Source: Parazoarcus communis SWub3 = DSM 12120 (lineage in GTDB: Bacteria; Pseudomonadota; Gammaproteobacteria; Burkholderiales; Rhodocyclaceae). From it: DNA of 64,000 bases. The stretch is from assembly GCF_003226565.1 (NCBI RefSeq), contig NZ_QKOE01000002.1, forward strand, positions 310,001 to 374,000. Reading direction: 5' to 3'. The position numbers and the translations under genes are program-made. Below the pieces are notes generated by a model, which was not told where the DNA came from, ran no database searches, and saw only the letters and a program-made list of their open reading frames with translations. Within the stretch, counting starts at the first letter, position 1. Every line of letters starts with the position of its first letter. Positions 1 through 64,000 of the stretch are shown here, piece by piece.

Positions 1-56
1 TCAACACCCAGGTGCATGCCGAGCTGCTTGCCAACCTGAAACAGGAACTGCAATAA
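1..56 (+). CDS. atpF: F1Fo ATP synthase subunit b, 3' end only
   Basis: Only the last 17 codons and the stop (54-56) are inside the window; they read NTQVHAELLANLKQELQ. A charged helical C-terminus ending three bases before an atpH start fits subunit b, the peripheral stalk protein that binds subunit delta. The call rests mainly on position directly before atpH in the standard atpBEFHAGDC order, because the remnant itself is too short for family recognition. Confidence 0.8.
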   Translation, partial: NTQVHAELLANLKQELQ

Positions 57-59
57 GTC

Positions 60-593
60 ATGGCCGAGAACGTCACCATCGCGCGTCCCTATGCAGATGC
101 CGCCTTCGAGCTGGCTCGCGGGGCAGGTGCGCTGGGGCCTTGGTCGGATGCACTGGATCGGCTTGCCGCTGTGGCAGCCGATCCCGACATGCTCGCGTGT
201 TTCAGCGATCCCAAACTGTCTGCTGACCAGATCAACAAACTGGTTCTGGAAGTGTCGGGTACGTTGAGCGCCGAGCAGCAGAATTTCGTCCGCGTCCTCG
301 TGGAAAGCGAACGTCTGCAGGTGCTTCCGGAGATCCGTGACCTGTTCGTTGCACTCAAAAACGAACACGAAGGTGTCCTTGAGGCGGAAATCGCCTCTGC
401 CTTCCCGCTTGACGATGCCACCCTGGCCTCACTCAAAGCCGACCTCGAAGCCCGCTTCAAGTCCAAGCTGGATGTGACCGTCAGTATCGACCCCGAGCTT
501 ATCGGTGGGGTCCGCATCGCCATCGGCGACGAAGTCATCGACGCCTCGGTCCGCGGCAAGCTCGCGAACATGGCCGCTGCGCTAAAGAACTAG
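60..593 (+). CDS. atpH: F1Fo ATP synthase subunit delta
   Basis: The 177-residue protein is the delta subunit, which joins the top of the F1 head to the b-subunit stalk at the inner face of the cytoplasmic membrane. It starts [20 protein letters not shown], the usual delta opening, and ends with the conserved region around [20 protein letters not shown] (about residues 148-167). Length matches the family (about 175-180). It lies 3 nt after the atpF stop and 12 nt before atpA, so translation is probably coupled within the atp operon. No irregularity is visible. Confidence 0.97.
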
Positions 594-605
594 GAGCATA
601 CATAC

Positions 606-2144
<1,539 letters not shown>

Positions 2145-2164
2145 TCGGCTGAGGGAGACGGAAT

Positions 2165-3034
2165 ATGGCTAGCGGTAAGGAAATCCGTACCAAGATCAAG
2201 AGCGTGCAAAACACGCGCAAGATCACCAAGGCCATGGAAATGGTGGCTGCATCCAAAATGCGCAAGGCGCAGGACCGGATGCGTGCCGCCCGCCCCTATG
2301 CCGAAAAGATCCGCCGACTCGCCGCGAACCTGTCTCAAGCCAATGTGACCGACTACAAGCATCCCTTCCTGGTCCGCAAGGACCAGGTCAAGCGGGTGGG
2401 CTTGATTCTGGTAACGACTGACAAGGGCCTGTGCGGTGGTCTGAACACCAACGTACAGCGTATTGCGCTCAACGCAATGAAGGACTGGAACGCTGCTGGC
2501 GTGACCGAGATCCAGGCTTGCTGCATTGGCAACAAGGGCTTGGGTTTCATGCAGCGGATGGGGGCCAAGGTGGCTTCCCACGTGACTCACCTGGGCGACA
2601 CCCCGCATCTCGAAAAGATGATCGGGCCGGTCAAGGTGATGCTCGACGCTTTCCAGAGCGGTGAGCTCGACGAGGTCCACATCGTGTACACCCGCTTCGT
2701 CAATACGATGAAGCAGGAGCCGATGCTTGAGCAGTTGTTGCCGCTGACTGGCGAAAAGCTGGGTACGCCGGAATCCTCGTGGGATTACCTCTACGAGCCG
2801 GATCCCCAGGTGGTCATCGACGAAATGCTGGTGCGTTACGTCGAAGCGCTGGTCTATCAGGCAGTCGCCGAGAACATGGCTTCCGAGCAGAGCGCGCGTA
2901 TGGTGGCGATGAAGGCCGCATCCGACAATGCGAAGAACGTGATTGGTGAGCTTCAGCTGGTCTACAACAAGACCCGCCAGGCCGCGATCACCAAAGAGCT
3001 GTCGGAAATCGTCGGTGGCGCCGCCGCGGTCTAA
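2165..3034 (+). CDS. atpG: F1Fo ATP synthase subunit gamma
   Basis: The 289-residue gamma subunit forms the rotating central shaft of F1. The N-terminal coiled-coil helix begins [20 protein letters not shown] with the conserved [18 protein letters not shown] following. The C-terminal helix ends with [17 protein letters not shown] and a final [13 protein letters not shown], both typical of the family. The GLCGGLN loop is at about residues 88-94. It has a ribosome-binding site (gagggaga) 20 nt after atpA and is followed 24 nt later by atpD. Confidence 0.99.
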
Positions 3035-3049
3035 CGGATTATTGATTAA

Positions 3050-4459
<1,410 letters not shown>

Positions 4460-4468
4460 TTCGCCCAC

Positions 4469-4494
4469 CCGTGCGACGTTTCGACGTCGCACGG
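4469..4494 (+). other. intercistronic hairpin between atpD and atpC
   Basis: A perfect 10-bp inverted repeat, ccgtgcgacg and cgtcgcacgg with a 6-nt loop, fills the atpD-atpC gap. No T-run follows, so it is not an intrinsic terminator. It could act as an mRNA-stability or processing hairpin that sets epsilon output relative to beta; that role is inference. Confidence 0.6.
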
Positions 4495-4512
4495 ATTTGA
4501 AGAGGACATACC

Positions 4513-4938
4513 ATGGCTATGACGGTTCACGTTGACATCGTCAGTGCGGAAGAGCAGATCTTTTCCGGACTGGCGGAGTTCGTCGCGCTGCCTGGCGAGG
4601 CGGGTGAACTCGGCATCCTGCCCGGTCACATGCCGCTGATGACCCGGATCAAACCGGGTGCGGTACGGGTGAAGGTTCCGAATCAGGCGGAAGAAGAGCT
4701 GGTTTTCGTTGCTGGGGGCATTCTTGAGGTTCAGCCGGGTCTGGTGACCGTGCTGGCCGACACCGCAATCCGCGGCAAGGATCTCGACGAAGCGAAGGCC
4801 CTGGAAGCCAAGCGCAAGGCAGAAGAGGCGCTTTCCAACCAGAGCGCTCAGCTCGACTACGCCAAGGCCCAGGCAGAACTGACCGAAGCGATCGCCCAGA
4901 TCGCTGCGATTCAGAAACTGCGCAAGCGCGTACATTGA
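4513..4938 (+). CDS. atpC: F1Fo ATP synthase subunit epsilon
   Basis: The 141-residue epsilon subunit is the F1 rotor component that inhibits ATP hydrolysis. The N-terminal beta sandwich includes the signature [20 protein letters not shown] (about residues 26-45). The C-terminal helical hairpin runs from about residue 90, rich in Ala, Lys and Glu. A ribosome-binding site (gaagaggac) precedes the ATG. It is the last gene of the atp operon and is followed 40 nt later by a strong intrinsic terminator. Confidence 0.98.
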
Positions 4939-4977
4939 TCCCGCATTCACCGCGGCTCATGCGGTGCGTGCAGGTAG

Positions 4978-5006
4978 AAAAAAGGCAGCCCTGGCTGCCT
5001 TTTTTC
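4978..5006 (+). terminator. intrinsic terminator of the atp operon (likely bidirectional)
   Basis: A 6-bp stem ggcagc/gctgcc with a 4-nt loop is flanked by A6 on the left and T6 on the right. It ends the + strand atp transcript. Because it is A/T-flanked on both sides it can also stop the converging ubiJ transcript on -. Confidence 0.9.
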
Positions 5007-5086
5007 ATTGTTACCGGGGTGTGGAACCCTTCGAGCGTCCCACGATGCGAGCAGGAGTGTTAGCGACCTCCTGCAGTGCGCGCGCG

Positions 5087-5662
5087 CTATGCCTTTTCCA
5101 GGCGATCCACCCGCTTCTCCAGCCGGGCAATCGCGTCGCGCAGTGCGCGGATATCTGTGTCAATGCCAGGCAGCGAGCCACGGCCAAGAAGCATGGCCTG
5201 TTCTTCTGTCACGTACTCGACCACGTTTCCAACGACGCCTTGCAGCGCTCGCTGCTGAGCCTTGCCAAAGGCCTGGCCGATGGTGACAATGCGGTGCGCC
5301 GCAATATCTCCGACCAGGCGCGATAGATCATCTTCAAGATCCCAGCGCAGGTGACGAAACACAAATCCCAGCGCGTCGGCAAATTCGGCATTGCCGCTGA
5401 TACGAACCTGTGACATCAATGCGTCGATGCCGCCGCCGATGAGGCGCCCTGACTCGGCAAGCGGAATATCCAGCGTGACGTCCGCTTGTTCGGTACTGGT
5501 GCAAGCGGCCAGTTCTCCCCCTTCGGCAATGGAAAACTGCACGCTGAAAGGTGCGAGATTGAGCAGGGCACGACGTCCTGCATGCGGTTGCAGGCGTTTG
5601 CGTGCCCAGGCGGACTGACCTAGCAGATGATTGGTGGCGGCAAGAAAAAGGGTGTCGAACAT
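5087..5662 (-). CDS. ubiJ: ubiquinone biosynthesis accessory factor UbiJ (SCP2 domain)
   Basis: The 191-residue protein resembles UbiJ, a soluble lipid-binding factor that helps organise late ubiquinone biosynthesis enzymes. It has an N-terminal SCP2-like sterol-carrier fold (about residues 10-115) and a C-terminal coiled coil (IDTDIRALRDAIARLEKRVD). The ATG at 5662 is chosen because the protein then starts MFDTLFLAATNHLL, as in the family; the open frame extends upstream without similarity. It lies downstream of ubiE and a Tim44-like gene on the same strand. The usual neighbour ubiB is absent, as the atp operon converges here. Confidence 0.85.
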   Translation of the reverse strand: MFDTLFLAATNHLLGQSAWARKRLQPHAGRRALLNLAPFSVQFSIAEGGELAACTSTEQADVTLDIPLAESGRLIGGGIDALMSQVRISGNAEFADALGFVFRHLRWDLEDDLSRLVGDIAAHRIVTIGQAFGKAQQRALQGVVGNVVEYVTEEQAMLLGRGSLPGIDTDIRALRDAIARLEKRVDRLEKA

Positions 5663-5669
5663 ATGAAAG

Positions 5670-5690
5670 CGGGGGCCGCAGCCCCCGTTT
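5670..5690 (-). terminator. GC-rich hairpin after the Tim44-like gene
   Basis: A 7-bp stem cgggggc/gcccccg with loop cgca lies between the Tim44-like stop and the ubiJ start. It is followed on - only by a short pyrimidine stretch, so it may attenuate rather than fully stop transcription into ubiJ. Confidence 0.4.
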
Positions 5691-5708
5691 GTCCATCTTG
5701 ATGTGATA

Positions 5709-6569
5709 TCAGCTGATCTGCTGGATGCCGCCGATACGCCAGCCGGCATTGCCACTGACGGGCTTCACCAGATGCCAGATCTCGTCAAACGCCGCAGGGG
5801 CGGCATTTTCTTCTTCACGCAGCAAACCGGAGAAACGTACGCTGACAACGTAACGATCCCCTTCTTCAGCCACTTCGATGACCTGGGCGTTGAGCTCGAC
5901 CACATCGGTGCGCTGGCTTGCAGCACCGCGTTCGGTGATCTGCATGCTGATCTCGGCGAACACTTCAGGTGTGGTGAATTCGCGGATGTCCTCGATGTTG
6001 CCAGCGTCGTTTGCCGCCTGCAGACGGATGAAGTTCAGCTTGGCCTGGCGGGCGAAGCCTTCTGCATCGAAGTCAGCCGGGATCGCTGCAGCCGGTGCGC
6101 TGGTGGAAGACGACAACGGTGCCTGTGCTTCGAACGCAGCGGGGGCGTTGCCTGCTGCACCATTGGCGCCTGCCCCCGCACCTGCATACTGCATGCCTTG
6201 CGGGGCCTGAGCGTTGTTGCGACGGAACAGCAACTTGAACAGGATGACGGCACCAACGACAAGCAGCGCGATCATCATGAACGAGGCCAGTTCCTCACCC
6301 ATGCCCAGGTGGGAGAACAGCGCAGCCAGGCCCAGACCTGCTGCCAGACCGGCGATCGGGCCCATCCACGAACGCTTGGGTGCGGCGCCTGCAGCCGGGG
6401 CGGCTGCCGGCGGGCGGCTCAGGTTCTGCTGCGGTGCGGCTGCCGGAGGGGTAGCCTGGCGCTGCATGCCGAAGTTGCTGCCGCCACCGAGGCGCTTGGC
6501 TTCGGCTTCGGGTACGCCGAAGCCGAAAGTGAAGATCGTGACGATCAGGGTCAGGAACAGGTTCTTCAT
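5709..6569 (-). CDS. Tim44-like domain protein, membrane-anchored
   Basis: The 286-residue protein begins with a signal sequence (MKNLFLTLIVTIFTFGFGVPEAEA). An Ala/Pro/Gln-rich linker follows, then a hydrophobic segment (IAGLAAGLGLAALFSHLGMG and a second helix, about residues 75-125). A Tim44-like C-terminal domain covers about residues 165-286 (FDAEGFARQAKLNFIRLQAA ... EIWHLVKPVSGNAGWRIGGI). Bacterial members are poorly characterised. The ATG at 6569 is preferred because a signal peptide follows it; an upstream extension runs into ubiE. It sits between ubiE and ubiJ on the same strand, consistent with a membrane role near ubiquinone genes, but the function is not known. Confidence 0.8.
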   Translation of the reverse strand: MKNLFLTLIVTIFTFGFGVPEAEAKRLGGGSNFGMQRQATPPAAAPQQNLSRPPAAAPAAGAAPKRSWMGPIAGLAAGLGLAALFSHLGMGEELASFMMIALLVVGAVILFKLLFRRNNAQAPQGMQYAGAGAGANGAAGNAPAAFEAQAPLSSSTSAPAAAIPADFDAEGFARQAKLNFIRLQAANDAGNIEDIREFTTPEVFAEISMQITERGAASQRTDVVELNAQVIEVAEEGDRYVVSVRFSGLLREEENAAPAAFDEIWHLVKPVSGNAGWRIGGIQQIS

Positions 6570-6589
6570 TGTGACAAGGTCTCCTTGAG

Positions 6590-7327
6590 TCAAAGTTTGT
6601 AGCCGCGATGCAGGGCAACGACGCCTGCACTCAGGTTGAAGTAGTCGACACGCTTCAGCCCGGCTTGTTCCATCATGGTCTTCAATTCTTCCTGGCCGGG
6701 GTGCATGCGGATGGATTCGGCCAGGTAGCGATAGCTTTCCGCATCGTTGGCAACCTTGTCGCCCATCCACGGCAGCAGCTTGAACGAGTACAGGTCGTAG
6801 GCCGGTGCGAGCGGCTTCCACACCTTCGAGAACTCCAGTACCAGCAGACGGCCGCCGGGACGCAGCACGCGCTGCATTTCGGCCAGTGCGACGTCCTTGT
6901 GCGTCATGTTGCGCAGACCGAAGGCAACGGTCACGCAATCGAACCATTCGTCAGGGAAAGGCAGTTTTTCGGCGTTGCATTGCGCCACAGGCAGGGGAAA
7001 GCCCTTGTCGAAGACACGATCCCTGCCGCGCGAGAGCATGGCATGGTTGATATCGGTCAGCCACACCTGGCCCCGGGCGCCGACCTTGCGGGCAAAGGCC
7101 AGCGAAAGGTCGGCCGTGCCGCCGGCGACATCGAGCACGCGGTCGCCTTCGCGCACGCCGGATACCTGGATGGTGAATGCCTTCCACAGGCGATGCAGGC
7201 CCATGGACATCAGGTCATTCATGACGTCATATTTTTGCGCGACCGAGGAGAACACCTCGGCCACTTTCTTCTGCTTGATCTCTTCGGCAACGGTCTGAAA
7301 GCCGAAGTGGGTCGTTTTATCGGTCAT
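6590..7327 (-). CDS. ubiE: ubiquinone/menaquinone C-methyltransferase UbiE
   Basis: The 245-residue SAM-dependent enzyme carries out the C-methylation step of ubiquinone biosynthesis (and menaquinone, where present). SAM motif I is [15 protein letters not shown] near residue 64. The UbiE signatures [17 protein letters not shown] and [19 protein letters not shown] follow at about residues 125 and 160. The N-terminus [20 protein letters not shown] is typical. It is the first of three genes on - (ubiE, Tim44-like, ubiJ), and the DUF971 gene ends 9 nt upstream of its start, so all four may be cotranscribed. Confidence 0.97.
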
Positions 7328-7336
7328 GGTGTAAGG

Positions 7337-7762
7337 TCAGTGACGATGACTGGCGCAGCCGCCCTTGGGTGCGGGAGGGGGCGTCAGCGCCGGATCGCGG
7401 CTGCCGCCAGCCTGGGCCAGGCGGTCGAGGTAGTCCTGCCACATCTCGGTCTGATTGCGGCCGAGCATGTAGAGGTAGTCCCACGAGTAAAGGCCGCTGT
7501 CGTGGCCATCGGAGAAGGTTGGCTTGATCGCGTAGTTGCCGACGGGCTCGAGATTCAGGATATCGACGTCGCGCTTGCCCAACTGCAGGGTTTCCTGACC
7601 CGCACCGTGGCCTCTGACTTCGGCGGATGGCGAGTAGACGCGCAGGAACTCAAAGGGCAGTTCGAAGCGGCTGTCGTCGTCAAATGCGATTTCCAGCACG
7701 CGCGACTTGCGGTGCAGCGTGATTGCGGTCGGCAGCGGGGTATCCTTGTCGAGTCCAGCCAT
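7337..7762 (-). CDS. DUF971 (gamma-butyrobetaine hydroxylase-like N-terminal) protein
   Basis: The 141-residue protein is a stand-alone DUF971 domain. This small fold is found fused to gamma-butyrobetaine hydroxylases and to Mrp/ApbC-type P-loop proteins. It reads PTAITLHRKSRVLEIAFDDD, then FRVYSPSAEVRGHG and PTFSDGHDSGLYSWDYLYML. The C-terminus ends GGCASHRH, a Cys/His tail that could bind metal. The ATG at 7762 is chosen on family alignment; an ATG at 7795 is also possible. It ends 9 nt before ubiE on the same strand. Its biochemical role is unknown. Confidence 0.85.
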   Translation of the reverse strand: MAGLDKDTPLPTAITLHRKSRVLEIAFDDDSRFELPFEFLRVYSPSAEVRGHGAGQETLQLGKRDVDILNLEPVGNYAIKPTFSDGHDSGLYSWDYLYMLGRNQTEMWQDYLDRLAQAGGSRDPALTPPPAPKGGCASHRH

Positions 7763-7879
7763 TTGATGGGTCTCAGTGTCGGGGAGCTCAATCATACCCG
7801 AATCAACCTGGCGGAAAGACGCTCCCGGGGACCGCGACATCGTTGGAATGGTTAAGCGGCGGTGTTTCATCGTGATGAC

Positions 7880-7920
7880 GTGTCATCAAAACTTCAAATT
7901 GCTGAAATACACTTTGGCCG
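7880..7920 (+). promoter_or_regulatory. possible Pho-box-like promoter region of phoB
   Basis: The leader before phoB contains tgtcatcaaaacttcaaat, which loosely resembles a PhoB half-site (CTGTCAT) followed by a degenerate second half-site. PhoB autoregulates in enterics. The match is weak and could be chance. Confidence 0.25.
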
Positions 7921-7939
7921 GTCAAAGGGAGCCAAAACT

Positions 7940-8650
7940 ATGCCTGCCAATATTCTGCTGGTGGAAGACGAACCGGCCATTCAGGAACTGATTGCTGCGA
8001 ACCTGGCGCGTGCTGGACACCATGTGGTACGTGCCTCGGATGTCGAGGCGGCGCAGCGCATCGTGCGCGACGCCTTGCCGGACCTCGTGTTGCTCGACTG
8101 GATGCTGCCGGGAACGTCGGGAATCGACTTCGCCCGTCGCCTGCGGGCCGAGGAGCGCACCCGTGATATCCCGATCATCATGCTGACCGCTCGCGGCGAA
8201 GAGCAGGACAAGGTTGCCGGGCTGGAAACCGGTGCCGACGACTACATCACCAAGCCGTTCAGCCCGCGCGAACTGGTGGCGCGGATCAAGGCCGTACTGC
8301 GGCGGCGCGCACCGCAGGCCACCGAGGATCCGGTCGAGCTGGGTGGATTGCGGCTCGATCCGGAAACCCATCGGGTCAGCGCGGGGGAGCAGGCCTTGTC
8401 GCTGGGGCCGACGGAGTTCCGCCTGCTGCACTTCCTGATGACCCATCCGGAGCGGGTGCACTCGCGGGCCCAGTTGCTCGATCAGGTCTGGGGCGATCAC
8501 GTGTTCGTCGAAGAGCGCACCGTCGATGTGCATATCCGGCGACTGCGCTGTGCGCTTGAGCCGTCCGGACACGACGCGCTGGTGCAGACGGTGCGGGGTA
8601 GCGGCTACCGTTTCTCGGCACAGACGGAGCAGCCAAGCGGCGTGCGATAA
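7940..8650 (+). CDS. phoB: phosphate regulon response regulator PhoB
   Basis: The 236-residue OmpR/PhoB-family regulator has a receiver domain (residues 1-120) followed by a winged helix (about 135-232). The acidic pocket is EDE, the phosphoacceptor Asp lies in [11 protein letters not shown], and the conserved Lys in [10 protein letters not shown]. The wing region includes [11 protein letters not shown] and the terminal VRGSGYRF. The ATG at 7940 is taken because the protein then begins [15 protein letters not shown] as in PhoB. Immediately downstream is the cognate kinase phoR. The pair senses phosphate limitation in concert with Pst/PhoU, which are not in this window. Confidence 0.93.
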
Positions 8651-8684
8651 TCCGGCCCGCCTGTGCGGACTGGGAGTCCTCATC

Positions 8685-10016
8685 ATTCGATCGCTTACTT
8701 ATCTTCTGGCAAGCGCGTTGACCGCGCTTGCCGTTCTGGCGTGCTTGTCCGTCGCGGTTGCGCTGCTGGCGGGCACGGTTGCGGGTCTATGTGCCTTCAT
8801 CGCCGGTCTGCTGTTGTGGGGCGCTCTGCATCTGCGCCATCTCAACCACCTGGTGTTGTGGACCCGCGAGCCGGTGGGCACGCCCGTTCCGCGCGCAATG
8901 GGTGCGTGGGGCCGGGTCTTTGCCGATCTGGCGGGGCGCACACGACTGGCCTACGACATGCGCGAGCGTCTGTCCTCGGCGCTGGAGCGTTTTCAGGATG
9001 CCAGTCAGGCCATGCCGGACGGGGTCATCTACCTGTCCGACAGCGATACCATCGAGTGGCTGAATTTGCGCGCAGAGCAGCATTTCGGTCTGGATCGCGA
9101 CCACGATATCGGTGCGCCGGTGGTCAATCTGCTGCGTCAGCCCGAGTTCGTGCGCTATCTGGCATCGGGCAATTTTGAAGAGCCGATGGTGATGCAGTGT
9201 GCGCGTCGCCAGGGACTCACCCTGCAGATCCAGATCATTCCGTTTGGCGATGACCAGAAGATGGTGTTGTCGCGGGATATCTCGCAGATCGAGAAGCTCG
9301 AGACCATGCGGCGTGATTTTGTTGCCAACGTGTCCCATGAGCTTCGCACACCCCTGACGGTGGTGGGGGGGTTTCTCGAAACCCTGGTCGATGGGCTGGA
9401 CGATTTCGAGCGTGAGGATGTCATCCGTTTCCTCAATCTGGCTCTGGATCAGTCCAACCGCATGCGCCGCCTGATCGAGGATCTACTCACCTTGTCTGCG
9501 TTGGAAACGGGGGCGCCGGCGCCTTCGGAAGAGCGGATCGAGATCGGTGCCCTGCTGAAGGGGGTGTATGACGACACGGAACTGCTATCGGGTGGGCGCC
9601 ATCAGGTGACGCTCGATGTCCAGGGTGGCGGCTACCTTTTGGGAAGTGCCAAAGAGTTGCATAGCGCCTTTTCCAACCTGGCGAGCAATGCGGTGCGATA
9701 TACCCCTGAGGGCGGCCGTATCGAGCTGGTGTGGACGCACGACGCCCAGGGTGCGGTGTTTTCGGTACGGGATACCGGCATCGGTATCGATGCGGCGGAC
9801 ATTCCCCGCCTGACCGAGCGCTTTTACCGCGTGGATCGGGGGCGTTCGCGGGAAAGCGGTGGCACCGGCCTCGGTCTGGCCATCGTCAAGCACATCCTCA
9901 CCCGGCACCAGGCCATGTTAAGGGTGAAGAGCGCCTTGGGTCAGGGTAGCGTCTTCAGCGCGCATCTGCCCAAGGCCCGTTTCATTCCGCTTCCGGCGCA
10001 AGCGTCTCGAAGCTGA
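8685..10016 (+). CDS. phoR: phosphate regulon sensor histidine kinase PhoR, non-canonical start
   Basis: The roughly 443-residue membrane kinase has two N-terminal hydrophobic segments (about residues 3-45). A PAS domain follows (SQAMPDGVIYLSDSDTIEWL), then the H-box VSHELRTPLTVVGGF and an ATPase domain with N-box SNLASNAVRYTPEGG and G-box TGLGLAIVKH. No ATG, GTG or TTG lies at the expected N-terminus. A Shine-Dalgarno gggag at 8672-8676 sits 8 nt before an in-frame ATT (8685) and 5 nt before an ATC (8682), so I place the start at ATT 8685. A TTG at 8718 would cut the first helix. It follows phoB by 34 nt, and its 3' end overlaps the converging 538-aa gene by 35 nt. Confidence 0.85.
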   Translation: MRSLTYLLASALTALAVLACLSVAVALLAGTVAGLCAFIAGLLLWGALHLRHLNHLVLWTREPVGTPVPRAMGAWGRVFADLAGRTRLAYDMRERLSSALERFQDASQAMPDGVIYLSDSDTIEWLNLRAEQHFGLDRDHDIGAPVVNLLRQPEFVRYLASGNFEEPMVMQCARRQGLTLQIQIIPFGDDQKMVLSRDISQIEKLETMRRDFVANVSHELRTPLTVVGGFLETLVDGLDDFEREDVIRFLNLALDQSNRMRRLIEDLLTLSALETGAPAPSEERIEIGALLKGVYDDTELLSGGRHQVTLDVQGGGYLLGSAKELHSAFSNLASNAVRYTPEGGRIELVWTHDAQGAVFSVRDTGIGIDAADIPRLTERFYRVDRGRSRESGGTGLGLAIVKHILTRHQAMLRVKSALGQGSVFSAHLPKARFIPLPAQASRS

Positions 10017-11598
10017 CGTGGTCGAAATTGGCCCCCTTGATCAGCTGGCCGGTCAGCCGGACCTGCACCGTATGGCCGCGTGCGGTGACTTCGATGACGC
10101 GGTTCGGGTGATACCAACCGCCGGGTAACACCAGGGTGGTATCGGCGACCTTGAGCTTGGCATGAGCGGGAATCAGGAAGGCTTGCTGATAAAGCTCGCG
10201 TTGTCCGGGATGCGGCGCCAGCGGACGGGCGCCCACCACCTCGGGAATGCCGCGCAACACATGCGTGCCAGCCTCGAGCATGCCGTCGTCGCGGTACATC
10301 AGCCAGCTGACCTGGGCAAGCAGGAAATACTCGCCATCAAGTGGTCGGATGCCGACCAGCTGCTGGTGTTCCAGGCGTTCGGCGTGGGGGCGTTGGCGCA
10401 GGCGGAAACCGCCCACCGACTGGTCGAGCAGTGACCACCGCTCGCATACCAGACCGAGTCGTTCAGCATCGAGCTGGCGCTGCCGGTGTGTGGTGCCGTC
10501 CCGTTCCGTAGCCTCCGGCGCACGTTCACCGAAAGTCAGCAGGGAGATGTCGCTCTTCAGACTGCCGGCGATACCGTAGCTGCGAGGTTGTTCGAACAGC
10601 CGGCCCTGGATGTGAAAGCCGATGGCCAGCCAGTCGCCACAGAGCTCGATTTCGCCCCTGCTGCCGTGGCGCGGAAAGCGGCGCCCTGCCGAGGAGAGTC
10701 CCCACGGGCGGTAGAGCGAGATCAGCAGGCGGGCGCTCATGTCCAGCGTGGCTTCCTCGCCCAGGCCCAGTGAGGCCGGTGATACCCCCTGTTTGAACTG
10801 GTTGAACACCGCACGAATCTGCCCGGCCAGCTTTTCGCTGTCGAAGCGCCTGACCATGTTGCCCGAGCTCATCAATCCGACCGGACGCAAGCCGTGGTCA
10901 CTGGCCAGATCCAGGCCATAAGAGGTCGGCTTCAGGCCGTCCATCATCGGGCCCAGTGTGCAGTACGGCGCAAAGCGTTGTGCCCACCGGCAGATCAGCT
11001 GCAACTCCTGACCGGTACGGCCAAAAGGATTGGCCAGATCGATCAGCAGGATCGCAACATAGGCTTCCATTGCGCTTTGTGCCTTCCACAGCGCGTTCAG
11101 CGGGTCGGCAACCCGTGCTGATGCCAGCCGGGTCTGCTCTGCGGCGGCGAAGCTCTCGTGAATTTCCGTCCACACCCCATGGGGTACCGCACGGTGCGCC
11201 CGGAAGTACTCGATCAGGATCGAAGCCGCATAATGGACCCGGCGTTGTCCCAGCAAGGCTCGCTGGTCGTCGAGCGTCCCCATCTGTGCATCGTGACGTG
11301 CGATCTGTGCGTAGGACCGCGACAGGTTGCGCCACAACGCGACGACTCGCAGCAGGTTCGCATTGCCTTCGGAGTCGGGGGGCAAAGGGTGGCCGGCATA
11401 GTGCTGGCTCAACGCAGCCTGGATCTGGGCGATGGCGGGGCGTGCTGCCTCGAGTACTTCCAGGTGCTGGTTGGGGGCTGGCAGTGCCTCCAGCAGTCCG
11501 GCGACCATGTCGGAGAGCACGGTATGGCATTCATCGACCTTGTGGGTCTGCAGTTTCTGCAACAGACTCAGGCACGAGGCTGGATTGCGGTAGTCCAT
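9982..11598 (-). CDS. uncharacterised 538-aa cytoplasmic protein
   Basis: I do not recognise a family. The 538-residue protein has no signal peptide or membrane helix. The N-terminal 250 residues look all-helical, with leucine- and alanine-rich segments. The C-terminal half (about 330-530) looks mostly beta, with segments such as ELCGDWLAIGFHIQG and a terminal VIEVTARGHTVQVRLTGQLI. A remote PilZ-like or beta-barrel fold is conceivable, but I see no RxxxR...DxSxxG motif. The ATG at 11598 is the first in the frame. It overlaps the phoR 3' end by 35 nt, convergently, and lies 11 nt downstream of the HIT gene, so the two are likely cotranscribed. Confidence 0.75.
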   Translation of the reverse strand: MDYRNPASCLSLLQKLQTHKVDECHTVLSDMVAGLLEALPAPNQHLEVLEAARPAIAQIQAALSQHYAGHPLPPDSEGNANLLRVVALWRNLSRSYAQIARHDAQMGTLDDQRALLGQRRVHYAASILIEYFRAHRAVPHGVWTEIHESFAAAEQTRLASARVADPLNALWKAQSAMEAYVAILLIDLANPFGRTGQELQLICRWAQRFAPYCTLGPMMDGLKPTSYGLDLASDHGLRPVGLMSSGNMVRRFDSEKLAGQIRAVFNQFKQGVSPASLGLGEEATLDMSARLLISLYRPWGLSSAGRRFPRHGSRGEIELCGDWLAIGFHIQGRLFEQPRSYGIAGSLKSDISLLTFGERAPEATERDGTTHRQRQLDAERLGLVCERWSLLDQSVGGFRLRQRPHAERLEHQQLVGIRPLDGEYFLLAQVSWLMYRDDGMLEAGTHVLRGIPEVVGARPLAPHPGQRELYQQAFLIPAHAKLKVADTTLVLPGGWYHPNRVIEVTARGHTVQVRLTGQLIKGANFDHVSFETLAPEAE

Positions 11599-11609
11599 GA
11601 TGGCTCCGG

Positions 11610-12047
11610 TCAGCGAGGTTGCTGGGTAAGGGCGGTGGCGTGCGCAGCCAGATGGCTATCGATTGCGCTGGCCAGCACGCTGTTGTCGGGTGCGACGCGG
11701 ACGGCGCCGGTGCGCTGGACCGGGCCCCACACCGACTCGGGAAAGTGCGGATCGTCGGTATGGCGCGGGATCACATGCCAGTGCAGGTGGGGCACCATAT
11801 TGCCAAAGCTCGCAAGGTTGATCTTGTCGGGCTTCATCAACTGGCGCAGTGCGGCCTCCACTGCCATCACCACCGTCAGCAGATGGGTGCGGTCGGCAGG
11901 TGCCAGATCGGTCATCTCTGCGACATGTGCATGCCAGACCACACGGCAGAAGCCGGGATAGGCCGGGTCCGGAACACGGATGACCCGACAGCGGGCGTCT
12001 TGCCAGACGATATCGTCGTTGTTCGGGCAGCACAGGGGGCAATCCAT
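11610..12047 (-). CDS. HIT family nucleotide-binding protein
   Basis: The 145-residue protein belongs to the histidine-triad superfamily of nucleotide hydrolases and transferases. The triad is HLHWHVIPR near residues 87-95, giving H-x-H-x-H as in the family. The N-terminus MDCPLCCPNNDDIVWQDA has a CxxC pair that resembles the zinc-binding start of some HIT proteins. The NLASFGNMVPHLHWHVIPR block is well conserved in betaproteobacterial members. The substrate cannot be told from sequence. It precedes the 538-aa gene by 11 nt on the same strand. Confidence 0.92.
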   Translation of the reverse strand: MDCPLCCPNNDDIVWQDARCRVIRVPDPAYPGFCRVVWHAHVAEMTDLAPADRTHLLTVVMAVEAALRQLMKPDKINLASFGNMVPHLHWHVIPRHTDDPHFPESVWGPVQRTGAVRVAPDNSVLASAIDSHLAAHATALTQQPR

Positions 12048-12139
12048 GGGCGTCTCGTCAGTGCATTCTGCAAAGTCCCGATACTTTAGCGCTTCTGCAT
12101 GGTGCAGGTAAGCGGCATATGCACTTTGTCAGTGATCTT

Positions 12140-12943
12140 TCAGCGTGCGGGTGCTGCGACGGTGGTGTTTTCACCGAGTATTTCCGGCTGGCCGAGGTGA
12201 AAGCTGAGCAGGCTGCCAGGCGTCATCTGCACCCAGTGTTCATTGTCGGTCAGGGGGAGTGTGGCAATCACTGCAACCCGGTCGTCCGGGGTGGTCACCT
12301 GGTTGAAATCCACGCTCATGTCTTCATCGGCCAGGTGGGCGACGGGAAAGGGTGACTGACGCAAGACATAGACCAGGCGCGACGAGCAGTGTGCGAACAG
12401 GCGCTCGCCATCGGACAGCAGGAAGTTGAATTCACCGGATTGCCCGATATGGCATGCAAGCGCACGCAAGGCCGCATACAGCACCTGGGGGGCAGGTGGC
12501 GTGTGCCCGAAGCGCTGGGCCAGGGTGTCGAGGATGTGGCAGAACGCGCGTTCGGAATCGGTGCTGCCGACGGGCAGGAAACGCCCGCTCAACGTGGGTT
12601 GATAGTCCAGCAGATTGCCGTTGTGGGCAAATATCCAGTGTCGTCCCCATAGCTCACGCTGGAAAGGGTGGGTGTTTTCCAGCCGGATCTCGCCCTGTGT
12701 TGCCTTGCGGATATGGGAGATGACATTGAGCGAGCGGATCGGGTAGTGCCGCACCAGTTCGGCGACGGGCGAATCGGCGCTGGCGCAGGGCTCGAGGAAC
12801 ACGCGTGCACCACGTCCTTCGAAAAAGGCGATGCCCCAGCCGTCGCGATGATGATCGGTCAGGCCGCCGCGTGCCTTGAAACCCGTAAAGGAAAAGCAGA
12901 TGTCGGTCGGCACATTGGCATTCATGCCCAGGAGCTGGCACAT
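12140..12943 (-). CDS. class II glutamine amidotransferase (YafJ-like)
   Basis: The 267-residue protein is a stand-alone N-terminal nucleophile glutaminase domain. Cys2 (MCQLLGMNANVP) is the expected catalytic nucleophile after Met removal, which fixes the start at 12943 rather than the longer open frame. Other family features are RGGLTDHHRDGWGIAFFEG, HIRKATQGEI with NTHPFQRE, the oxyanion segment FAHNGNL, and GSTDSERAFCHIL. YafJ-type proteins lack a fused synthetase, and their amine acceptor is unknown. It is on - between the YeeE permease and the HIT gene, with gaps of 92 and 166 nt. Confidence 0.92.
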   Translation of the reverse strand: MCQLLGMNANVPTDICFSFTGFKARGGLTDHHRDGWGIAFFEGRGARVFLEPCASADSPVAELVRHYPIRSLNVISHIRKATQGEIRLENTHPFQRELWGRHWIFAHNGNLLDYQPTLSGRFLPVGSTDSERAFCHILDTLAQRFGHTPPAPQVLYAALRALACHIGQSGEFNFLLSDGERLFAHCSSRLVYVLRQSPFPVAHLADEDMSVDFNQVTTPDDRVAVIATLPLTDNEHWVQMTPGSLLSFHLGQPEILGENTTVAAPAR

Positions 12944-13109
12944 CGTGGGATTCCTCGGTGGCGGTCGAGCACGGATTATCCCGGAAAGCGCAGTCGGGTG
13001 CACCGGATGGGCGATGCTTGTCGAGGGCACAGAACGTCGTGTTGAGCTGGCCTCCGGGGTGTCGCCAAGGAGGCCGCTGCAGCCTTCGGTATCACGCCAG
13101 CTGTGTCGT

Positions 13110-14198
13110 TCAGGGCTGGAGGGGTGCGGATGTCACGTGGCCTGCAGCTGGGTGGCGGTCGATCAGCCAGTCGGTCAGGCTGGCGCCGGCCCACATCCCC
13201 GAAAGCGTGACCCAGGCGGTGACGGCAAAAACGGCGGCGCCCGACACGCCGGCACCCACCGCACAGCCACCGGCCAGCATGCCACCAAAGCCCATCAGCA
13301 CCGCACCGACAATATAGCGGCGCATGGCGTGCCCGCCCTGAAAGCCCTCAAGCTTCAGCTCTCGCGCCAGCAGTGCGGCAAGAAAGGAGCCGATGAACAC
13401 GCCGGGCACCATGCCGAGGTCGAAATTCAGCAACTGTCCAGGGGGTGACAGCACCAGCATCAGCATGTCGGCTGATGGACCGGTAAATGACAAACTCTTG
13501 ATGGGCGTGGGATCGAAGGTGCGTGACGACATCTCGAAGGTAAACCACCAGGCGAGCGCGACCATCGCACCGGTGCCAAGGCCGCCGAACCAGCCCCAGC
13601 GCGAGACGCGATGGCGGCTCGCGAACCAGGCGCCAGCCAGCAGCCAGATCAGGCCGAACAACAACCCGCCACTGTGACCGATGCCCGCCAGCGCAAGCAG
13701 GTCACGTGCGGTACCGCCATCGATGGTCCACCAGTTGCCGATGGACTCGCGCAGTGGGGACAGGATACCGTTCATCGATGCCTGGGCGGCGACGGCGAAG
13801 ATCAGGCCAGACAGCAGCGCACGCAGATTGCCGTTGGCCGCCAGTACCAGCAGGCGGCTGGAACAACCCCGGGCCAGGATCATGCCGGCGCCGAACAGCA
13901 GCCCACCGATCAGCGCACCGGAGAGGCTGCCCTGGCTGGACAGCTGGCGGACATTGGCGGTGTCGAAGTGGCCGCCCAGGTGCAGCAACTGGACGCTGAT
14001 GATGGCCGCGGAGAAGGCCAGCAGCCAGATCGCCAGCTTGACGCCAAGCTGACCGCGTGCGACCTCCACGACTGCTGCACGCAGGCAGAAACGCGAGCGT
14101 TGCGCAAAGGCACCGAAGGCCGCGCCGATCAGCAGCCCGCCCAGCGCGAGGCTGCGATCCTCGCCCAACCAGTCGATCAGTCCGAGCAGATCCGGCAT
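13110..14198 (-). CDS. YeeE/YedE family sulfur-compound permease
   Basis: The 362-residue polytopic protein has about nine hydrophobic helices and belongs to the YeeE/YedE (TsuA-like) family, some members of which import thiosulfate. Two family cysteine signatures are seen: GAGMILARGCSSRLL (about residue 105) and GGMLAGGCAVGAGVSG (about residue 310). A third Cys is in RSRFCLRAA near residue 35. No tusA-like (YeeD) partner lies beside it. The start at 14198 is the first ATG. Upstream is a 115-nt AT-richer region suitable for a promoter. The substrate is inferred only from the family. Confidence 0.88.
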   Translation of the reverse strand: MPDLLGLIDWLGEDRSLALGGLLIGAAFGAFAQRSRFCLRAAVVEVARGQLGVKLAIWLLAFSAAIISVQLLHLGGHFDTANVRQLSSQGSLSGALIGGLLFGAGMILARGCSSRLLVLAANGNLRALLSGLIFAVAAQASMNGILSPLRESIGNWWTIDGGTARDLLALAGIGHSGGLLFGLIWLLAGAWFASRHRVSRWGWFGGLGTGAMVALAWWFTFEMSSRTFDPTPIKSLSFTGPSADMLMLVLSPPGQLLNFDLGMVPGVFIGSFLAALLARELKLEGFQGGHAMRRYIVGAVLMGFGGMLAGGCAVGAGVSGAAVFAVTAWVTLSGMWAGASLTDWLIDRHPAAGHVTSAPLQP

Positions 14199-14313
14199 GG
14201 GGGTCTCCGTCCCATTCTCCGGCCGTGTTTGCCGGCCGTCATCTTTAGAGTAGAAGAATATAAGAATGTGACGAAAAATGAGCCGGCGTGTTGATGCTTC
14301 TCAATCTTCAGGC
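14199..14313 (-). promoter_or_regulatory. AT-rich upstream region of the YeeE/YedE gene
   Basis: This intergenic stretch is the AT-richest in its neighbourhood, with runs such as agaatataagaatg. It probably holds the promoter of the permease gene. I could not fix -35 and -10 boxes with confidence. Confidence 0.35.
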
Positions 14314-14351
14314 AAAAAAAGAGCCTGCCGTGCGCCGAGCGCGGCAGGCTG
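14314..14351 (-). terminator. intrinsic terminator downstream of gatB
   Basis: Read on -, an inverted repeat gcctgccg...cggcaggc is followed by ct and a run of seven T. It lies 27 nt past the gatB stop and closes the gatCAB operon. Confidence 0.88.
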
Positions 14352-14378
14352 CGGGAATGGATTGCGGCGCGTGAACGT

Positions 14379-15836
14379 TCAGCCGAGCTTCTTGCGCAGC
14401 AGTTCGTTGACCTGCGCCGGGCTGGCCTTGCCCTTGCTGGCCTTCATCACCTGACCGACCAGGGCGTTGAAGGCCTTGTCCTTGCCCGCGCGGAACTCCT
14501 CCACCGACTTCTGGTTGGCAGCCAGGACCTCGTCGATCATGGCCTCGATCGCACCGCTGTCGGTTACCTGCTTCAGGCCTTGCTTGTCGATGATCTCGTC
14601 CGCACTGCCGCCTTCACCGTTCCACAGGGCGTCGAACACCTTCTTGGCGATCGCGTTGGAGATGGTGTTGTCGGCAATGCGTGCAATCAGCCCTGCCAGT
14701 TGCACGGGGGATACCGGCGAATCGGCGATGTCGAGTTCGGCCTTGTTCAGGCGCGCGGCGACATCACCCATCACCCAGTTGGCACACAGCTTGGCCTGCG
14801 CGCTGCCGGCAGCATCGACGGTGGCCTGGAAATAGCTGGAGACCTCCTTCGAGGCGGTCAGGGTGCTTGCATCGTAGGCCGACAGGCCCAGTTCGCTCAT
14901 GAAGCGCGCCTTCATCGAGCCCGGCAGCTCCGGCATCTCGCCACGTACGCGCTCGATCCATTCCGGTGCAATCACCAGTGGTAACAGGTCGGGGTCGGGG
15001 AAGTAGCGATAGTCGTGCGCGTCTTCCTTGGAGCGCATCATGCGGGTCTCGCCGGTATCCGGATCGAACAGCACGGTGGCCTGCTGGATGGTGCCGCCAT
15101 CCTCGATGGTGTCGATCTGCCACTGCACCTCGTAGTCAATGGCCTGCTGCAGGAAGCGGAAGGAGTTGAGGTTCTTGATCTCGCGCCGGGTCCCGAAGGC
15201 CTCGGCGCCCTTCTTGCGTACCGACACGTTGGCATCGCAGCGGAACGAGCCTTCCTGCATGTTGCCATCACAGATGTCGATCCAGCGTACCAGGGCGTGC
15301 AGGGCGCGGGCGTAGGCCACCGCTTCGGCCGACGAACGCATGTCGGGCTCAGAGACGATTTCCAGCAGCGGCGTACCGGCGCGGTTGAGGTCGATCCCGC
15401 TCATGCCGTGGAAGTCTTCGTGCAGGCTCTTGCCTGCGTCTTCCTCGAGGTGGGCGCGGGTCAGGCGTACGGTCTTCTCATAGGCCTGTTCGCCCTCGCC
15501 GACGCGCAAGGTGATGGTGCCGCCCTGTACCACCGGCAGCTCGAACTGGCTGATCTGGTAGCCCTTGGGGAGGTCGGGGTAGAAATAGTTCTTGCGCGCG
15601 AAGATGCTGGTCGGCGAAATGTGCGAGCCCAGCGCCAGGCCCAGGCGGATGGCGCGCTCCACCGCACCGCGGTTCAGTACCGGCAACACGCCGGGCAGGG
15701 CGATGTCCACCGCGCTGGCCTGCACATTGGGTTCGGCACCGAAGGCGGTGCTGGCGCCAGAAAAGATCTTCGACGCGGTGTTGAGCTGGGCGTGGACCTC
15801 CAGCCCGATGACGACTTCCCAATCCGATCTGCTCAT
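14379..15836 (-). CDS. gatB: Asp-tRNA(Asn)/Glu-tRNA(Gln) amidotransferase subunit B
   Basis: The 485-residue GatB subunit activates the mischarged Glu-tRNA or Asp-tRNA by phosphorylation so that ammonia from GatA can amidate it. The start at 15836 gives [20 protein letters not shown], matching the family. Motifs include [15 protein letters not shown], the cradle signature [19 protein letters not shown], and [18 protein letters not shown]. The YqeY-like tail domain ends [10 protein letters not shown]. It is the last gene of gatC-gatA-lipoprotein-gatB and is followed by a terminator. The canonical order is interrupted by the lipoprotein gene. Confidence 0.97.
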
Positions 15837-15862
15837 GTTCGTGTATCCGTTTGCTGTTGCGG

Positions 15863-16360
15863 TCAGTTGCAGCGACCGCTGGACCGGTCCACCAGGATCG
15901 GCCATACATAATCGAAGGTGCCGCGGTCACAACGACCGGCACATTGGCTGAAGGCCACCGTCACCTGTTCGCCCTGCTCCCACATCCTGACCGTACATCC
16001 GTCCTGGCCGCGCAGTTCGACATGGGGCTCGGTACGTACCTGACGGAAGTCGGCAAGGTCGAAGCGGCAACTGCCGCGGCGCGGGACGTCGACCGCAGCA
16101 GCGAAGCTGCGCACCTCGGAATAACTGATGTCCAGGCGTGCGCGACCGCGATAGCCGGCCTCGTCCTGGAACTGGCAGTCAGTCTGCACATTGAGCGGGC
16201 GTACCGGCATCGGCTTGAGCTGGCCGCGGGCGGCAGACGGGTGCTCGAGGACCTCGGCTGACGGAGATTCCGGCGTGACCTGCTGCGTGCTGCAGGCGCT
16301 CAACAACGCGGCAGCGATGCCGGCCAGTACGGTACGGTGCAGGATGTGGCGGTGCTTCAT
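15863..16360 (-). CDS. predicted lipoprotein inserted between gatA and gatB
   Basis: The 165-residue protein has a lipoprotein signal sequence ([23 protein letters not shown]) with lipobox LLSAC and the acylated Cys at residue 23. The mature part contains five further cysteines (TDCQF, GSCRF, DGCTV, SQCAG, GRC), suggesting periplasmic disulfides. I do not recognise the family. It lies 5 nt after gatA and 26 nt before gatB on the same strand, so it is probably expressed with the amidotransferase despite no obvious functional link. Confidence 0.8.
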
Positions 16361-16365
16361 GGCGG

Positions 16366-17838
16366 TCAGGCGGCGCCATCCGGGCGGCGCAGGTGCCAGT
16401 CGCTGGCTTGCTGGTAGCGGTGCGCGGTGGACAGCAGCTGGCCTTCGGCAAAGTAGTTGCCGATCAGCTGCAGGCCGACCGGCAGTCCGCCGGCCCCAAA
16501 ACCGCAGGGGTGCGACAGTCCGGGCAGGCCCGCGAGGTTGACGGCAATGGTGTAGATGTCCGCAAGATACATCTGCACCGGGTCGTCACCCATCGCACCG
16601 AGTGCCCAGGCAGTCGTCGGCGTGGTCGGGCCGGCGATCAGGTCGCACTGCGTCAGTGCTGCCTTGAAATCCTCGGCGATCAGCCGGCGCAGTTTTTGCG
16701 CCTGCAGGTAGTAGGCATCGTAATAGCCGTGCGACAGCACGTAGGTCCCGACCAGGATGCGGCGCTTGACTTCGGCGCCAAAGCCTTCAGCCCGGCTCTT
16801 GCAATACATGTCGTTGAGATCGCCGTAGCTGGCGGCGCGATGGCCGTAGCGTACGCCGTCAAAGCGCGACAGGTTGCTCGAGGCTTCGGCAGGCGCGATC
16901 ACATAGTAGGCCGGGATGGCCAGCTTGGCATTCGGCAGGCTCACGTCGACGGTGCTTGCGCCCAGTGCGCGATACTGCTCGAGCGCGGCGTCAACCGCGG
17001 CGCGCACGTCGTCGCTCATGCCCTCGGCGAAGAACTCGCGCGGCAGGCCGATGCGCAGGCCGGCAAGCGGTTTTTCTCCGGCTTGCGCTGCCAGGGCAGC
17101 ACTGTAGTCTTCAGCCGGGCGCTCCAGGCTGGTGGAGTCGCGGGGGTCGAAGCCGCTCATCGCCGACAGCAACAGGGCGCAGTCTTCGGCCGAGGCGCCG
17201 AAGGCACCGCCTTGATCCAGCGACGACGCATACGCCACCATGCCGTAGCGGCTGACCACACCATATGTGGGCTTGATGCCGGTTACGCCACAGAAGGCCG
17301 CTGGCTGACGAACCGAGCCGCCGGTATCAGTGCCGGTGGCGATCGGCACCAGACGGGCCGCCACGGCTGCGGCCGAGCCGCCCGACGAGCCGCCCGGCAC
17401 GTGCGCCGGGTTCCATGGGTTGCGTGCCGGTCCGAAGTGCGAGTTTTCGTTGGACGAGCCCATCGCGAACTCGTCCATATTGGTCTTGCCCAGGCTCACC
17501 GCACCCGCCTGCTTGAGCAGGCTGACCACGTGGGCGTCGTAGGGGCTGACGAAGTTGGCGAGCATTTTCGAGCCGCAGGTGGTCAGCACGCCTTCGGTGC
17601 AGAACACGTCCTTGTGGGCCAGCGGGATGCCGGTCAGCGCGCCGGCCGTGCCAGCGGCGATGCGGGCGTCGGCCTCGCGTGCGGCGGTCAGGGCGCCGTC
17701 GCGGTCGATGGTGATGAAGGCATTGAGCGTCGGGTTGGCGGCCTCGATGCGGTCGAGGAAGAGCCCGGCCAGTTCGACGCTGGAAATCTGTTTTTCGTCC
17801 AGCGCGCGGCGCAGGGCGGGGAGGGACGCATTGATCAT
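16366..17838 (-). CDS. gatA: Asp-tRNA(Asn)/Glu-tRNA(Gln) amidotransferase subunit A
   Basis: The 490-residue amidase-signature subunit hydrolyses glutamine and channels ammonia to GatB. The Ser-cisSer-Lys triad is visible as Lys in [11 protein letters not shown] (about residue 76), the cis-Ser in [16 protein letters not shown] and the nucleophile in [17 protein letters not shown] (about residue 175). Length is typical. It follows gatC by 61 nt. Together with gatB and gatC it makes the indirect route to Gln-tRNA and/or Asn-tRNA. Confidence 0.98.
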
Positions 17839-17899
17839 GGAAACGGTTTCGCAGAAAGTGGCAGGACGCCTGCAGGCGGATCGCAGGCGTGCAGCGGGT

Positions 17900-18187
17900 T
17901 CATTCGATGACTTTCGGCACCAGGTAGAGGCCGGCTTCGGTCTGCGGTGCGGTTGCCTGGAAGGCCGCGCGGCGGTCGGATTCGGTGACGGTATCCGTAC
18001 GCAGGCGGGTTGCGAGCTCCTGCGGATGGCTCATTGGCGCCACACCGGTGGTGTCCACCGCCTGCATCTGCTCGATCAGTTCGAAGATGCCGTCGAGCTT
18101 GTTGCGGGTGGCGTCGATTTCGCTTGCGGAAATCTCGAGGCGGGCGAGGCGGGCGATACGCCCGACTTGTTCATTCGAAAGCGACAT
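17900..18187 (-). CDS. gatC: Asp-tRNA(Asn)/Glu-tRNA(Gln) amidotransferase subunit C
   Basis: The 95-residue GatC stabilises the GatA-GatB complex. Features are the N-terminal helix [16 protein letters not shown], the middle [22 protein letters not shown] with its conserved proline belt, and the terminal [11 protein letters not shown]. Length is normal for GatC. It is the first gene of the operon on - and is divergent from mreB, with 114 nt between the two starts. Confidence 0.96.
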
Positions 18188-19345
<1,158 letters not shown>

Positions 19346-19398
19346 CCGGCTGGCCACAGGCCGCGTCGATTTTTCCTCGCTGACCCGGGAACTGCTGG

Positions 19399-20298
19399 AT
19401 GTCCTTAGTCGGCCATCAACCGCCCCCCATCTTTCGGCGCGGACCGGCACCGCTGGTCCGTCTGCTGATCTTCGTCTCGCTCTGTCTGGCGATGCTGGTG
19501 GCCGACCTGCGTTTCCGCTATCTGGAAGTGCTGCGTCAGGGCATGTCGGTGGCAACCTACCCGCTGCAGATGGCGGCGGCGACGCCAGCCGATTTCGTAC
19601 GCAACGCTTCGGTGTATTTCGCGACCTTGATCCAGGTCCAGATCGAGAATGCCGACCTGCGTCGCAAGCAACTCGATGCCGCCGAGCAGTTGTTGCGTTT
19701 TGATCAGCTCGAGCGCGAAAACGCCCAGTTGCGGGGGCTGCTCGAGATGTCCCAGCGTATCGGCGTGCGCAGTGTCGCGGCCGATGTGCTGTATGACGCG
19801 CCCGATCCGTTTGCGCGCAAGGTCATCCTTGACCGCGGCGCGCAGCAAGGTATCGAGCCCGGGCTGGCCGTGGTCGATGCGCAGGGCGTGCTAGGTCAGG
19901 TGACGCGGGTCTATCCGATCCAGTCCGAAGTGACCTTGTTGACCGATCGCAATCAGGCCATTCCGGTGAAAGTGGTGCGAAATGGCTTGCGCGGCGTACT
20001 GTTCGGTGTCGGTCAGGGGCGGCTGGAACTGCGTTTCGTGCTGGCCAGCGCAGACGTCCAGCCAGGCGACCAACTGGTGACCTCGGGTCTTGACGGCGTG
20101 TTCCTGCCCGGCTTGCCGGTCGCCGTCGTCGGTACCGTGGATCGTGAGGCGGACGCCTTTGCCCGCATTGCCTGCACCCCGTTGGCAGGCGTCGAACGCA
20201 GTACCCAGGTGCTGGTGATCGGTCGCGAGGTCTTGCCGCCGCCGCCTCCGCCGCAGGAACCCGAGGCGCCGATCGTGCGTCCACGTGGCCGTCGCTGA
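19399..20298 (+). CDS. mreC: rod shape-determining protein MreC
   Basis: The 299-residue bitopic protein links MreB to the periplasmic peptidoglycan machinery. One membrane helix lies near residues 20-38 (LVRLLIFVSLCLAMLVADLR). A coiled coil follows (about 70-115), then the two-barrel MreC core with RKVILDRGAQQGIEPGLAVV, VTLLTDRNQAIPVKVVRNG and VTSGLDGVFLPGLPVAVV. A short proline-rich tail ends the protein. It follows mreB by 53 nt and precedes mreD by 10 nt. Confidence 0.97.
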   Translation: MSLVGHQPPPIFRRGPAPLVRLLIFVSLCLAMLVADLRFRYLEVLRQGMSVATYPLQMAAATPADFVRNASVYFATLIQVQIENADLRRKQLDAAEQLLRFDQLERENAQLRGLLEMSQRIGVRSVAADVLYDAPDPFARKVILDRGAQQGIEPGLAVVDAQGVLGQVTRVYPIQSEVTLLTDRNQAIPVKVVRNGLRGVLFGVGQGRLELRFVLASADVQPGDQLVTSGLDGVFLPGLPVAVVGTVDREADAFARIACTPLAGVERSTQVLVIGREVLPPPPPPQEPEAPIVRPRGRR

Positions 20299-20308
20299 AA
20301 GTTCCCCT

Positions 20309-20830
20309 ATGCAACCCACCAATCGCTCGCGTCGCATCCTGTTGCCGGTCAGGCTGTGGTTCATCCACTTCAGCCTGCTGGTGGCGCTGGGTCTGAGCTA
20401 TATCCCGACCGGCCGCTTTCCCGGGGTGCCCGACTGGGTCGCGCTGGTGCTGGCGTTCTGGTGCATCCGTGAACCGCTGCGCATCGGCATGGGGGCGGGT
20501 TTCTTTTTCGGACTGCTGGTCGATATCGGGCAAGGGGCGGCCATGGGGCAGCATGCGCTGGCCTATGTCGTGCTCGCTTACCTGGCCAGCGGTCTGGCGC
20601 GCCGCTTGATGTGGTTTCCGTCGATGCAGCAGGCGCTGCATGTCCTGCCGATGCTGCTGGTCGCGCAGGTGCTGATGGTGATCGTGCGCATGATCGCGGG
20701 CGCCGAGTTTCCCGGCTGGTGGTACTTCCTGTCGAGCTTCACCAGTGTGTTGCTGTGGGTGCCGCTGACTTACCTGTTGCTGCTGCCGCAATACCAGCCG
20801 GTCGAGCGCGATGACAACCGCCCGATCTGA
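20309..20830 (+). CDS. mreD: rod shape-determining protein MreD
   Basis: The 173-residue membrane protein of the elongasome has about five hydrophobic helices. Motifs include SLLVALGLSYIP, FFFGLLVDIGQGAAMGQHAL (the conserved GLLxD signature of MreD) and a C-terminal LLWVPLTYLLLLPQ. The ATG at 20309 is preferred; a GTG at 20285 would overlap mreC. It follows mreC by 10 nt and precedes mrdA by 74 nt. Confidence 0.93.
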   Translation: MQPTNRSRRILLPVRLWFIHFSLLVALGLSYIPTGRFPGVPDWVALVLAFWCIREPLRIGMGAGFFFGLLVDIGQGAAMGQHALAYVVLAYLASGLARRLMWFPSMQQALHVLPMLLVAQVLMVIVRMIAGAEFPGWWYFLSSFTSVLLWVPLTYLLLLPQYQPVERDDNRPI

Positions 20831-20904
20831 CGGATGTACCGGATTGTGGCCGATGTGCGTGCTGGGAACGTGAGAAGCCGGATGGCCGCTGGGCAGGTGC
20901 GGGC

Positions 20905-22797
20905 ATGAATGCCTATCACGCACCCGAGCAGGATAACGCGCGTTTTCGCCGGCGTGTGCTGGTGGCAGGGCTGTTCGTGCTGGTCTGCTTTGGTCTGCTG
21001 GCGGCGCGCTTCTATTTCCTGCAGGTGGTCCGGCACGACTATTTTCATACTCGTGCCGAGGACAACCGCATCGCCCTGCTGCCGGTGGTGCCCAACCGTG
21101 GCACCATCGTCGATCGAAATGGCACCGTGCTTGCGCGCAACTACGCCGCCTACACGCTGGAAATCACGCCCTCGCGTACGGGTGGGCTGGAGGACACCAT
21201 CGATCGACTGGCCGAGATCATCACCATCGAGCCACGAGACCGGCGCAATTTCCGAAAACTTCTCGACGAAAGCCGCAATTTCGAGAGTGTGCCGATACGT
21301 ACACGGCTGAGCGACGAGGAGGTGGCGCGCTTCGTCGCTCAGCGCTACCGTTTTCCCGGTGTCGAAGTCCAGGCCCGCTTGTTTCGCGACTATCCGCTCG
21401 GCAGTACGGCGTCTCATGTGGTGGGTTATATCGGCCGGATCAACACCCGCGACCTCGAACGCATCGAGGAGCGTGGCGAGATCGCCAACTATCGTGGCTC
21501 CAACTACATCGGCAAGAATGGCCTGGAGTTGTCGTACGAGGCTGAATTGCACGGCACCACCGGGGTCGAGCAGGTAGAGGTCAATGCCGGCGGCCGGGCG
21601 GTGCGGCGTCTGTCGAACACGCCTGCGGTGGCGGGCAACGATCTGGAGCTGACGCTCGATATCGAGTTGCAGAAGATTGCCGAGAACGCCTTCGGCAAGC
21701 GTCGTGGTGCGCTGGTGGCCATCGAGCCGAGCACCGGAGGCGTGCTGGCGCTGGTGTCGGCGCCCACCTTCGATCCCAATCTGTTCGTCGAGGGGATCTC
21801 GACACAGGACTGGAAGGAACTCAACGAGTCGCCCGACCACCCCTTGCTGCATCGGGCCATCTACAGTGCCTATCCGCCAGGCTCCACCTTCAAGCCCTTC
21901 ATGGGCCTGGCCGGGCTGACCACGGGCAAGCGTACCGCAGGGCAGACGATGGCCGACCCCGGATATTACGTCTTCGGGGGGCATCGCTTCATGGACGACA
22001 AGGTCGGCGGCCATGGCATGGTCGATCTGCACAAGTCCATCGTGGTGTCGTGCAACACCTATTACTACCAGCTGGCCAACGATCTGGGCATCGAGGGTAT
22101 CGCCAACTTCATGGGGCCGCTGGGCTTCGGCTCGCGCACCGGCATCGACTTGCCGGGCGAGGCCGAGGGCGTGTTGCCGTCGCCTGACTGGAAGAAGCGG
22201 CGTTTTCGCAAGCCGGAGCAGCAGCGCTGGTATGGCGGCGAGACCATTTCGGTGGGTATCGGTCAGGGGTACAACGCCTACACGCCCTTGCAACTGGCCA
22301 ATGCGCTGGCGGCAGTAGTCAACGATGGCAAGTTGTTCAAGCCGCATGTGGTGCGCCATGTGGTCGACAGCCGCAGCGGCGAGAAGCGGGTGATCGAACC
22401 CGAGCCGATTCGCCAACTGCAGTACAAGCCCGAGCACCTGAAGGCGATTCGTGATGCCATGGTCGGGGTGAACAAGTCCGGCACCGGCGCTCGGGCCTTT
22501 GCTGGCGCACCTTATGAAGTTGGCGGCAAGACCGGCACGGCCCAGGTATTCTCGCTGCGCGGTGCAAAGTACGTCGAAGGGCGCGTGACCGAGCGCCTGC
22601 GCGACCACTCGTGGTTCATCGCCTACGCCCCGGCGGACAAGCCCACCATCGCGCTGGCGGTGCTGGTCGAAAACGGGGGCTTCGGCTCGCAGTCGGCTGC
22701 GCCCATCGCGCGTCAGGTCATTGACTATCATCTGCTGGGCAAGCGCCCCAACCAGCCGGCTCCCGAGGACGCCGACGCGGTGGAGAGCATCGAGTGA
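20905..22797 (+). CDS. mrdA: peptidoglycan DD-transpeptidase PBP2
   Basis: The 630-residue class B penicillin-binding protein is the elongasome transpeptidase. It has one N-terminal membrane helix (VLVAGLFVLVCFGLLAARFY), a dimerisation/pedestal domain to about residue 240, then the transpeptidase domain. The active-site motifs are STFK (PPGSTFKPFMGL), SCN (VVSCNTYYYQL) and KTG (GGKTGTAQVF). Its stop overlaps the rodA GTG start by 4 nt, implying translational coupling with its polymerase partner. Length is normal for PBP2. Confidence 0.98.
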   Translation: MNAYHAPEQDNARFRRRVLVAGLFVLVCFGLLAARFYFLQVVRHDYFHTRAEDNRIALLPVVPNRGTIVDRNGTVLARNYAAYTLEITPSRTGGLEDTIDRLAEIITIEPRDRRNFRKLLDESRNFESVPIRTRLSDEEVARFVAQRYRFPGVEVQARLFRDYPLGSTASHVVGYIGRINTRDLERIEERGEIANYRGSNYIGKNGLELSYEAELHGTTGVEQVEVNAGGRAVRRLSNTPAVAGNDLELTLDIELQKIAENAFGKRRGALVAIEPSTGGVLALVSAPTFDPNLFVEGISTQDWKELNESPDHPLLHRAIYSAYPPGSTFKPFMGLAGLTTGKRTAGQTMADPGYYVFGGHRFMDDKVGGHGMVDLHKSIVVSCNTYYYQLANDLGIEGIANFMGPLGFGSRTGIDLPGEAEGVLPSPDWKKRRFRKPEQQRWYGGETISVGIGQGYNAYTPLQLANALAAVVNDGKLFKPHVVRHVVDSRSGEKRVIEPEPIRQLQYKPEHLKAIRDAMVGVNKSGTGARAFAGAPYEVGGKTGTAQVFSLRGAKYVEGRVTERLRDHSWFIAYAPADKPTIALAVLVENGGFGSQSAAPIARQVIDYHLLGKRPNQPAPEDADAVESIE

Positions 22798-23936
22798 GCG
22801 ATAACCGCTTCCACCCCCTGAGGCTGCTGCGTGCCTTCCTCCGTCCCATCGATCCGGTGCTGGCTTTGATCATGGCGGTGCTGTTCGGCTACGCCTTCGT
22901 GCTGATGTCCAGTGCCTCGCCCGAGCGGCTGGACAGCCAGACCATGCACTTTGTCATTGCAGTCGTGGTGATGTGGTGCGCTGCGGCGATTCCTGGCCAG
23001 CGCCTGCTGTCGCTGGCCCTGCCGCTGTATCTGCTGGGTGTGGTGCTGCTGATCGGTGTCGCGTTGTTCGGCGAGGTGTCGAAGGGCGCGCAGCGCTGGC
23101 TCGATATCGGCATCACCCGCATTCAGCCGTCCGAGCTGATGAAGATCGCCATGCCGATGATGCTGGCCTGGTTCTTCCAGCAGCGCGAGGGGCGCATCGG
23201 CTGGCGGGAGTTCATCTTCGCCGGCTTGCTGCTGGCGGTGCCTGTCGCGTTGATCGTGCGTCAGCCGGATCTGGGTACCAGCCTGCTGGTCGCGGCGGCC
23301 GGTTTTTATGTGATCTTCTTTGCCGGCCTGTCGTGGAAGCTGATTGCACCGGTCGTGATCGTCGGCAGCCTGGGCATCGGCTCCATCGTCGCCTTCGGCG
23401 ATTCGCTGTGTCAGCCGGGCGTCGAGTGGGTGGGTATCCGCGAGTACCAGAAGCATCGGGTGTGCACATTGCTGGACCCCACCCAGGATCCGCTGGGTAA
23501 GGGCTTTCACATCATCCAGTCCACCATTGCCATTGGGTCGGGGGGGGTGCTGGGCAAAGGCTGGATGGCGGGAACCCAGACCCACCTCGCTTTTCTGCCC
23601 GAGCGCCATACCGACTTCATCTTTGCGGTGCTGGCCGAAGAGTTTGGCCTGGGGGGCGCGGCCGTACTGCTGGTGGTGTACCTGCTGCTGATCCTGCGCG
23701 GCTTCCAGATTGCGGCGATGGCGCCGACCCTGGGTACCCGTCTGCTGGCCGGTGCGGTGACGATGATCTTTTTCACCTATGCTTTCGTCAATATGGGTAT
23801 GGTGTCAGGCATCCTGCCGGTGGTGGGGGTGCCGCTGCCCTTCATCAGTTACGGGGGAACTGCGCTCGTGACCCTGTGTCTTGGGGTGGGTATCCTGATG
23901 AGCATCCGGCGCAGCCGGCTGGCGAACAAGAGTTGA
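22794..23936 (+). CDS. mrdB: SEDS glycan polymerase RodA
   Basis: The 380-residue protein has about ten membrane helices and is the elongasome glycosyltransferase RodA. It carries GAQRWLDIGITRIQPSELMK, the RQPDLGTSLLV loop with the catalytic Asp, GKGWMAGTQTHLAFLPERHT, and the terminal VGVPLPFISYGGTALV. It begins at a GTG within the overlapping GTGA at the mrdA stop. It pairs functionally with PBP2 from the preceding gene. Downstream 12 nt is rlpA. Confidence 0.98.
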   Translation: MSDNRFHPLRLLRAFLRPIDPVLALIMAVLFGYAFVLMSSASPERLDSQTMHFVIAVVVMWCAAAIPGQRLLSLALPLYLLGVVLLIGVALFGEVSKGAQRWLDIGITRIQPSELMKIAMPMMLAWFFQQREGRIGWREFIFAGLLLAVPVALIVRQPDLGTSLLVAAAGFYVIFFAGLSWKLIAPVVIVGSLGIGSIVAFGDSLCQPGVEWVGIREYQKHRVCTLLDPTQDPLGKGFHIIQSTIAIGSGGVLGKGWMAGTQTHLAFLPERHTDFIFAVLAEEFGLGGAAVLLVVYLLLILRGFQIAAMAPTLGTRLLAGAVTMIFFTYAFVNMGMVSGILPVVGVPLPFISYGGTALVTLCLGVGILMSIRRSRLANKS

Positions 23937-23948
23937 GATGGACTGCCG

Positions 23949-24980
23949 ATGAACGTGTTGCCTGCTTCGACCGCCGTGCCCGAGACACGGGCGCTGTTGC
24001 GCACTGCACTGCTGTGCGTGTCAATGCCCCTGCTGATGACGGCGTGTGGAACCGCACCCAAGCCAGTACCGGGTCAGGGTAGCGGCACGGCGCAGGCCCC
24101 CGATCAGACGACTCGTGCGCCGGTTGCTGCCCCTGCACAGCCGGCACGGCCTGCGCGTCGCGGGGGCGCCTACTACAAGGATGACGGTCCGGACGAAGTG
24201 CCACCCGACAACCTGCATGCCATTCCCGACGCCGAACCGCGCGCCGAGCCCTTGCACCGTTTCGCCAACCGCCCCTACAGCGTGTTCGGGCAGGACTATG
24301 TGCCGGTCACCCAGTTGCAGCCGCATCGGGAGCGTGGCCTTGGCAGCTGGTATGGCCGGCGCTTCCATGGCAACCCCACCTCCAGCGGCGAGCCTTATGA
24401 CATGTACGGCATGACGGCGGCCCACCCCACGCTGCCGATTCCCAGCTATGCCCGCGTCACTCATGTGGAAAGCGGTCGCTCGGTGGTGGTGCGGATCAAT
24501 GACCGTGGTCCCTTTCACAAGGGGCGGATCATCGACCTGTCCTATACCGCGGCCTACAAGCTGGGCTACGTGAATGCCGGCAGCGCGGAGGTCATCGTCG
24601 AACAGATCCTGCCGGACGAAGTCCCCATGGTTGCTGCTACCACGCCGGTACCGCCGCTCCCGGGGCGTCGCCCTTTGCAGCCGGTGATCGACGCGGCGCC
24701 GGTGGCACAGGCGCCATCCGCACCGGTGACGCCGCTGGCAGAAGCCAGTCGCGGCGTGTTCCTGCAATTGGGCGCGTTCTCGTCGCTGGACAATGCCATC
24801 GGCTTCCGGACCACGGTCGAGGCCCAGGTGGCGGCGTTTGCCGATCGCCTCGAGCTGTTTGCCGATGGCGGACGCTTCCGGCTGCATGCGGGGCCCTATG
24901 TCTCGGTCGAGGAGGCACGGCAGGCGGCGGAGCGTATCGCCACCGTGCTCAAGGCCCGTCCCTTCGTCGTCGTACGCTGA
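23949..24980 (+). CDS. rlpA: RlpA-like septal ring lytic transglycosylase lipoprotein
   Basis: The 343-residue lipoprotein has a lipobox LMTAC near residue 33, a Pro/Ala-rich linker, and an RlpA double-psi beta-barrel domain. That domain (about 118-215) shows GLGSWYGRRFHGNPTSSGE and VVVRINDRGPFHKGRIIDLS, including the catalytic His/Asp region. A C-terminal SPOR domain follows (about 265-343; FLQLGAFSSLDNAIGFR), which binds denuded septal glycan. It sits between rodA and the D,D-carboxypeptidase, as is common in proteobacteria. Confidence 0.93.
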   Translation: MNVLPASTAVPETRALLRTALLCVSMPLLMTACGTAPKPVPGQGSGTAQAPDQTTRAPVAAPAQPARPARRGGAYYKDDGPDEVPPDNLHAIPDAEPRAEPLHRFANRPYSVFGQDYVPVTQLQPHRERGLGSWYGRRFHGNPTSSGEPYDMYGMTAAHPTLPIPSYARVTHVESGRSVVVRINDRGPFHKGRIIDLSYTAAYKLGYVNAGSAEVIVEQILPDEVPMVAATTPVPPLPGRRPLQPVIDAAPVAQAPSAPVTPLAEASRGVFLQLGAFSSLDNAIGFRTTVEAQVAAFADRLELFADGGRFRLHAGPYVSVEEARQAAERIATVLKARPFVVVR

Positions 24981-25037
24981 TTTGCGAACAGGTTGAAACA
25001 AAGCCTGTCCATTTCGGTCAGGTTTTCGGGGGCAGCC

Positions 25038-25043
25038 TATAAT
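25038..25043 (+). promoter_or_regulatory. -10 element of a possible dacC promoter
   Basis: A perfect TATAAT sits 40 nt before the carboxypeptidase ATG. The -35 is weak (ttcggt or cggtca upstream). It suggests a secondary promoter inside the cell-wall block. Confidence 0.4.
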
Positions 25044-25083
25044 TTTGCCCCATCCCGTTTTTCACTACTCCGGACCTTTTCTG

Positions 25084-26211
25084 ATGCGTTTCATCCTTGC
25101 CATCCTGTTCTCGCTGTTTTCCGCGCTCGCCCTGGCCCAGGCGGTGCCCGCGCCCACGCTGGCGGCCAAGGCCTGGGTACTGATGGACCATGGTACGGGC
25201 CAGGTACTGGCTTCCAGTGATCCGGACGCCCGCATCGAGCCGGCTTCGCTGACCAAATTGATGACCGCCTATCTGACCTTCTCGGCCCTGAAGGCGGGCA
25301 CCATCGCGGCCGATCAGCCGGTGCCGGTTTCCGAGGCGGCATGGCGTCAGGAAGGGTCGCGCATGTTCATCGAGCCGCGCAAGCCCGTCACGGTGGATGA
25401 GCTGATCCGTGGCGTCATCGTGCAGTCGGGCAACGATGCCTGCGTGGCACTGTCCGAGCTCATCGCCGGCAGCGAGGAGGCCTTTGCCGCCTTGATGAAC
25501 CGCGAGGCCAAGCGTCTGGGCATGACCAACACCCACTTCACCAACTCCACCGGCCTGCCCGATCCGCAGCTCTATACCACTGCGCGTGACCTGGCCCTGC
25601 TGGCCGCGGCGATCATCCGTGACTTTCCCGAGTACTACAGCCTGTACTCGCTCAAGGAATACACCTACAACAACATCAAGCAGCCCAACCGCAACCGCCT
25701 GCTGTGGATGGACAGCACCGTCGATGGCATGAAGACCGGCCACACCAGCTCGGCAGGCTACTGCCTGGTGTCCACCGCCCAGCGCGGCCCGCGTCGGCTG
25801 ATCTCGGTGGTGCTGGGTGCCGCATCCGACACCGTGCGTGCGCAGGAATCCCTCAAGCTGCTGAACTTCGGCTTCCAGTTCTTCGACACCGTGCAGCTGT
25901 ATGCGGCCGATCAGGCCTTGTCGCAGTTCCGCGTGTGGAAGGGGCAGGTCAACGAAGTCGGTGCGGGCTTCACCAGCGATTTCGTGCTGTCGCTGCCCAA
26001 GGGCCAGGCCGAGAAGATCGAGGCCGTGCTCGAGAGCCGCCAGCCGGTCATGGCGCCACTGCAGAAGGGGCAGGAGATCGGCACCATGAAGCTCAGCCTC
26101 GACGGCAAGCTGCTGGGCGAATATCCTGTCGTTGCGCTTCAGGACGTGCCGGTGGCCGGCTTCTTCGGCCGCCTGTGGGATGCCCTGGTGTTGTGGTTCA
26201 AGAGTCTCTGA
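25084..26211 (+). CDS. dacC: D-alanyl-D-alanine carboxypeptidase (PBP5/6 family)
   Basis: The 375-residue low-molecular-weight PBP trims the terminal D-Ala from peptidoglycan stems in the periplasm. A signal peptide (MRFILAILFSLFSALALAQA) fixes the start at 25084. The active-site motifs are SLTK (EPASLTKLMTAY), SGN (VIVQSGNDACVAL) and KTG (VDGMKTGHTSSAGYCL). A C-terminal beta domain ends in an amphipathic anchor helix (VAGFFGRLWDALVLWFKSL), typical of DacA/DacC. I use dacC as symbol, but dacA would be equally defensible. Confidence 0.95.
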   Translation: MRFILAILFSLFSALALAQAVPAPTLAAKAWVLMDHGTGQVLASSDPDARIEPASLTKLMTAYLTFSALKAGTIAADQPVPVSEAAWRQEGSRMFIEPRKPVTVDELIRGVIVQSGNDACVALSELIAGSEEAFAALMNREAKRLGMTNTHFTNSTGLPDPQLYTTARDLALLAAAIIRDFPEYYSLYSLKEYTYNNIKQPNRNRLLWMDSTVDGMKTGHTSSAGYCLVSTAQRGPRRLISVVLGAASDTVRAQESLKLLNFGFQFFDTVQLYAADQALSQFRVWKGQVNEVGAGFTSDFVLSLPKGQAEKIEAVLESRQPVMAPLQKGQEIGTMKLSLDGKLLGEYPVVALQDVPVAGFFGRLWDALVLWFKSL

Positions 26212-26238
26212 CCGCCTGACGCGGTCAAGGAGCCGGTC

Positions 26239-27096
26239 ATGAGTATCTGCTATCTGAACGGTCGCTTTCTGCCGGTCGGCGAGGCCAGCGTGTCGCCGAT
26301 GGACCGTGGCTTCCTGTTTGGTGACGGGGCCTACGAGGTCATCCCGGTCTATTCGCGCCGTCCCTTCCGTCTGGACGAGCACGTTGCGCGCCTGGCCAAC
26401 ACCCTGGCGGCAATCCGTCTGCCCGACCCGCACAGCGCGGAACAATGGCAGGCCATCATCCGCGGTGTGATCGAGCGTAACGAGTGGGAGGACCAGTCGG
26501 TTTACCTGCAGGTCAGCCGTGGCGCCGACGACAAGCGCAATCATGCTTTTCCCAAGGTGATGCGGCCCACCGTATTCCTGATGAGCGAGCCGCTGGTGAC
26601 GCCGCCCGAGGCGCAGCGTCAGGCTGGGGTGGCAGCGGTCAGCGCGGCAGACTTCCGCTGGCTGCGTTGCGACCTGAAGACGGTGGCCCTGCTCGCCAAC
26701 TGTCTGCTGCGTCAGCATGCGGTCGACCAGGGGTGCATGGAAACCATCCTGTTCCGTGATGGCTTCCTGACCGAAGGGGCAGCGTCCAACATCTTCGTGG
26801 TTCGCGACGGCGTCATCCTGACCCCCCCCAAGAGCCACCTGATGCTGCCGGGCATCACCTACGACGTCGTACTCGAGTTGGCTGCCCGCCATGGTCTGGC
26901 GCATGAGGTGCGTGAGATCCTCGAGGACGAGGTACGTCATGCAGACGAGTTGTGGATGACGTCCTCCACCAAGGAGGTGCTGCCCATCACCACGCTCGAT
27001 GGGCGACCGGTCGGCGACGGCAAGCCCGGCCCGGTGGGGCAGCAAATGCACGCGTTTTACCAGGACTTCAAGAATACGGTGATGAGAATTGGCTGA
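26239..27096 (+). CDS. dat: D-amino-acid aminotransferase (fold IV PLP enzyme)
   Basis: The 285-residue PLP enzyme belongs to the class IV aminotransferases. The Schiff-base lysine lies in RWLRCDLKTVALLANCLLRQ (about residue 145). The N-terminus YLNGRFLPVGEASVSPMDRG and the motif FLTEGAASNIFVVRDGVILTPP are characteristic of D-alanine aminotransferase. A role in D-amino-acid supply for the cell wall fits the position after the carboxypeptidase. The 3' end overlaps the DUF493 start by 8 nt. Branched-chain or aminodeoxychorismate relatives are less likely. Confidence 0.88.
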   Translation: MSICYLNGRFLPVGEASVSPMDRGFLFGDGAYEVIPVYSRRPFRLDEHVARLANTLAAIRLPDPHSAEQWQAIIRGVIERNEWEDQSVYLQVSRGADDKRNHAFPKVMRPTVFLMSEPLVTPPEAQRQAGVAAVSAADFRWLRCDLKTVALLANCLLRQHAVDQGCMETILFRDGFLTEGAASNIFVVRDGVILTPPKSHLMLPGITYDVVLELAARHGLAHEVREILEDEVRHADELWMTSSTKEVLPITTLDGRPVGDGKPGPVGQQMHAFYQDFKNTVMRIG

Positions 27097-27370
27097 TCAG
27101 ACTCCCGAAACCCGGCAGACATTGCTCGAGTTTCCCTGCGACTTCCCGATCAAGATCATGGGCGCGCGCGTCGAGGGTTTTGCCCAGGCGGTGCTCGAAG
27201 TGGTGCTGCGCCACGCGCCTGACTTCGAGGCCGGCAGCATGCAGATGCGGCCTTCCAGCAAGGGCAACTACCTTGCGGTGACGTGTACTTTCCGTGCCGT
27301 CTCGCAGCTGCAGGTCGATTCGATGTACCGCGAGCTGACCGCACACCCCATGGTCAAGGTGGTGCTGTGA
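27089..27370 (+). CDS. ybeD: DUF493/YbeD family protein
   Basis: The 93-residue protein is a YbeD/DUF493 ACT-like small protein, commonly encoded before lipB. It reads [20 protein letters not shown], then [20 protein letters not shown] and [14 protein letters not shown]. The start is a TTG at 27089 overlapping the upstream stop; no ATG is available before the conserved domain. The stop overlaps the lipB GTG by 4 nt minus one, so translation is probably coupled. Function is unknown. Confidence 0.9.
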
Positions 27371-28056
27371 CCCTGCCAGCGGCAGCGTCACAACTGGTGG
27401 TCAAACGTCTCGGGCAGGTGGCCTACGAGCCCGCGCTCGAGGCGATGCGCCTGTTCACCGCCGAGCGTGACCGCGACACGCCCGACCAGATCTGGCTACT
27501 CGAGCATCCTCCGGTCTATACCCTGGGTCAGGCGGGCCGGCCTGAACACCTGTTGCGCAACGATGCCGGCATTCCGCTGGTCCAGATCGACCGTGGCGGG
27601 CAGATCACCTACCACGGCCCGGGGCAGCTCGTTGCCTATCTGCTGATCGACCTGCCGCGGCGGCATCTCAAGGTGCGCGAACTGGTTCACCTGATGGAGC
27701 AGGCCCTCATCGACACCCTGGCGGGCTACGGTCTGGCGGCCGTACGTCGGGAGGGGGCGCCCGGCGTGTATATCGACGACGCCAAGATCGCTGCACTGGG
27801 GCTGCGCGTACGTCACGGTTGCAGCTACCATGGACTCAGTCTCAATGTGGATATGGACCTTGCCCCGTTCGGCTGGATCAACCCTTGCGGCTACGAAGGC
27901 CTGCGCACCATCCGCATGAAGGATTTCGGCATCGACGACACGGTTGTCGCGGTGGGAGAGCAACTGCTCGGCCATCTCGTCAGGCTGTTGCCGCCGGTCG
28001 CGCCGGGTGCAGCGTCGGCCTCTGCGGCTCCCCCCACTTTCGAAGCGCCCGCCTGA
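27367..28056 (+). CDS. lipB: lipoyl(octanoyl) transferase LipB
   Basis: The 229-residue enzyme moves octanoate from acyl carrier protein to the lipoyl domains of 2-oxoacid dehydrogenases and GcvH. The GTG at 27367 overlaps the ybeD stop and gives a normal length. Family motifs are [40 protein letters not shown] (written in two overlapping parts), the lysine region [11 protein letters not shown], and the Cys in INPCGYEGL. It precedes lipA by 67 nt. Confidence 0.96.
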
Positions 28057-28123
28057 GGCGCACAATAGCGGTCGATCACGGCATTGCGCCGCCCACACCA
28101 TAACAGACAACAGAGACAGCACC

Positions 28124-29071
28124 ATGGAAACCCCCGTCCGCAAGCAGCGCGGCGCCGACAAGACGGCCCGCATCCCGATCAAGATCGTGCCGGCCGAGCG
28201 CCTGAAAAAGCCCGACTGGATCCGCATCAAGCTCGGTGCGGGCGTCGAAGCCGAGCGCTTCAACGAAATCAAGCAGACCTTGCGCGAGCACAAGCTGCAC
28301 ACGGTGTGCGAAGAGGCTTCCTGCCCCAACATTCACGAGTGTTTCGGCAAGGGCACCGCCACCTTCATGATCATGGGCGACATCTGTACTCGCCGCTGCC
28401 CGTTCTGCGACGTCGGCCACGGCCGGCCGGAACCGCTCAATGCCAACGAGCCGGCCGATCTGGCCAAGACCATCGCGGCCATGCGGCTGAACTACGTGGT
28501 GATCACCTCGGTCGACCGCGACGACTTGCGCGATGGCGGTGCCCAGCATTTCGTCGACTGCATCCGCGAAACCCGTGCCGCCTCACCCAAGACCACCATC
28601 GAAGTGCTCGTGCCGGATTTCCGTGGCCGCATGGATATCGCGCTCGACATCTTCGACCTGGCGCCGCCCGATGTCATGAATCACAACCTCGAGACCGTGC
28701 CCAGGCTGTACAAGCAGGCGCGTCCGGGTTCGGACTATGCCTATTCGCTCGAGCTGCTCAAGCAGTTCAAGGCCCGTCATCCCGAAGTGTCGACCAAATC
28801 CGGGCTGATGGTGGGTCTGGGCGAGACCGACGACGAGATCCTCGAAGTCATGCGCGACATGCGTGCTCACAACGTCGACATGCTCACCATCGGCCAGTAC
28901 CTGCAGCCTTCGGGTGGTCATCTGCCGGTATTGCGCTATGTTCACCCCGACACCTTCAAGATGTTCGAGACCGAAGCGCTGAAGATGGGCTTCAAGAACG
29001 CTGCCTGCGGCCCGATGGTTCGTTCCAGCTACTGGGCCGACCAGCAGGCGCACGGCGCCGGCGTGGTCTGA
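28124..29071 (+). CDS. lipA: lipoyl synthase LipA
   Basis: The 315-residue radical SAM enzyme inserts two sulfurs into protein-bound octanoyl groups. The SAM cluster motif is CTRRCPFC (C-x3-C-x2-C). The auxiliary cluster cysteines are [12 protein letters not shown] (C-x4-C-x5-C) and the C-terminal RSSYWADQQ supplies its Ser ligand. The start at 28124 gives [18 protein letters not shown]. With lipB it forms the de novo lipoate pathway. Confidence 0.98.
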
Positions 29072-29133
29072 ACGTCCGACAGGTATTGGCAGCTGGCAGC
29101 GGTACATTCCTGAGTACTCGGTGAGGAGCACGG

Positions 29134-29862
29134 ATGGCTGAATCAAGGTTTGGCTTCATGTCTGCGCTGGTGCTTGCAGGGGCCATCGCGTCGGCGGGGT
29201 ATTGGGTTGGCGATGGTATCCAGCGCTTTCGCATGGCTGATCGCTCGATCACGGTGAAGGGCCTTGCTGAGCGGGAGGTGAAGAGTGACTTCGCCATCTG
29301 GTCACTCGGTTTTCGGCGTGGCGGTAACGAGTTCGGCGCTGTTCAGCAGCTACTCAACGCGGACCGGGATCGCGTACTTGCCTTCCTGCGCGAGCAGGGG
29401 TTCGGCGATGCCGAGATCGAGATCCGCCCGCTGCAGGTCCAGGATCTGTTTGCGCGTGAGTGGGGCTCTGGCAATGTTCCGCTGCGTTTCAACGGGCAGG
29501 GCGAAGTGCTGGTCAAATCGGCGCGCGTTGACGTGGTCGCGCAGGCGGCGAATCGCGTCGACCCGCTGATCCAGGCCGGTATCCAGCTGACTGGGACGAA
29601 CGAGGGTTACGGTGGCCCTCGCTATCAGTTGCGTGGTTTCAACGAGATCAAGCCAGCCTTGCTCGAAGCTGCCACGCACAATGCACGGGAGCAGGCGGAA
29701 AAGTTCGCCGCCGATGCCGGCGCTCGGCTTGGTGTGTTGAAGAGCGCCAATCAGGGCGTGATCCGCGTGCTTGATGATGACGGCGGCGAGGGCGATTCCG
29801 TGGGCCAGACCATCGGCAAGCGCCTGCGGGTTGTCAGCACCTTCGAGTACGGTTTGCAATAA
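29134..29862 (+). CDS. SIMPL domain (DUF541) periplasmic protein
   Basis: The 242-residue protein has an N-terminal hydrophobic helix (FMSALVLAGAIASAGYWVG) and then a SIMPL/DUF541 domain. That domain starts ITVKGLAEREVKSDFAIWSL and includes QAEKFAADAGARLGVLKSAN and the terminal RLRVVSTFEYGL. The helix could be an uncleaved anchor or a signal peptide. SIMPL proteins are periplasmic or membrane-associated with no settled biochemical role. It has a good RBS (gaggagcac) and stands 62 nt after lipA. Confidence 0.88.
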   Translation: MAESRFGFMSALVLAGAIASAGYWVGDGIQRFRMADRSITVKGLAEREVKSDFAIWSLGFRRGGNEFGAVQQLLNADRDRVLAFLREQGFGDAEIEIRPLQVQDLFAREWGSGNVPLRFNGQGEVLVKSARVDVVAQAANRVDPLIQAGIQLTGTNEGYGGPRYQLRGFNEIKPALLEAATHNAREQAEKFAADAGARLGVLKSANQGVIRVLDDDGGEGDSVGQTIGKRLRVVSTFEYGLQ

Positions 29863-29895
29863 ACGCAGGCCTGACCGGTGCTGTCATGCGGGCAC

Positions 29896-30537
29896 TCAAG
29901 GGCAACCGATGCAGCCTTCGGTCTGCGCATTCAGAAAGATCGCCTGATCCAGGTTGGCGCCGCTCAGGTCGGCATTGACCAGCACCGCACGGGTAAAGTC
30001 GGCACCCTGCAGGTTGGCGCCGACAAATGATGCCCCCTTGAGCTTGGCGGCGCGCAGGTTGCTGCGTTGCAGGTCGGCATCGGTCAGGCGTGCGCCTTCC
30101 ATCCGTGCATTGGTCAGATCGGCCCCGGCCAGTTTGGCCTTGCTCAGGTCTGTGCCATGCAGATCCGCGTTCTGCAGCACGGCGTTGCGCAGGTCAGCGC
30201 CTTCAAGCCTGGCTTCGCCCAATCGTGCCCCGCGCAGGTTGGTGCGAACCAGCAGCGCCTCCGTCAGGTCGGCGCCCTGCAGATCGGTCTGTGAAAAATT
30301 GGCTTCACTCAGATTGGCGCCGCGCAAGTTCGCCCCCGACAGATTGGAGCGGGTGAATTGCGAGTTGGCCAGATTGACCCCCGCCAGCTCGGCGCCGTTC
30401 AGGTTCAGATTGGGACACAGCGTGCCACGACGGATGTCGCAGCCACCAATACGGGTCGATGACTGGGCGTGCGCGCCGGCGGCGAGCAGCGCAGCGGAAA
30501 GCATCACGCAGGAGATGAGGCTGGACGTCTTCAACAT
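29896..30537 (-). CDS. secreted pentapeptide-repeat protein
   Basis: The 213-residue protein has a signal peptide (MLKTSSLISCVMLSAALLAAGAHA) and a short segment with two cysteines (GGCDIRRGTLC). From about residue 45 to the end it is an array of A(D/N)LXX pentapeptides such as ANLRG, ANLSE, ADLTE and ADLTN, which form a right-handed beta-helix. The tail reads FLNAQTEGCIGCP. The signal peptide fixes the start at 30537. Most pentapeptide-repeat proteins are cytoplasmic, so export here is notable. It converges with the SIMPL gene and diverges from the DUF4197 gene. Confidence 0.85.
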   Translation of the reverse strand: MLKTSSLISCVMLSAALLAAGAHAQSSTRIGGCDIRRGTLCPNLNLNGAELAGVNLANSQFTRSNLSGANLRGANLSEANFSQTDLQGADLTEALLVRTNLRGARLGEARLEGADLRNAVLQNADLHGTDLSKAKLAGADLTNARMEGARLTDADLQRSNLRAAKLKGASFVGANLQGADFTRAVLVNADLSGANLDQAIFLNAQTEGCIGCP

Positions 30538-30742
30538 GGGTTCTGGCCGTCTTGTGTTTATGGTTGTGAGGCTGTGCTGGTCAGACGGATATGGTGTCTC
30601 CGGGTTCCGTTCATCCACCTGCCTGCACGTTGCGATCGTCACACGGCTGGGGGTGGACAAAAGGACAGTCAGTGTTGACGATTGCGAGCGTGGCCAGTGG
30701 GAGAGGTCTCCTGCCGCCTCGTCCAACAACCTGGAGATCGTG

Positions 30743-31423
30743 ATGCGTTCCATTCTGCGAGCTTTTGCCTTCCTTGTCATTACTGCGCCGGTCTGGGCTG
30801 CGGGTGGTCTGATGAGCCTGACTGACAGCGAGACGAGTGGCGGACTCAAGGAGGCGCTGACTCAAGGGGCCAGCAAGGCGGTCGATCTGCTCGGTCGCGA
30901 TGGCGGCTTCATGAACAACCCGAAGGTCAGGATTCCGCTGCCCGACATGCTTGCACAGGCCGAGCCGCTGATCCGCATGAGTGGGCGTGGCAAGGATCTC
31001 GACAAGCTCGTCGCCACAATGAACCAGGCCGCCGAGGCCGCGGTGCCGCAGGCAAAGACCCTGCTGGTGGATGCGGTCAAGGGCATGAGCGTCAGTGACG
31101 CCAAGCGCATCCTGACCGGCGGTGACGATTCGGTGACGCGCTATTTCCGCGACAAGACCGAACGCCAGCTTACCCAGACCTTCCTGCCAGTGGTCAAGCA
31201 GAACACCGACAAGCTTGCGCTGGCCGGGCAGTACAACAAGCTGGCCGGCCAGGTTGCCGGCGTCGGCCTGATGAAGAGCGAGGATGCCCAGGTCGAGAAC
31301 TACGTGACCCGCAAGGCGCTGGATGGTCTCTACCTGATGATCGCCGAGGAAGAGCGCGCGATCCGCAAGAACCCGGTCGGCGCAGTGGGCAATCTGGCCA
31401 AAAAGGTATTTGGCGCGCTCTGA
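30743..31423 (+). CDS. DUF4197 family exported protein
   Basis: The 226-residue protein has a signal peptide (MRSILRAFAFLVITAPVWAA) followed by a DUF4197 domain. The domain opens LTDSETSGGLKEALTQGASKAV and contains KVRIPLPDMLAQAEPLIRM, DAKRILTGGDDSVTRYFRDK and the terminal ENYVTRKALDGLYLMIAEEE. Function of the family is unknown. A ribosome-binding site (ctggag) precedes the ATG. A 42-bp part of this gene (31131-31172) is repeated at 35427-35468 on the far side of the accessory insertion. Confidence 0.9.
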   Translation: MRSILRAFAFLVITAPVWAAGGLMSLTDSETSGGLKEALTQGASKAVDLLGRDGGFMNNPKVRIPLPDMLAQAEPLIRMSGRGKDLDKLVATMNQAAEAAVPQAKTLLVDAVKGMSVSDAKRILTGGDDSVTRYFRDKTERQLTQTFLPVVKQNTDKLALAGQYNKLAGQVAGVGLMKSEDAQVENYVTRKALDGLYLMIAEEERAIRKNPVGAVGNLAKKVFGAL

Positions 31424-31535
31424 TCTAGCGCGCCAGCGCCTGGCTCCAGCGTTTGTACAGCCGGGTCATCATGTCATGCATGGCCGCGGTCCGGCGTTCG
31501 CTGTCGGCGGCAGTGTCGGCGCGGCTGCCGGCTGC
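31423..31535 (+). repeat. 113-bp direct repeat, left copy (amidotransferase 3' end)
   Basis: This stretch, starting at the last base of the DUF4197 stop, matches 35468-35580 at about 103 of 113 bases by eye. It is the C-terminal coding end of the glutamine amidotransferase gene, stop codon included (TAG at 31425-31427 on -), and most differences are synonymous or conservative. Confidence 0.9.
31425..31535 (-). pseudogene. 3' remnant of a class I glutamine amidotransferase gene
   Basis: On - it encodes the last 36 or so residues of the amidotransferase at 35470-36192 (AAGSRADTAADSERRTAAMH and onward to QALAR stop), with the frame intact. The rest of the gene is missing; at 31535/31536 it joins island sequence. 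Differences from the intact copy look like allelic divergence (V/A, R/K, R/Q), which suggests it came from a related strain's allele. Confidence 0.85.
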
Positions 31536-31828
31536 AGCTTCTCGAAGCCAAACACCTCGTCGGCCACCGCCTTGAGCGCAGCCTCGACCTCGGGTGGCAC
31601 CGGCATACCCTGGGCTTTGGCCTGGTCGAGCCCCTGCGTGAAATAGGTGGGTAGCTCTCGCACCATCCGCTCGATGCTGGTCACCTGCAACAGTCGCCGC
31701 CAGTCAGCAGTGGCTGCATCGGCCTGGACGCCGTGCATGCCATCCTGCTGCACGAACACAGGCGCACCCGGTGCAAGCAAGCTCAACACAAGCAGTCCTG
31801 CAGCCAGAAATCGAAACCGTTTGAACAT
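31469..31828 (-). pseudogene. truncated secreted protein (DUF2059-like), chimeric 3' end
   Basis: The 119-residue frame starts with a signal peptide (MFKRFRFLAAGLLVLSLLAPGAPV). It continues RRLLQVTSIERMVRELPTYF and VEAALKAVADEVFGFEKL, which loosely resembles DUF2059-type helical secreted proteins. After about residue 98 it runs into the duplicated amidotransferase sequence in a different frame (QPAAAPTLPPTANAGPRPCM), so the original C-terminus has been lost. It is the last member of the island gene row on -, 34 nt after the C39 peptidase stop. The family assignment is tentative; the truncation is directly visible. Confidence 0.7.
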
Positions 31829-31862
31829 GATTACGCCTTGTCAGCAAAACACACAGGCAACA

Positions 31863-32564
31863 TCAGGGCCGCCAGGCCTTGCTAGCCAGATTCGAGAGCG
31901 CCGACGCCGACTGGCGCACGGGCACACGGGTGAAGAAGTCATCCTGCGCTACGACCTGCGCATCCTGCGGCAGCACCGCCAGAAACTTTCCCGCCAACCC
32001 ATCGTTCGCGTCCTCGCGCGTCTGCCACATCGCCAGAAACTGCGCGCGGCTGTAGGTACGATTACCCAGCGACGGATCGGCCAACCACACCGTGTCGCCG
32101 CTGATGCCGCGCAAAACGGTGAAATGGTCGTCCTTGCGGTGCTTCACGTACAGAATGACCGGCATCTTTAGCCGCGCGAGTTGCTCCCAACTCGCAGCAA
32201 AGCCCTGCGCCCGAAAGCCGAACTGCGGCAATGCGCGCGCCATGTCTTCGAAGCTGGCCCGGTCATCGCCCTTGTCCATTGCCTTCAGCAAGGCTTCCTC
32301 GGTCACATCCTGGCCATAAAAGCTGTTGAGCAAGGTGGCCAGAGAGGCCGCGCCGCAAGAGTAGTCCAGATCCTGCTTGACGATGCGCGCGTCGCGGCGC
32401 GCCTTCCAGCTTTGCACCGGGACGACGCCGTGGACGGAGTGGGTGACGAGCAGGACGCCTTCGGCACGCTGAGGCGAGCTTGCATCCGACGTGCCGGACG
32501 TGTCCGCCAACGCCATGGCGCTGACCGAAGCCATCGCGACGGCGGCGACAAGGTGCGGCTTCAT
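31863..32564 (-). CDS. periplasmic C39-like cysteine peptidase (FapD-like)
   Basis: The 233-residue protein has a Sec signal peptide (MKPHLVAAVAMASVSAMALA) and then a bacteriocin-processing C39 peptidase domain. The oxyanion Gln64 and nucleophile Cys70 are in QDLDYSCGAASLATLL, the catalytic His147 in KDDHFTVLRG, and the Asp163 in WLADPSLGNRTYS. It lacks the membrane and ATPase domains of bacteriocin ABC exporters, so it works alone in the periplasm, like FapD of the Pseudomonas Fap amyloid system. The likely substrate is the precursor at 33549-33890, whose processing motif it should recognise. An upstream GTG (32573) is an alternative start. Confidence 0.85.
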   Translation of the reverse strand: MKPHLVAAVAMASVSAMALADTSGTSDASSPQRAEGVLLVTHSVHGVVPVQSWKARRDARIVKQDLDYSCGAASLATLLNSFYGQDVTEEALLKAMDKGDDRASFEDMARALPQFGFRAQGFAASWEQLARLKMPVILYVKHRKDDHFTVLRGISGDTVWLADPSLGNRTYSRAQFLAMWQTREDANDGLAGKFLAVLPQDAQVVAQDDFFTRVPVRQSASALSNLASKAWRP

Positions 32565-32572
32565 GAAAAGCA

Positions 32573-33151
32573 CTAGCCCACGCCCTTCGGCCCCGCGCCC
32601 GTAGGCGGCGGGACAACCCCGAGCATGGTCAGCACGATGCCGAGCACCGCGAACACGACCATGGCCGCCAGCATGGCCGGGATAAAGCTAACGACGATGC
32701 CGCCAATGCTGTAGCCAAAACTCGCCTTGGGAATGGCCCCCGCCAGCGCATTGACCCCGACCCACGCCGAATACAGCCACAGGGGCAGCGTGAACAACGA
32801 GGGAACGCCTAGCGCGACCAGACCAGCGCCCACAGTGTCGGCCATCAGCCATGACGCAGCGACTAGGTTAAGCAGATCGCCCTGACCGTCCCAGCGGCCG
32901 CCGCGCTTCATCCACCAGCGCAGCACGGCGACGATGATCAGGAACGCCACCCAGGTGGTGAGCAGTCCCATGATCACGGCCAGCCACAGCGGCGGTGCGG
33001 GCATGTCCGGAGGCGCGGCACGCAAGCTCGGGTCGAGGCCAATCAGCAGGCCGATGAGCGAAATGGCCAGCAGCGATTGCCAGCGCGGGAAATCGAAGCG
33101 CGAAAAGGGGAGTTCGCGCAGGAGGAAGAGGGGAAATGCAGTTTGGAACAT
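32573..33151 (-). CDS. polytopic membrane protein of the C39 cassette
   Basis: The 192-residue protein has about five hydrophobic helices (near residues 25-42, 52-78, 95-112, 118-140 and 152-178). The arrangement is reminiscent of Yip1-type inner-membrane proteins, but I cannot assign a family. It lacks an ATPase motif. Its stop is directly adjacent to or overlaps the start of the C39 gene, so the two are translationally coupled. Within the cassette it may hold the peptidase or precursor at the inner membrane; that is inference. Confidence 0.7.
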   Translation of the reverse strand: MFQTAFPLFLLRELPFSRFDFPRWQSLLAISLIGLLIGLDPSLRAAPPDMPAPPLWLAVIMGLLTTWVAFLIIVAVLRWWMKRGGRWDGQGDLLNLVAASWLMADTVGAGLVALGVPSLFTLPLWLYSAWVGVNALAGAIPKASFGYSIGGIVVSFIPAMLAAMVVFAVLGIVLTMLGVVPPPTGAGPKGVG

Positions 33152-33335
33152 GTCGTGTGTATGTCCGTTTCAAAACCAACCCAGCATCCAGCCAACGAGA
33201 CCTACACCAAGGATCGTAACTTCGGCGACGGTAAGTCAAAAGGTTACTGTTCCCATAGGAATATCCAGGCGTTCTGCTCAGGGGAGATTTGCATCGTCAT
33301 CGCTTTCCATTTCTCCCCAAGTCGATTCCAAAAAT
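33152..33335 (-). other. gap inside the C39 cassette, no convincing gene
   Basis: Lower in GC than the surroundings. A hydrophobic run (TILGVGLVGWMLGWF) ends in a stop at about 33167, but it has no start codon in frame. It may be a decayed small gene or chance. Confidence 0.4.
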
Positions 33336-33494
33336 TCAGAAGAACAACCAGTCGCGAATCGCTACCGCCGCCATCAGGACGAGCGCAAGCACTATCAATA
33401 TGATATGAAAAAGCCAAAATATGAACGAACCTGTCCCTGGGTGGTTCCACTGTATAGAACGCAAGTAGTTGAGTATCCTGTTCATGATGTTCAT
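33336..33494 (-). CDS. 52-aa single-helix small membrane protein
   Basis: A short frame encodes 52 residues starting MNIMNRILNYLRSIQW. One hydrophobic helix (about residues 24-45: FIFWLFHIILIVLALVLMAA) is followed by a charged IRDWLFF tail. It lies 54 nt after the precursor stop on the same strand and about 185 nt before the polytopic membrane protein. A ggtgg sequence 5 nt before the ATG is a modest ribosome-binding site. Size and single helix recall immunity or escort proteins of peptide systems, but this is speculative. It has no family I recognise. Confidence 0.5.
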   Translation of the reverse strand: MNIMNRILNYLRSIQWNHPGTGSFIFWLFHIILIVLALVLMAAVAIRDWLFF

Positions 33495-33548
33495 CAGGCC
33501 ACCAGAACACCCGCAGCTATTCGGTGGCCTTTCAGCGTGGCGCTTAGA

Positions 33549-33890
33549 TCACCACCTGCTCCAGTAATAGCGAACCGCATTGCTAACGTGGTAGGCGGGC
33601 ATGTATGCGGAGCTTTGATAGAACGTCCAAGCTGCTCCTGACAAAGCTGGTGCGTAATAGAGGATTGGCCACCAAGCCCCTTCAGTTTCCTTCATCTCCT
33701 GCTGCGACAACGCAGCCAGTTGCATCGGCCGCCCCGCCTGCTCGAACATTGCATTGATGTCCGTCTGGCTGAACGTCGCGATTGGTTGCGCGGCTTGCAG
33801 GTTCTGCACCTGCGCTTCGCTGGCGTGCGCCTGGGCCGACAGCAGGCCCGCCATGACCAGCGTTAGTGCTGCGTGTTTGAACTGCTTCAT
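33549..33890 (-). CDS. Sec-secreted precursor with embedded double-glycine-type leader
   Basis: The 113-residue protein has three parts. A Sec signal peptide (MKQFKHAALTLVMAGLLSAQAHA) is followed by a spacer to about residue 56. Residues 57-72 read QLAALSQQEMKETEGA. This fits the double-glycine leader pattern L-S-x-x-E-(L/M)-x-x-(I/T)-x-G-(G/A) used by C39 peptidases. Cleavage after residue 72 would release a 41-residue peptide beginning WWPILYYAPAL, with 5 Trp, 7 Tyr and 1 Phe. The start has a strong RBS (gaaggag, 5 nt spacing). The gene lies between the outer-membrane barrel and the membrane/C39 genes. No homologous family comes to mind. A 6-bp hairpin (gcctcg/cgaggc, 33925-33947) precedes it. 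Confidence 0.75.
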   Translation of the reverse strand: MKQFKHAALTLVMAGLLSAQAHASEAQVQNLQAAQPIATFSQTDINAMFEQAGRPMQLAALSQQEMKETEGAWWPILYYAPALSGAAWTFYQSSAYMPAYHVSNAVRYYWSRW

Positions 33891-34038
33891 ATAGACTCCT
33901 TCATGTCACGAAGTACAACAACAAGCCTCGAAACAGACTCCCGAGGCACCCATTGACGGTGTTTGCGTCACCGGCAATTCCTCGCGGGCGGCTTGTCGCC
34001 CGTCTCTTTTCGTGGTCGCACAAGGTGCAGCGTTTCCA

Positions 34039-34923
34039 TTAAAACGTGTACAGCCAGTTCGCTCGCAACTCCGAACCGCCGCGCCCCGAGGCGTTGACCT
34101 TCAGGGTGGCGTTCAAAGTATTTCCCTTGGCAAATCCGTAACCGACGCCCAACAGCAGATCGGTGGCCGTGCGGTCGACGCCCTGACGCTCTCCATCGAA
34201 GCGGTCGGCTTGGCGGCGCGTCCATTGCACGCCAGTGGTCAGCGTAACGCGGTCGTTCACTGCAAACCCTACTGACGGATTGAGCAACAACAGGTTGCCG
34301 GGTTGGTAGTCCCGCGTGCCGTCGCGACGGGTCTGGTTGAAGCGGTAGGCGGCGGTTAGCGAGAACACTATCGGGTCGATGGCCTTATAGGTGGTGACAC
34401 CGAGCATGACCGACTTGAAGCTGGCGCTATCCCGCCGGTGCTTCTCTCGCAGTGCGATTTCGACAAAACCAAGAACGGCGGGACCGTCGTCGTCTTTCCT
34501 GAACTGGTAGTTGATGCCCGTCCAAGCATCGGCGAAACCCGCTTCGCTGCTCGATGTCGTGCCGCCCACGCCGCTGCTGCGGTGGCTCGACGACAGGCTG
34601 CTCGTACGAGCATAGACCTCGGCCTTGGCCGTCAGGCCATAGCGCATGCCGAAGGTGGCAACCAGGGTGTCGCTGTTGCCGATGCTCTCACCAACGAGTG
34701 TGGGCACGGTTACGAACGAGGTGGGCCCGGTCTGGACGATGATCGGCTCACCCGTTGACACACCACTGCGATCCATGTTGGCGTAGGCCAACGACAGATC
34801 GAGTTTGACCTTGCCTTTGTCGGTGATGAGGTCCTCCACGTTCAGCGGTAGATCAGCCCAAGCAACGGGGGAGACGGTCATAAGCAGGCCAGTAAGAACA
34901 CGAGAAATACGGATGAAGCTCAT
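34039..34923 (-). CDS. outer-membrane beta-barrel protein of the C39 cassette
   Basis: The 294-residue protein has a signal peptide (MSFIRISRVLTGLLMTVSPVAWA) and then alternating beta strands ending in an aromatic residue (ELRANWLYTF), the outer-membrane barrel signature. Strand-like repeats such as TLVATFGMRYGLTAKAEVYA, AWTGINYQFRKDDDG and VMLGVTTYKAIDPIVFSLTA suggest about 12 strands. It resembles the broad transporter group that includes phenol-degradation MetA-like barrels. FapF of the Fap system is a functional analogue that carries C39-processed subunits out, but no coiled coil is seen here. The start at 34923 fits a promoter just upstream (ATG at 34962 would be inside the promoter). 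Confidence 0.7.
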   Translation of the reverse strand: MSFIRISRVLTGLLMTVSPVAWADLPLNVEDLITDKGKVKLDLSLAYANMDRSGVSTGEPIIVQTGPTSFVTVPTLVGESIGNSDTLVATFGMRYGLTAKAEVYARTSSLSSSHRSSGVGGTTSSSEAGFADAWTGINYQFRKDDDGPAVLGFVEIALREKHRRDSASFKSVMLGVTTYKAIDPIVFSLTAAYRFNQTRRDGTRDYQPGNLLLLNPSVGFAVNDRVTLTTGVQWTRRQADRFDGERQGVDRTATDLLLGVGYGFAKGNTLNATLKVNASGRGGSELRANWLYTF

Positions 34924-34961
34924 AGATGAGAATACGGCGCCTTTCGTTAAATCGAATGGCA

Positions 34962-34989
34962 TTTTTATTTGTCATCTATTGGTTGTCAA
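34962..34989 (-). promoter_or_regulatory. putative sigma-70 promoter of the C39 cassette
   Basis: On -, TTGACA (34984-34989) and TAAAAA (34962-34967) are separated by 16 nt. Transcription would start a few bases downstream, leaving a leader of about 30 nt to the ATG at 34923. The sequence is clearly AT-rich against the local background. Confidence 0.45.
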
Positions 34990-35084
34990 GTGAATATTAT
35001 CAGGCGTGCGGCCGTAGGGAGTTGTGTAGATCTAAATCATTGTTCTACTGGAATATAATTGCGTGATTCAAGCAGTTATTCGGG
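34990..35084. other. AT-rich intergenic spacer, no gene
   Basis: The stretch between the cassette promoter and the transposase relic is AT-rich (for example ctggaatataattgcgtg). I see no open frame with coding features. Confidence 0.5.
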
Positions 35085-35426
35085 ATGCTTCAGAGTCGTC
35101 GAGAAAGGGGTTGAGTTGGACTCTGCCTGCGGCTCCCCTTTATGCGTGACGGCGCTCCAGCGCTGGGGGCGTGCGTCGAACTCGCGACGCTATAGGCCAT
35201 CGTGTGCAGCCATAGCGGCGATGTCTTCGCCATCGTGGCGCTGTTCCGGCGTGACGAACTTGATGGCCGAGTGACGGTGCTCGCGGTTGTACCGGCCCAC
35301 GACCTGCATCACCTATGGCTGCGGGGCCTGGAGCGTAGTACCGTCCCCGCTCGGTTAGCCGGGGCGTACTTGAGGGCGCGGAAGAAGGCCTCGACCAGGG
35401 CCTTGTCATCGGAGATGCCGGGGACG
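35085..35426 (-). pseudogene. decayed IS3-family transposase (OrfB C-terminus)
   Basis: Translating - across frames gives pieces of the DDE transposase end: GISDDKALVEAFFRALKYAP, then after a frameshift VGRYNREHRHSAIKFVTPEQ and RHDGEDIAAMAAHDGL, an in-frame stop, and FDARPQRWSAVTHKGEPQAE. The YN-EHRHSAI-FVTPEQRH block is diagnostic of IS3-family integrases, and the order is correct. The frameshift and stop make it non-functional. It abuts the right junction of the accessory insertion. Confidence 0.8.
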
Positions 35427-35468
35427 CGGTGACGCGTTATGCCCGCGACAAGACCGAACGCCAGCTTA
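35427..35468 (+). repeat. 42-bp copy of DUF4197 gene sequence at the right junction
   Basis: This matches 31131-31172 inside the DUF4197 gene at about 39 of 42 bases. It then passes without a gap into the 113-bp amidotransferase repeat, skipping 31173-31422. It is a leftover of the original DUF4197/amidotransferase junction. Confidence 0.85.
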
Positions 35469-35580
35469 TCTAGCGCGCCAGCGCCCGGCTCCAGCGTCGA
35501 TACAGCCGGGTCATCATGTCGTGCATCACCGCGGTGCGGCGCTCGCTGTCGGCGGCAGTGTCGGCGCGGCTGCCTGCTGC
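35468..35580 (+). repeat. 113-bp direct repeat, right copy
   Basis: The right copy is the true 3' end of the intact amidotransferase gene, with its stop at 35470-35472 on -. The partner is 31423-31535. The two copies bracket the accessory insertion of about 4 kb. Confidence 0.9.
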
Positions 35581-36192
35581 GGGGTTGCCCTGCGCAACCT
35601 CACGGTCGAGTTCGTGACCGTTGCGTGCCAGGGAGCGTGCGATCAGGTCCGGCGTCATTTCCAGATGAAACTGCATGCCCAGATGGCGGTCACCGATCAC
35701 GTAGGCCTGGTTGGCGCAGTGTGCGCTCCCGGCGATGCGGACGGCTCCGGGTGGAATGTCGAAGGTGTCGCCGTGCCACTGGAAGACTTCATGTTCTGAC
35801 CCGCCCGGCAGGCCGAACCAGGCTTCGGCGGTGGCGTCGGGTTCGACGCGGATGCGTTGCCAGCCGATCTCCTTGACCGGATTGCGACGGATCTCGGCGC
35901 CAAAGGCATGCGCCAGCAACTGGCTGCCCAGACAATGCCCGGCCACCGGCAGGCCGCGCGCATCGGCATCGTGGATCAGGGCCATCTCCTGAAGCATCCA
36001 TGGCAGGCGGTCATTGACGCCCATGTATCCGCCCATCAGGACCAGGCCGGCGTAGGGTTCGGCGTTTTGCGGAATCGGATCGCCATTGACGATCGCGATC
36101 CGCTGCCACGGAATGTCGAGACGGTCGAAGACGTCGAGCAGCGCCCCAGGGGCGCCGATCTCGGTGTGCTGCAGGATGGCAACCGGTTTCAT
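35470..36192 (-). CDS. class I glutamine amidotransferase-like hydrolase
   Basis: The 240-residue protein is a stand-alone class I GATase domain. The nucleophile Cys is in PVAGHCLGSQLLAHAFGAEI, and the His/Glu pair in MQFHLEMTPD. The start at 36192 gives MKPVAILQHTEIGAPGALLD. Position at the end of a cluster containing a GS-like gamma-glutamyl ligase suggests a role like AtdA2 (aniline) or PuuD, acting on gamma-glutamyl amides rather than making ammonia for biosynthesis. The gap from livF is 88 nt on the same strand. The C-terminal 113 bp are duplicated at 31423-31535. Confidence 0.85.
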   Translation of the reverse strand: MKPVAILQHTEIGAPGALLDVFDRLDIPWQRIAIVNGDPIPQNAEPYAGLVLMGGYMGVNDRLPWMLQEMALIHDADARGLPVAGHCLGSQLLAHAFGAEIRRNPVKEIGWQRIRVEPDATAEAWFGLPGGSEHEVFQWHGDTFDIPPGAVRIAGSAHCANQAYVIGDRHLGMQFHLEMTPDLIARSLARNGHELDREVAQGNPAAGSRADTAADSERRTAVMHDMMTRLYRRWSRALAR

Positions 36193-36280
36193 GCAGTGCG
36201 AGGCTCCGGTGAGGGGGTATTGTTGTCGGTCCTCTGATCGTAACGTAACGAGCGGAGGGCATGCGGTCGAATGGCCGGTG

Positions 36281-37051
36281 TCAGGCGCCCTGCGGAAGCA
36301 GGGTGTAGCCTGCCGGCGCATCCATCGATGGCCTGCTCGGTTGCGGACGTTGGCCGACACCGAGCAGGCCATGCAGCAAGTGCGTGTCCTCGGCGAGCGC
36401 CTGGCTGTGGCCGGCATGGACCACCTGGCCGCGTTCGAGCACGATGGCATGATGCGTCATCGACAGAGTCAGCACCGGATGCTGTTCGACCACCACCGAC
36501 GCCAGCCCCTCGCTTTCACACAGCAGCTTCACCACCAGGGCCAGTTCCTCCACGATGATGGGCGCCAGGCCTTCCATCGGTTCGTCCAGCAACAGCAGTT
36601 TCGGGTTGGTCATCAGTGCCCGACCGATGGCCAGCATCTGCTGCTCGCCGCCGGACAGTTGATTGCCATAGTTGCTCCGCCGCTCCTGCAGGCGGGGAAA
36701 CAGTTCGTACACCCGCTTCAGGTTCCACGGCCCGGGCGTGGCGACGACAGTCAGATTTTCCTCCACGGTCAGGGACGGAAACACCTCGCGTTCCTGTGGC
36801 ACCCAGCCCAGCCCGCTGCGTGCACGGCGGTGGGACGGCATGCGGGTGATGTCCTGGCCATTCCAGCGGATCGATCCGCTCATCACCCGGGTATGACCCA
36901 TCAGCGTTTCCAGCAGCGTGGTCTTGCCGACGCCGTTGCGACCGAGGATGGCCAGGCTCTTGCCCGCTTCCAGCGAAAAGCTCATGCGGTCCAGGACCAC
37001 TGCATCACCATAGCCGGCGGTGACCTGATCAAAGGCAAGCAGTTCAGACAT
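36281..37051 (-). CDS. livF: branched-chain-type ABC transporter ATPase LivF
   Basis: The 256-residue ATPase is the LivF type. It has Walker A LGRNGVGKTTLLETLMG, the Q-loop region GWVPQEREVFPSLTVEENL, the ABC signature LSGGEQQMLAIGRAL and Walker B KLLLLDEPMEGLAPI. GLAP(I) after the Walker B is typical of LivF. Its start overlaps the livG stop by 8 nt. It pairs with LivG to energise LivHM uptake of a substrate bound by the solute-binding protein upstream. In this cluster the substrate is probably an amine or aromatic amide, not an amino acid. Confidence 0.93.
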   Translation of the reverse strand: MSELLAFDQVTAGYGDAVVLDRMSFSLEAGKSLAILGRNGVGKTTLLETLMGHTRVMSGSIRWNGQDITRMPSHRRARSGLGWVPQEREVFPSLTVEENLTVVATPGPWNLKRVYELFPRLQERRSNYGNQLSGGEQQMLAIGRALMTNPKLLLLDEPMEGLAPIIVEELALVVKLLCESEGLASVVVEQHPVLTLSMTHHAIVLERGQVVHAGHSQALAEDTHLLHGLLGVGQRPQPSRPSMDAPAGYTLLPQGA

Positions 37052-37817
37052 GGGCTTCTCCTGCGTGGGTGCCGCTACCGAGGTAGACCTCGCGTACGCG
37101 GGGATCGTCGGAAATCTCAGCGGGTGTGCCTTCGGTCAGGATCTCGCCGGCGACCAGTACCGAAATACGATTGGAAAAGCGGAACACCAGATCCATGTCA
37201 TGCTCGATGAACAGGATGCTGATGTCGTCGGGCAGTTCGGCGACGACCTCGAACAACTCGCCGCTCTCGCCCGCAGGGACGCCGGCTGCGGGTTCGTCCA
37301 GCAGCAGGATGCTGGGTCTGGCCGCCAGCGCCAGCGCGATTTCGAGCAGGCGCTGTTTGCCATAGGCCAACTCCGCCACCGGGGTATCGGCCAGCGGGTC
37401 GAGGCGCAACCGTGCGAGCAAGGCGTGGGCTTCGTCAAACGCTGCCGTGCAGCGGCGCAGCGGTCGCCACCAGGTGGCACCCAGGCCGTCGCGCTCGCTG
37501 ATGGCCAGCACTACCGACAGCAAGGGGGTCAGGCTGGGAAACAGGGTATTGATCTGGAAGGTGCGCACCAGTCCGATCCGCGCCCGCTGGTCGCAGGACA
37601 GTGCGGTAATGTCCTTGTCGCCCAGCTGGATGCGTCCGCTTGTCGGGCGGTAGACGCCGGTCAACAGGTTGATCAGCGTGGTTTTACCCGCACCATTGGG
37701 GCCGATCAGGGCCTGTCGTGCGCCGGGCTCCAGCGTCAGGTTGACGCCGTCGACCGCGCGGAAGGCACCGAAACGGATGCCGAGGTCGTGGGTACGGAGC
37801 GTTGCTGCTGCCATCAT
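37044..37817 (-). CDS. livG: branched-chain-type ABC transporter ATPase LivG
   Basis: The 257-residue ATPase is the LivG type. It shows Walker A IGPNGAGKTTLINLLTGVY and VRTFQINTLFPSLTPL. The signature region is degenerate: AYGKQRLLEIALALAARPS replaces the canonical LSGGQ, as is common in LivG. Walker B is ILLLDEPAAGVPAGES, followed by the switch FIEHDMDLVF. The 4-nt overlap with livM and 8-nt overlap with livF show tight coupling. Confidence 0.93.
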   Translation of the reverse strand: MMAAATLRTHDLGIRFGAFRAVDGVNLTLEPGARQALIGPNGAGKTTLINLLTGVYRPTSGRIQLGDKDITALSCDQRARIGLVRTFQINTLFPSLTPLLSVVLAISERDGLGATWWRPLRRCTAAFDEAHALLARLRLDPLADTPVAELAYGKQRLLEIALALAARPSILLLDEPAAGVPAGESGELFEVVAELPDDISILFIEHDMDLVFRFSNRISVLVAGEILTEGTPAEISDDPRVREVYLGSGTHAGEAHV

Positions 37818-38773
37818 GCCCTCCTGATCCGGACGAGACGCGACAGCGCGCCCATGATGCCGCCGCGGCCGACCATGACCACGACGATGAGGAAGATGCC
37901 GAGCCAGAACATCCAGTACTGCGGGTTCAGATCCGCAAACCAGTCATGGACCAGCATATAGACAATGGCGCCAATCAGGCCCCCATAAAGCCGGCCAGTA
38001 CCACCGAGTACGAGAATGATCAGGATCTCGGCAGAGCGGTTGAAGCTGAGCGCTTCGATGCCGACAAACTGCGAGGTCTGTGCCATCAGCGCACCGGCCA
38101 CTCCGGCAAGCGCCGCCGAAAAGCAATAAGCCATGCGCAGACGCGCGGCCACCGGCGAGCCGATCGCCTGCATGCGTTTGCGGCTGTCGTGTATGCCGCG
38201 CAAGGCAAGGCCGAAGGGCGAACTGACGATCAGCCGGGTCATCAGGAACATCGCCAGCACGACGACAAAGGCGTAGACGAAGGCCGTCTTGCCCCACAGG
38301 TCGAATTCGAACAGGCCCAGCACCGGATCAATGACGATGCCCTGCAGGCCGTCGGTACCGCCGGTGATGCCGGACAGGCGGTTGGCAAGCTCGCCGAACA
38401 GCACGCAGACCCCAATGGTGATCATCAGTCGGGTCAGATCGGCGCCGCGCACGATCAGGTAGCTCAGTGCATAGCCCAGCGCGGCGCAGACCAGCAAGGC
38501 AAGCAACAGGCCGGAGAAGGGTTCGCCCCAGCCGTGCTTTGCCAGCAGCCCTGCGGCATAAGCCCCGCAACCGAAGAATGCCGCATGGCCGACGGTCAGG
38601 ATGCCGGCATAGCCCAGCGCCAGATCGAGTGAAACCGCGAACAGGCCCAGGATCAGGATCTGGCTGAGCAGGGTCAGGTGATCCGGCATCAGCCAGAAGC
38701 TGCTGGCCAGCAGCAGCCAGAAGGCGGCCTCAAGCCCGGTCAGCTGGCCTGGAGTCAGGGAAAGGCTTTTCAT
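37814..38773 (-). CDS. livM: branched-chain-type ABC permease LivM
   Basis: The 319-residue membrane protein has about nine helices and LivM motifs ALGYAGILTVGHAAFFGCGA, LMITIGVCVLFGELAN and the EAA-like loop GLALRGIHDSRKRMQAIGSP. The segment MAQTSQFVGIEALSFNRSAE follows, with the conserved GGTGRLYGGLIGAIV. It follows livH by one base and overlaps livG by 4 nt. Confidence 0.93.
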   Translation of the reverse strand: MKSLSLTPGQLTGLEAAFWLLLASSFWLMPDHLTLLSQILILGLFAVSLDLALGYAGILTVGHAAFFGCGAYAAGLLAKHGWGEPFSGLLLALLVCAALGYALSYLIVRGADLTRLMITIGVCVLFGELANRLSGITGGTDGLQGIVIDPVLGLFEFDLWGKTAFVYAFVVVLAMFLMTRLIVSSPFGLALRGIHDSRKRMQAIGSPVAARLRMAYCFSAALAGVAGALMAQTSQFVGIEALSFNRSAEILIILVLGGTGRLYGGLIGAIVYMLVHDWFADLNPQYWMFWLGIFLIVVVMVGRGGIMGALSRLVRIRRA

Positions 38774-38774
38774 G

Positions 38775-39632
38775 TCATAGCCCCTTGCGTGGAATCAGGC
38801 CGTTGGGTCGGACGAGCAGCGTGATCACCATGAACACATAGATCAGGAAGGCGCCAAGCTCGGGCAGGTAGTACTTGCCGGCCACATCGACGATGCCTAC
38901 CAGCAGTGCGGCGACGAAGGGGCCGATGATGGTGCCGGCGCCACCGACGCAGACCACGATCAGGAAGAAGATCAGATATTTCAGCGCAAAGCTGGGCTCC
39001 AGCCCCAGGATGCCCAGGCTCAGTGCGCCGCCCAGTCCGGCCAGGCCACAGCCGAACGCAAAGGTCAGGAAGAACAGACGCTGCACATGAATGCCGGTGC
39101 CGCGCGCAACGCGTTGATTGTCGACCGCGGCGCGAACCATGGCGCCGTAGCGCGTGCGATTGAGCACCAGCAGCAGGCCGGCGAGGATGGCAAAGCCGCA
39201 GACGATCAGGAACAGCCGGTAGCGGCCCACTTCCAGCCCCATCAGCGACATGCTGCCGGTCAGGCTTTCCGGGGGCGAGAAGGCTTGTATCGTCGGCCCG
39301 AAGAAGTAGGTGAATACCGCGACCGAGACGAACACCAGGCCGATCGACAACAGCACCTGATCCAGCGGATGAGCACGATAAAGGCGGCGATAGAGGGTGA
39401 ATTCCAGCACGCCACCCACCAGCGCGGCGGCGACGAAGCTGGCCACCAGCGCCGGGAAGAAGCCCAGACCGAACTGGTTCATTGCGGTCACCGCCGCATA
39501 GCCACCGATCATGGCGAATGCGCCATGTGCGAGGTTGACGAAGCTCATCAGACCCATCGTGACCGATAGTCCGACCGCAATGAGGAAGAGCAGCATGCCG
39601 TAGGCGATGCCGTCGAAGATCACGATGCCCAT
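38775..39632 (-). CDS. livH: branched-chain-type ABC permease LivH
   Basis: The 285-residue membrane protein has about eight helices. LivH features are GIAYGMLLFLIAVGLSVTMG, LMSFVNLAHGAFAMIGGYAA, the EAA-like loop RYGAMVRAAVDNQRVARGTG and GGAGTIIGPFVAALLVGIVD. The start is at 39632, 57 nt after the solute-binding-protein stop. With LivM it forms the membrane channel. Confidence 0.93.
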   Translation of the reverse strand: MGIVIFDGIAYGMLLFLIAVGLSVTMGLMSFVNLAHGAFAMIGGYAAVTAMNQFGLGFFPALVASFVAAALVGGVLEFTLYRRLYRAHPLDQVLLSIGLVFVSVAVFTYFFGPTIQAFSPPESLTGSMSLMGLEVGRYRLFLIVCGFAILAGLLLVLNRTRYGAMVRAAVDNQRVARGTGIHVQRLFFLTFAFGCGLAGLGGALSLGILGLEPSFALKYLIFFLIVVCVGGAGTIIGPFVAALLVGIVDVAGKYYLPELGAFLIYVFMVITLLVRPNGLIPRKGL

Positions 39633-39689
39633 TGGGACTCCACGGGTTGCGGGAGGAAGACAGGGCCCGCCGTGGGCGGGCCCGCACCA

Positions 39690-40871
39690 TTACTTGGCCG
39701 CCTTGGCGGGGTCCTTGACCTTGTCGAACTGGTCGAACTCGACGTTGACCAACTCGCCACCGACCCGCTCTGTCCGGCGGATGTACACGGTCTGCACAAT
39801 GTCACCCGTGGCAGCGTCGATCTCGATCGGGCCGCGCGGGCTCTCGAACTGCAGGCCCTTCAGTGCGGCCATCACCTTGTCGCCACTGACATCGCCGCCA
39901 GTCTTCTGCAGGGCGCCGGCAATCGCTGCCATGCCATCGTAGGCGGTGATCGCGAAGTAGCTCGGGCGCATCGACTTGCCGAAGGTGTCGTAGAAGTCCT
40001 TCACGAACTTCTGATTCTTCTCCGACTTGTGCGCGTAGGAATAGTGGTGGCTGGTGATCAGGCCCAGTGCGGCGTCGCCGGTGGCCTCGAGGTAGCTGTC
40101 GTCGGTCGCTTCGCCGGTGGCGAAGAGCTTGATGCCGGCTTCTTCCATGCCGCGCTCCTTCCACGCCTTCAGGAAGGCGGGCGGCATCACGCCGGAGGGA
40201 AAGAAGAAGAACACCGACTCGGGCTTGGCGTCCTTGATCCGCTGCACATAGGCCGAGAAGTCCGGGTTGTTCATCGGCGTGCGGACACTACCCACCACCT
40301 TGCCGCCGCCCATCGCGAAAGCCTGCTCGAATGCGGTATGGGCATCGGTGCCGGACGCATAGTCGGCAACCACCACATAGGTTTCCTTGACCCCCTGCTT
40401 GAGCAGCCAGGTGGCCATCGGCGCCGACACCTGCTGCACGGTGAAGGACACGCGGGCGATGTAGGGCGAGCTGGTGGTGATCGCGGAGGATGAGGCATTC
40501 ATCACCACGGTCGGCACCTTGGCCTGGGTCACGATCGGTGCCAGCGCGTAGGCATTGGGGCTGAAGTCCAGGCCGGTGATGAAGCTGACCTTGTCGCGCA
40601 CGATCAGCTCCTGGGCAAAGCGCTTGGCCGCATCCGGTGCCGGCCCGGCGGTGTCCTTCTTGATGATCTCGACCTTCTTGCCGGCAATCTTGCCCCCGTG
40701 CTCCTTGAGGTAGAGCTGGATGCCGGCGTCGAACTGGCGGCCATAGTCGGCATACGGACCGGAGTAGGAGGCGATCACACCGATGCGCAGGGTCTCATCG
40801 GCCTGCGCCGGGGTGCCGAGCAGGCCACAGGCCAGTGCAAGGGCGGCGATTACGGGGGTCTTCTTCAGCAT
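39690..40871 (-). CDS. ABC transporter substrate-binding protein (LivK-like)
   Basis: The 393-residue periplasmic protein has a signal peptide (MLKKTPVIAALALACGLLGTPAQA) and a type-1 periplasmic-binding fold. Segments such as LRIGVIASYSGPYADYGRQF, VSFITGLDFSPNAYALAPIV and ITAYDGMAAIAGALQKTGGD are typical of the family, whose members in catabolic clusters bind aromatic or amine substrates. It lies at the head of livHMGF, 99 nt after the reductase gene. The ligand is unknown but should be the cluster's substrate. Confidence 0.9.
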   Translation of the reverse strand: MLKKTPVIAALALACGLLGTPAQADETLRIGVIASYSGPYADYGRQFDAGIQLYLKEHGGKIAGKKVEIIKKDTAGPAPDAAKRFAQELIVRDKVSFITGLDFSPNAYALAPIVTQAKVPTVVMNASSSAITTSSPYIARVSFTVQQVSAPMATWLLKQGVKETYVVVADYASGTDAHTAFEQAFAMGGGKVVGSVRTPMNNPDFSAYVQRIKDAKPESVFFFFPSGVMPPAFLKAWKERGMEEAGIKLFATGEATDDSYLEATGDAALGLITSHHYSYAHKSEKNQKFVKDFYDTFGKSMRPSYFAITAYDGMAAIAGALQKTGGDVSGDKVMAALKGLQFESPRGPIEIDAATGDIVQTVYIRRTERVGGELVNVEFDQFDKVKDPAKAAK

Positions 40872-40970
40872 TGCAGTATCTCCACGAGGGGACCGCCGGG
40901 GCGGTGTTGGGGGGGTGATGCGAAGCGTGCTTTTCTTGTGTGTGCCTGGTCGTGCGAGTCGATGGCAGGT

Positions 40971-42221
40971 TTATCGAGGTATCAGCGTCCGGGGGTCGAA
41001 GTCCGGGTCGGCCAGCGTGTCGGCGGCAATTGCCGTCCTTGCTGCCACCAGCTTGCGGCCCAGCATGTGATCGGCCGGCCGGCTGACGGTCTGCACCGCG
41101 GCGATGCAGCCATCGCGCAGGCAGAACACGCTGAAACGACCTGAAGCCGGATCACCGCGAACCACGACGTCGTCCGTCGGCGACATCAGTCCGGCCATCT
41201 GCAACTTGGCGTCGTACTGGTCGCTCCAGAACCACGGCACCGCGATGCACGCCTGTGGCTGGCCGGCAATCAGGCTGGCGGCGGCGCGGGCAAGATCGTT
41301 GGCGACCTGGATCGACTCGAGACGCAGCGGAGTGTCCGGTTCTGCCGCATGAGGGTTGGGGGTGGCGGCGCAGTCACCGATGGCGAGCACGCCGGGTGCC
41401 GACGTCCGTCCGAGCGCATCGGTGACAATCCCGTTTGCGCAGACGATGCCGGCGGCGCGGGCCAGCTCGTCGTTGGGCACGACACCGATGCCGGCCACCA
41501 CCAGATCACAGCCCAGACATTCGCCACTTTCCAGCTCCACCGCGCTGACCTTGCCAGCATGGCCGTGGATGGCCTGTACCGCGCTGTTGCACAGCACCCG
41601 TACGCAGTGTGCGGCATGCAGGCTGGCAACGAAGCGGCTGATCTCCGGCGTCACTGCCCGGCTGAGCAGGCGTGACCCTAGTTCGACCACCGTCACCTCC
41701 AGGCCACGACCGGCCAGCGCGGCGGCAACTTCCAGGCCGATGAATCCGCCGCCGATGACGCACACGCGCTTGCCCTTGTGCGCGGCTTCGTCAAGCGCCA
41801 GGGCATCGTCCAGCGAACGCAGCGCATGCACGCCCTGCAGTCCGGCTCCCGGCATTGGCAGCGCTCGGCAGCGTGCGCCGGTGGCGAGCGCCAGCCAGTC
41901 CCAGGCCAGCGTGCTGCCGTCGGCCAGTGTCAGACGATGGGCCGCCGGATCGATGTGGCTCACCCGCATGTCGGGGACGTGCTCGATGCGGGCTTCGCGG
42001 TAGAAGTCGGCCGACTTCAACGCCAGCGCCGCCACCGTGGTCTTGCCGGTGAGCAGCCCTTTCGACAGTGGTGGCCGCTGGTAGGGCAGGTGGGGCTCGT
42101 CGCCGAACATCAGGATGCGTCCGTCAAACCCGGCATCGCGTGCGCTCGCAGCAAGCTGCACGCCGGCATACGACGCGCCGACAATGGCCAGGGTCGGGGG
42201 CGTGCTGGAAAGGGGACTCAT
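40971..42221 (-). CDS. FAD-dependent ferredoxin reductase (Rieske electron donor)
   Basis: The 416-residue oxidoreductase passes NAD(P)H electrons to a ferredoxin. FAD and NAD sites are seen as LAIVGASYAGVQLAASARDA (residues 11-30) and KRVCVIGGGFIGLEVAAALA (about 150-170). PYQRPPLSKGLL and the C-terminal FAD motif GVLAIGDCAATPN are typical of ferredoxin-NAD reductases of the RodA/BphA4 class. The start overlaps the ferredoxin stop by 4 nt (ATGA), so the two are coupled. It should serve the Rieske oxygenase of this cluster. Confidence 0.92.
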   Translation of the reverse strand: MSPLSSTPPTLAIVGASYAGVQLAASARDAGFDGRILMFGDEPHLPYQRPPLSKGLLTGKTTVAALALKSADFYREARIEHVPDMRVSHIDPAAHRLTLADGSTLAWDWLALATGARCRALPMPGAGLQGVHALRSLDDALALDEAAHKGKRVCVIGGGFIGLEVAAALAGRGLEVTVVELGSRLLSRAVTPEISRFVASLHAAHCVRVLCNSAVQAIHGHAGKVSAVELESGECLGCDLVVAGIGVVPNDELARAAGIVCANGIVTDALGRTSAPGVLAIGDCAATPNPHAAEPDTPLRLESIQVANDLARAAASLIAGQPQACIAVPWFWSDQYDAKLQMAGLMSPTDDVVVRGDPASGRFSVFCLRDGCIAAVQTVSRPADHMLGRKLVAARTAIAADTLADPDFDPRTLIPR

Positions 42222-42541
42222 GCCTGGGTGGCCGGTACGTGGATCACCAGGCCGTCTAGCTCGGCCACCAGCGCAATCTGACAGCTCAGGCGGCTGGTCG
42301 GGCGGCGCTCGGCAGCAACCCCTTCGAGCAGTTCGCGCTCCATGTCGTCGGGCTCGGGCAGGCGCTCGAAGTAAGCCGGGTCCACATACACATGACAGGT
42401 CGCACAGGAGGCGCAGCCGCCGCATTCGGCATCGATGCCGCGTACATTGTTGAGGATGGCGGCTTCCATCACGCTCTGGCCGATCGGGGCGTCGACGCTG
42501 CGGGTGTTGCCGTCCTTGAGGACAAAGTGGATCGTAGGCAT
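42218..42541 (-). CDS. [2Fe-2S] adrenodoxin-type ferredoxin
   Basis: The 107-residue ferredoxin has cluster cysteines in ECGGCASCATCHVYV (C-x5-C-x2-C) and a distal Cys in SRLSCQIAL, as in adrenodoxin/putidaredoxin. One extra cysteine lies inside the cluster loop. The start at 42541 gives MPTIHFVLKDGNTRSVDAPI. It sits 2 nt after the GS-like gene stop and overlaps the reductase start. It should carry electrons from the reductase to the Rieske oxygenase. Confidence 0.93.
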   Translation of the reverse strand: MPTIHFVLKDGNTRSVDAPIGQSVMEAAILNNVRGIDAECGGCASCATCHVYVDPAYFERLPEPDDMERELLEGVAAERRPTSRLSCQIALVAELDGLVIHVPATQA

Positions 42542-42543
42542 GG

Positions 42544-43983
42544 TCAGAACATCTCGAAATACTCGCGGTGCTCCCACTCGGAGACCTCGAGGTTGAAACG
42601 GGCCAGCTCGGCCTCCTTGATGTGGCACAGATAGCTCACGAAGCGCGGGCCAAGCTGTTCGCACAGGTAGTCATCGCTGCGCAATGCGTCCAGTGCATCG
42701 CCCAGCGTGCGTGGCAGGGCCGGGGCGGCCGTGTCGTAGGGCGTGTCGGCTGACGGTCCCGGCTCGAGCTGGCGGCGCAGCCCATCGAGACCGGAGAACA
42801 ACTGCGACGCCAGGTACAGATAGGGATTGGCGGCCGGTTCGCCAATGCGGTTCTCGATCCGCGTGGCGGCCTGACCGACCCCGCCCAGCACCCTGAGCAT
42901 TGCCCCGCGGTTGTCGCGCGCCCACAGTGCGCGGTCCGGGGCCAGCGAAAATGGACGGTAGCGGCGGTAGCCATTGATCGTCGGACTGGCGAGCACCGCC
43001 GAGCCGCTGGCGTGTGCCAGCAGACCCGCCAGATAGTGGCGGCCGGTGGCGCTGAGGTCGTCGCCAGCCTGTGTCGGCACGAACACGTTGTGGCCGTCGC
43101 GCTTGCTGCGCAGCGACTGATGCAGATGCCAGCCACTCGACATCACATTGGGGATCTTGGGCCGGCACATGAAGGTGGCGTGATAACCGTGGCGGCGGCA
43201 GATCTGCTTGACCGCGCTACGTAGCAGCACCATCGCATCGGCGGGGGCGAGGCCGATGGTCGGGCCGAAGGTCAGTTCGAACTGGCTGGGGCCGAACTCG
43301 ATTTCCAGCGATCGCAGCGGCAGGCCCAGCCCCTGGATGTGATGCCGCAGCAACTCCATGACGCCGTCGACATCGTCGTAACGCTGCTCGGTCAGGTACT
43401 GGTGACCATGCGACAGCAGCGACACGCTCGGCGGGGTGCCCGGCTGACCCGAGTCACCCAGTGCCATGCGTGGATCGTCGAGGCGGAACACATGGAACTC
43501 GACCTCCAGCCCGGCGACGAAATCCAGCCCGAACTCATCGAGCTGCCCGATCGCGCGTCGCAGGATCTGTCTTGAGGACAGCGGCGACGGACGGCCGTCG
43601 GCCATATAGGCGTCGCACAGCACCCAGCCGGTCTTGTGCGCCCACGGCAGCACCCGGAAGGTCTCCGGGTCCGCCACCATGGTGAAATCGGCGCCACCCT
43701 GCATGCCTTCGAAGTCAAAGCCGCCGCCGCTGGAAAACACCGGGAACACGGTCTTGTGCGACGTGTCCTTGGCGAGCAGGGTGGTGGTCATGTTGACCCC
43801 TTCGCGCAGCGCGTCCCGGGCGGCCGCTGCCACCAGGGTCTTGCCGCGCAGCACGCCATGCTGGTCGGGGTAAGCAAAGCGCACGAGCTCGAGCCCCTCG
43901 GCATCGATCCGGCGGATCAGTGCCTCGGCGGCTTCGGCCTGCGCCGGCGACCAGAGATCGAAACGATCGACGAAACTGCTCAT
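42544..43983 (-). CDS. glutamine synthetase-like gamma-glutamylamide ligase
   Basis: The 479-residue protein belongs to the GlnA superfamily. Evidence includes RFAYPDQHGVLRGKTLVAAA at the N-terminus, IEFGPSQFELTFGPTIGLAP (metal-binding), ATFMCRPKIPNVMSSGWHLH (ammonium/ATP region), and RIENRIGEPAANPYLYLASQ at the C-terminal end. No adenylylation tyrosine motif is present. Its context (Rieske oxygenase, class I GATase, amine-type transport) fits gamma-glutamyl ligases acting on amines, such as AtdA1 (aniline), IpuC (isopropylamine) or PuuA (putrescine). It lies 15 nt after the Rieske gene. The true amine is not predictable from sequence. Confidence 0.88.
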   Translation of the reverse strand: MSSFVDRFDLWSPAQAEAAEALIRRIDAEGLELVRFAYPDQHGVLRGKTLVAAAARDALREGVNMTTTLLAKDTSHKTVFPVFSSGGGFDFEGMQGGADFTMVADPETFRVLPWAHKTGWVLCDAYMADGRPSPLSSRQILRRAIGQLDEFGLDFVAGLEVEFHVFRLDDPRMALGDSGQPGTPPSVSLLSHGHQYLTEQRYDDVDGVMELLRHHIQGLGLPLRSLEIEFGPSQFELTFGPTIGLAPADAMVLLRSAVKQICRRHGYHATFMCRPKIPNVMSSGWHLHQSLRSKRDGHNVFVPTQAGDDLSATGRHYLAGLLAHASGSAVLASPTINGYRRYRPFSLAPDRALWARDNRGAMLRVLGGVGQAATRIENRIGEPAANPYLYLASQLFSGLDGLRRQLEPGPSADTPYDTAAPALPRTLGDALDALRSDDYLCEQLGPRFVSYLCHIKEAELARFNLEVSEWEHREYFEMF

Positions 43984-43998
43984 GGTCGGGTTCCGTCC

Positions 43999-45321
43999 TC
44001 AGTCGGTCAGGCGCGCGGCGGCCCACGACGACTGCTCGCGGCGCTTGCGGTCGGCGTCCTTGCAATAGGTCGCGGTCCGGTCGCTGGGGCTGACGCCGTC
44101 GATCGAAGGCGGTCCGCTGAAGGCGGCGGCCTGGTCGGCATTGATCAGCATCGGTGCCGGCTGGCCGGCCTGGGTCGCTTCGATCGCACTCACCAGCAGG
44201 CGGCGGTAGGCGATGATGCCCTTGTCGGTGGTGCCGAGGTGTTCGCGGGTGCGATCCTGGATCGGCCCCTGGGACTCGATCGCCCACTGGTCATGGACGT
44301 TGATGTCGTTGCCCATGCCGGTGTAGGTCTCGTTCAACTGCTCGTCGATGTTGTAGCCGTAGTTGTTGCGCTTGTTCTTGCGCGAGGTGTAATCCGGCAG
44401 CTCATAGAGTTCCAGGCGCTGGTCACGCATCTGCTGCTTGTTCACCGGGCCGGTAAAGCTGGTGAAGATCGCGTACCAGTAGCAGTGGGTATCATCGACC
44501 GGCACATGCCATTGCGAGATCGTCATCTCCGAGCTCATCGGAATCACGAAAGCCTGCGGGAACACCACATTGGTGACGCGAACGTGCGTGCTCTCCTCGC
44601 TGAGCTTGCGCAGCGACGTCAGGCGCAGCCCGTAATCGGCGCTTTCCACCGCGATGTCCGGACGGTCGAACTCGCGCAGCACCTTGGTGATCGGCATGTC
44701 CGAGTCATTGGAGGCACCACGGAACTGCTTGCCATAGCTGGCCTCGGTGCTTTCGTCCTGGAAAAAGCGATGCAGGTAGGAGGCGTGCGCGGGGTCGATA
44801 CCCACTTCCAGCGCCTGCAGCCAGTTGCATTCGAACAGCCCCTTGAACGCGAACACATGGGTGTCCGGTGCGACGAAACAGTCGAACGCCGGGAAGGCCG
44901 GCGGTTCGCCTTCGCCGATGTAGGCGAAGATGATGCCGCTCTTCTCCACCACCGGGTAGGCGGACTGCTTGATGCGGGTGCACAGCTTGCTGCCTGCCGG
45001 CTCGGCCGGCGTTTCCAGACAGGTGCCCTTCACGTCGAACAACCAGCCGTGGAAAGGGCAGCGCAGACCCCCGTCTTCGAGACGCCCGAACGCCAGATCC
45101 GCGCCACGGTGCGGACAGTCGCGGTCGAGCAAGCCCAGTTCGCCCTTCTCGTCGCGGAACAGGACAAAGTCCTGGCCCATCAGGCGTACCGCACGTACCG
45201 GCCGCTTTTCCTCAAGCTCTTCCACCAGCGCAATCGGTTGCCAATAGCGGCGCAACAGCGCGCCTGCAGGGGTTCCGGGACCGACGCGGGTGATGAAATC
45301 GTTTTGCTCTGCACTGATCAA
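43999..45321 (-). CDS. Rieske non-haem iron oxygenase, alpha subunit (phthalate-type)
   Basis: The 440-residue oxygenase has a Rieske cluster motif CPHRGADL...CPFHGW (C-x-H and C-x2-H) at about residues 70-95. The mononuclear iron motif is IDPAHASYLHRF (D-x2-H-x4-H). Length and a C-terminal helical extension resemble single-component (alpha3) phthalate or vanillate-type oxygenases, and no beta subunit is in the cluster. The start is TTG at 45321, with GGAG 7 nt upstream, since an ATG is absent before the conserved N-terminus. It is the first gene of the - strand cluster; substrate oxidation could be hydroxylation or N-dealkylation. Confidence 0.92.
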   Translation of the reverse strand: MISAEQNDFITRVGPGTPAGALLRRYWQPIALVEELEEKRPVRAVRLMGQDFVLFRDEKGELGLLDRDCPHRGADLAFGRLEDGGLRCPFHGWLFDVKGTCLETPAEPAGSKLCTRIKQSAYPVVEKSGIIFAYIGEGEPPAFPAFDCFVAPDTHVFAFKGLFECNWLQALEVGIDPAHASYLHRFFQDESTEASYGKQFRGASNDSDMPITKVLREFDRPDIAVESADYGLRLTSLRKLSEESTHVRVTNVVFPQAFVIPMSSEMTISQWHVPVDDTHCYWYAIFTSFTGPVNKQQMRDQRLELYELPDYTSRKNKRNNYGYNIDEQLNETYTGMGNDINVHDQWAIESQGPIQDRTREHLGTTDKGIIAYRRLLVSAIEATQAGQPAPMLINADQAAAFSGPPSIDGVSPSDRTATYCKDADRKRREQSSWAAARLTD

Positions 45322-45348
45322 GGGCGTTCTCCTGGGATGGTGTCTGCA

Positions 45349-45360
45349 ATTGCATACAAT
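45349..45360. promoter_or_regulatory. candidate GntR operator, Rieske side
   Basis: ATTGCATACAAT is nearly self-complementary, lies 28 nt before the Rieske TTG, and recurs identically at 45833-45844. Repeated near-palindromes of about 12 bp are typical of FadR-type GntR operators. Confidence 0.5.
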
Positions 45361-45832
45361 GGTATTCAAGATTAACCAAAACTTGATGCAGGTCAACGAA
45401 TTCGCTTCACTTTTCTGCTGATGGTTTGCATCGATCGAGGCAGGTATTGGTGCGTGATGGCTGGTTATTAAGTTAAAAAACAGATATTTAGTGAAGTTTT
45501 GTAGTGTTTCGATACTGTCTGATGAAAATCGGGGCTTGCTCTTGATTGCATGCAACTGATGATCGTTTGGCAGGGTATGGTTTTTTCTGTGTGCAAGAAC
45601 TGATCCAGATCGTGGCAGTTATCCAACGGTGGTAATAATTTACTTGTCAATCAGATGCTTGCCGGGCCGGTTCTGCGCCGCGATGCGCTTCATGGGGATA
45701 TGTTTTTGATCTTTTGATGATTTTTTGCAGTGGCATGGCACTGTTATGGGGTGTGGTCCGCGTCGACGCACCAGTGTGGTGAAAGCGCGCCCTGCCGGTG
45801 GCGATGTGGACAATTGGTCAAGCGGGTGATCT

Positions 45833-45844
45833 ATTGCATACAAT
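45833..45844. promoter_or_regulatory. candidate GntR operator, regulator side
   Basis: The second exact ATTGCATACAAT copy lies 42 nt before the GntR ATG, where it could give autoregulation. Confidence 0.5.
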
Positions 45845-45886
45845 GAGTGCAGGCAGTCAGTCCGGCCCACAGGAGGCCTACCCATC

Positions 45887-46636
45887 ATGCAGACGCAATC
45901 CCCTCAGTCGCAGCAGTCCCGTGTCCTCGTGCAGTTGCGCGACATGATCCTCAAGGGCGTGTTTGCCCCGGGTGAGCGTCTGGCCGAGATTCCGCTATCC
46001 GAGCGTCTGGAGGCGTCGCGCACGCCGGTACGGCTCGCGCTGGCGACCTTGCAGCACGAAGGCTTGATCGAACCGCTTGCCGGTGGGGGCTACCAGATGC
46101 GGCGCTTCACCGCGCAGGAGGTGTCCGATGCGATCGAGGTCCGCGGTGTGCTCGAAGGCATGGCTGCACGGCTGCTGGCCGAGCGCGGCGCGCCCAGGCA
46201 GTTGATGCGTGACCTGCAGGCCTGCCTGGAGCAGGGCGACGAGGCGGTGGACAAGCCGACCATGGACCTCGACGACTACGCCAGCTATCAGGAGATGAAC
46301 AACCGCTTCCATGAACTGCTGGTGCAGGGGTGTGGCAACTCGGCACTGATCCGCTCGCTAGAGACGCTCAATGGCCAGCCCTTTGCGGCGGCCAGTGCAA
46401 CCTTGCCGATGCAGTCGGCGCGTGACGAGGAGGGGCAGCGCTGGATGCGCCTGGCGCACCGCCAGCACCACGCCCTGGTCGATGCCATCACGCGCGGGCA
46501 AGGTGCGCGGGCACAGGCGCTGGCTCAGGAGCACGTCGAGATCGCACGCATGAACGTCGACTCGGCGCTCGAGCACGCCGACAAGATGGCCGGCTTGATG
46601 CCGGCAATGCGGCTGGTGTCGGCAAACAGGCCATGA
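45887..46636 (+). CDS. GntR family regulator (FadR/FCD subfamily)
   Basis: The 249-residue regulator has an N-terminal winged helix with LRDMILKGVFAPGERLAEIP and ASRTPVRLALATLQHEGLIE. The FCD ligand domain follows (about 90-225) with AIEVRGVLEGMAARLLAERG, metal/ligand-site histidines (NNRFHELL, HRQHHALVDAI) and EHVEIAR. It is divergent from the Rieske-GS-transporter cluster and most likely controls it, in response to the substrate or a gamma-glutamyl intermediate. The two copies of ATTGCATACAAT in between are candidate operators. It is followed by an intrinsic terminator. Confidence 0.92.
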   Translation: MQTQSPQSQQSRVLVQLRDMILKGVFAPGERLAEIPLSERLEASRTPVRLALATLQHEGLIEPLAGGGYQMRRFTAQEVSDAIEVRGVLEGMAARLLAERGAPRQLMRDLQACLEQGDEAVDKPTMDLDDYASYQEMNNRFHELLVQGCGNSALIRSLETLNGQPFAAASATLPMQSARDEEGQRWMRLAHRQHHALVDAITRGQGARAQALAQEHVEIARMNVDSALEHADKMAGLMPAMRLVSANRP

Positions 46637-46680
46637 CGGCCTGGCGGCGCGATCGCTGACGATCGGGTAAACTCGTCCCC

Positions 46681-46709
46681 TGCCGCCTGCTCGGGCGGCA
46701 TTGTTTTTT
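46681..46709 (+). terminator. intrinsic terminator of the GntR gene
   Basis: A 7-bp stem tgccgcc/ggcggca with a 6-nt loop is followed by ttgtttttt. It separates the catabolic cluster from the rep gene, whose ATG is at 46725. Confidence 0.9.
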
Positions 46710-46724
46710 CGGTGCCCCGATTCG

Positions 46725-48719
46725 ATGTCAGCCTTGCTCAACGCCCCTCAACGCGAAGCCATCCATTACCTCAACGGCCCCTGTCTGGTGCTGGCCGGGG
46801 CGGGCAGTGGCAAGACGCGGGTGATCACGCAGAAGATCGCGCACCTGATCACCGAATGCGGGCTCAGTCCGTCCAATATTGCGGCGATCACCTTCACCAA
46901 CAAGGCGGCGAAGGAGATGCAGGAGCGGGTGGCCCACCTGATGGGCGGGCGGGCGCCGACCGGGCTGACGGTCTGCACCTTCCACGCGCTGGGGGTGCGC
47001 ATCATCCGGCAGGAGGCCAAGCACTGCGGGCTGAAGCCGCAGTTTTCCATTCTCGACGCCTCGGATACGGTGCAGATCGTGTCCGACGTGGCTGGCGACA
47101 ACGACAAGGGCATTGCCAAGCAGATGCAATGGCAGATCTCGTCGTGGAAGAACGCGATGATCACCCCGGAAGAGGCCGCGCAACTGGCCGACAACGAGAT
47201 CGCCTCCACCGCGGCGCTGCTTTACAAGGAGTACGAGCGCACGCTGCGCGCCTACCAGGCGGTGGACTTCGACGACCTGATCTCGCTGCCGGTCCGCCTT
47301 TTCGACGAAAACCCCGAAGTCCGCGAGCGCTGGCAGAACAAGTTGCGCTATCTGCTGGTGGACGAGTACCAGGACACCAACCGCGCGCAGTACCGTCTGT
47401 TGCGGCTGCTATCGGGGGTGCGCGGCGCCTTCACTGCGGTGGGGGACGACGATCAGGCGATCTACGCCTGGCGTGGCGCGGATGTGGAGAACCTGCGCCA
47501 GTTGCAGGTCGATTACCCAAAGCTCAAGGTGATCAAGCTCGAGCAGAACTACCGCTCGTCGCGGCGCATCCTCGAGGCCGCCAATACCGTGATCGCCAAC
47601 AACGAGAAGCTGTTCGACAAGCGCCTGTGGTCCGAGCACGGCATTGGCGAGCAGATCGTCGTCACCAATTGCCGCGATGCCGAGCACGAGGCCGAGTGGG
47701 TGGCGATGAAGATCAATGCCCACAAGTTCGAGAACCGCACCCGCTTCAAGGACTACGCCATCCTCTATCGTGGCAACCACCAGGCGCGCGTCATCGAACA
47801 GCAACTACGCAACCAGCACATTCCCTATGTCATGTCGGGCGGGCAGAGCTTTTTCGACAAGCCCGAGATCCGCGACCTCATCTCCTACCTGCGCTTGCTG
47901 ATGAACGAGGATGACGACCTGGCCTTCATTCGTGCGATCACGGTGCCGCGGCGTGGCGTGGGGGCCGCTACCATCGAGGCGCTGGGCAACTACTCCGGCC
48001 ATCGCCACATCAGCCTGTTTGCTGCGGTGTTCGAAGAGGGGGTGACTCAGCATCTCAATGCCAAGCAGCTCGAAAGCGTGCAGCAGTTTGCCGGCTTCAT
48101 CAACCGCATGCAGTATCGCGCGACGCGCGAGCCTGCCGCGCAATTGCTGGAAGACCTGCTGGCGGCAATCCGCTACGAGGCCTGGCTGTTCGAACACTGC
48201 GACACCCGCGAGGCGGAGTCGAAGTGGAGCAATGTGCGCGACTTTGTCGGCTGGCTGGGGCGCAAGGGTGAGGAGGATGGCAAGAACCTGATCGAGCTGA
48301 CCCAGACCATTGCGCTGATCTCGATGCTGGACAAGGAAGACCCCGATTTCGACGGCGTCCAGCTTGCCACCCTGCATGCGTCCAAGGGGCTGGAATTTCC
48401 GCATGTGTTCCTGATCGGTGTGGAAGAGGGCCTGCTGCCGCACCAGAGCAGCATCGACGAAGACAAGGTCGAGGAAGAGCGGCGCTTGATGTACGTGGGC
48501 ATCACCCGTGCGCAGCGCAGCCTGAACATCACCTGGTGCGAGCGACGCAAGGCGGGGAAGGAGAGCCGGGTGTGCGAGCCGTCCCGCTTCATCGCCGAAA
48601 TGGGCGGAGATATCCGGATGAACGACCGCAAGAGCAATACGCCGGTTTCCAAGGAGGATGGCAAGGCGCGCGCGGCCAATCTGTGGGCGATGCTGGAGGC
48701 GCGCAAGCCCGGCGCTTGA
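46725..48719 (+). CDS. rep: ATP-dependent DNA helicase Rep
   Basis: The 664-residue superfamily 1A helicase unwinds DNA 3' to 5' and helps replication forks through obstacles. Motifs I to VI are visible: LVLAGAGSGKTRVI (I), ITFTNKAAKEMQER (Ia), LLVDEYQDTNRAQY (II), VGDDDQAIYAWRGA (III), EQNYRSSRRILEAAN (IV), TLHASKGLEFPHVF (V) and EERRLMYVGITRA (VI). Length and sequence fit Rep rather than UvrD. The ATG at 46725 is selected since the upstream extension lies in the terminator. Confidence 0.96.
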   Translation: MSALLNAPQREAIHYLNGPCLVLAGAGSGKTRVITQKIAHLITECGLSPSNIAAITFTNKAAKEMQERVAHLMGGRAPTGLTVCTFHALGVRIIRQEAKHCGLKPQFSILDASDTVQIVSDVAGDNDKGIAKQMQWQISSWKNAMITPEEAAQLADNEIASTAALLYKEYERTLRAYQAVDFDDLISLPVRLFDENPEVRERWQNKLRYLLVDEYQDTNRAQYRLLRLLSGVRGAFTAVGDDDQAIYAWRGADVENLRQLQVDYPKLKVIKLEQNYRSSRRILEAANTVIANNEKLFDKRLWSEHGIGEQIVVTNCRDAEHEAEWVAMKINAHKFENRTRFKDYAILYRGNHQARVIEQQLRNQHIPYVMSGGQSFFDKPEIRDLISYLRLLMNEDDDLAFIRAITVPRRGVGAATIEALGNYSGHRHISLFAAVFEEGVTQHLNAKQLESVQQFAGFINRMQYRATREPAAQLLEDLLAAIRYEAWLFEHCDTREAESKWSNVRDFVGWLGRKGEEDGKNLIELTQTIALISMLDKEDPDFDGVQLATLHASKGLEFPHVFLIGVEEGLLPHQSSIDEDKVEEERRLMYVGITRAQRSLNITWCERRKAGKESRVCEPSRFIAEMGGDIRMNDRKSNTPVSKEDGKARAANLWAMLEARKPGA

Positions 48720-48761
48720 GGCCGGGTCACGTATCCGGGGCTGGCGTGGGGCAGAAACAAC

Positions 48762-48783
48762 AAAGGCAGCCGAAGCTGCCTTT
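48762..48783 (-). terminator. hairpin terminator downstream of the cytochrome c5 gene
   Basis: A 9-bp stem aaaggcagc/gctgccttt with a stable tetraloop lies between the two converging genes. On - it is followed by gttgttt, an imperfect U-tract, and it may serve both rep and the cytochrome gene. Confidence 0.6.
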
Positions 48784-48817
48784 GGAGTGTTGCCCGGGTG
48801 TTGATCAGGCCGGGGGC

Positions 48818-49279
48818 TTACTGCTCGACCGGGGGCTCGGTGAAGTTTGCACCGGCCAGGTTGGCCAGGTGAGCCACGGCGCGCTTGACTTCGGTATCGG
48901 TCAGGTCGGCGCCGCCACCACGGGCGGGCATCGCGCCCTTGCCATTGATCACCGAGGCGGTCAGGCCGTTGAAGCCCAGGCCCAGGCGAGGGCCCCAGGC
49001 ACCGGCGTCGCCGGTCTTGGGTGCGCCAAGCGCGGCCGAGTCATGACAGGCGGCGCAGATCGACTTGTAGATCTGCTCGCCGGTGCGGCTGCCCGGGGCG
49101 ATCTTGGAAACCTTGATCTCGAGCTTGGCGACCGGCTGGATCAGCTCGGCAGTCAGCTCGTGGTCGACGGAGCTCTTCTGGCCACAGCCGGCCAGCAGTG
49201 CGACTGCCGCCATGGCGACAACAGGCAGGGCGAAGCGGTTGGGCCGCTGGGCGGCGAGGTGGGCGCGATGTTCCGACAT
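48818..49279 (-). CDS. lipoprotein cytochrome c5 family protein
   Basis: The 153-residue protein has a hydrophobic N-terminal segment ending in a lipobox (AVALLAGCG, Cys about residue 32). A single class I c-type cytochrome domain follows, with haem-binding CAACH in YKSICAACHDSAALG and a distal Met in KGAMPARGGGADLTDTEVKR. It should carry electrons at the periplasmic face. The start at 49279 has an AAAGGA ribosome-binding site and gives MSEHRAHLAAQRPN; the longer frame runs into a terminator. A possible RNA element lies just upstream. Confidence 0.9.
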   Translation of the reverse strand: MSEHRAHLAAQRPNRFALPVVAMAAVALLAGCGQKSSVDHELTAELIQPVAKLEIKVSKIAPGSRTGEQIYKSICAACHDSAALGAPKTGDAGAWGPRLGLGFNGLTASVINGKGAMPARGGGADLTDTEVKRAVAHLANLAGANFTEPPVEQ

Positions 49280-49333
49280 GCTGGATCCTTTGACTGGCGC
49301 AAGGCAAAGCAAAAAGGTGGAAAAATTCCCCAA

Positions 49334-49362
49334 TCACAAAAAAACCGCCATTGAAGCGGTTC
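49334..49362 (-). terminator. intrinsic terminator upstream of the cytochrome gene
   Basis: On -, AACCGC and GCGGTT form a 6-bp stem with a 7-nt loop followed by TTTTTTTT. It ends the transcript of the upstream region before the cytochrome reading frame. Confidence 0.8.
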
Positions 49363-49488
49363 TGCTGAAGCGGTTGGCATGTGCAGCGCAACGCTCGGCG
49401 TGCCTGAACCTGCCTGCAGGATCGGCGGCACCGGAGCCCGCACAACCTGGCAACGGGGTAAAGACCCCGCAAACAGGGCGAGATTTTA
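49339..49488 (-). ncRNA. possible small RNA or transcribed leader before the cytochrome gene
   Basis: On -, a -10-like TAAAAT (49483-49488) is followed by about 140 nt rich in hairpins (GGGGtctttaCCCC, CCTGCAGG, gcgggctccggtgccgc). The element ends in AACCGCttcaatgGCGGTT followed by eight T, a strong terminator 60 nt short of the cytochrome ATG. The 10-mer aaccgcttca occurs twice in a row before the terminator's 3' arm, so alternative pairings are possible. The -35 is weak. It could be an independent sRNA or an attenuator/riboswitch-like leader. I recognise no known RNA family. Confidence 0.4.
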
Positions 49489-49513
49489 TCACCTAAGACC
49501 CTACGAGGCCAGC

Positions 49514-49535
49514 GCATGACCGCATGCGGTCATGC
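49514..49535. repeat. perfect 22-bp palindrome
   Basis: The sequence is its own reverse complement over 22 bases (half-site gcatgaccgca). It lies just after the diguanylate cyclase stop and just upstream of the putative RNA promoter. It may be an operator or part of a terminator. Confidence 0.7.
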
Positions 49536-49568
49536 AGCAAACTTGCGCGCCGCAGGTGCGGACGCGAC

Positions 49569-50612
49569 TCAGTCTTCTCCGCGATGGGAGATCGGAACGA
49601 CGCGATTGCGGCCAAGCCGTTTGGCCTCGTAAATGCCTTCATCCGCTCGGCGCATGAAGGCCGAGGGCTTTTCTCCGGGCTGATATTCCGACACCCCGAC
49701 GCTGACCGTGCACCGGATCACCGCACTGGACGACAGTTGGAGCGGGGTGGAGGCAAACATCTCGCACAATCGATTTGCAAGCTGGGTGGCCGCATCAAGC
49801 GAGGTGCCGGGCAACAGCACGGCAAATTCCTCGCCGCCGTAGCGAAAGGCCGAATCGGTGCTGCGTACGCACAGCAGGATGACCCGTGCCAGTGCCTGCA
49901 GCACGTGATCGCCTTCCAGGTGGCCGTGGGTATCGTTGAGCTGCTTGAAGTTGTCCGCATCCAGCAACAGCAGGGACAGCGGTTGGTGATAGCGGCTGGC
50001 GCGCTCGCATTCCGACTGCAGGTTGGAGAAGAAGTGGCGCGAGTTGTACAGGCCGGTCAGGGCATCGGTGATGCTGAGCAGGCGGTAGCGTTTTTCGCTG
50101 TCGCGCAGGGCCTGCTCGGCGCGCTTCTGCTCGGTGACGTCCTGCAAGGTCTCGATTGCGCCGACCGTGTGCCCCTCCGCATTCCGCAGCGGGGCGGCGG
50201 TGAAGAACAGCCAGCGCCCTTCGGTGCCGATTTCGGGAAAGAAGTCTTCCGCCTCGAAAGCGCCTTCGATCAGCTGCGAGCGCCGGAACTTGCCGTGATA
50301 GAAGCGATCGACGTCGCCTTCGAGTGCTCCCTCCAGGATCAGGTCGGCCAGCGTCGGCCGGGCGCTGGGGTAGAAGGCCTGCCATTGCAACTGGGTGCCG
50401 ATCATTGCCTCGGCAGGGTGGCCGGACAGGCTGGCCAGCGCACGGTTCCAGTGCAGGATGCTGTGCTCGTGGTTGAGCACGAAAATCGGAATTGGGCACC
50501 GATCCACACCTTCTGCAAGCATGAAGCCCGCAGAGGCGCATACGCCGCCCTCCGTCTGAATGTCCGGAATCGAGACCTGGTCAGCCGGAGTTGTGCCAGG
50601 GTTTGTATACAT
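49569..50612 (-). CDS. PAS-GGDEF diguanylate cyclase
   Basis: The 347-residue protein has an N-terminal PAS-like sensor (about residues 25-160; CPIPIFVLNHEHSILHWNRA, then FFTAAPLRNAEGHTVGAIET) and a GGDEF domain (about 175-340). The active motif is GGEEF in RYGGEEFAVLLPG, and the inhibitory I-site RSTD (RxxD) stands five residues before it. It should therefore make c-di-GMP with product inhibition. No membrane helix is evident, so the PAS domain probably senses a cytoplasmic cue. The ATG at 50612 is the first in the frame. Confidence 0.92.
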   Translation of the reverse strand: MYTNPGTTPADQVSIPDIQTEGGVCASAGFMLAEGVDRCPIPIFVLNHEHSILHWNRALASLSGHPAEAMIGTQLQWQAFYPSARPTLADLILEGALEGDVDRFYHGKFRRSQLIEGAFEAEDFFPEIGTEGRWLFFTAAPLRNAEGHTVGAIETLQDVTEQKRAEQALRDSEKRYRLLSITDALTGLYNSRHFFSNLQSECERASRYHQPLSLLLLDADNFKQLNDTHGHLEGDHVLQALARVILLCVRSTDSAFRYGGEEFAVLLPGTSLDAATQLANRLCEMFASTPLQLSSSAVIRCTVSVGVSEYQPGEKPSAFMRRADEGIYEAKRLGRNRVVPISHRGED

Positions 50613-50696
50613 CGTTGTAGTTATCTGCCCGCGAGGGCTACAACTATCCTCCCGGAATCGCCCGATTGCAAGTGAGGTTTTCTTGTGTGAGTGGGC

Positions 50697-51644
50697 CTAA
50701 ACGCCGCGCGCAGCTTGGAAATGGGGGCTGGCGTCGGCACTCTTCTGGCGCACCGGATGGTGCGATGCACGATAAAACGCCAGAATACGTTCGACATAGG
50801 CGCGGGTCTCTGCGTACGGCGGGATGCCGCCATGACGATCGACAGCCCCCTCGCCAGCGTTGTAGGCCGCAGCGGCCAGCGCGACATCGCCCTCGAAGCG
50901 GTTCAGCAGCCAGCGCAGGTAGGCCAGGCCGCCGCGGATGTTCTGTTCGGGGTCAAGAATGTCGCGCACGCCGAACCGTGCCGCTGTCTCGGGGATCAAT
51001 TGCATCAGCCCCTGCGCGTTCTTGGGCGAGCGTGCCAGGGCATCGAAGTTCGACTCGGTTCGGGCAATCGCCAACGCCAGTCCGGGGTCGATGCCAAACT
51101 TCGGTGCCAGGCGCTGGATCATCTGCGCATGGCTACGCCGTTCGGCTGACAGGGCGCGCACGAAGCGCTCTAGTACTTCTGGGGGAACGGCCTCGCCATT
51201 GTCGGCCAGTGCGGGTGCTTCGTCCGACAACATGCAGTCTGGTGGGGCGTCGCCAAAGGGGACATCCGGGCGCATGGCTTCCAGCAGCAGGCGTTCGGCG
51301 CGTGCATGGCCCTGGCGCGAGGCCATGGCCAGCAACGCGGGGGCCCGCTGGCGCTCTGCGTTCATCTTGCGGTTCTGCAACAGCAACCGCCCAAGCAGGA
51401 ACTGGCCTTCGACACTGCCGTGCCGTGCGGCGGCGCAGTAGCGTGTGGCTGCAAGCTGCACCATGCCGCGCGTTTCGGCCCGATAGCCGTCCTCGATCAG
51501 GCGTGCCAGCACCGGGGGCTCGTCGGTCCATTCGGGTGCGCCTTCGGGGTTGGTGCCGCTGGCCTGGGCGGTCTGCAAGGCCAGCGCAAGGCTGCCCAGC
51601 GCCAGACATTGGCAAAGACGTCGCAGACCGGTTACAAGGGGCAT
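50697..51644 (-). CDS. lytic murein transglycosylase (SLT domain)
   Basis: The 315-residue protein has an N-terminal signal segment (RRLCQCLALGSLALALQTAQA) and a short helical repeat region resembling Sel1-like repeats (about 35-105). The SLT domain follows (about 170-290), with the catalytic Glu in IARTESNFDALARSPKNAQG, and GLMQLIPETAARFGVRDILD and AAAYNAGEGAVDRHGG as expected for Slt/MltC-like enzymes. It cleaves glycan strands in the periplasm. It is on - between the diguanylate cyclase and a methyltransferase, with no shared operon evident. Confidence 0.9.
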   Translation of the reverse strand: MPLVTGLRRLCQCLALGSLALALQTAQASGTNPEGAPEWTDEPPVLARLIEDGYRAETRGMVQLAATRYCAAARHGSVEGQFLLGRLLLQNRKMNAERQRAPALLAMASRQGHARAERLLLEAMRPDVPFGDAPPDCMLSDEAPALADNGEAVPPEVLERFVRALSAERRSHAQMIQRLAPKFGIDPGLALAIARTESNFDALARSPKNAQGLMQLIPETAARFGVRDILDPEQNIRGGLAYLRWLLNRFEGDVALAAAAYNAGEGAVDRHGGIPPYAETRAYVERILAFYRASHHPVRQKSADASPHFQAARGV

Positions 51645-51761
51645 GGTGCGTCACGCGGGGTGATAGATGGCGGAATTCTATCGAAAGCTGCTCATCGTCC
51701 TCGTGACGGGTGACCGCAACAACTGCATCGGATCCTGATCCGCACTGTGCGCCTGCATTGC

Positions 51762-52367
51762 TCAGGCGCGTCTGAACACCAGGCTGAAGTTGTTTGCCGG
51801 CATCGGGATCAACGCTTCCAGCCTCAGGCCGTGGCGCTCGGCTTCGATCTCGACCATTTCGACATCGCGCACACCGAAGCGCGGATCCAGGCTTTTCAGC
51901 CAGGCGTCAAAGTCCTCGTTGCTGGGCGCGGTATGGCCGCCATGACGGCGATAGGGACCGTAGCAGTACAGCACGCCACCCTGCGACAGGGTGCGAGCTG
52001 CACCGGCAAACAGGGCAGGCGTTGCCTCCCAGGGCGAGTAATGAATCATGTTGATGCAGACGATGGCATCGGCCTGGGTCACCGGCCAGCTGGGCTGCAT
52101 CACGTCCAGCAACTGTGGGGGGCTGATGTTGCTTGCCTTCGCATGCTCGATCCAGGCCGCAATCGACGCCAGTCCGTGCGGATTCATCTCGGTGGGATGC
52201 CAGCGCACCTGCTCAAGCGCACGGGCGAAGTACACCGCATGTTCGCCCGTGCCGCTGCCGATCTCCAGCACGCTGGCGCCGGGCGCAATCAGCCGTTGCA
52301 GGATGGGCAGGATGTAGTCGCGGTTACGTTCGGTGGCGGGTGCGAACTGGCGCAGATCAGGCTTCAT
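51762..52367 (-). CDS. DUF938 SAM-dependent methyltransferase
   Basis: The 201-residue protein belongs to the DUF938 family of class I methyltransferases. The SAM motif is VLEIGSGTGEHAVYFARALE (about residues 35-54). Family-characteristic stretches include ATERNRDYILPILQRLI, VRWHPTEMNPHGLASIAAWI and MIHYSPWEATPALFAGAART, and YGPYRRHGGHTAPSNEDFDA near the end. The methyl acceptor is unknown. It is on - between the transglycosylase and FIST genes. Confidence 0.92.
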   Translation of the reverse strand: MKPDLRQFAPATERNRDYILPILQRLIAPGASVLEIGSGTGEHAVYFARALEQVRWHPTEMNPHGLASIAAWIEHAKASNISPPQLLDVMQPSWPVTQADAIVCINMIHYSPWEATPALFAGAARTLSQGGVLYCYGPYRRHGGHTAPSNEDFDAWLKSLDPRFGVRDVEMVEIEAERHGLRLEALIPMPANNFSLVFRRA

Positions 52368-52466
52368 GCGTCGGGATGTGATTGGAGTGGCCGGACCCGC
52401 GACTGTAGCGGCAATGCCGCACCGGGCAAAGCCCGGCCGTGCCTGCCGGATCCGGCCTGTCCGGTG

Positions 52467-53639
52467 TCAGCGTCGGCCGGCCGCGGTGAACACCGTCAGC
52501 ACGCCGGTGTAACCGTACAGCCGGTCATTGGCGATCTCGCCGCCGGCAAAGAAGCCGGCCAGCGGTACATCGCCGAGTACCGCCCGGATCGCCCGCAACT
52601 CGGCATTGGGTGAGCCGAAGTGAGGGCCGCCGCGGCCCACGCAGCTGACGTAGTGGGCGCCGGCCACATGCAGATCACGGCGCCCCAGGTCGGCCTGGAT
52701 CTCGCGGGCGATGCGGCTGACATCGGCCAGGGCCACCGCCGGGTCGCGTCGGCAGAACGCCAGCTGCGACCCGGTCTGGACGGTGTCGCCGATGGCCAGC
52801 ACACGGGCCCGCGGATCCAGCCCGACGATGTGGCGCACCAGGGTGTCGGTGCCGAAACGGCTGGCCGCGTGCGAGTCCGCCCCGTCATGGCCCGCGCTCA
52901 GGCCAACCAGCGTGGTCGACAGCGCCGAGGCCATGTCTTCGGTGGCCAGGTCGCTTGCCAGCCCCAGGTCCTGCAACACACAGGCCAGGGCCGGTACGCC
53001 ATCCAGGGTGATCACGACGTTGTTCTCGGCCCGGGTGATGCGCCGGGTGGGGCCGATGGGCTGACAACCCTGTGTCACCCGCGACACGATGCCCACCCGC
53101 TCGTCGAACGCCACGCCGGACAAGCCACCGGTCAGCACCGCATCGGCAAACTGAACCGGGCTGCGACGCGCCGACGACAGGCCGCCAAACAGATAGCCGC
53201 TGCGCGTGCGTTCGGCCAGCTCCGGCAGCAGGTCCTGCAGATCGGGTGTGGTCGCGTCCGCATGGACCAATGCGGTATGGGCTGGAAAGGCGTCAGGTCG
53301 TAGCGGTTGGCGGCCGGAGAACAGGCGGAAGGCATCCTTGGGCAGCTCGGCCAGCATCAGCACGATGGCGGGCTGGTCGAAGTACTCGGTACCGCTGGCC
53401 GCAATGCCCTGGCCGACGGTACCAACCCAGTGCGTGTCGGGCAGACGGTGCTGCAACTGTGCCAGGATGTCATTGGCCGAGCGTGCAAAGGGGTCGGTGA
53501 TGTAGCACCAGCCGAGTGTGTGCCTGGCCACCATGGCGGGTTTGGCAACAGCATGGGCCAGTTGTTCGAAACAGCGCGCCAGCGCGGCTTGCCAGTCGGC
53601 GTGGGCTGCGTGGGCGGAGATGAAGGAGGGTGAGGCCAT
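52467..53639 (-). CDS. FIST domain sensory protein
   Basis: The 390-residue protein is a stand-alone FIST protein: FIST_N (about 30-215) and FIST_C (about 225-370). The features GTVGQGIAASGTEYFDQPAI, LFGGLSSARRSPVQFADAVL and a C-terminal GAHYVSCVGRGGPHFGSPNA with PLAGFFAGGEIANDRLYGYT are typical. FIST domains are proposed to bind small ligands such as amino acids. No kinase or methyl-accepting partner is next to it, so the output is unclear. It is divergent from ravA, with a 202-nt gap. Confidence 0.92.
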   Translation of the reverse strand: MASPSFISAHAAHADWQAALARCFEQLAHAVAKPAMVARHTLGWCYITDPFARSANDILAQLQHRLPDTHWVGTVGQGIAASGTEYFDQPAIVLMLAELPKDAFRLFSGRQPLRPDAFPAHTALVHADATTPDLQDLLPELAERTRSGYLFGGLSSARRSPVQFADAVLTGGLSGVAFDERVGIVSRVTQGCQPIGPTRRITRAENNVVITLDGVPALACVLQDLGLASDLATEDMASALSTTLVGLSAGHDGADSHAASRFGTDTLVRHIVGLDPRARVLAIGDTVQTGSQLAFCRRDPAVALADVSRIAREIQADLGRRDLHVAGAHYVSCVGRGGPHFGSPNAELRAIRAVLGDVPLAGFFAGGEIANDRLYGYTGVLTVFTAAGRR

Positions 53640-53841
53640 GTTCGCGTACGCTCTTCAGCTTGGGGTCCGGGTTTGACATCGCGACGACCGAGGCGTTTAG
53701 TTCGAGTTGCGTCGGCGCGGGCGAAGTACGCCCCCGTCCTCGCCACTGGCCTGCCCGATGAGGGCGATTGAGCCGAATCAAGGCCCCGGGCAGGGGCCTC
53801 AAGGGATCATCATTGCCGACACGGATGTCGGGAGGGGATGC
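53640..53841. promoter_or_regulatory. divergent region FIST/ravA
   Basis: 202 nt between divergent starts must hold promoters for both. No clear -35/-10 pair was found. A strong RBS (ggagggg) precedes the ravA ATG. Confidence 0.4.
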
Positions 53842-55314
53842 ATGAATCAAAGTGTAGGCGTAGATGCCCGGCTTGGGGGCGGCATGTTGCAGCGGCGGCT
53901 GAAGGCCCTGCTCGAAGTGCTCGAACAAGGCCTGGTGGAGCGCGGCCGGGTCGTCCGGCTGGCCTTGCTGGGTGCGCTGGCAGGCGAGCACACCCTGCTC
54001 ATCGGCCCGCCGGGCACGGCCAAGAGCGAACTGGCGCGGCGCCTGCATCGCGCCTTTGCCGGGGGCCAGTACTTTGAACGCCTGCTCACCCGCTTCACCG
54101 TGCCGGAAGAGCTGTTCGGGCCCTTGTCGATCAGCGCGCTCGAGGCCGACCGTTACGAGCGCCATACCGCCGGCTATCTGCCCGAGGCGACGATTGCCTT
54201 CATCGACGAGGTGTTCAAGGCCAATAGTGCGATCCTCAATGCCTTGCTGACGCTGCTCAACGAGCGCGAGTTCGACAACGGCGCGGTGCGCCTGCGCTGC
54301 CCCTTGATCAGCGTCATCGGCGCGACCAACACCGTGCCCGACGATGAAGTGGGCGAGGCCTTCTTCGACCGTTTCCTGCTGCGGCTGCAGGTCGAGCCGG
54401 TCAGCGCCCACGGTTTTGCCCGCTTGCTGCGCCTGCAGGCACCGCTCGACACCCCTTGCCCGGGGCTGGACGAGGTCGAGCTGCGGCAGCTGCAGGCCGC
54501 TGCGGCTGCGGTGACGCTGGGTGAGGACGCCCTCGCGCTGCTGGGCGAGCTGCGCGAGCACCTGCGCGCCGGGCAGGTGCATGTCTCCGACCGGCGCTGG
54601 GTCAAGATCGTCGGCCTGCTGCAGATGGCGGCCGCCAGCGACGGGCGCGACGAGATCGGGCGCTGGGACCTGTGGCTGCTGCCCTGGTGCCTGGCGGCCG
54701 ATGCCGCCACCGCGAGCCAGATCGAGGACTGGCTGTGTGCCCGCCTGGGAATGGGGCCGGATGCCGAGCCCCTGCGACTGCTGCGGGTGGTGGAGGCCTT
54801 CGAGGCCCAGCTGGAGGCCGAACAGAACGCCAACGACCTCGATTACGACGAGTCCGGCCGCCTGCGCCTGGGCGAACACGAAGCGGCGATCGACGATGCG
54901 GTCACCGACGCCAAGGGGGGGCGCCACGCCCTGCGCATGCGCCACACCCGGCAGCGCCGCTATGGCCGGTTGCATGTCGAGGCGCGCTTGGTCCAGCTCG
55001 ATGCGCTGCGCGACCAGATCACCGCCTATGCCGGGGTGCTCGCGGTGGAACGGCGTCTGCTGGCCGACCAACTGGGGGCCAGCCTGTGGGTCGATCCGGC
55101 CTTCGTGGCGCGTGCGGATGCGCAGTTGCAGGCCACGGCGGTCGAGCTGGCTTCATGGCAGGCGCGGTGCGCGCAGGCGCGCGCCGGTTTCGAGGCGCTG
55201 CCGCGCTTGCTCGGGCCCGACGGCCCGATTGACGGCGCCCGTCCGGCGCCCATCGAGGCGGCCGCGCGGGCTGAGGCCGGCTCTGCAGCACCGGCGAGAC
55301 GTGCGGCGGGATGA
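53842..55314 (+). CDS. ravA: MoxR-family AAA+ ATPase RavA
   Basis: The 490-residue ATPase is of the RavA group. Walker A is LIGPPGTAKSELARRLH, Walker B is IAFIDEVFKANSAILNALLT, and sensor I/Arg-finger segments include VIGATNTVPDDEVGEAFFDR and RFLLRLQVEPVSAHG. A C-terminal helical/LARA-like region follows from about residue 270. The ATG at 53842 has a strong RBS and fits the family. It overlaps viaA by 4 nt, so ATPase and VWA partner are coupled. In E. coli RavA-ViaA links to respiratory complexes and aminoglycoside uptake; here the third operon gene is DUF364. Confidence 0.93.
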   Translation: MNQSVGVDARLGGGMLQRRLKALLEVLEQGLVERGRVVRLALLGALAGEHTLLIGPPGTAKSELARRLHRAFAGGQYFERLLTRFTVPEELFGPLSISALEADRYERHTAGYLPEATIAFIDEVFKANSAILNALLTLLNEREFDNGAVRLRCPLISVIGATNTVPDDEVGEAFFDRFLLRLQVEPVSAHGFARLLRLQAPLDTPCPGLDEVELRQLQAAAAAVTLGEDALALLGELREHLRAGQVHVSDRRWVKIVGLLQMAAASDGRDEIGRWDLWLLPWCLAADAATASQIEDWLCARLGMGPDAEPLRLLRVVEAFEAQLEAEQNANDLDYDESGRLRLGEHEAAIDDAVTDAKGGRHALRMRHTRQRRYGRLHVEARLVQLDALRDQITAYAGVLAVERRLLADQLGASLWVDPAFVARADAQLQATAVELASWQARCAQARAGFEALPRLLGPDGPIDGARPAPIEAAARAEAGSAAPARRAAG

Positions 55315-56852
55315 AGCCGGCTGCGCCACCCCCTCGCCTGTTTGAAGCCCTCGAGGCGCCACTGCTGGCGCTCGACCCCTTGCCCCGTGGCCTGTGGTTG
55401 TGGACCCTGGTGCACTCCCACGGCCGTTGGCTGGATCGTCCGGCCGCACTCGAAACCTGGCGCCAGGCCCTGATTGCCGGCACCGTGCCATCACAGCCGG
55501 GCTGGCCCTCATCCGGGCTGGCGCATGCCATCACGGACATGCTGCAGCACCTGGGCTTGCCAGCCTTCTGCCACGGCAAGGCCGAGTTGGCCGAACAGGT
55601 CTTGCGTGCCTTGCTATGGCACCTGGACCTGATCCCCGACTACCGCGACCGCGGTGCCAGCCCCGAACGTGCACAGGCCATGGCGCTGGAGGCTTTTGCC
55701 GATGACTGGCGCGAGCGCACTGCCCTGGTCGATGCGCTGACCGAGGTGCTGGGCGATCTGGGCGAGCTCAAGAACATGCGCTGGGATGTGGTGCGCGGTC
55801 TGCTGCGCAGCGAGGGCTGGCAGGCCGCCGTGCGCATCCGCCGCCTGATCGAGGACCTGCCCGGCTTGTCCGCCTTGATTGCCGGCCTCGGGCGTGATCG
55901 AGACTGCACCGCCCAGGCGGAAGAGTCGAGCACCGGAAACCAGGCGCCCCAGCCCCTGCCGGTGCCGCGCATGGTGCAGCGCCGTCTGCGCGTGCCCGAT
56001 CTGCCGGGCGAGACCCGCGGCGTGCAGCGCGCCGACCGGATTGCCCGCATGCTGCCCGCCGAGGCCATGCTGCTCGGCCATCCCCGGCTGCGTCTGGTGT
56101 GGCACGCCCGCCGCGCCGAGCGCACCCTGCTGTGCTACGAGGACGACGATTGTCTGCTCGAACCGCTCCCGCGTCCGCAGCCCGCCACGCTGCCGCAGCC
56201 TCGGCCGCGGCGCGAAATGGGGCCGATGATGATCTGCGTGGACACCTCGGCATCCATGCGCGGCGGTGCCGAAGCGGTCGCCAAGGCGGTGGTGCTGGAG
56301 GCCGCGCGCATCGCCCATGCGCAGCGTCGTGCCTGCCATGTGTACGCTTTTGGGGGGCCGGATGAGGTGGTCGAGCTGACGCTGGGCTTTGACAGTGCCG
56401 GCCTGACCCGGCTGGTGGACTTCATCGGCCAGGCTTTCCGCGGGGGGACCGACATCTGCCTGCCGCTGGAACGCGCGCTGGTCCGCCTGGGCGAGTCGGG
56501 CTGGCAACAGGCCGACCTGATGATTGCGTCCGACGGTGAGTTCGGTGCCACCCCCGCACTTGCCGCCGCGGTCCTGCAGGCCAAGACGACGCAGGGCCTG
56601 CGGGTGCAGGGGGTCCTGATCGGCGACCGCGAAACCGTCGGCCTCGCCGAGCTGGCCGACGACGTGTTCTGGGTGCGTGACTGGCGCCGCTTTGGCGGCT
56701 CCAGTGCGGCCTCGCCGGTGCACGACCGCCGGCTCACCGCGCTGTATTTCCCCGGTGCGCTGCGTTCGGCGCAGAACCGCGCCGCAACCCTGGATGGCGA
56801 GGCCGCCGCACGTGCGGTGCGCGCCGGCCGCAAGGAGTCAACCCCAACATGA
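55311..56852 (+). CDS. viaA: VWA-domain protein ViaA
   Basis: The 513-residue protein is a RavA partner with an N-terminal helical region and a C-terminal VWA domain (about residues 300-480). The MIDAS motif is DTSAS in PMMICVDTSASMRGGAEAVA, with the matching Thr in FRGGTDICLPLER and Asp in LMIASDGEFGAT. GEAVGL-like GLAELADDVFWVRDW lies near the end. It overlaps ravA by 4 nt and the DUF364 gene by 4 nt, so three genes form one operon. The length is close to E. coli ViaA (about 480). Confidence 0.9.
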   Translation: MKPAAPPPRLFEALEAPLLALDPLPRGLWLWTLVHSHGRWLDRPAALETWRQALIAGTVPSQPGWPSSGLAHAITDMLQHLGLPAFCHGKAELAEQVLRALLWHLDLIPDYRDRGASPERAQAMALEAFADDWRERTALVDALTEVLGDLGELKNMRWDVVRGLLRSEGWQAAVRIRRLIEDLPGLSALIAGLGRDRDCTAQAEESSTGNQAPQPLPVPRMVQRRLRVPDLPGETRGVQRADRIARMLPAEAMLLGHPRLRLVWHARRAERTLLCYEDDDCLLEPLPRPQPATLPQPRPRREMGPMMICVDTSASMRGGAEAVAKAVVLEAARIAHAQRRACHVYAFGGPDEVVELTLGFDSAGLTRLVDFIGQAFRGGTDICLPLERALVRLGESGWQQADLMIASDGEFGATPALAAAVLQAKTTQGLRVQGVLIGDRETVGLAELADDVFWVRDWRRFGGSSAASPVHDRRLTALYFPGALRSAQNRAATLDGEAAARAVRAGRKESTPT

Positions 56853-57691
56853 GCACGACCCTCGAAACCGAACTGCTGGCCGGCCTGGCGCGTGTCGCCG
56901 CCCATCATCCACTGCCCCGCGTGCGGGCGCTGCACCTGCCACCGCTGGATGCACCCAACGACACCGCGCGCGACCGGGGCGAGTTCTGTGCGCTTGAACT
57001 CGAGGACGGCGCCCTCGGGCTGGCTTATGTCCTGCTCGACGACACCCTGGCCCGCTTGCATGCCGAAACGCCGGGGCTGGGGCTGGCCGGCAGCGATCCG
57101 CTGGTGCTTGCGCGGGCCGCGGTCGGCGGACAAGGGCTGGTGCGTACGCTCGGCCTGGCGGCGATCAACGCCCTGAGCCGCCATGTCTTCGACCGTGCCG
57201 GCTATGTCCCGCCGCGCAGCACCGACTCCATCGGCCAGGTCGATCCGCAGCCGGGCGAGCGCATTGGCATGGTCGGCTACTTCCGGCCGCTGGCAAAACG
57301 CATTGCCGAGGTCGGCGCCCGTCTGGTGGTGCTTGAGCTCGATGCCGCGCTGGTGGGTGAACATCCCGACTGTACCGTCACCCTCGATCCGGCGGCCCTT
57401 GGCAGCTGTCCCAAAGTGCTGTGTACCGCCTCCACCCTGATCAACGGCAGCCTGGAGCGCATGTTGAAGGCCGCCTCGTCGGCTCGCCACTTTGCGCTGA
57501 TCGGGCCAGGGGCGGGTTGCCTGCCGGACGCCTTGTTCGCCCATGGGGTCACGCTGATGGGGGGCAACTGGATTGCCGATGGCCCGGCTTTTGTCGACGC
57601 CTTGCGTCGCGGCGAGGGCTGGAGCGGTCATGGCTGGAAGTTTGCCATCGAGCGCGGGCACTACCCCGGGCTGGACGCCTTGCTGGCGTGA
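56849..57691 (+). CDS. DUF364 putative chelatase-fold protein
   Basis: The 280-residue protein is a DUF364 member, a Rossmann-like fold proposed to bind heavy metals or siderophore-like ligands. Evidence: an N-terminal small domain, LAAINALSRHVFDRAGYV, then IGMVGYFRPLAKRIAEVGAR and the C-terminal LIGPGAGCLPDALFAHGVTL with MGGNWIADGPAFVDALRRGE. The 4-nt overlap with viaA shows tight coupling. The association with a MoxR/VWA pair suggests an insertion or remodelling role in metal-cofactor maturation, which is inference. No catalytic residue set is known. Confidence 0.85.
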   Translation: MSTTLETELLAGLARVAAHHPLPRVRALHLPPLDAPNDTARDRGEFCALELEDGALGLAYVLLDDTLARLHAETPGLGLAGSDPLVLARAAVGGQGLVRTLGLAAINALSRHVFDRAGYVPPRSTDSIGQVDPQPGERIGMVGYFRPLAKRIAEVGARLVVLELDAALVGEHPDCTVTLDPAALGSCPKVLCTASTLINGSLERMLKAASSARHFALIGPGAGCLPDALFAHGVTLMGGNWIADGPAFVDALRRGEGWSGHGWKFAIERGHYPGLDALLA

Positions 57692-57776
57692 TGTTCCGCT
57701 GCCGACCCTGGATCTGGCGTCACCCCGGGTTTGGCGTTAGGGTCCACCGCCTGCCGCTGCCATGCGGCCCTGATTG

Positions 57777-58502
57777 ATGGAGACCTCCGCAGTGAGCCAG
57801 CCCGATTCCAACCCGTTCCTGTTTCCGCCCACCATCCCCAGTGTGGCGATCGATGGCAGTACCGACCGCTTTCCCGTGCGGCGGGTGTATTGCATCGGCC
57901 GCAACTATGCCGACCACGCGCGTGAAATGGGGCATGACCCCGACCGCGAGCCGCCCTTCTTCTTCACCAAGCAGGCCGACAGCCTGCTGCCCGACGGTGC
58001 GCTGCTGCCGTATCCGGTGCAGACGCAGGATCTGCACCACGAGATCGAACTGGTGGTGGCGATCGGTCGCGGTGGCAGCAACATCGCCCCGGCTGCCGCG
58101 CTCGAGCACGTCTTCGGCTATGCCGTCGGGCTCGACATGACCCGGCGCGACCTGCAGGCCGAGGCCAAGCGCCTGGGGCGGCCGTGGGAAATCGGCAAGG
58201 CCTTCGATGGCGCCGCACCGTGCTCGGCCATCCTGCCGGCGGCGCGCATCGGCCATCCCGCGCAAGGCGCGATCTGGCTCGAGGTCAATGGTCAGCCGCG
58301 CCAGCGTGGCGATCTGGCCGACATGATCTGGCCGGTGGCCGAACTGGTCGCGCACATGTCGCGTTACTTCCGGCTCGAAGCCGGCGATCTGATCTACACC
58401 GGCACCCCGGCCGGCGTCGGCGCCGTCCAGGTTGGCGACCGTCTGCATGGCGGGGTGGATGGCGTTGCGACTCTCTCGGTGGAAATCGGCCCCCCGGTGT
58501 GA
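57777..58502 (+). CDS. fumarylacetoacetate hydrolase (FAH) family protein
   Basis: The 241-residue protein belongs to the FAH superfamily of metal-dependent hydrolases and decarboxylases. It has [20 protein letters not shown], the metal-binding acidic motif [17 protein letters not shown], and the family segments [20 protein letters not shown] and [20 protein letters not shown]. Members include acylpyruvate hydrolases and oxaloacetate decarboxylases. The ATG at 57777 is chosen over the TTG at 57774. It is monocistronic, 85 nt after DUF364. Confidence 0.93.
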
Positions 58503-58619
58503 CCGAATGCGTTTGTTCTACCCGTCGAGTGCACTACACTGACGCCTGCTCCTACGTACCGGCGCGTGTGACATGCGCCCGTCCTGCCTGTGCCCGCTGA
58601 CTCCGCGATCTCCGCCTCC

Positions 58620-59165
58620 ATGCCATCCTGCCGGCATTTGCTGGTCTCCTTCTCGCTGCTGATCCTGCCAGCACTTGTGCAGGGCCAGTGGCATGGAGAC
58701 GAGCGCCTGGCAAGAAATCCGCTGGCCGCGGGGGCGACAGTGATGGGCATCGCTGGCTACACGCGGTGGCCGGAAGCGCCGCTGCCCCTGCGTATGTGTG
58801 TCATCGGTGACGGCGATCTGGCGGAATCCGTCAGGCTGCATGCAAACCGGGTGCAGTCCGAAACCCCATTGACGCTGCGTGAGCTCGATCCTGCCCGTCC
58901 CGATATTGCCGACTGTGACCTCGTCTATTTTGGCAACATGTCCGCCGAGACGGTCGAGGCGCTGCTGCGTCAGCTTGCCGGCAAGCCGGTGCTGACGCTG
59001 GGTGAAGGCGCCGAGTTCTGCTCCGATGGTGGCATGTTCTGCCTGGACGTCGTCGATGGGGAGATCCGATTCTCGGCCAATCTCGACGCCATCTCGCGCA
59101 GCACCTTGCGGGTCAATCCGCAGGTCCTGCGCATCTCCCGCCAGTTGCGTGGTCAGGGTGTCTGA
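58620..59165 (+). CDS. yfiR: periplasmic YfiR-family inhibitor of the c-di-GMP cyclase
   Basis: The 181-residue protein has a signal peptide (MPSCRHLLVSFSLLILPALVQG) and a YfiR (DUF4154) domain. The Cys pair in FCSDGGMFCL (spacing C-x6-C) matches the redox-sensitive pair of YfiR. The features AGYTRWPEAPLPLRMCVIGD and DLVYFGNMSAETVEALLRQL fit the family. It would bind and hold the YfiN periplasmic domain. The ATG at 58620 is chosen over a GTG at 58590 because it gives a normal signal peptide. The stop is 2 nt before yfiN. Confidence 0.9.
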   Translation: MPSCRHLLVSFSLLILPALVQGQWHGDERLARNPLAAGATVMGIAGYTRWPEAPLPLRMCVIGDGDLAESVRLHANRVQSETPLTLRELDPARPDIADCDLVYFGNMSAETVEALLRQLAGKPVLTLGEGAEFCSDGGMFCLDVVDGEIRFSANLDAISRSTLRVNPQVLRISRQLRGQGV

Positions 59166-59167
59166 AC

Positions 59168-60424
59168 ATGGCTCGCTCCACACTGTTTGCCGCGCTGCGT
59201 CAGACGTATTTTCGCTCGACACTCTTTGCCATCGTGCTGGGTGGCGTTGCCCTCGCGGCCGTTGCCTTCCTGGCATTGCGCGCGCAGGTTGAGGACAACC
59301 TGGACCGCATCGCCCGGACCGTGGCCTATTCGGTCGAGGCTGCGGTGCTGTTCGGCGACAAGCAGACCGCCGATGAAATCCTGAGCCAGATTGCAGTGCG
59401 CGAGGGGCTGGTCGAAGTCGCCGTTCGCCGGGTCGATGGCGAGACCTTCGCCTATGCGCGCAACGCATCGGGTGAACCCCTGCATCGCCTGGGCACGCAG
59501 ATGGACGGCGCGTTTGTGTCCCACGGCGTGCGGGCCGAAGTGGTCAGCGGGCAGCAAGTGCTGGGCCGCGTCGAGTTGCGCGGTGATGGCAAGGTGTTCG
59601 TGGTTCTGTTCTTCCGTGTCCTCGGCGTATTGCTGCTCAGCCTGGGCTTGGCCGCACTGGTGGCCAAGGTGCTGGCCAGACGCACCGAGGGCCGTATCCT
59701 GGCGGAGCTCGATGCGCTTGCGGGCATGGCCCACACGCTGCGCCTCGACGGACAGTTCGAGCGCAGGCTGCCAACCTTCGAGATCGAAGAGTTCGACGCC
59801 CTGGGGCAGGACTTCAATGCCCTGCTGGCAGAAATCCAGCTGCGCAATGCCGAACTTGTCGATCGCCAACTGCGCCTCGAGCGCGCCAACCAGTCGCTGC
59901 AGCATCTGGCCGATCACGACAGCCTGACCGGCATGGCCAATCGTGCCCGTTTCGCCACCCTGCTGAAACAGGCACTGACGGAGGCGGCCGCATCGGGCTC
60001 GCACGTGGGCGTGCTGTACCTCGACAACGACCGTTTCAAGTCGATCAATGATCGCTTCGGTCATGCTGCCGGCGATGCCTTGCTGATCGATGTGGCGCGA
60101 CGGATTCGCGGTGCGGTGCGCGAGAGCGATCTGGTGGCGCGTCTGGGCGGAGACGAGTTCGCGGTGCTGCTTGCGCCGTTGCGGGACGTTGGCGATGCGC
60201 AGCGGGTTGCCGACAAGATCCTTATGGCGATGACCCGTGGTCTGCGACTGGCCGACGGCGTCGATATCGAACTTGGCGTCAGTATCGGCATTGCCGTCTA
60301 TCCCGATCATGCGAGCAGTGATGAATTGCTGCTGCAAGCGGCGGATCACGCCATGTACGAAGCCAAGCGCCTGGGGCGAGGGCGTGCCTGTACCTACTCG
60401 CCTGATGTACGAATGGAGCCGTGA
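59168..60424 (+). CDS. yfiN: membrane diguanylate cyclase YfiN/TpbB
   Basis: The 418-residue protein has a first membrane helix (IVLGGVALAAVAFLALRAQ), a CHASE8-type periplasmic domain, a second helix (VLGVLLLSLGLAALVAKVLA), a HAMP segment (about 180-235) and a GGDEF domain. The catalytic motif is RLGGDEFAVLL, and the inhibitory I-site is RESD five residues upstream. Periplasmic YfiR would repress it and the outer-membrane protein YfiB relieve this. It sits 2 nt after yfiR and overlaps yfiB. Confidence 0.95.
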   Translation: MARSTLFAALRQTYFRSTLFAIVLGGVALAAVAFLALRAQVEDNLDRIARTVAYSVEAAVLFGDKQTADEILSQIAVREGLVEVAVRRVDGETFAYARNASGEPLHRLGTQMDGAFVSHGVRAEVVSGQQVLGRVELRGDGKVFVVLFFRVLGVLLLSLGLAALVAKVLARRTEGRILAELDALAGMAHTLRLDGQFERRLPTFEIEEFDALGQDFNALLAEIQLRNAELVDRQLRLERANQSLQHLADHDSLTGMANRARFATLLKQALTEAAASGSHVGVLYLDNDRFKSINDRFGHAAGDALLIDVARRIRGAVRESDLVARLGGDEFAVLLAPLRDVGDAQRVADKILMAMTRGLRLADGVDIELGVSIGIAVYPDHASSDELLLQAADHAMYEAKRLGRGRACTYSPDVRMEP

Positions 60425-60426
60425 AG

Positions 60427-60915
60427 ATGAAACTGATTCGCTTGCTGATGGTTGTCGCGGCCTTGTTTGCTGCTGCCGGCTGCCAGAATTCACCGCCTTT
60501 GCGGGGCGGGCTGACTGAAGCACAGATTGCGGTCCTGGAACGCGTCGGCTTTGGCCAGACGGGGGACACCTGGAGCCTGGACCTGGACGGTCGCCTGCTG
60601 TTCGAAACGGATAACGCGGCCCTGACCCATCAGACCCGCGACATCATCGAGCGGGTGGCGCTGGCGCTGAAGTCGGTCGATATCGACCGGCTGACCGTCG
60701 AGGGGCATGCCGACAACACCGGAGATGCACGCTACAACCGTGAGCTGTCCCTGCGGCGTGCCGCGTCAGTGGCACGCGCCTTTACCGCCTATGGCATTCC
60801 TTACGACCATATCGTGGTGCGCGGGCGCGGCAGCGAGCGCCCGATTGCCGACAACGCCACGGCGGAGGGACGTGCCCAGAACCGGCGGGTGGTCCTGATC
60901 GTACCGGCTGGCTGA
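60427..60915 (+). CDS. yfiB: YfiB-like OmpA-domain lipoprotein
   Basis: The 162-residue lipoprotein has a lipobox (FAAAGC, Cys about residue 19) and a C-terminal OmpA-like peptidoglycan-binding domain. That domain has LLFETDNAALTHQTRDIIER, LTVEGHADNTGDARYNRELS, LRRAASVARAFTAYGI and GSERPIADNATAEGRAQNRR. In YfiBNR, YfiB sequesters YfiR at the outer membrane and activates YfiN. The ATG at 60427 lies in the frame that begins with a GTG overlapping the yfiN stop at 60421. Confidence 0.92.
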   Translation: MKLIRLLMVVAALFAAAGCQNSPPLRGGLTEAQIAVLERVGFGQTGDTWSLDLDGRLLFETDNAALTHQTRDIIERVALALKSVDIDRLTVEGHADNTGDARYNRELSLRRAASVARAFTAYGIPYDHIVVRGRGSERPIADNATAEGRAQNRRVVLIVPAG

Positions 60916-60943
60916 TGGCCCGCGATTGGCGCGTCGGTGGCCT

Positions 60944-61906
60944 TCAGTCGGTCGCCTTGACCAGGTTGCGCGGTGTGCCCCCGACAAACAATTCGATATT
61001 CTCGATCAGCTGATCGGCCAGCGTCTGCTGGGCCTCGTCCGAGGCCCAGGCCACATGCGGGGTCAGGATCACGTTGCGGCGGGCGGCGGCCTGCAGCAGC
61101 GGATTGTCGTCGGCGGGTGGCTCGCCATCGGTGACGTCGAAGCCGGCGCCGCTGATCAAGCCTTCGTCCAGCGCCCGTACCAGGTCGGTTTCATTGACCA
61201 GACCGCCGCGTGCGGTGTTGATCAGCAAGGGTGTGCACGACATGGCGCGGAACTCGGCCATGCCGATCAGGTTGCGGGTGCTGGCGGTCAGCGGGCAATG
61301 CAGGCTCAGCACCGAACTGGTGGCCAGCACTTCGTCAAAGGCGGTGTAGCCCTCGGCGGGCGCGCAGCCCTTGCGCGCGGCGAACACCGGTTCCATGCCA
61401 AAGGCGCGGCCCAGCGCCGCCACCCGCTCGCCGAGCAGGCCTTTGCCGATGATGCCCAGCCGGGTGCCGCGCAGATCGCGGATCGGGTGGTTGAAAAAGC
61501 AGAACTGCGCTGCGCGCTGCCATTCACCGGCAAGCACATCCTCCCGGTAGGCGAGCAGATTGCGGCGCAGGGCCAGGATCAGCGCGAACACGTGTTCCGG
61601 CACGGTATCCACCGAATAGCCGCGGATATTGCATACCGCGATGTCCTGCGCCGCGCAGGCCGCCTTGTCCACACAATCGGTCCCGGTCGCGGCGACTGCC
61701 ACCAGGCGCAGTGCGGGCAGTTGCGCCAGCAGTTCGGCCCGCAGCGGCACCTTGTTGGTGATGACGATGGTCGCGTCCGCCAGGCGTTCGAGCAACTGCG
61801 CCGGGGCCGTGCGCGGATGCTCCACCCAGTCGTGGGCAAAGGCCGGGCGGCGCAGCCGGATGTGCGGGGCCAGGGTATCGCGGTCGAGAAAGACGATCTT
61901 GTGCAT
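60944..61906 (-). CDS. D-2-hydroxyacid dehydrogenase (glycerate dehydrogenase-like)
   Basis: The 320-residue NAD-dependent enzyme has the dinucleotide motif LGIIGKGLLGERVAALG (G-x-G-x2-G) at about residue 150. Catalytic residues are Arg in NTARGGLVNETDL, Glu in FDVTDGEPPADDN and His in LTPHVAWASDEAQQTLADQL. The N-terminus MHKIVFLDRDTLAPHIRL fits the glycerate/hydroxypyruvate group. The start at 61906 is chosen from family alignment; the upstream extension is noncoding. It is convergent with yfiB. Confidence 0.92.
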   Translation of the reverse strand: MHKIVFLDRDTLAPHIRLRRPAFAHDWVEHPRTAPAQLLERLADATIVITNKVPLRAELLAQLPALRLVAVAATGTDCVDKAACAAQDIAVCNIRGYSVDTVPEHVFALILALRRNLLAYREDVLAGEWQRAAQFCFFNHPIRDLRGTRLGIIGKGLLGERVAALGRAFGMEPVFAARKGCAPAEGYTAFDEVLATSSVLSLHCPLTASTRNLIGMAEFRAMSCTPLLINTARGGLVNETDLVRALDEGLISGAGFDVTDGEPPADDNPLLQAAARRNVILTPHVAWASDEAQQTLADQLIENIELFVGGTPRNLVKATD

Positions 61907-62078
61907 GACGTTCGGCAAACGGAAAGGGGGCGGGGCGCCCGGGCGCCCCACAGGGTCAAGGTGGCGTCAGTGTAGCCCGCTTCATCCGCACCGGCTGCGT
62001 CGCGTCCGTCCCGCGTGGCCCCGGGGGGGAGTGTCCCCGGGGCCATCACCCCAGGTCCGTCTCCCCGGGTCCATCCGC
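61907..62078. other. GC-rich intergenic region with two inverted repeats
   Basis: No gene is seen. A perfect 18-bp palindrome (61932-61949, half ggggcgccc) and an 11-bp stem with an 8-nt loop (62016-62045) lie between the dehydrogenase start and the chrA stop. The latter may end chrA transcription. Confidence 0.55.
62016..62045 (-). terminator. GC hairpin after chrA
   Basis: An 11-bp inverted repeat tggccccgggg/ccccggggcca lies 34 nt past the chrA stop. It has no T-run, so its terminator strength is uncertain. Confidence 0.45.
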
Positions 62079-63290
62079 TCAGGCCAGCAACCAGCCGCCT
62101 GCCGCGCAGCCCAGCACCACCAGCCAGGGCGGCACTTTCCAGGCCATCAGTGCCACCAGCGCCAGCAAGCCCAGGGCAAAATCCGCTGGGCGGTGGATTG
62201 CGCTGGTCCACACCGGGTCGTACAGCGCCGCCAGCAGCAGGCCGACCACCGCCGCGTTGATGCCGGTCAGCGCAGCGCGTACGCGCGGGCTGCGGCGCAA
62301 GGCCTCCCAGAACGGCAGGCAAGCCACCACCAGCAAGAAGGCCGGGGCAAAGATCGCCAGCAGACACACCATGCCGCCGATCCAGCCGCCGGGTGTCATC
62401 GCCGCGCCCAGGAAGGCGGCAAAGGTGAACAGCGGGCCGGGTACCGCCTGTGCCGCACCGTAGCCGGCCAGAAACACATCCTTGCCCACCCAGCCGGCAT
62501 CGACCGTCTCGGCCTGCAGCAGCGGCAGCACCACATGGCCGCCACCAAACACCAGCGCGCCGGCACGGTAAAAGGCGTCGATCTGTGCCAGCGGGCCGTC
62601 GGGCAGGGCGGCAGCCACCAGCGGCAGGCCCAGCAGCAAGCCCAGGAACAGCACCAGGCAGACCACTGCCGCTGCGCGCCCCACCGGTATCGTCAGGGCG
62701 TCGTGGTGGCCGTCGTCGGTGGGCTTGAACGCGGCCAGCCCGATCAGCCCGGCCGCCACGATGATGCCGACCTGCGTCCACGCGCCGGGTACGGCCAGCA
62801 CCACACAGGTTGCCACCGCCATCAGGCTCAGCCGCGGCGCGTCCGGGCACAGGCTGCGGCCCATGCCCCACACCGCTTGTGCCACCACCGCCACCGCCAC
62901 CACCTTCAAGCCCTGCAGCAGACCCGCGGGCAGGGCGTCGCCCTGGCTGCCGATGCCGATGGCCAGCACGATCAAGGCGATGGCCGACGGCAGGGTGAAC
63001 CCGGCCCAGGCCGCCAGCGCGCCGGAATAACCCGCCCGCGACAGCCCAAGCGCCAGGCCCACCTGACTGCTGGCCGGACCGGGCAGGAACTGGCACAGCG
63101 CCACCAGGTCGGCATAGCTGCGCTCGGACAGCCAGCGCCGACGGTTGACGAACTCGTCACGGAAGTAGGCCAGATGCGCAATCGGCCCGCCGAAGGACGT
63201 CAGCCCCAGGCGCAGGAAGATCAGGAAGACCGCCCACGGACTGTGGTCGGCAGCGGTGGCTGGGGTCGGCTGAGAGGCGGGCGCAGACAT
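62079..63290 (-). CDS. chrA: chromate transporter ChrA, long two-domain form
   Basis: The 403-residue protein is a long-chain CHR transporter with two homologous halves (about residues 15-190 and 215-400) and around ten to twelve helices. The first-half motif FLRLGLTSFGGPIAHLAYFR and LCQFLPGPASSQVGLALGLS, and the second-half FYRAGALVFGGGHVVLPLLQ and GYGAAQAVPGPLFTFAAFLG, are diagnostic. It exports chromate or related oxyanions. The start at 63290 is the family-like MSAPASQP. It is on - downstream of the ABC permease. Confidence 0.95.
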   Translation of the reverse strand: MSAPASQPTPATAADHSPWAVFLIFLRLGLTSFGGPIAHLAYFRDEFVNRRRWLSERSYADLVALCQFLPGPASSQVGLALGLSRAGYSGALAAWAGFTLPSAIALIVLAIGIGSQGDALPAGLLQGLKVVAVAVVAQAVWGMGRSLCPDAPRLSLMAVATCVVLAVPGAWTQVGIIVAAGLIGLAAFKPTDDGHHDALTIPVGRAAAVVCLVLFLGLLLGLPLVAAALPDGPLAQIDAFYRAGALVFGGGHVVLPLLQAETVDAGWVGKDVFLAGYGAAQAVPGPLFTFAAFLGAAMTPGGWIGGMVCLLAIFAPAFLLVVACLPFWEALRRSPRVRAALTGINAAVVGLLLAALYDPVWTSAIHRPADFALGLLALVALMAWKVPPWLVVLGCAAGGWLLA

Positions 63291-63399
63291 GGGGCGATCC
63301 TGTTGAGGGTCGGCACATGATAGCGAAGCAAGGTGACAGTCCGAAGCCGTGCCCCGCCATTCAGCCGCGCCGGGTGGGGCCGCATGGGGCCACACCGGC

Positions 63400-64000
63400 T
63401 CACGACTGCATCTGCCCGATCGTGCTGCGCAACCGGTGCAGCGCGAGCATGAAGAAGGCTGCACCGATGGCTATCATCATCAGCAGTTGCGGCCACACGA
63501 TGTCCAGCCCGGCGCCGCGGAACAGGATGGACTGTGCCAGCGCCACGAAATGGGTGGTGGGGGCGAGCGACATCAGCCCCTGGATGATCTCCGGCATGCT
63601 CTCGCGCGGCGTCATCGAGCCGGACAGGATCTGCAGCGGCAGCAGCACCAGGATGGACATCAGCCCGAACTGCGGCATGCTGCGCGCCACCGTGCCCATG
63701 AAGATGCCGATCGAGGCCGCGGCAAACAGGTACAGCAGGCTGCACAGACCGAACAGCACCGCCGAGCCGGCAATGCTGACCCCGAGCAGGCCCTTGACCA
63801 CCACCTGCAGCGAAAACGCCGACGCCACCAGCACCACCACGCCCATCGACCACACCTTGGACAGCATGATCTCCAGCGGGGTGACCGGCATCACCAGCAG
63901 GTGCTCCAGCGTGCCGTGCTCGCGCTCGCGAATCAGTGCCGCACCGGTCAGCAGGATGCCCAGCATGGTGATGTTGTTGATGATCGAGGCGATCGCGGTG
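63400..64000 (-). CDS. ABC-2 type transporter permease, 5' part outside window
   Basis: The visible C-terminal roughly 200 residues (frame open to the window edge; TAIASIINNITMLGILLTGA at the cut) show six or so hydrophobic segments. They include REREHGTLEHLLVMPVTPLE, the ABC-2 permease signature before the transmembrane core, and IGIFMGTVARSMPQFGLMSI. It resembles the YhhJ/YbhR-type permeases. The N-terminal half and any ATPase partner lie beyond 64000. The stop is at 63400-63402. Confidence 0.85.
   Translation of the reverse strand, partial: TAIASIINNITMLGILLTGAALIREREHGTLEHLLVMPVTPLEIMLSKVWSMGVVVLVASAFSLQVVVKGLLGVSIAGSAVLFGLCSLLYLFAAASIGIFMGTVARSMPQFGLMSILVLLPLQILSGSMTPRESMPEIIQGLMSLAPTTHFVALAQSILFRGAGLDIVWPQLLMMIAIGAAFFMLALHRLRSTIGQMQS

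Follow-up and report, generated by a model that had tools for sequence, protein, structure and literature searches.

A row of five minus-strand genes in the window, by which we mean the whole 64,000-nucleotide stretch of DNA analysed, is probably a peptide export unit of the Nap/Fap type that carries one exchangeable toxin/immunity pair. In order, the row comprises a FapF-like barrel, a precursor with a Sec-type signal, a 52-aa one-helix protein, a five-helix protein, and a C39 peptidase with a Sec-type signal, and all five open reading frames of the set claimed in an earlier note on this DNA were found at their positions, in that order and on one strand (Table 1). Our computations established the gene set, the precursor motif, a sharp boundary of conservation, exchange of cargo, covariation of cargo with a partner gene, and the predicted barrel fold. 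The cassette is not an isolated case and belongs to a large family whose cargo is exchangeable; the conserved unit envisaged in the earlier note (Sec-type precursor with a C39 site, Sec-type C39 peptidase, and FapF-like barrel) was borne out.

Table 1. Features of the cassette and its flanks, in positions of the window.
Feature	Position	Strand	Basis
Outer-membrane beta-barrel, FapF/NapF-like, 12 strands, N-terminal signal ending A-W-A	34039..34923	-	
Precursor, 113 aa	33549..33890	-	
Precursor leader, residues 1-72: Sec-type signal, then recognition segment	33675..33890	-	Leader HMM and alignment
Cargo, the predicted mature peptide, 41 residues (coordinates include the stop codon)	33549..33674	-	
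52-aa one-TM protein (P0003), predicted cognate immunity protein	33336..33494	-	Position after precursor; partners track cargo
192-aa membrane protein, five long helices; accessory in a subset of loci	32573..33151	-	13-sequence alignment, AF2 model
Sec-type C39 peptidase (P0001), NapP/FapD-like	31863..32573 from GTG start; 31863..32564 from ATG	-	PF03412
Short DUF2059-type protein, 119 aa	31469..31828	-	DUF2059 on L032 relative
116-nt direct repeat, left copy	31420..31535	.	91% to 35465-35580
116-nt direct repeat, right copy; 3' end of amidotransferase-like gene	35465..35580	.	

Barrel, peptidase, and five-helix protein

The barrel, whose reading frame is open from 34962, matched Pfam PF13557 (2.3e-9), and its AlphaFold2 model (pLDDT 79) contained 12 long strands, as counted from the strand list. 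A search of the PDB with a 20-sequence barrel profile found FapF, and the predicted fold is that of a FapF-type pore; the same search with the single barrel sequence gave a chance match only (E 1.9).

The C39 peptidase matched PF03412 at 4e-25, and its residues C73, H150, D166, and Q67 (numbered from the GTG start, the ATG at codon 4 being the better start) were invariant across 35 C39 sequences. The Sec signals of this protein and of the barrel were assigned by eye. Against the FapD model the peptidase scored 93 bits, under the equivalog cut-off of 330. A branch supported at 100/99 separated the cassette peptidases from the FapD-like and FilB-like ones in a 52-sequence tree, in which the long branches of L081 and L068 left deep placements unsure. 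For the four proteins other than C39, NCBIfam returned no match at E<=1.

The two small membrane proteins, named together in the earlier note, are not equivalent: the 52-aa protein occupies the partner position after the precursor and the five-helix protein is a lineage-specific accessory. The latter was present in 15 of the 52 family loci, where it accompanied several cargo families (those of the window, L034, L035, and L037). Its best AlphaFold2 model (pLDDT 83) had five long helices, the other four models reaching 61-70, and a fold search against the PDB returned nothing at E<=0.001.

Precursors, cargo, and partner genes

The leader model identified 46 precursors in family loci, that is, all leader HMM matches above 8 bits apart from L058 (+, 4141), L072 (-), and the leader-only fragment of L075; at the leader-model threshold of the locus survey, 35 of 52 loci had a precursor. 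A Sec-like signal, scored by a simple rule of our own, was present in 34 of the 39 precursors with enough upstream residues. The common motif, LS..EM..TEGA, is a double-glycine-type site in its GA variant and matches the spacing of the classical double-glycine leader consensus. In the window precursor, A-H-A lies at residues 21-23 and LSQQEMKETEGA at residues 61-72. Conservation of the motif in homologues, which the earlier note had made a test of its proposal, was pronounced: among 37 precursors, L-12 and S-11 were each retained in 34, E-8 in 35, M-7, T-4, and G-2 each in 36, and A-1 in 31. This set is the 46 less nine, comprising the near-copies L041 and L053, two from L055, and the second of L048, the second of L045, L072, L073, and L081, these last five having been excluded on the ground that the next gene was P0002, another precursor, or C39.

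Over the 22 residues that precede the cut, identity was 0.55, falling to 0.16 over the next 22 (561 pairs). Near-identical leaders preceded different cargo within one locus in L048 (two precursors) and p12SAAs474 (three), and like cargo followed different leaders in L035/L045, L043/L079, and L057/L076 and, by eye, in p12SAAs474. Judged from these alignments, the part after the predicted cleavage site is exchangeable cargo. The window cargo has 41 residues, 13 of them aromatic, with a predicted pI of 9.2, and belongs to a cargo family also seen in L032, L039, L058, and L078. Across the wider family, cargo ranged from aromatic through glycine-rich or glycine-zipper-like to soluble-looking, with sizes to 100 residues and more. 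One precursor among the matches listed scored above the cut-off of the NCBIfam class IIb bacteriocin model TIGR03949 (22.9 against 21.5 bits), and the window precursor matched nothing in NCBIfam or Pfam at E<=0.1. Pfam yielded no convincing cargo family, with matches to 24 families scattered among 44 members. Matches to BRANT_His_rich fell on the signal (at residues 2-27 and 2-42 among the matches listed) and were dropped. A nuclease-like nature of the soluble-looking cargos was an impression gained by eye, and the family search gave no match.

What the gene next to the precursor follows is the cargo and not the leader. Under a blind rule that took as partner the longest ORF starting within 200 nt (37 precursors), 15 of 49 cargo-similar pairs had similar partners, whereas 2000 permutations averaged 1.4 and never exceeded 6; in the control, the top 49 leader-similar pairs included three with similar partners, a count reached in 324 of the 2000 permutations. 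With 37 partners picked by hand, among them that of the first L079 precursor, which lies at +597 nt and was chosen by its likeness to that of L057, partners were alike in 17 of 46 like-cargo pairs (permutation mean 1.7, maximum 8). Most like-cargo pairs had partners without detectable likeness, many of these being weak likenesses between glycine-rich cargos. By a hydropathy rule applied to the hand-picked set, partners of aromatic cargos had one TM segment and 44-65 aa (5/5), those of soluble-looking cargos none (5/5), and those of glycine-rich cargos one to five (25/25, with at least two in 24); outside these cargo groups, the partner had two in L033 and one in L059. At L057, a partner-like gene was present without its cargo.

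Among the partner ORFs P0003 had no blastp match, and its highest shuffle Z among the values listed was 4.3, with L078; the case for it is therefore one of position and topology. Given its cargo-specific partner position, P0003 is best read as a putative immunity protein. In the window, GC was 0.46 for P0003 and 0.64 for C39, and partner genes alone were clearly below C39, with a mean difference of 12 points and a lower value in 29 of 31 loci, which may come in part from membrane-protein composition. Leaders were 2.5 points under C39 (20/32, p 0.04), and cargo GC failed as a sign of transfer (p 0.39).

Distribution and genomic setting

Scanning named genomes once by pattern, with the peptidase as query, gave 32 loci, and the named members were mostly beta- and gammaproteobacterial, together with two Helicobacter MAGs and one Nitrospirota MAG. 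The full set of 52 loci includes the near-copies L040/L041 and L052/L053, as well as loci that share a genome (L069-L074 in one, L077/L078 in another). C39 was found at E<=1e-30 in 10 of 300 genomes of the order and, at E<=1e-40, was rare in wider draws, being present in 7 of 369 genomes drawn from the class and in 2 of 398 drawn from the phylum. Searches with the window precursor as bait, in its own genome and 60 relatives, retrieved its own gene alone, the cassette in those relatives being absent or too divergent for this bait. The useful bait for the family was the peptidase and not the precursor.

The earlier reading was to fail if barrel and C39 genes occurred apart in most genomes, which is not what we found. 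A barrel lay within 7 kb of C39 in 40 of the 52 loci; six of the remaining 12 have less than 2.5 kb of upstream sequence, and six have more than 5 kb. In the order, all eight genomes with the barrel (E<=1e-20; 8/300) had C39 (E<=1e-30) at a distance of 0.2 to 4.2 kb. In the genus of G325, barrel and C39 were present in the same 10 of 46 genomes, on a shared contig in nine. This genus would include Neisseria dentiae, as C39 has one and the same contig coordinate on contig 21 of G1061 and in the record from which L057 was taken. In G1065 and G1070 the barrel was disrupted or fragmented. As to recurrence of the same gene set elsewhere, for which the note had proposed to look, the C39, barrel, and precursor unit does recur; the five-helix protein does not share that breadth.

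The cassette is flanked by the direct repeats of Table 1, of which the left copy closes a DUF2059-type frame of 119 aa, against 295 aa in its relatives at L032 and L033. Together, the flanking repeats and this short frame suggest that the cassette arrived by recombination. The gene at the right repeat was named glutamine amidotransferase-like by eye. The gene that precedes the cassette is retained in four congeners, and within the 1.5 kb examined in them there was no amidotransferase gene that would mark an empty site; phage records gave no match at E<=1e-20. Barrel, precursor, and C39 also occur together on a mobilizable plasmid of Acinetobacter, 6.3 kb in size, whose gene table names the peptidase and lists the barrel piece and precursor as hypothetical. 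In the two Acinetobacter plasmids examined, the cassette genes beside C39 were annotated as hypothetical.

Proposed mechanism, alternatives, and known systems

We read the family as bacteriocin-like toxins with presumptive cognate immunity proteins, periplasmic processing, and release through a barrel. In the window, Sec would carry the precursor into the periplasm, as its signal indicates, and a periplasmic C39 would recognise LS..EM..T.GA and cut after G-A, as suggested by the motif, the intact catalytic residues, and the signal. The freed peptide, aromatic and cationic, would then exit via the FapF-like barrel, to which fold and gene neighbourhood point. Covariation of cargo and partner in the family suggests that the peptide may be a membrane-active bacteriocin-like toxin against kin or competitors, from which the 52-aa one-helix protein would shield the producer, with the five-helix protein a likely accessory of the window lineage. 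Periplasmic cleavage and release through the barrel had both been put forward in the earlier note, and the conserved unit fits both. By analogy, action of C39 in the periplasm gains support from FapD, which acts there according to PMC5557850: with an OmpA signal it restores Fap secretion, which requires its active cysteine.

The main rival reading, as for Nap, is a self-lysis (programmed death) island, whose peptide would hit the producer population in stationary phase while the small membrane protein tunes or times the process. The closest studied relative speaks for it: in PMC11798529, antibacterial activity and competitor killing by Naps were not found in tests, mNapA and mNapC lowered stationary-phase survival, and a role in stationary-phase autolysis is given; the size and pI of the predicted window peptide also resemble those reported there for nap peptides (16-36 residues). 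Conflict between strains is nevertheless the better fit for cargo that is hypervariable and tracked by its partners, for its reuse across genera, and for the pairing of soluble-looking cargo with partners that are soluble too, and we consider self-lysis unlikely.

It is very unlikely that the cassette is a Fap-like system for functional amyloid or adhesion, its peptide being the fibre or nucleator. The barrel has the FapF fold and the Sec-type C39 matches FapD, if below cut-off; against this, the peptidase clade stands apart from the FapD-like one, the cargo is short and diverse with Asn/Gln repeats absent by eye, the genome holds no second FapD-model match at E<=0.001, and partners track cargo. 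By eye, none of the five proteins showed a Fap-subunit-like repeat. A further reading is a quorum-type cassette with the peptide as pheromone and the one-helix protein as sensor or modulator. In its favour, double-glycine leaders also serve peptide pheromones, and pherotypes could account for a peptide that varies and has a partner to match; against it, the five proteins include no kinase or regulator, partners are of unrelated kinds with 0 to 5 TM segments, and cargos reach lengths of 100 residues and more, and we consider this reading very unlikely as well.

Returning to the export unit with a toxin/immunity pair, we put at about even a broader proposition, that the family is a widespread mobile system of polymorphic toxin delivery in diderms, using Sec, C39 at a GA site, and a FapF-fold pore for toxin/immunity pairs that range from membrane-active peptides to soluble toxin-like domains, with Nap islands as a domesticated branch. 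If true, the self-lysis island of pathogenic Neisseria becomes one branch of a broad antagonism system, a cleavage site is defined for periplasmic C39 peptidases, and a test set exists for cargo choice by a FapF-type pore. The family offers many uncharacterised candidate peptide/immunity pairs. As far as literature searches show, the breadth, the modularity of cargo and partner, the soluble-looking cargo with soluble partners, and the plasmid home are new here; the searches, with most subscription journals outside their reach, found no paper on the wider family, PMC11798529 being the only close match.

According to PMC11798529, the Neisseria nap island comprises napF, napABC, napI, napH, napR, and napP, is flanked by hisS, and within the genus is largely limited to gonococcus and meningococcus; it encodes a C39 peptidase, a FapF-related channel, cationic GG peptides, a LagC-like napI, and a putative immunity protein. 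The gonococcal C39 adjoining hisS, which from that flank we infer to be napP, shares 60% identity with P0001 across 182 aa, making the island, as there described, a nearer analogue than Fap, the one named in the earlier note. Channel, GG-type peptides (GA in the window), putative immunity protein, and C39 are common to both, and the C39/barrel family is likewise that found at L057 of N. dentiae and in 10 of the 46 genomes from this genus. On that description the nap island is the same kind of unit, so the cassette architecture is not new. In contrast to the island as described, the window encodes a single peptide, which is of a different kind, along with a partner of one helix and an additional protein of five, and the wider family has glycine-zipper-like and soluble-looking cargo, plasmids, and members in Pseudomonadota and in Campylobacterota and Nitrospirota MAGs.

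With Pseudomonas Fap (FapA-F; PMC5557850), the cassette shares a Sec-type periplasmic C39 and a 12-strand FapF-fold pore. It differs in that the window C39 falls in a separate clade under the FapD cut-off, the family has peptide cargo and a partner where Fap has amyloid subunits, and the leader motif is clear, whereas the target of FapD was called unclear in 2017 in that paper.

Like polymorphic toxins (e.g., CDI), the family combines a constant trafficking part, a swappable C-terminal part, and a matched neighbour gene, and a partner-like gene without cargo occurs at L057; unlike them, its precursors mostly have about 90-200 aa and would be released by a periplasmic C39 and a FapF-like pore. 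Class II bacteriocins and microcins that leave via C39-ABC transporters have a double-glycine leader, small cationic or glycine-zipper cargo, and an adjacent small membrane protein, all of which the family shares, whereas the five genes of the window include no ABC transporter, place a Sec signal on both precursor and peptidase, and add a dedicated barrel.

Surroundings of the cassette

The cassette, a row of genes for a barrel, a precursor, a 52-aa partner, a five-helix protein and a C39 peptidase, is flanked in the window by two sets of direct repeats, and an IS3-type transposase remnant was read nearby. An annotated IS3 family transposase also adjoins the cassette on the Acinetobacter plasmid p12SAAs474. 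Additionally, a DUF2059-type secreted protein was found with the cassette in the window and at two C39-peptidase loci from other genomes, L032 and L033.

Features accompanying the cassette
Feature	Source	Coordinates	Strand	Remark
DUF2059-type secreted protein	window	31469-31828
DUF2059-type secreted protein	L032	2316-3203
DUF2059-type secreted protein	L033	1709-2596
Direct repeat	window	31420-31535 and 35465-35580		116 nt, 91%
Direct repeat	window	31131-31177 and 35427-35473		47 nt, 89%
IS3-type transposase C-terminus remnant	window	35180-35400	minus	read by eye, upstream of barrel

Variant loci

At the Neisseria dentiae locus (L057), a partner-like ORF starts 868 nt after the precursor and is 55% alike to the partner of the second precursor of another locus, L079. 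The matching cargo of that second precursor is absent from L057; this partner-like gene is a possible orphan immunity gene. Six peptidase matches (L069-L074) lay within a single genome of the same class, G378, with the barrel positioned after the C39 gene; precursor matches there were very weak (E 0.3 and 0.5), and their cargos are 247 and 209 residues long.

A motif at FapD-like and FilB-like loci

The FapD-like and FilB-like C39 loci (L012-L031) came from the same order as the window's source. At 11 of these 20, the form L...RG[GR][FYAI] occurred soon after the signal of a Sec-type protein. The pattern, which was defined after inspection of three among these same loci, was present in 15 of 26 regions (the 20 loci plus six larger re-fetches from the same genomes) and 0 times in the reversed-sequence control. 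It is a possible marker of the FapD-type peptidase substrate.
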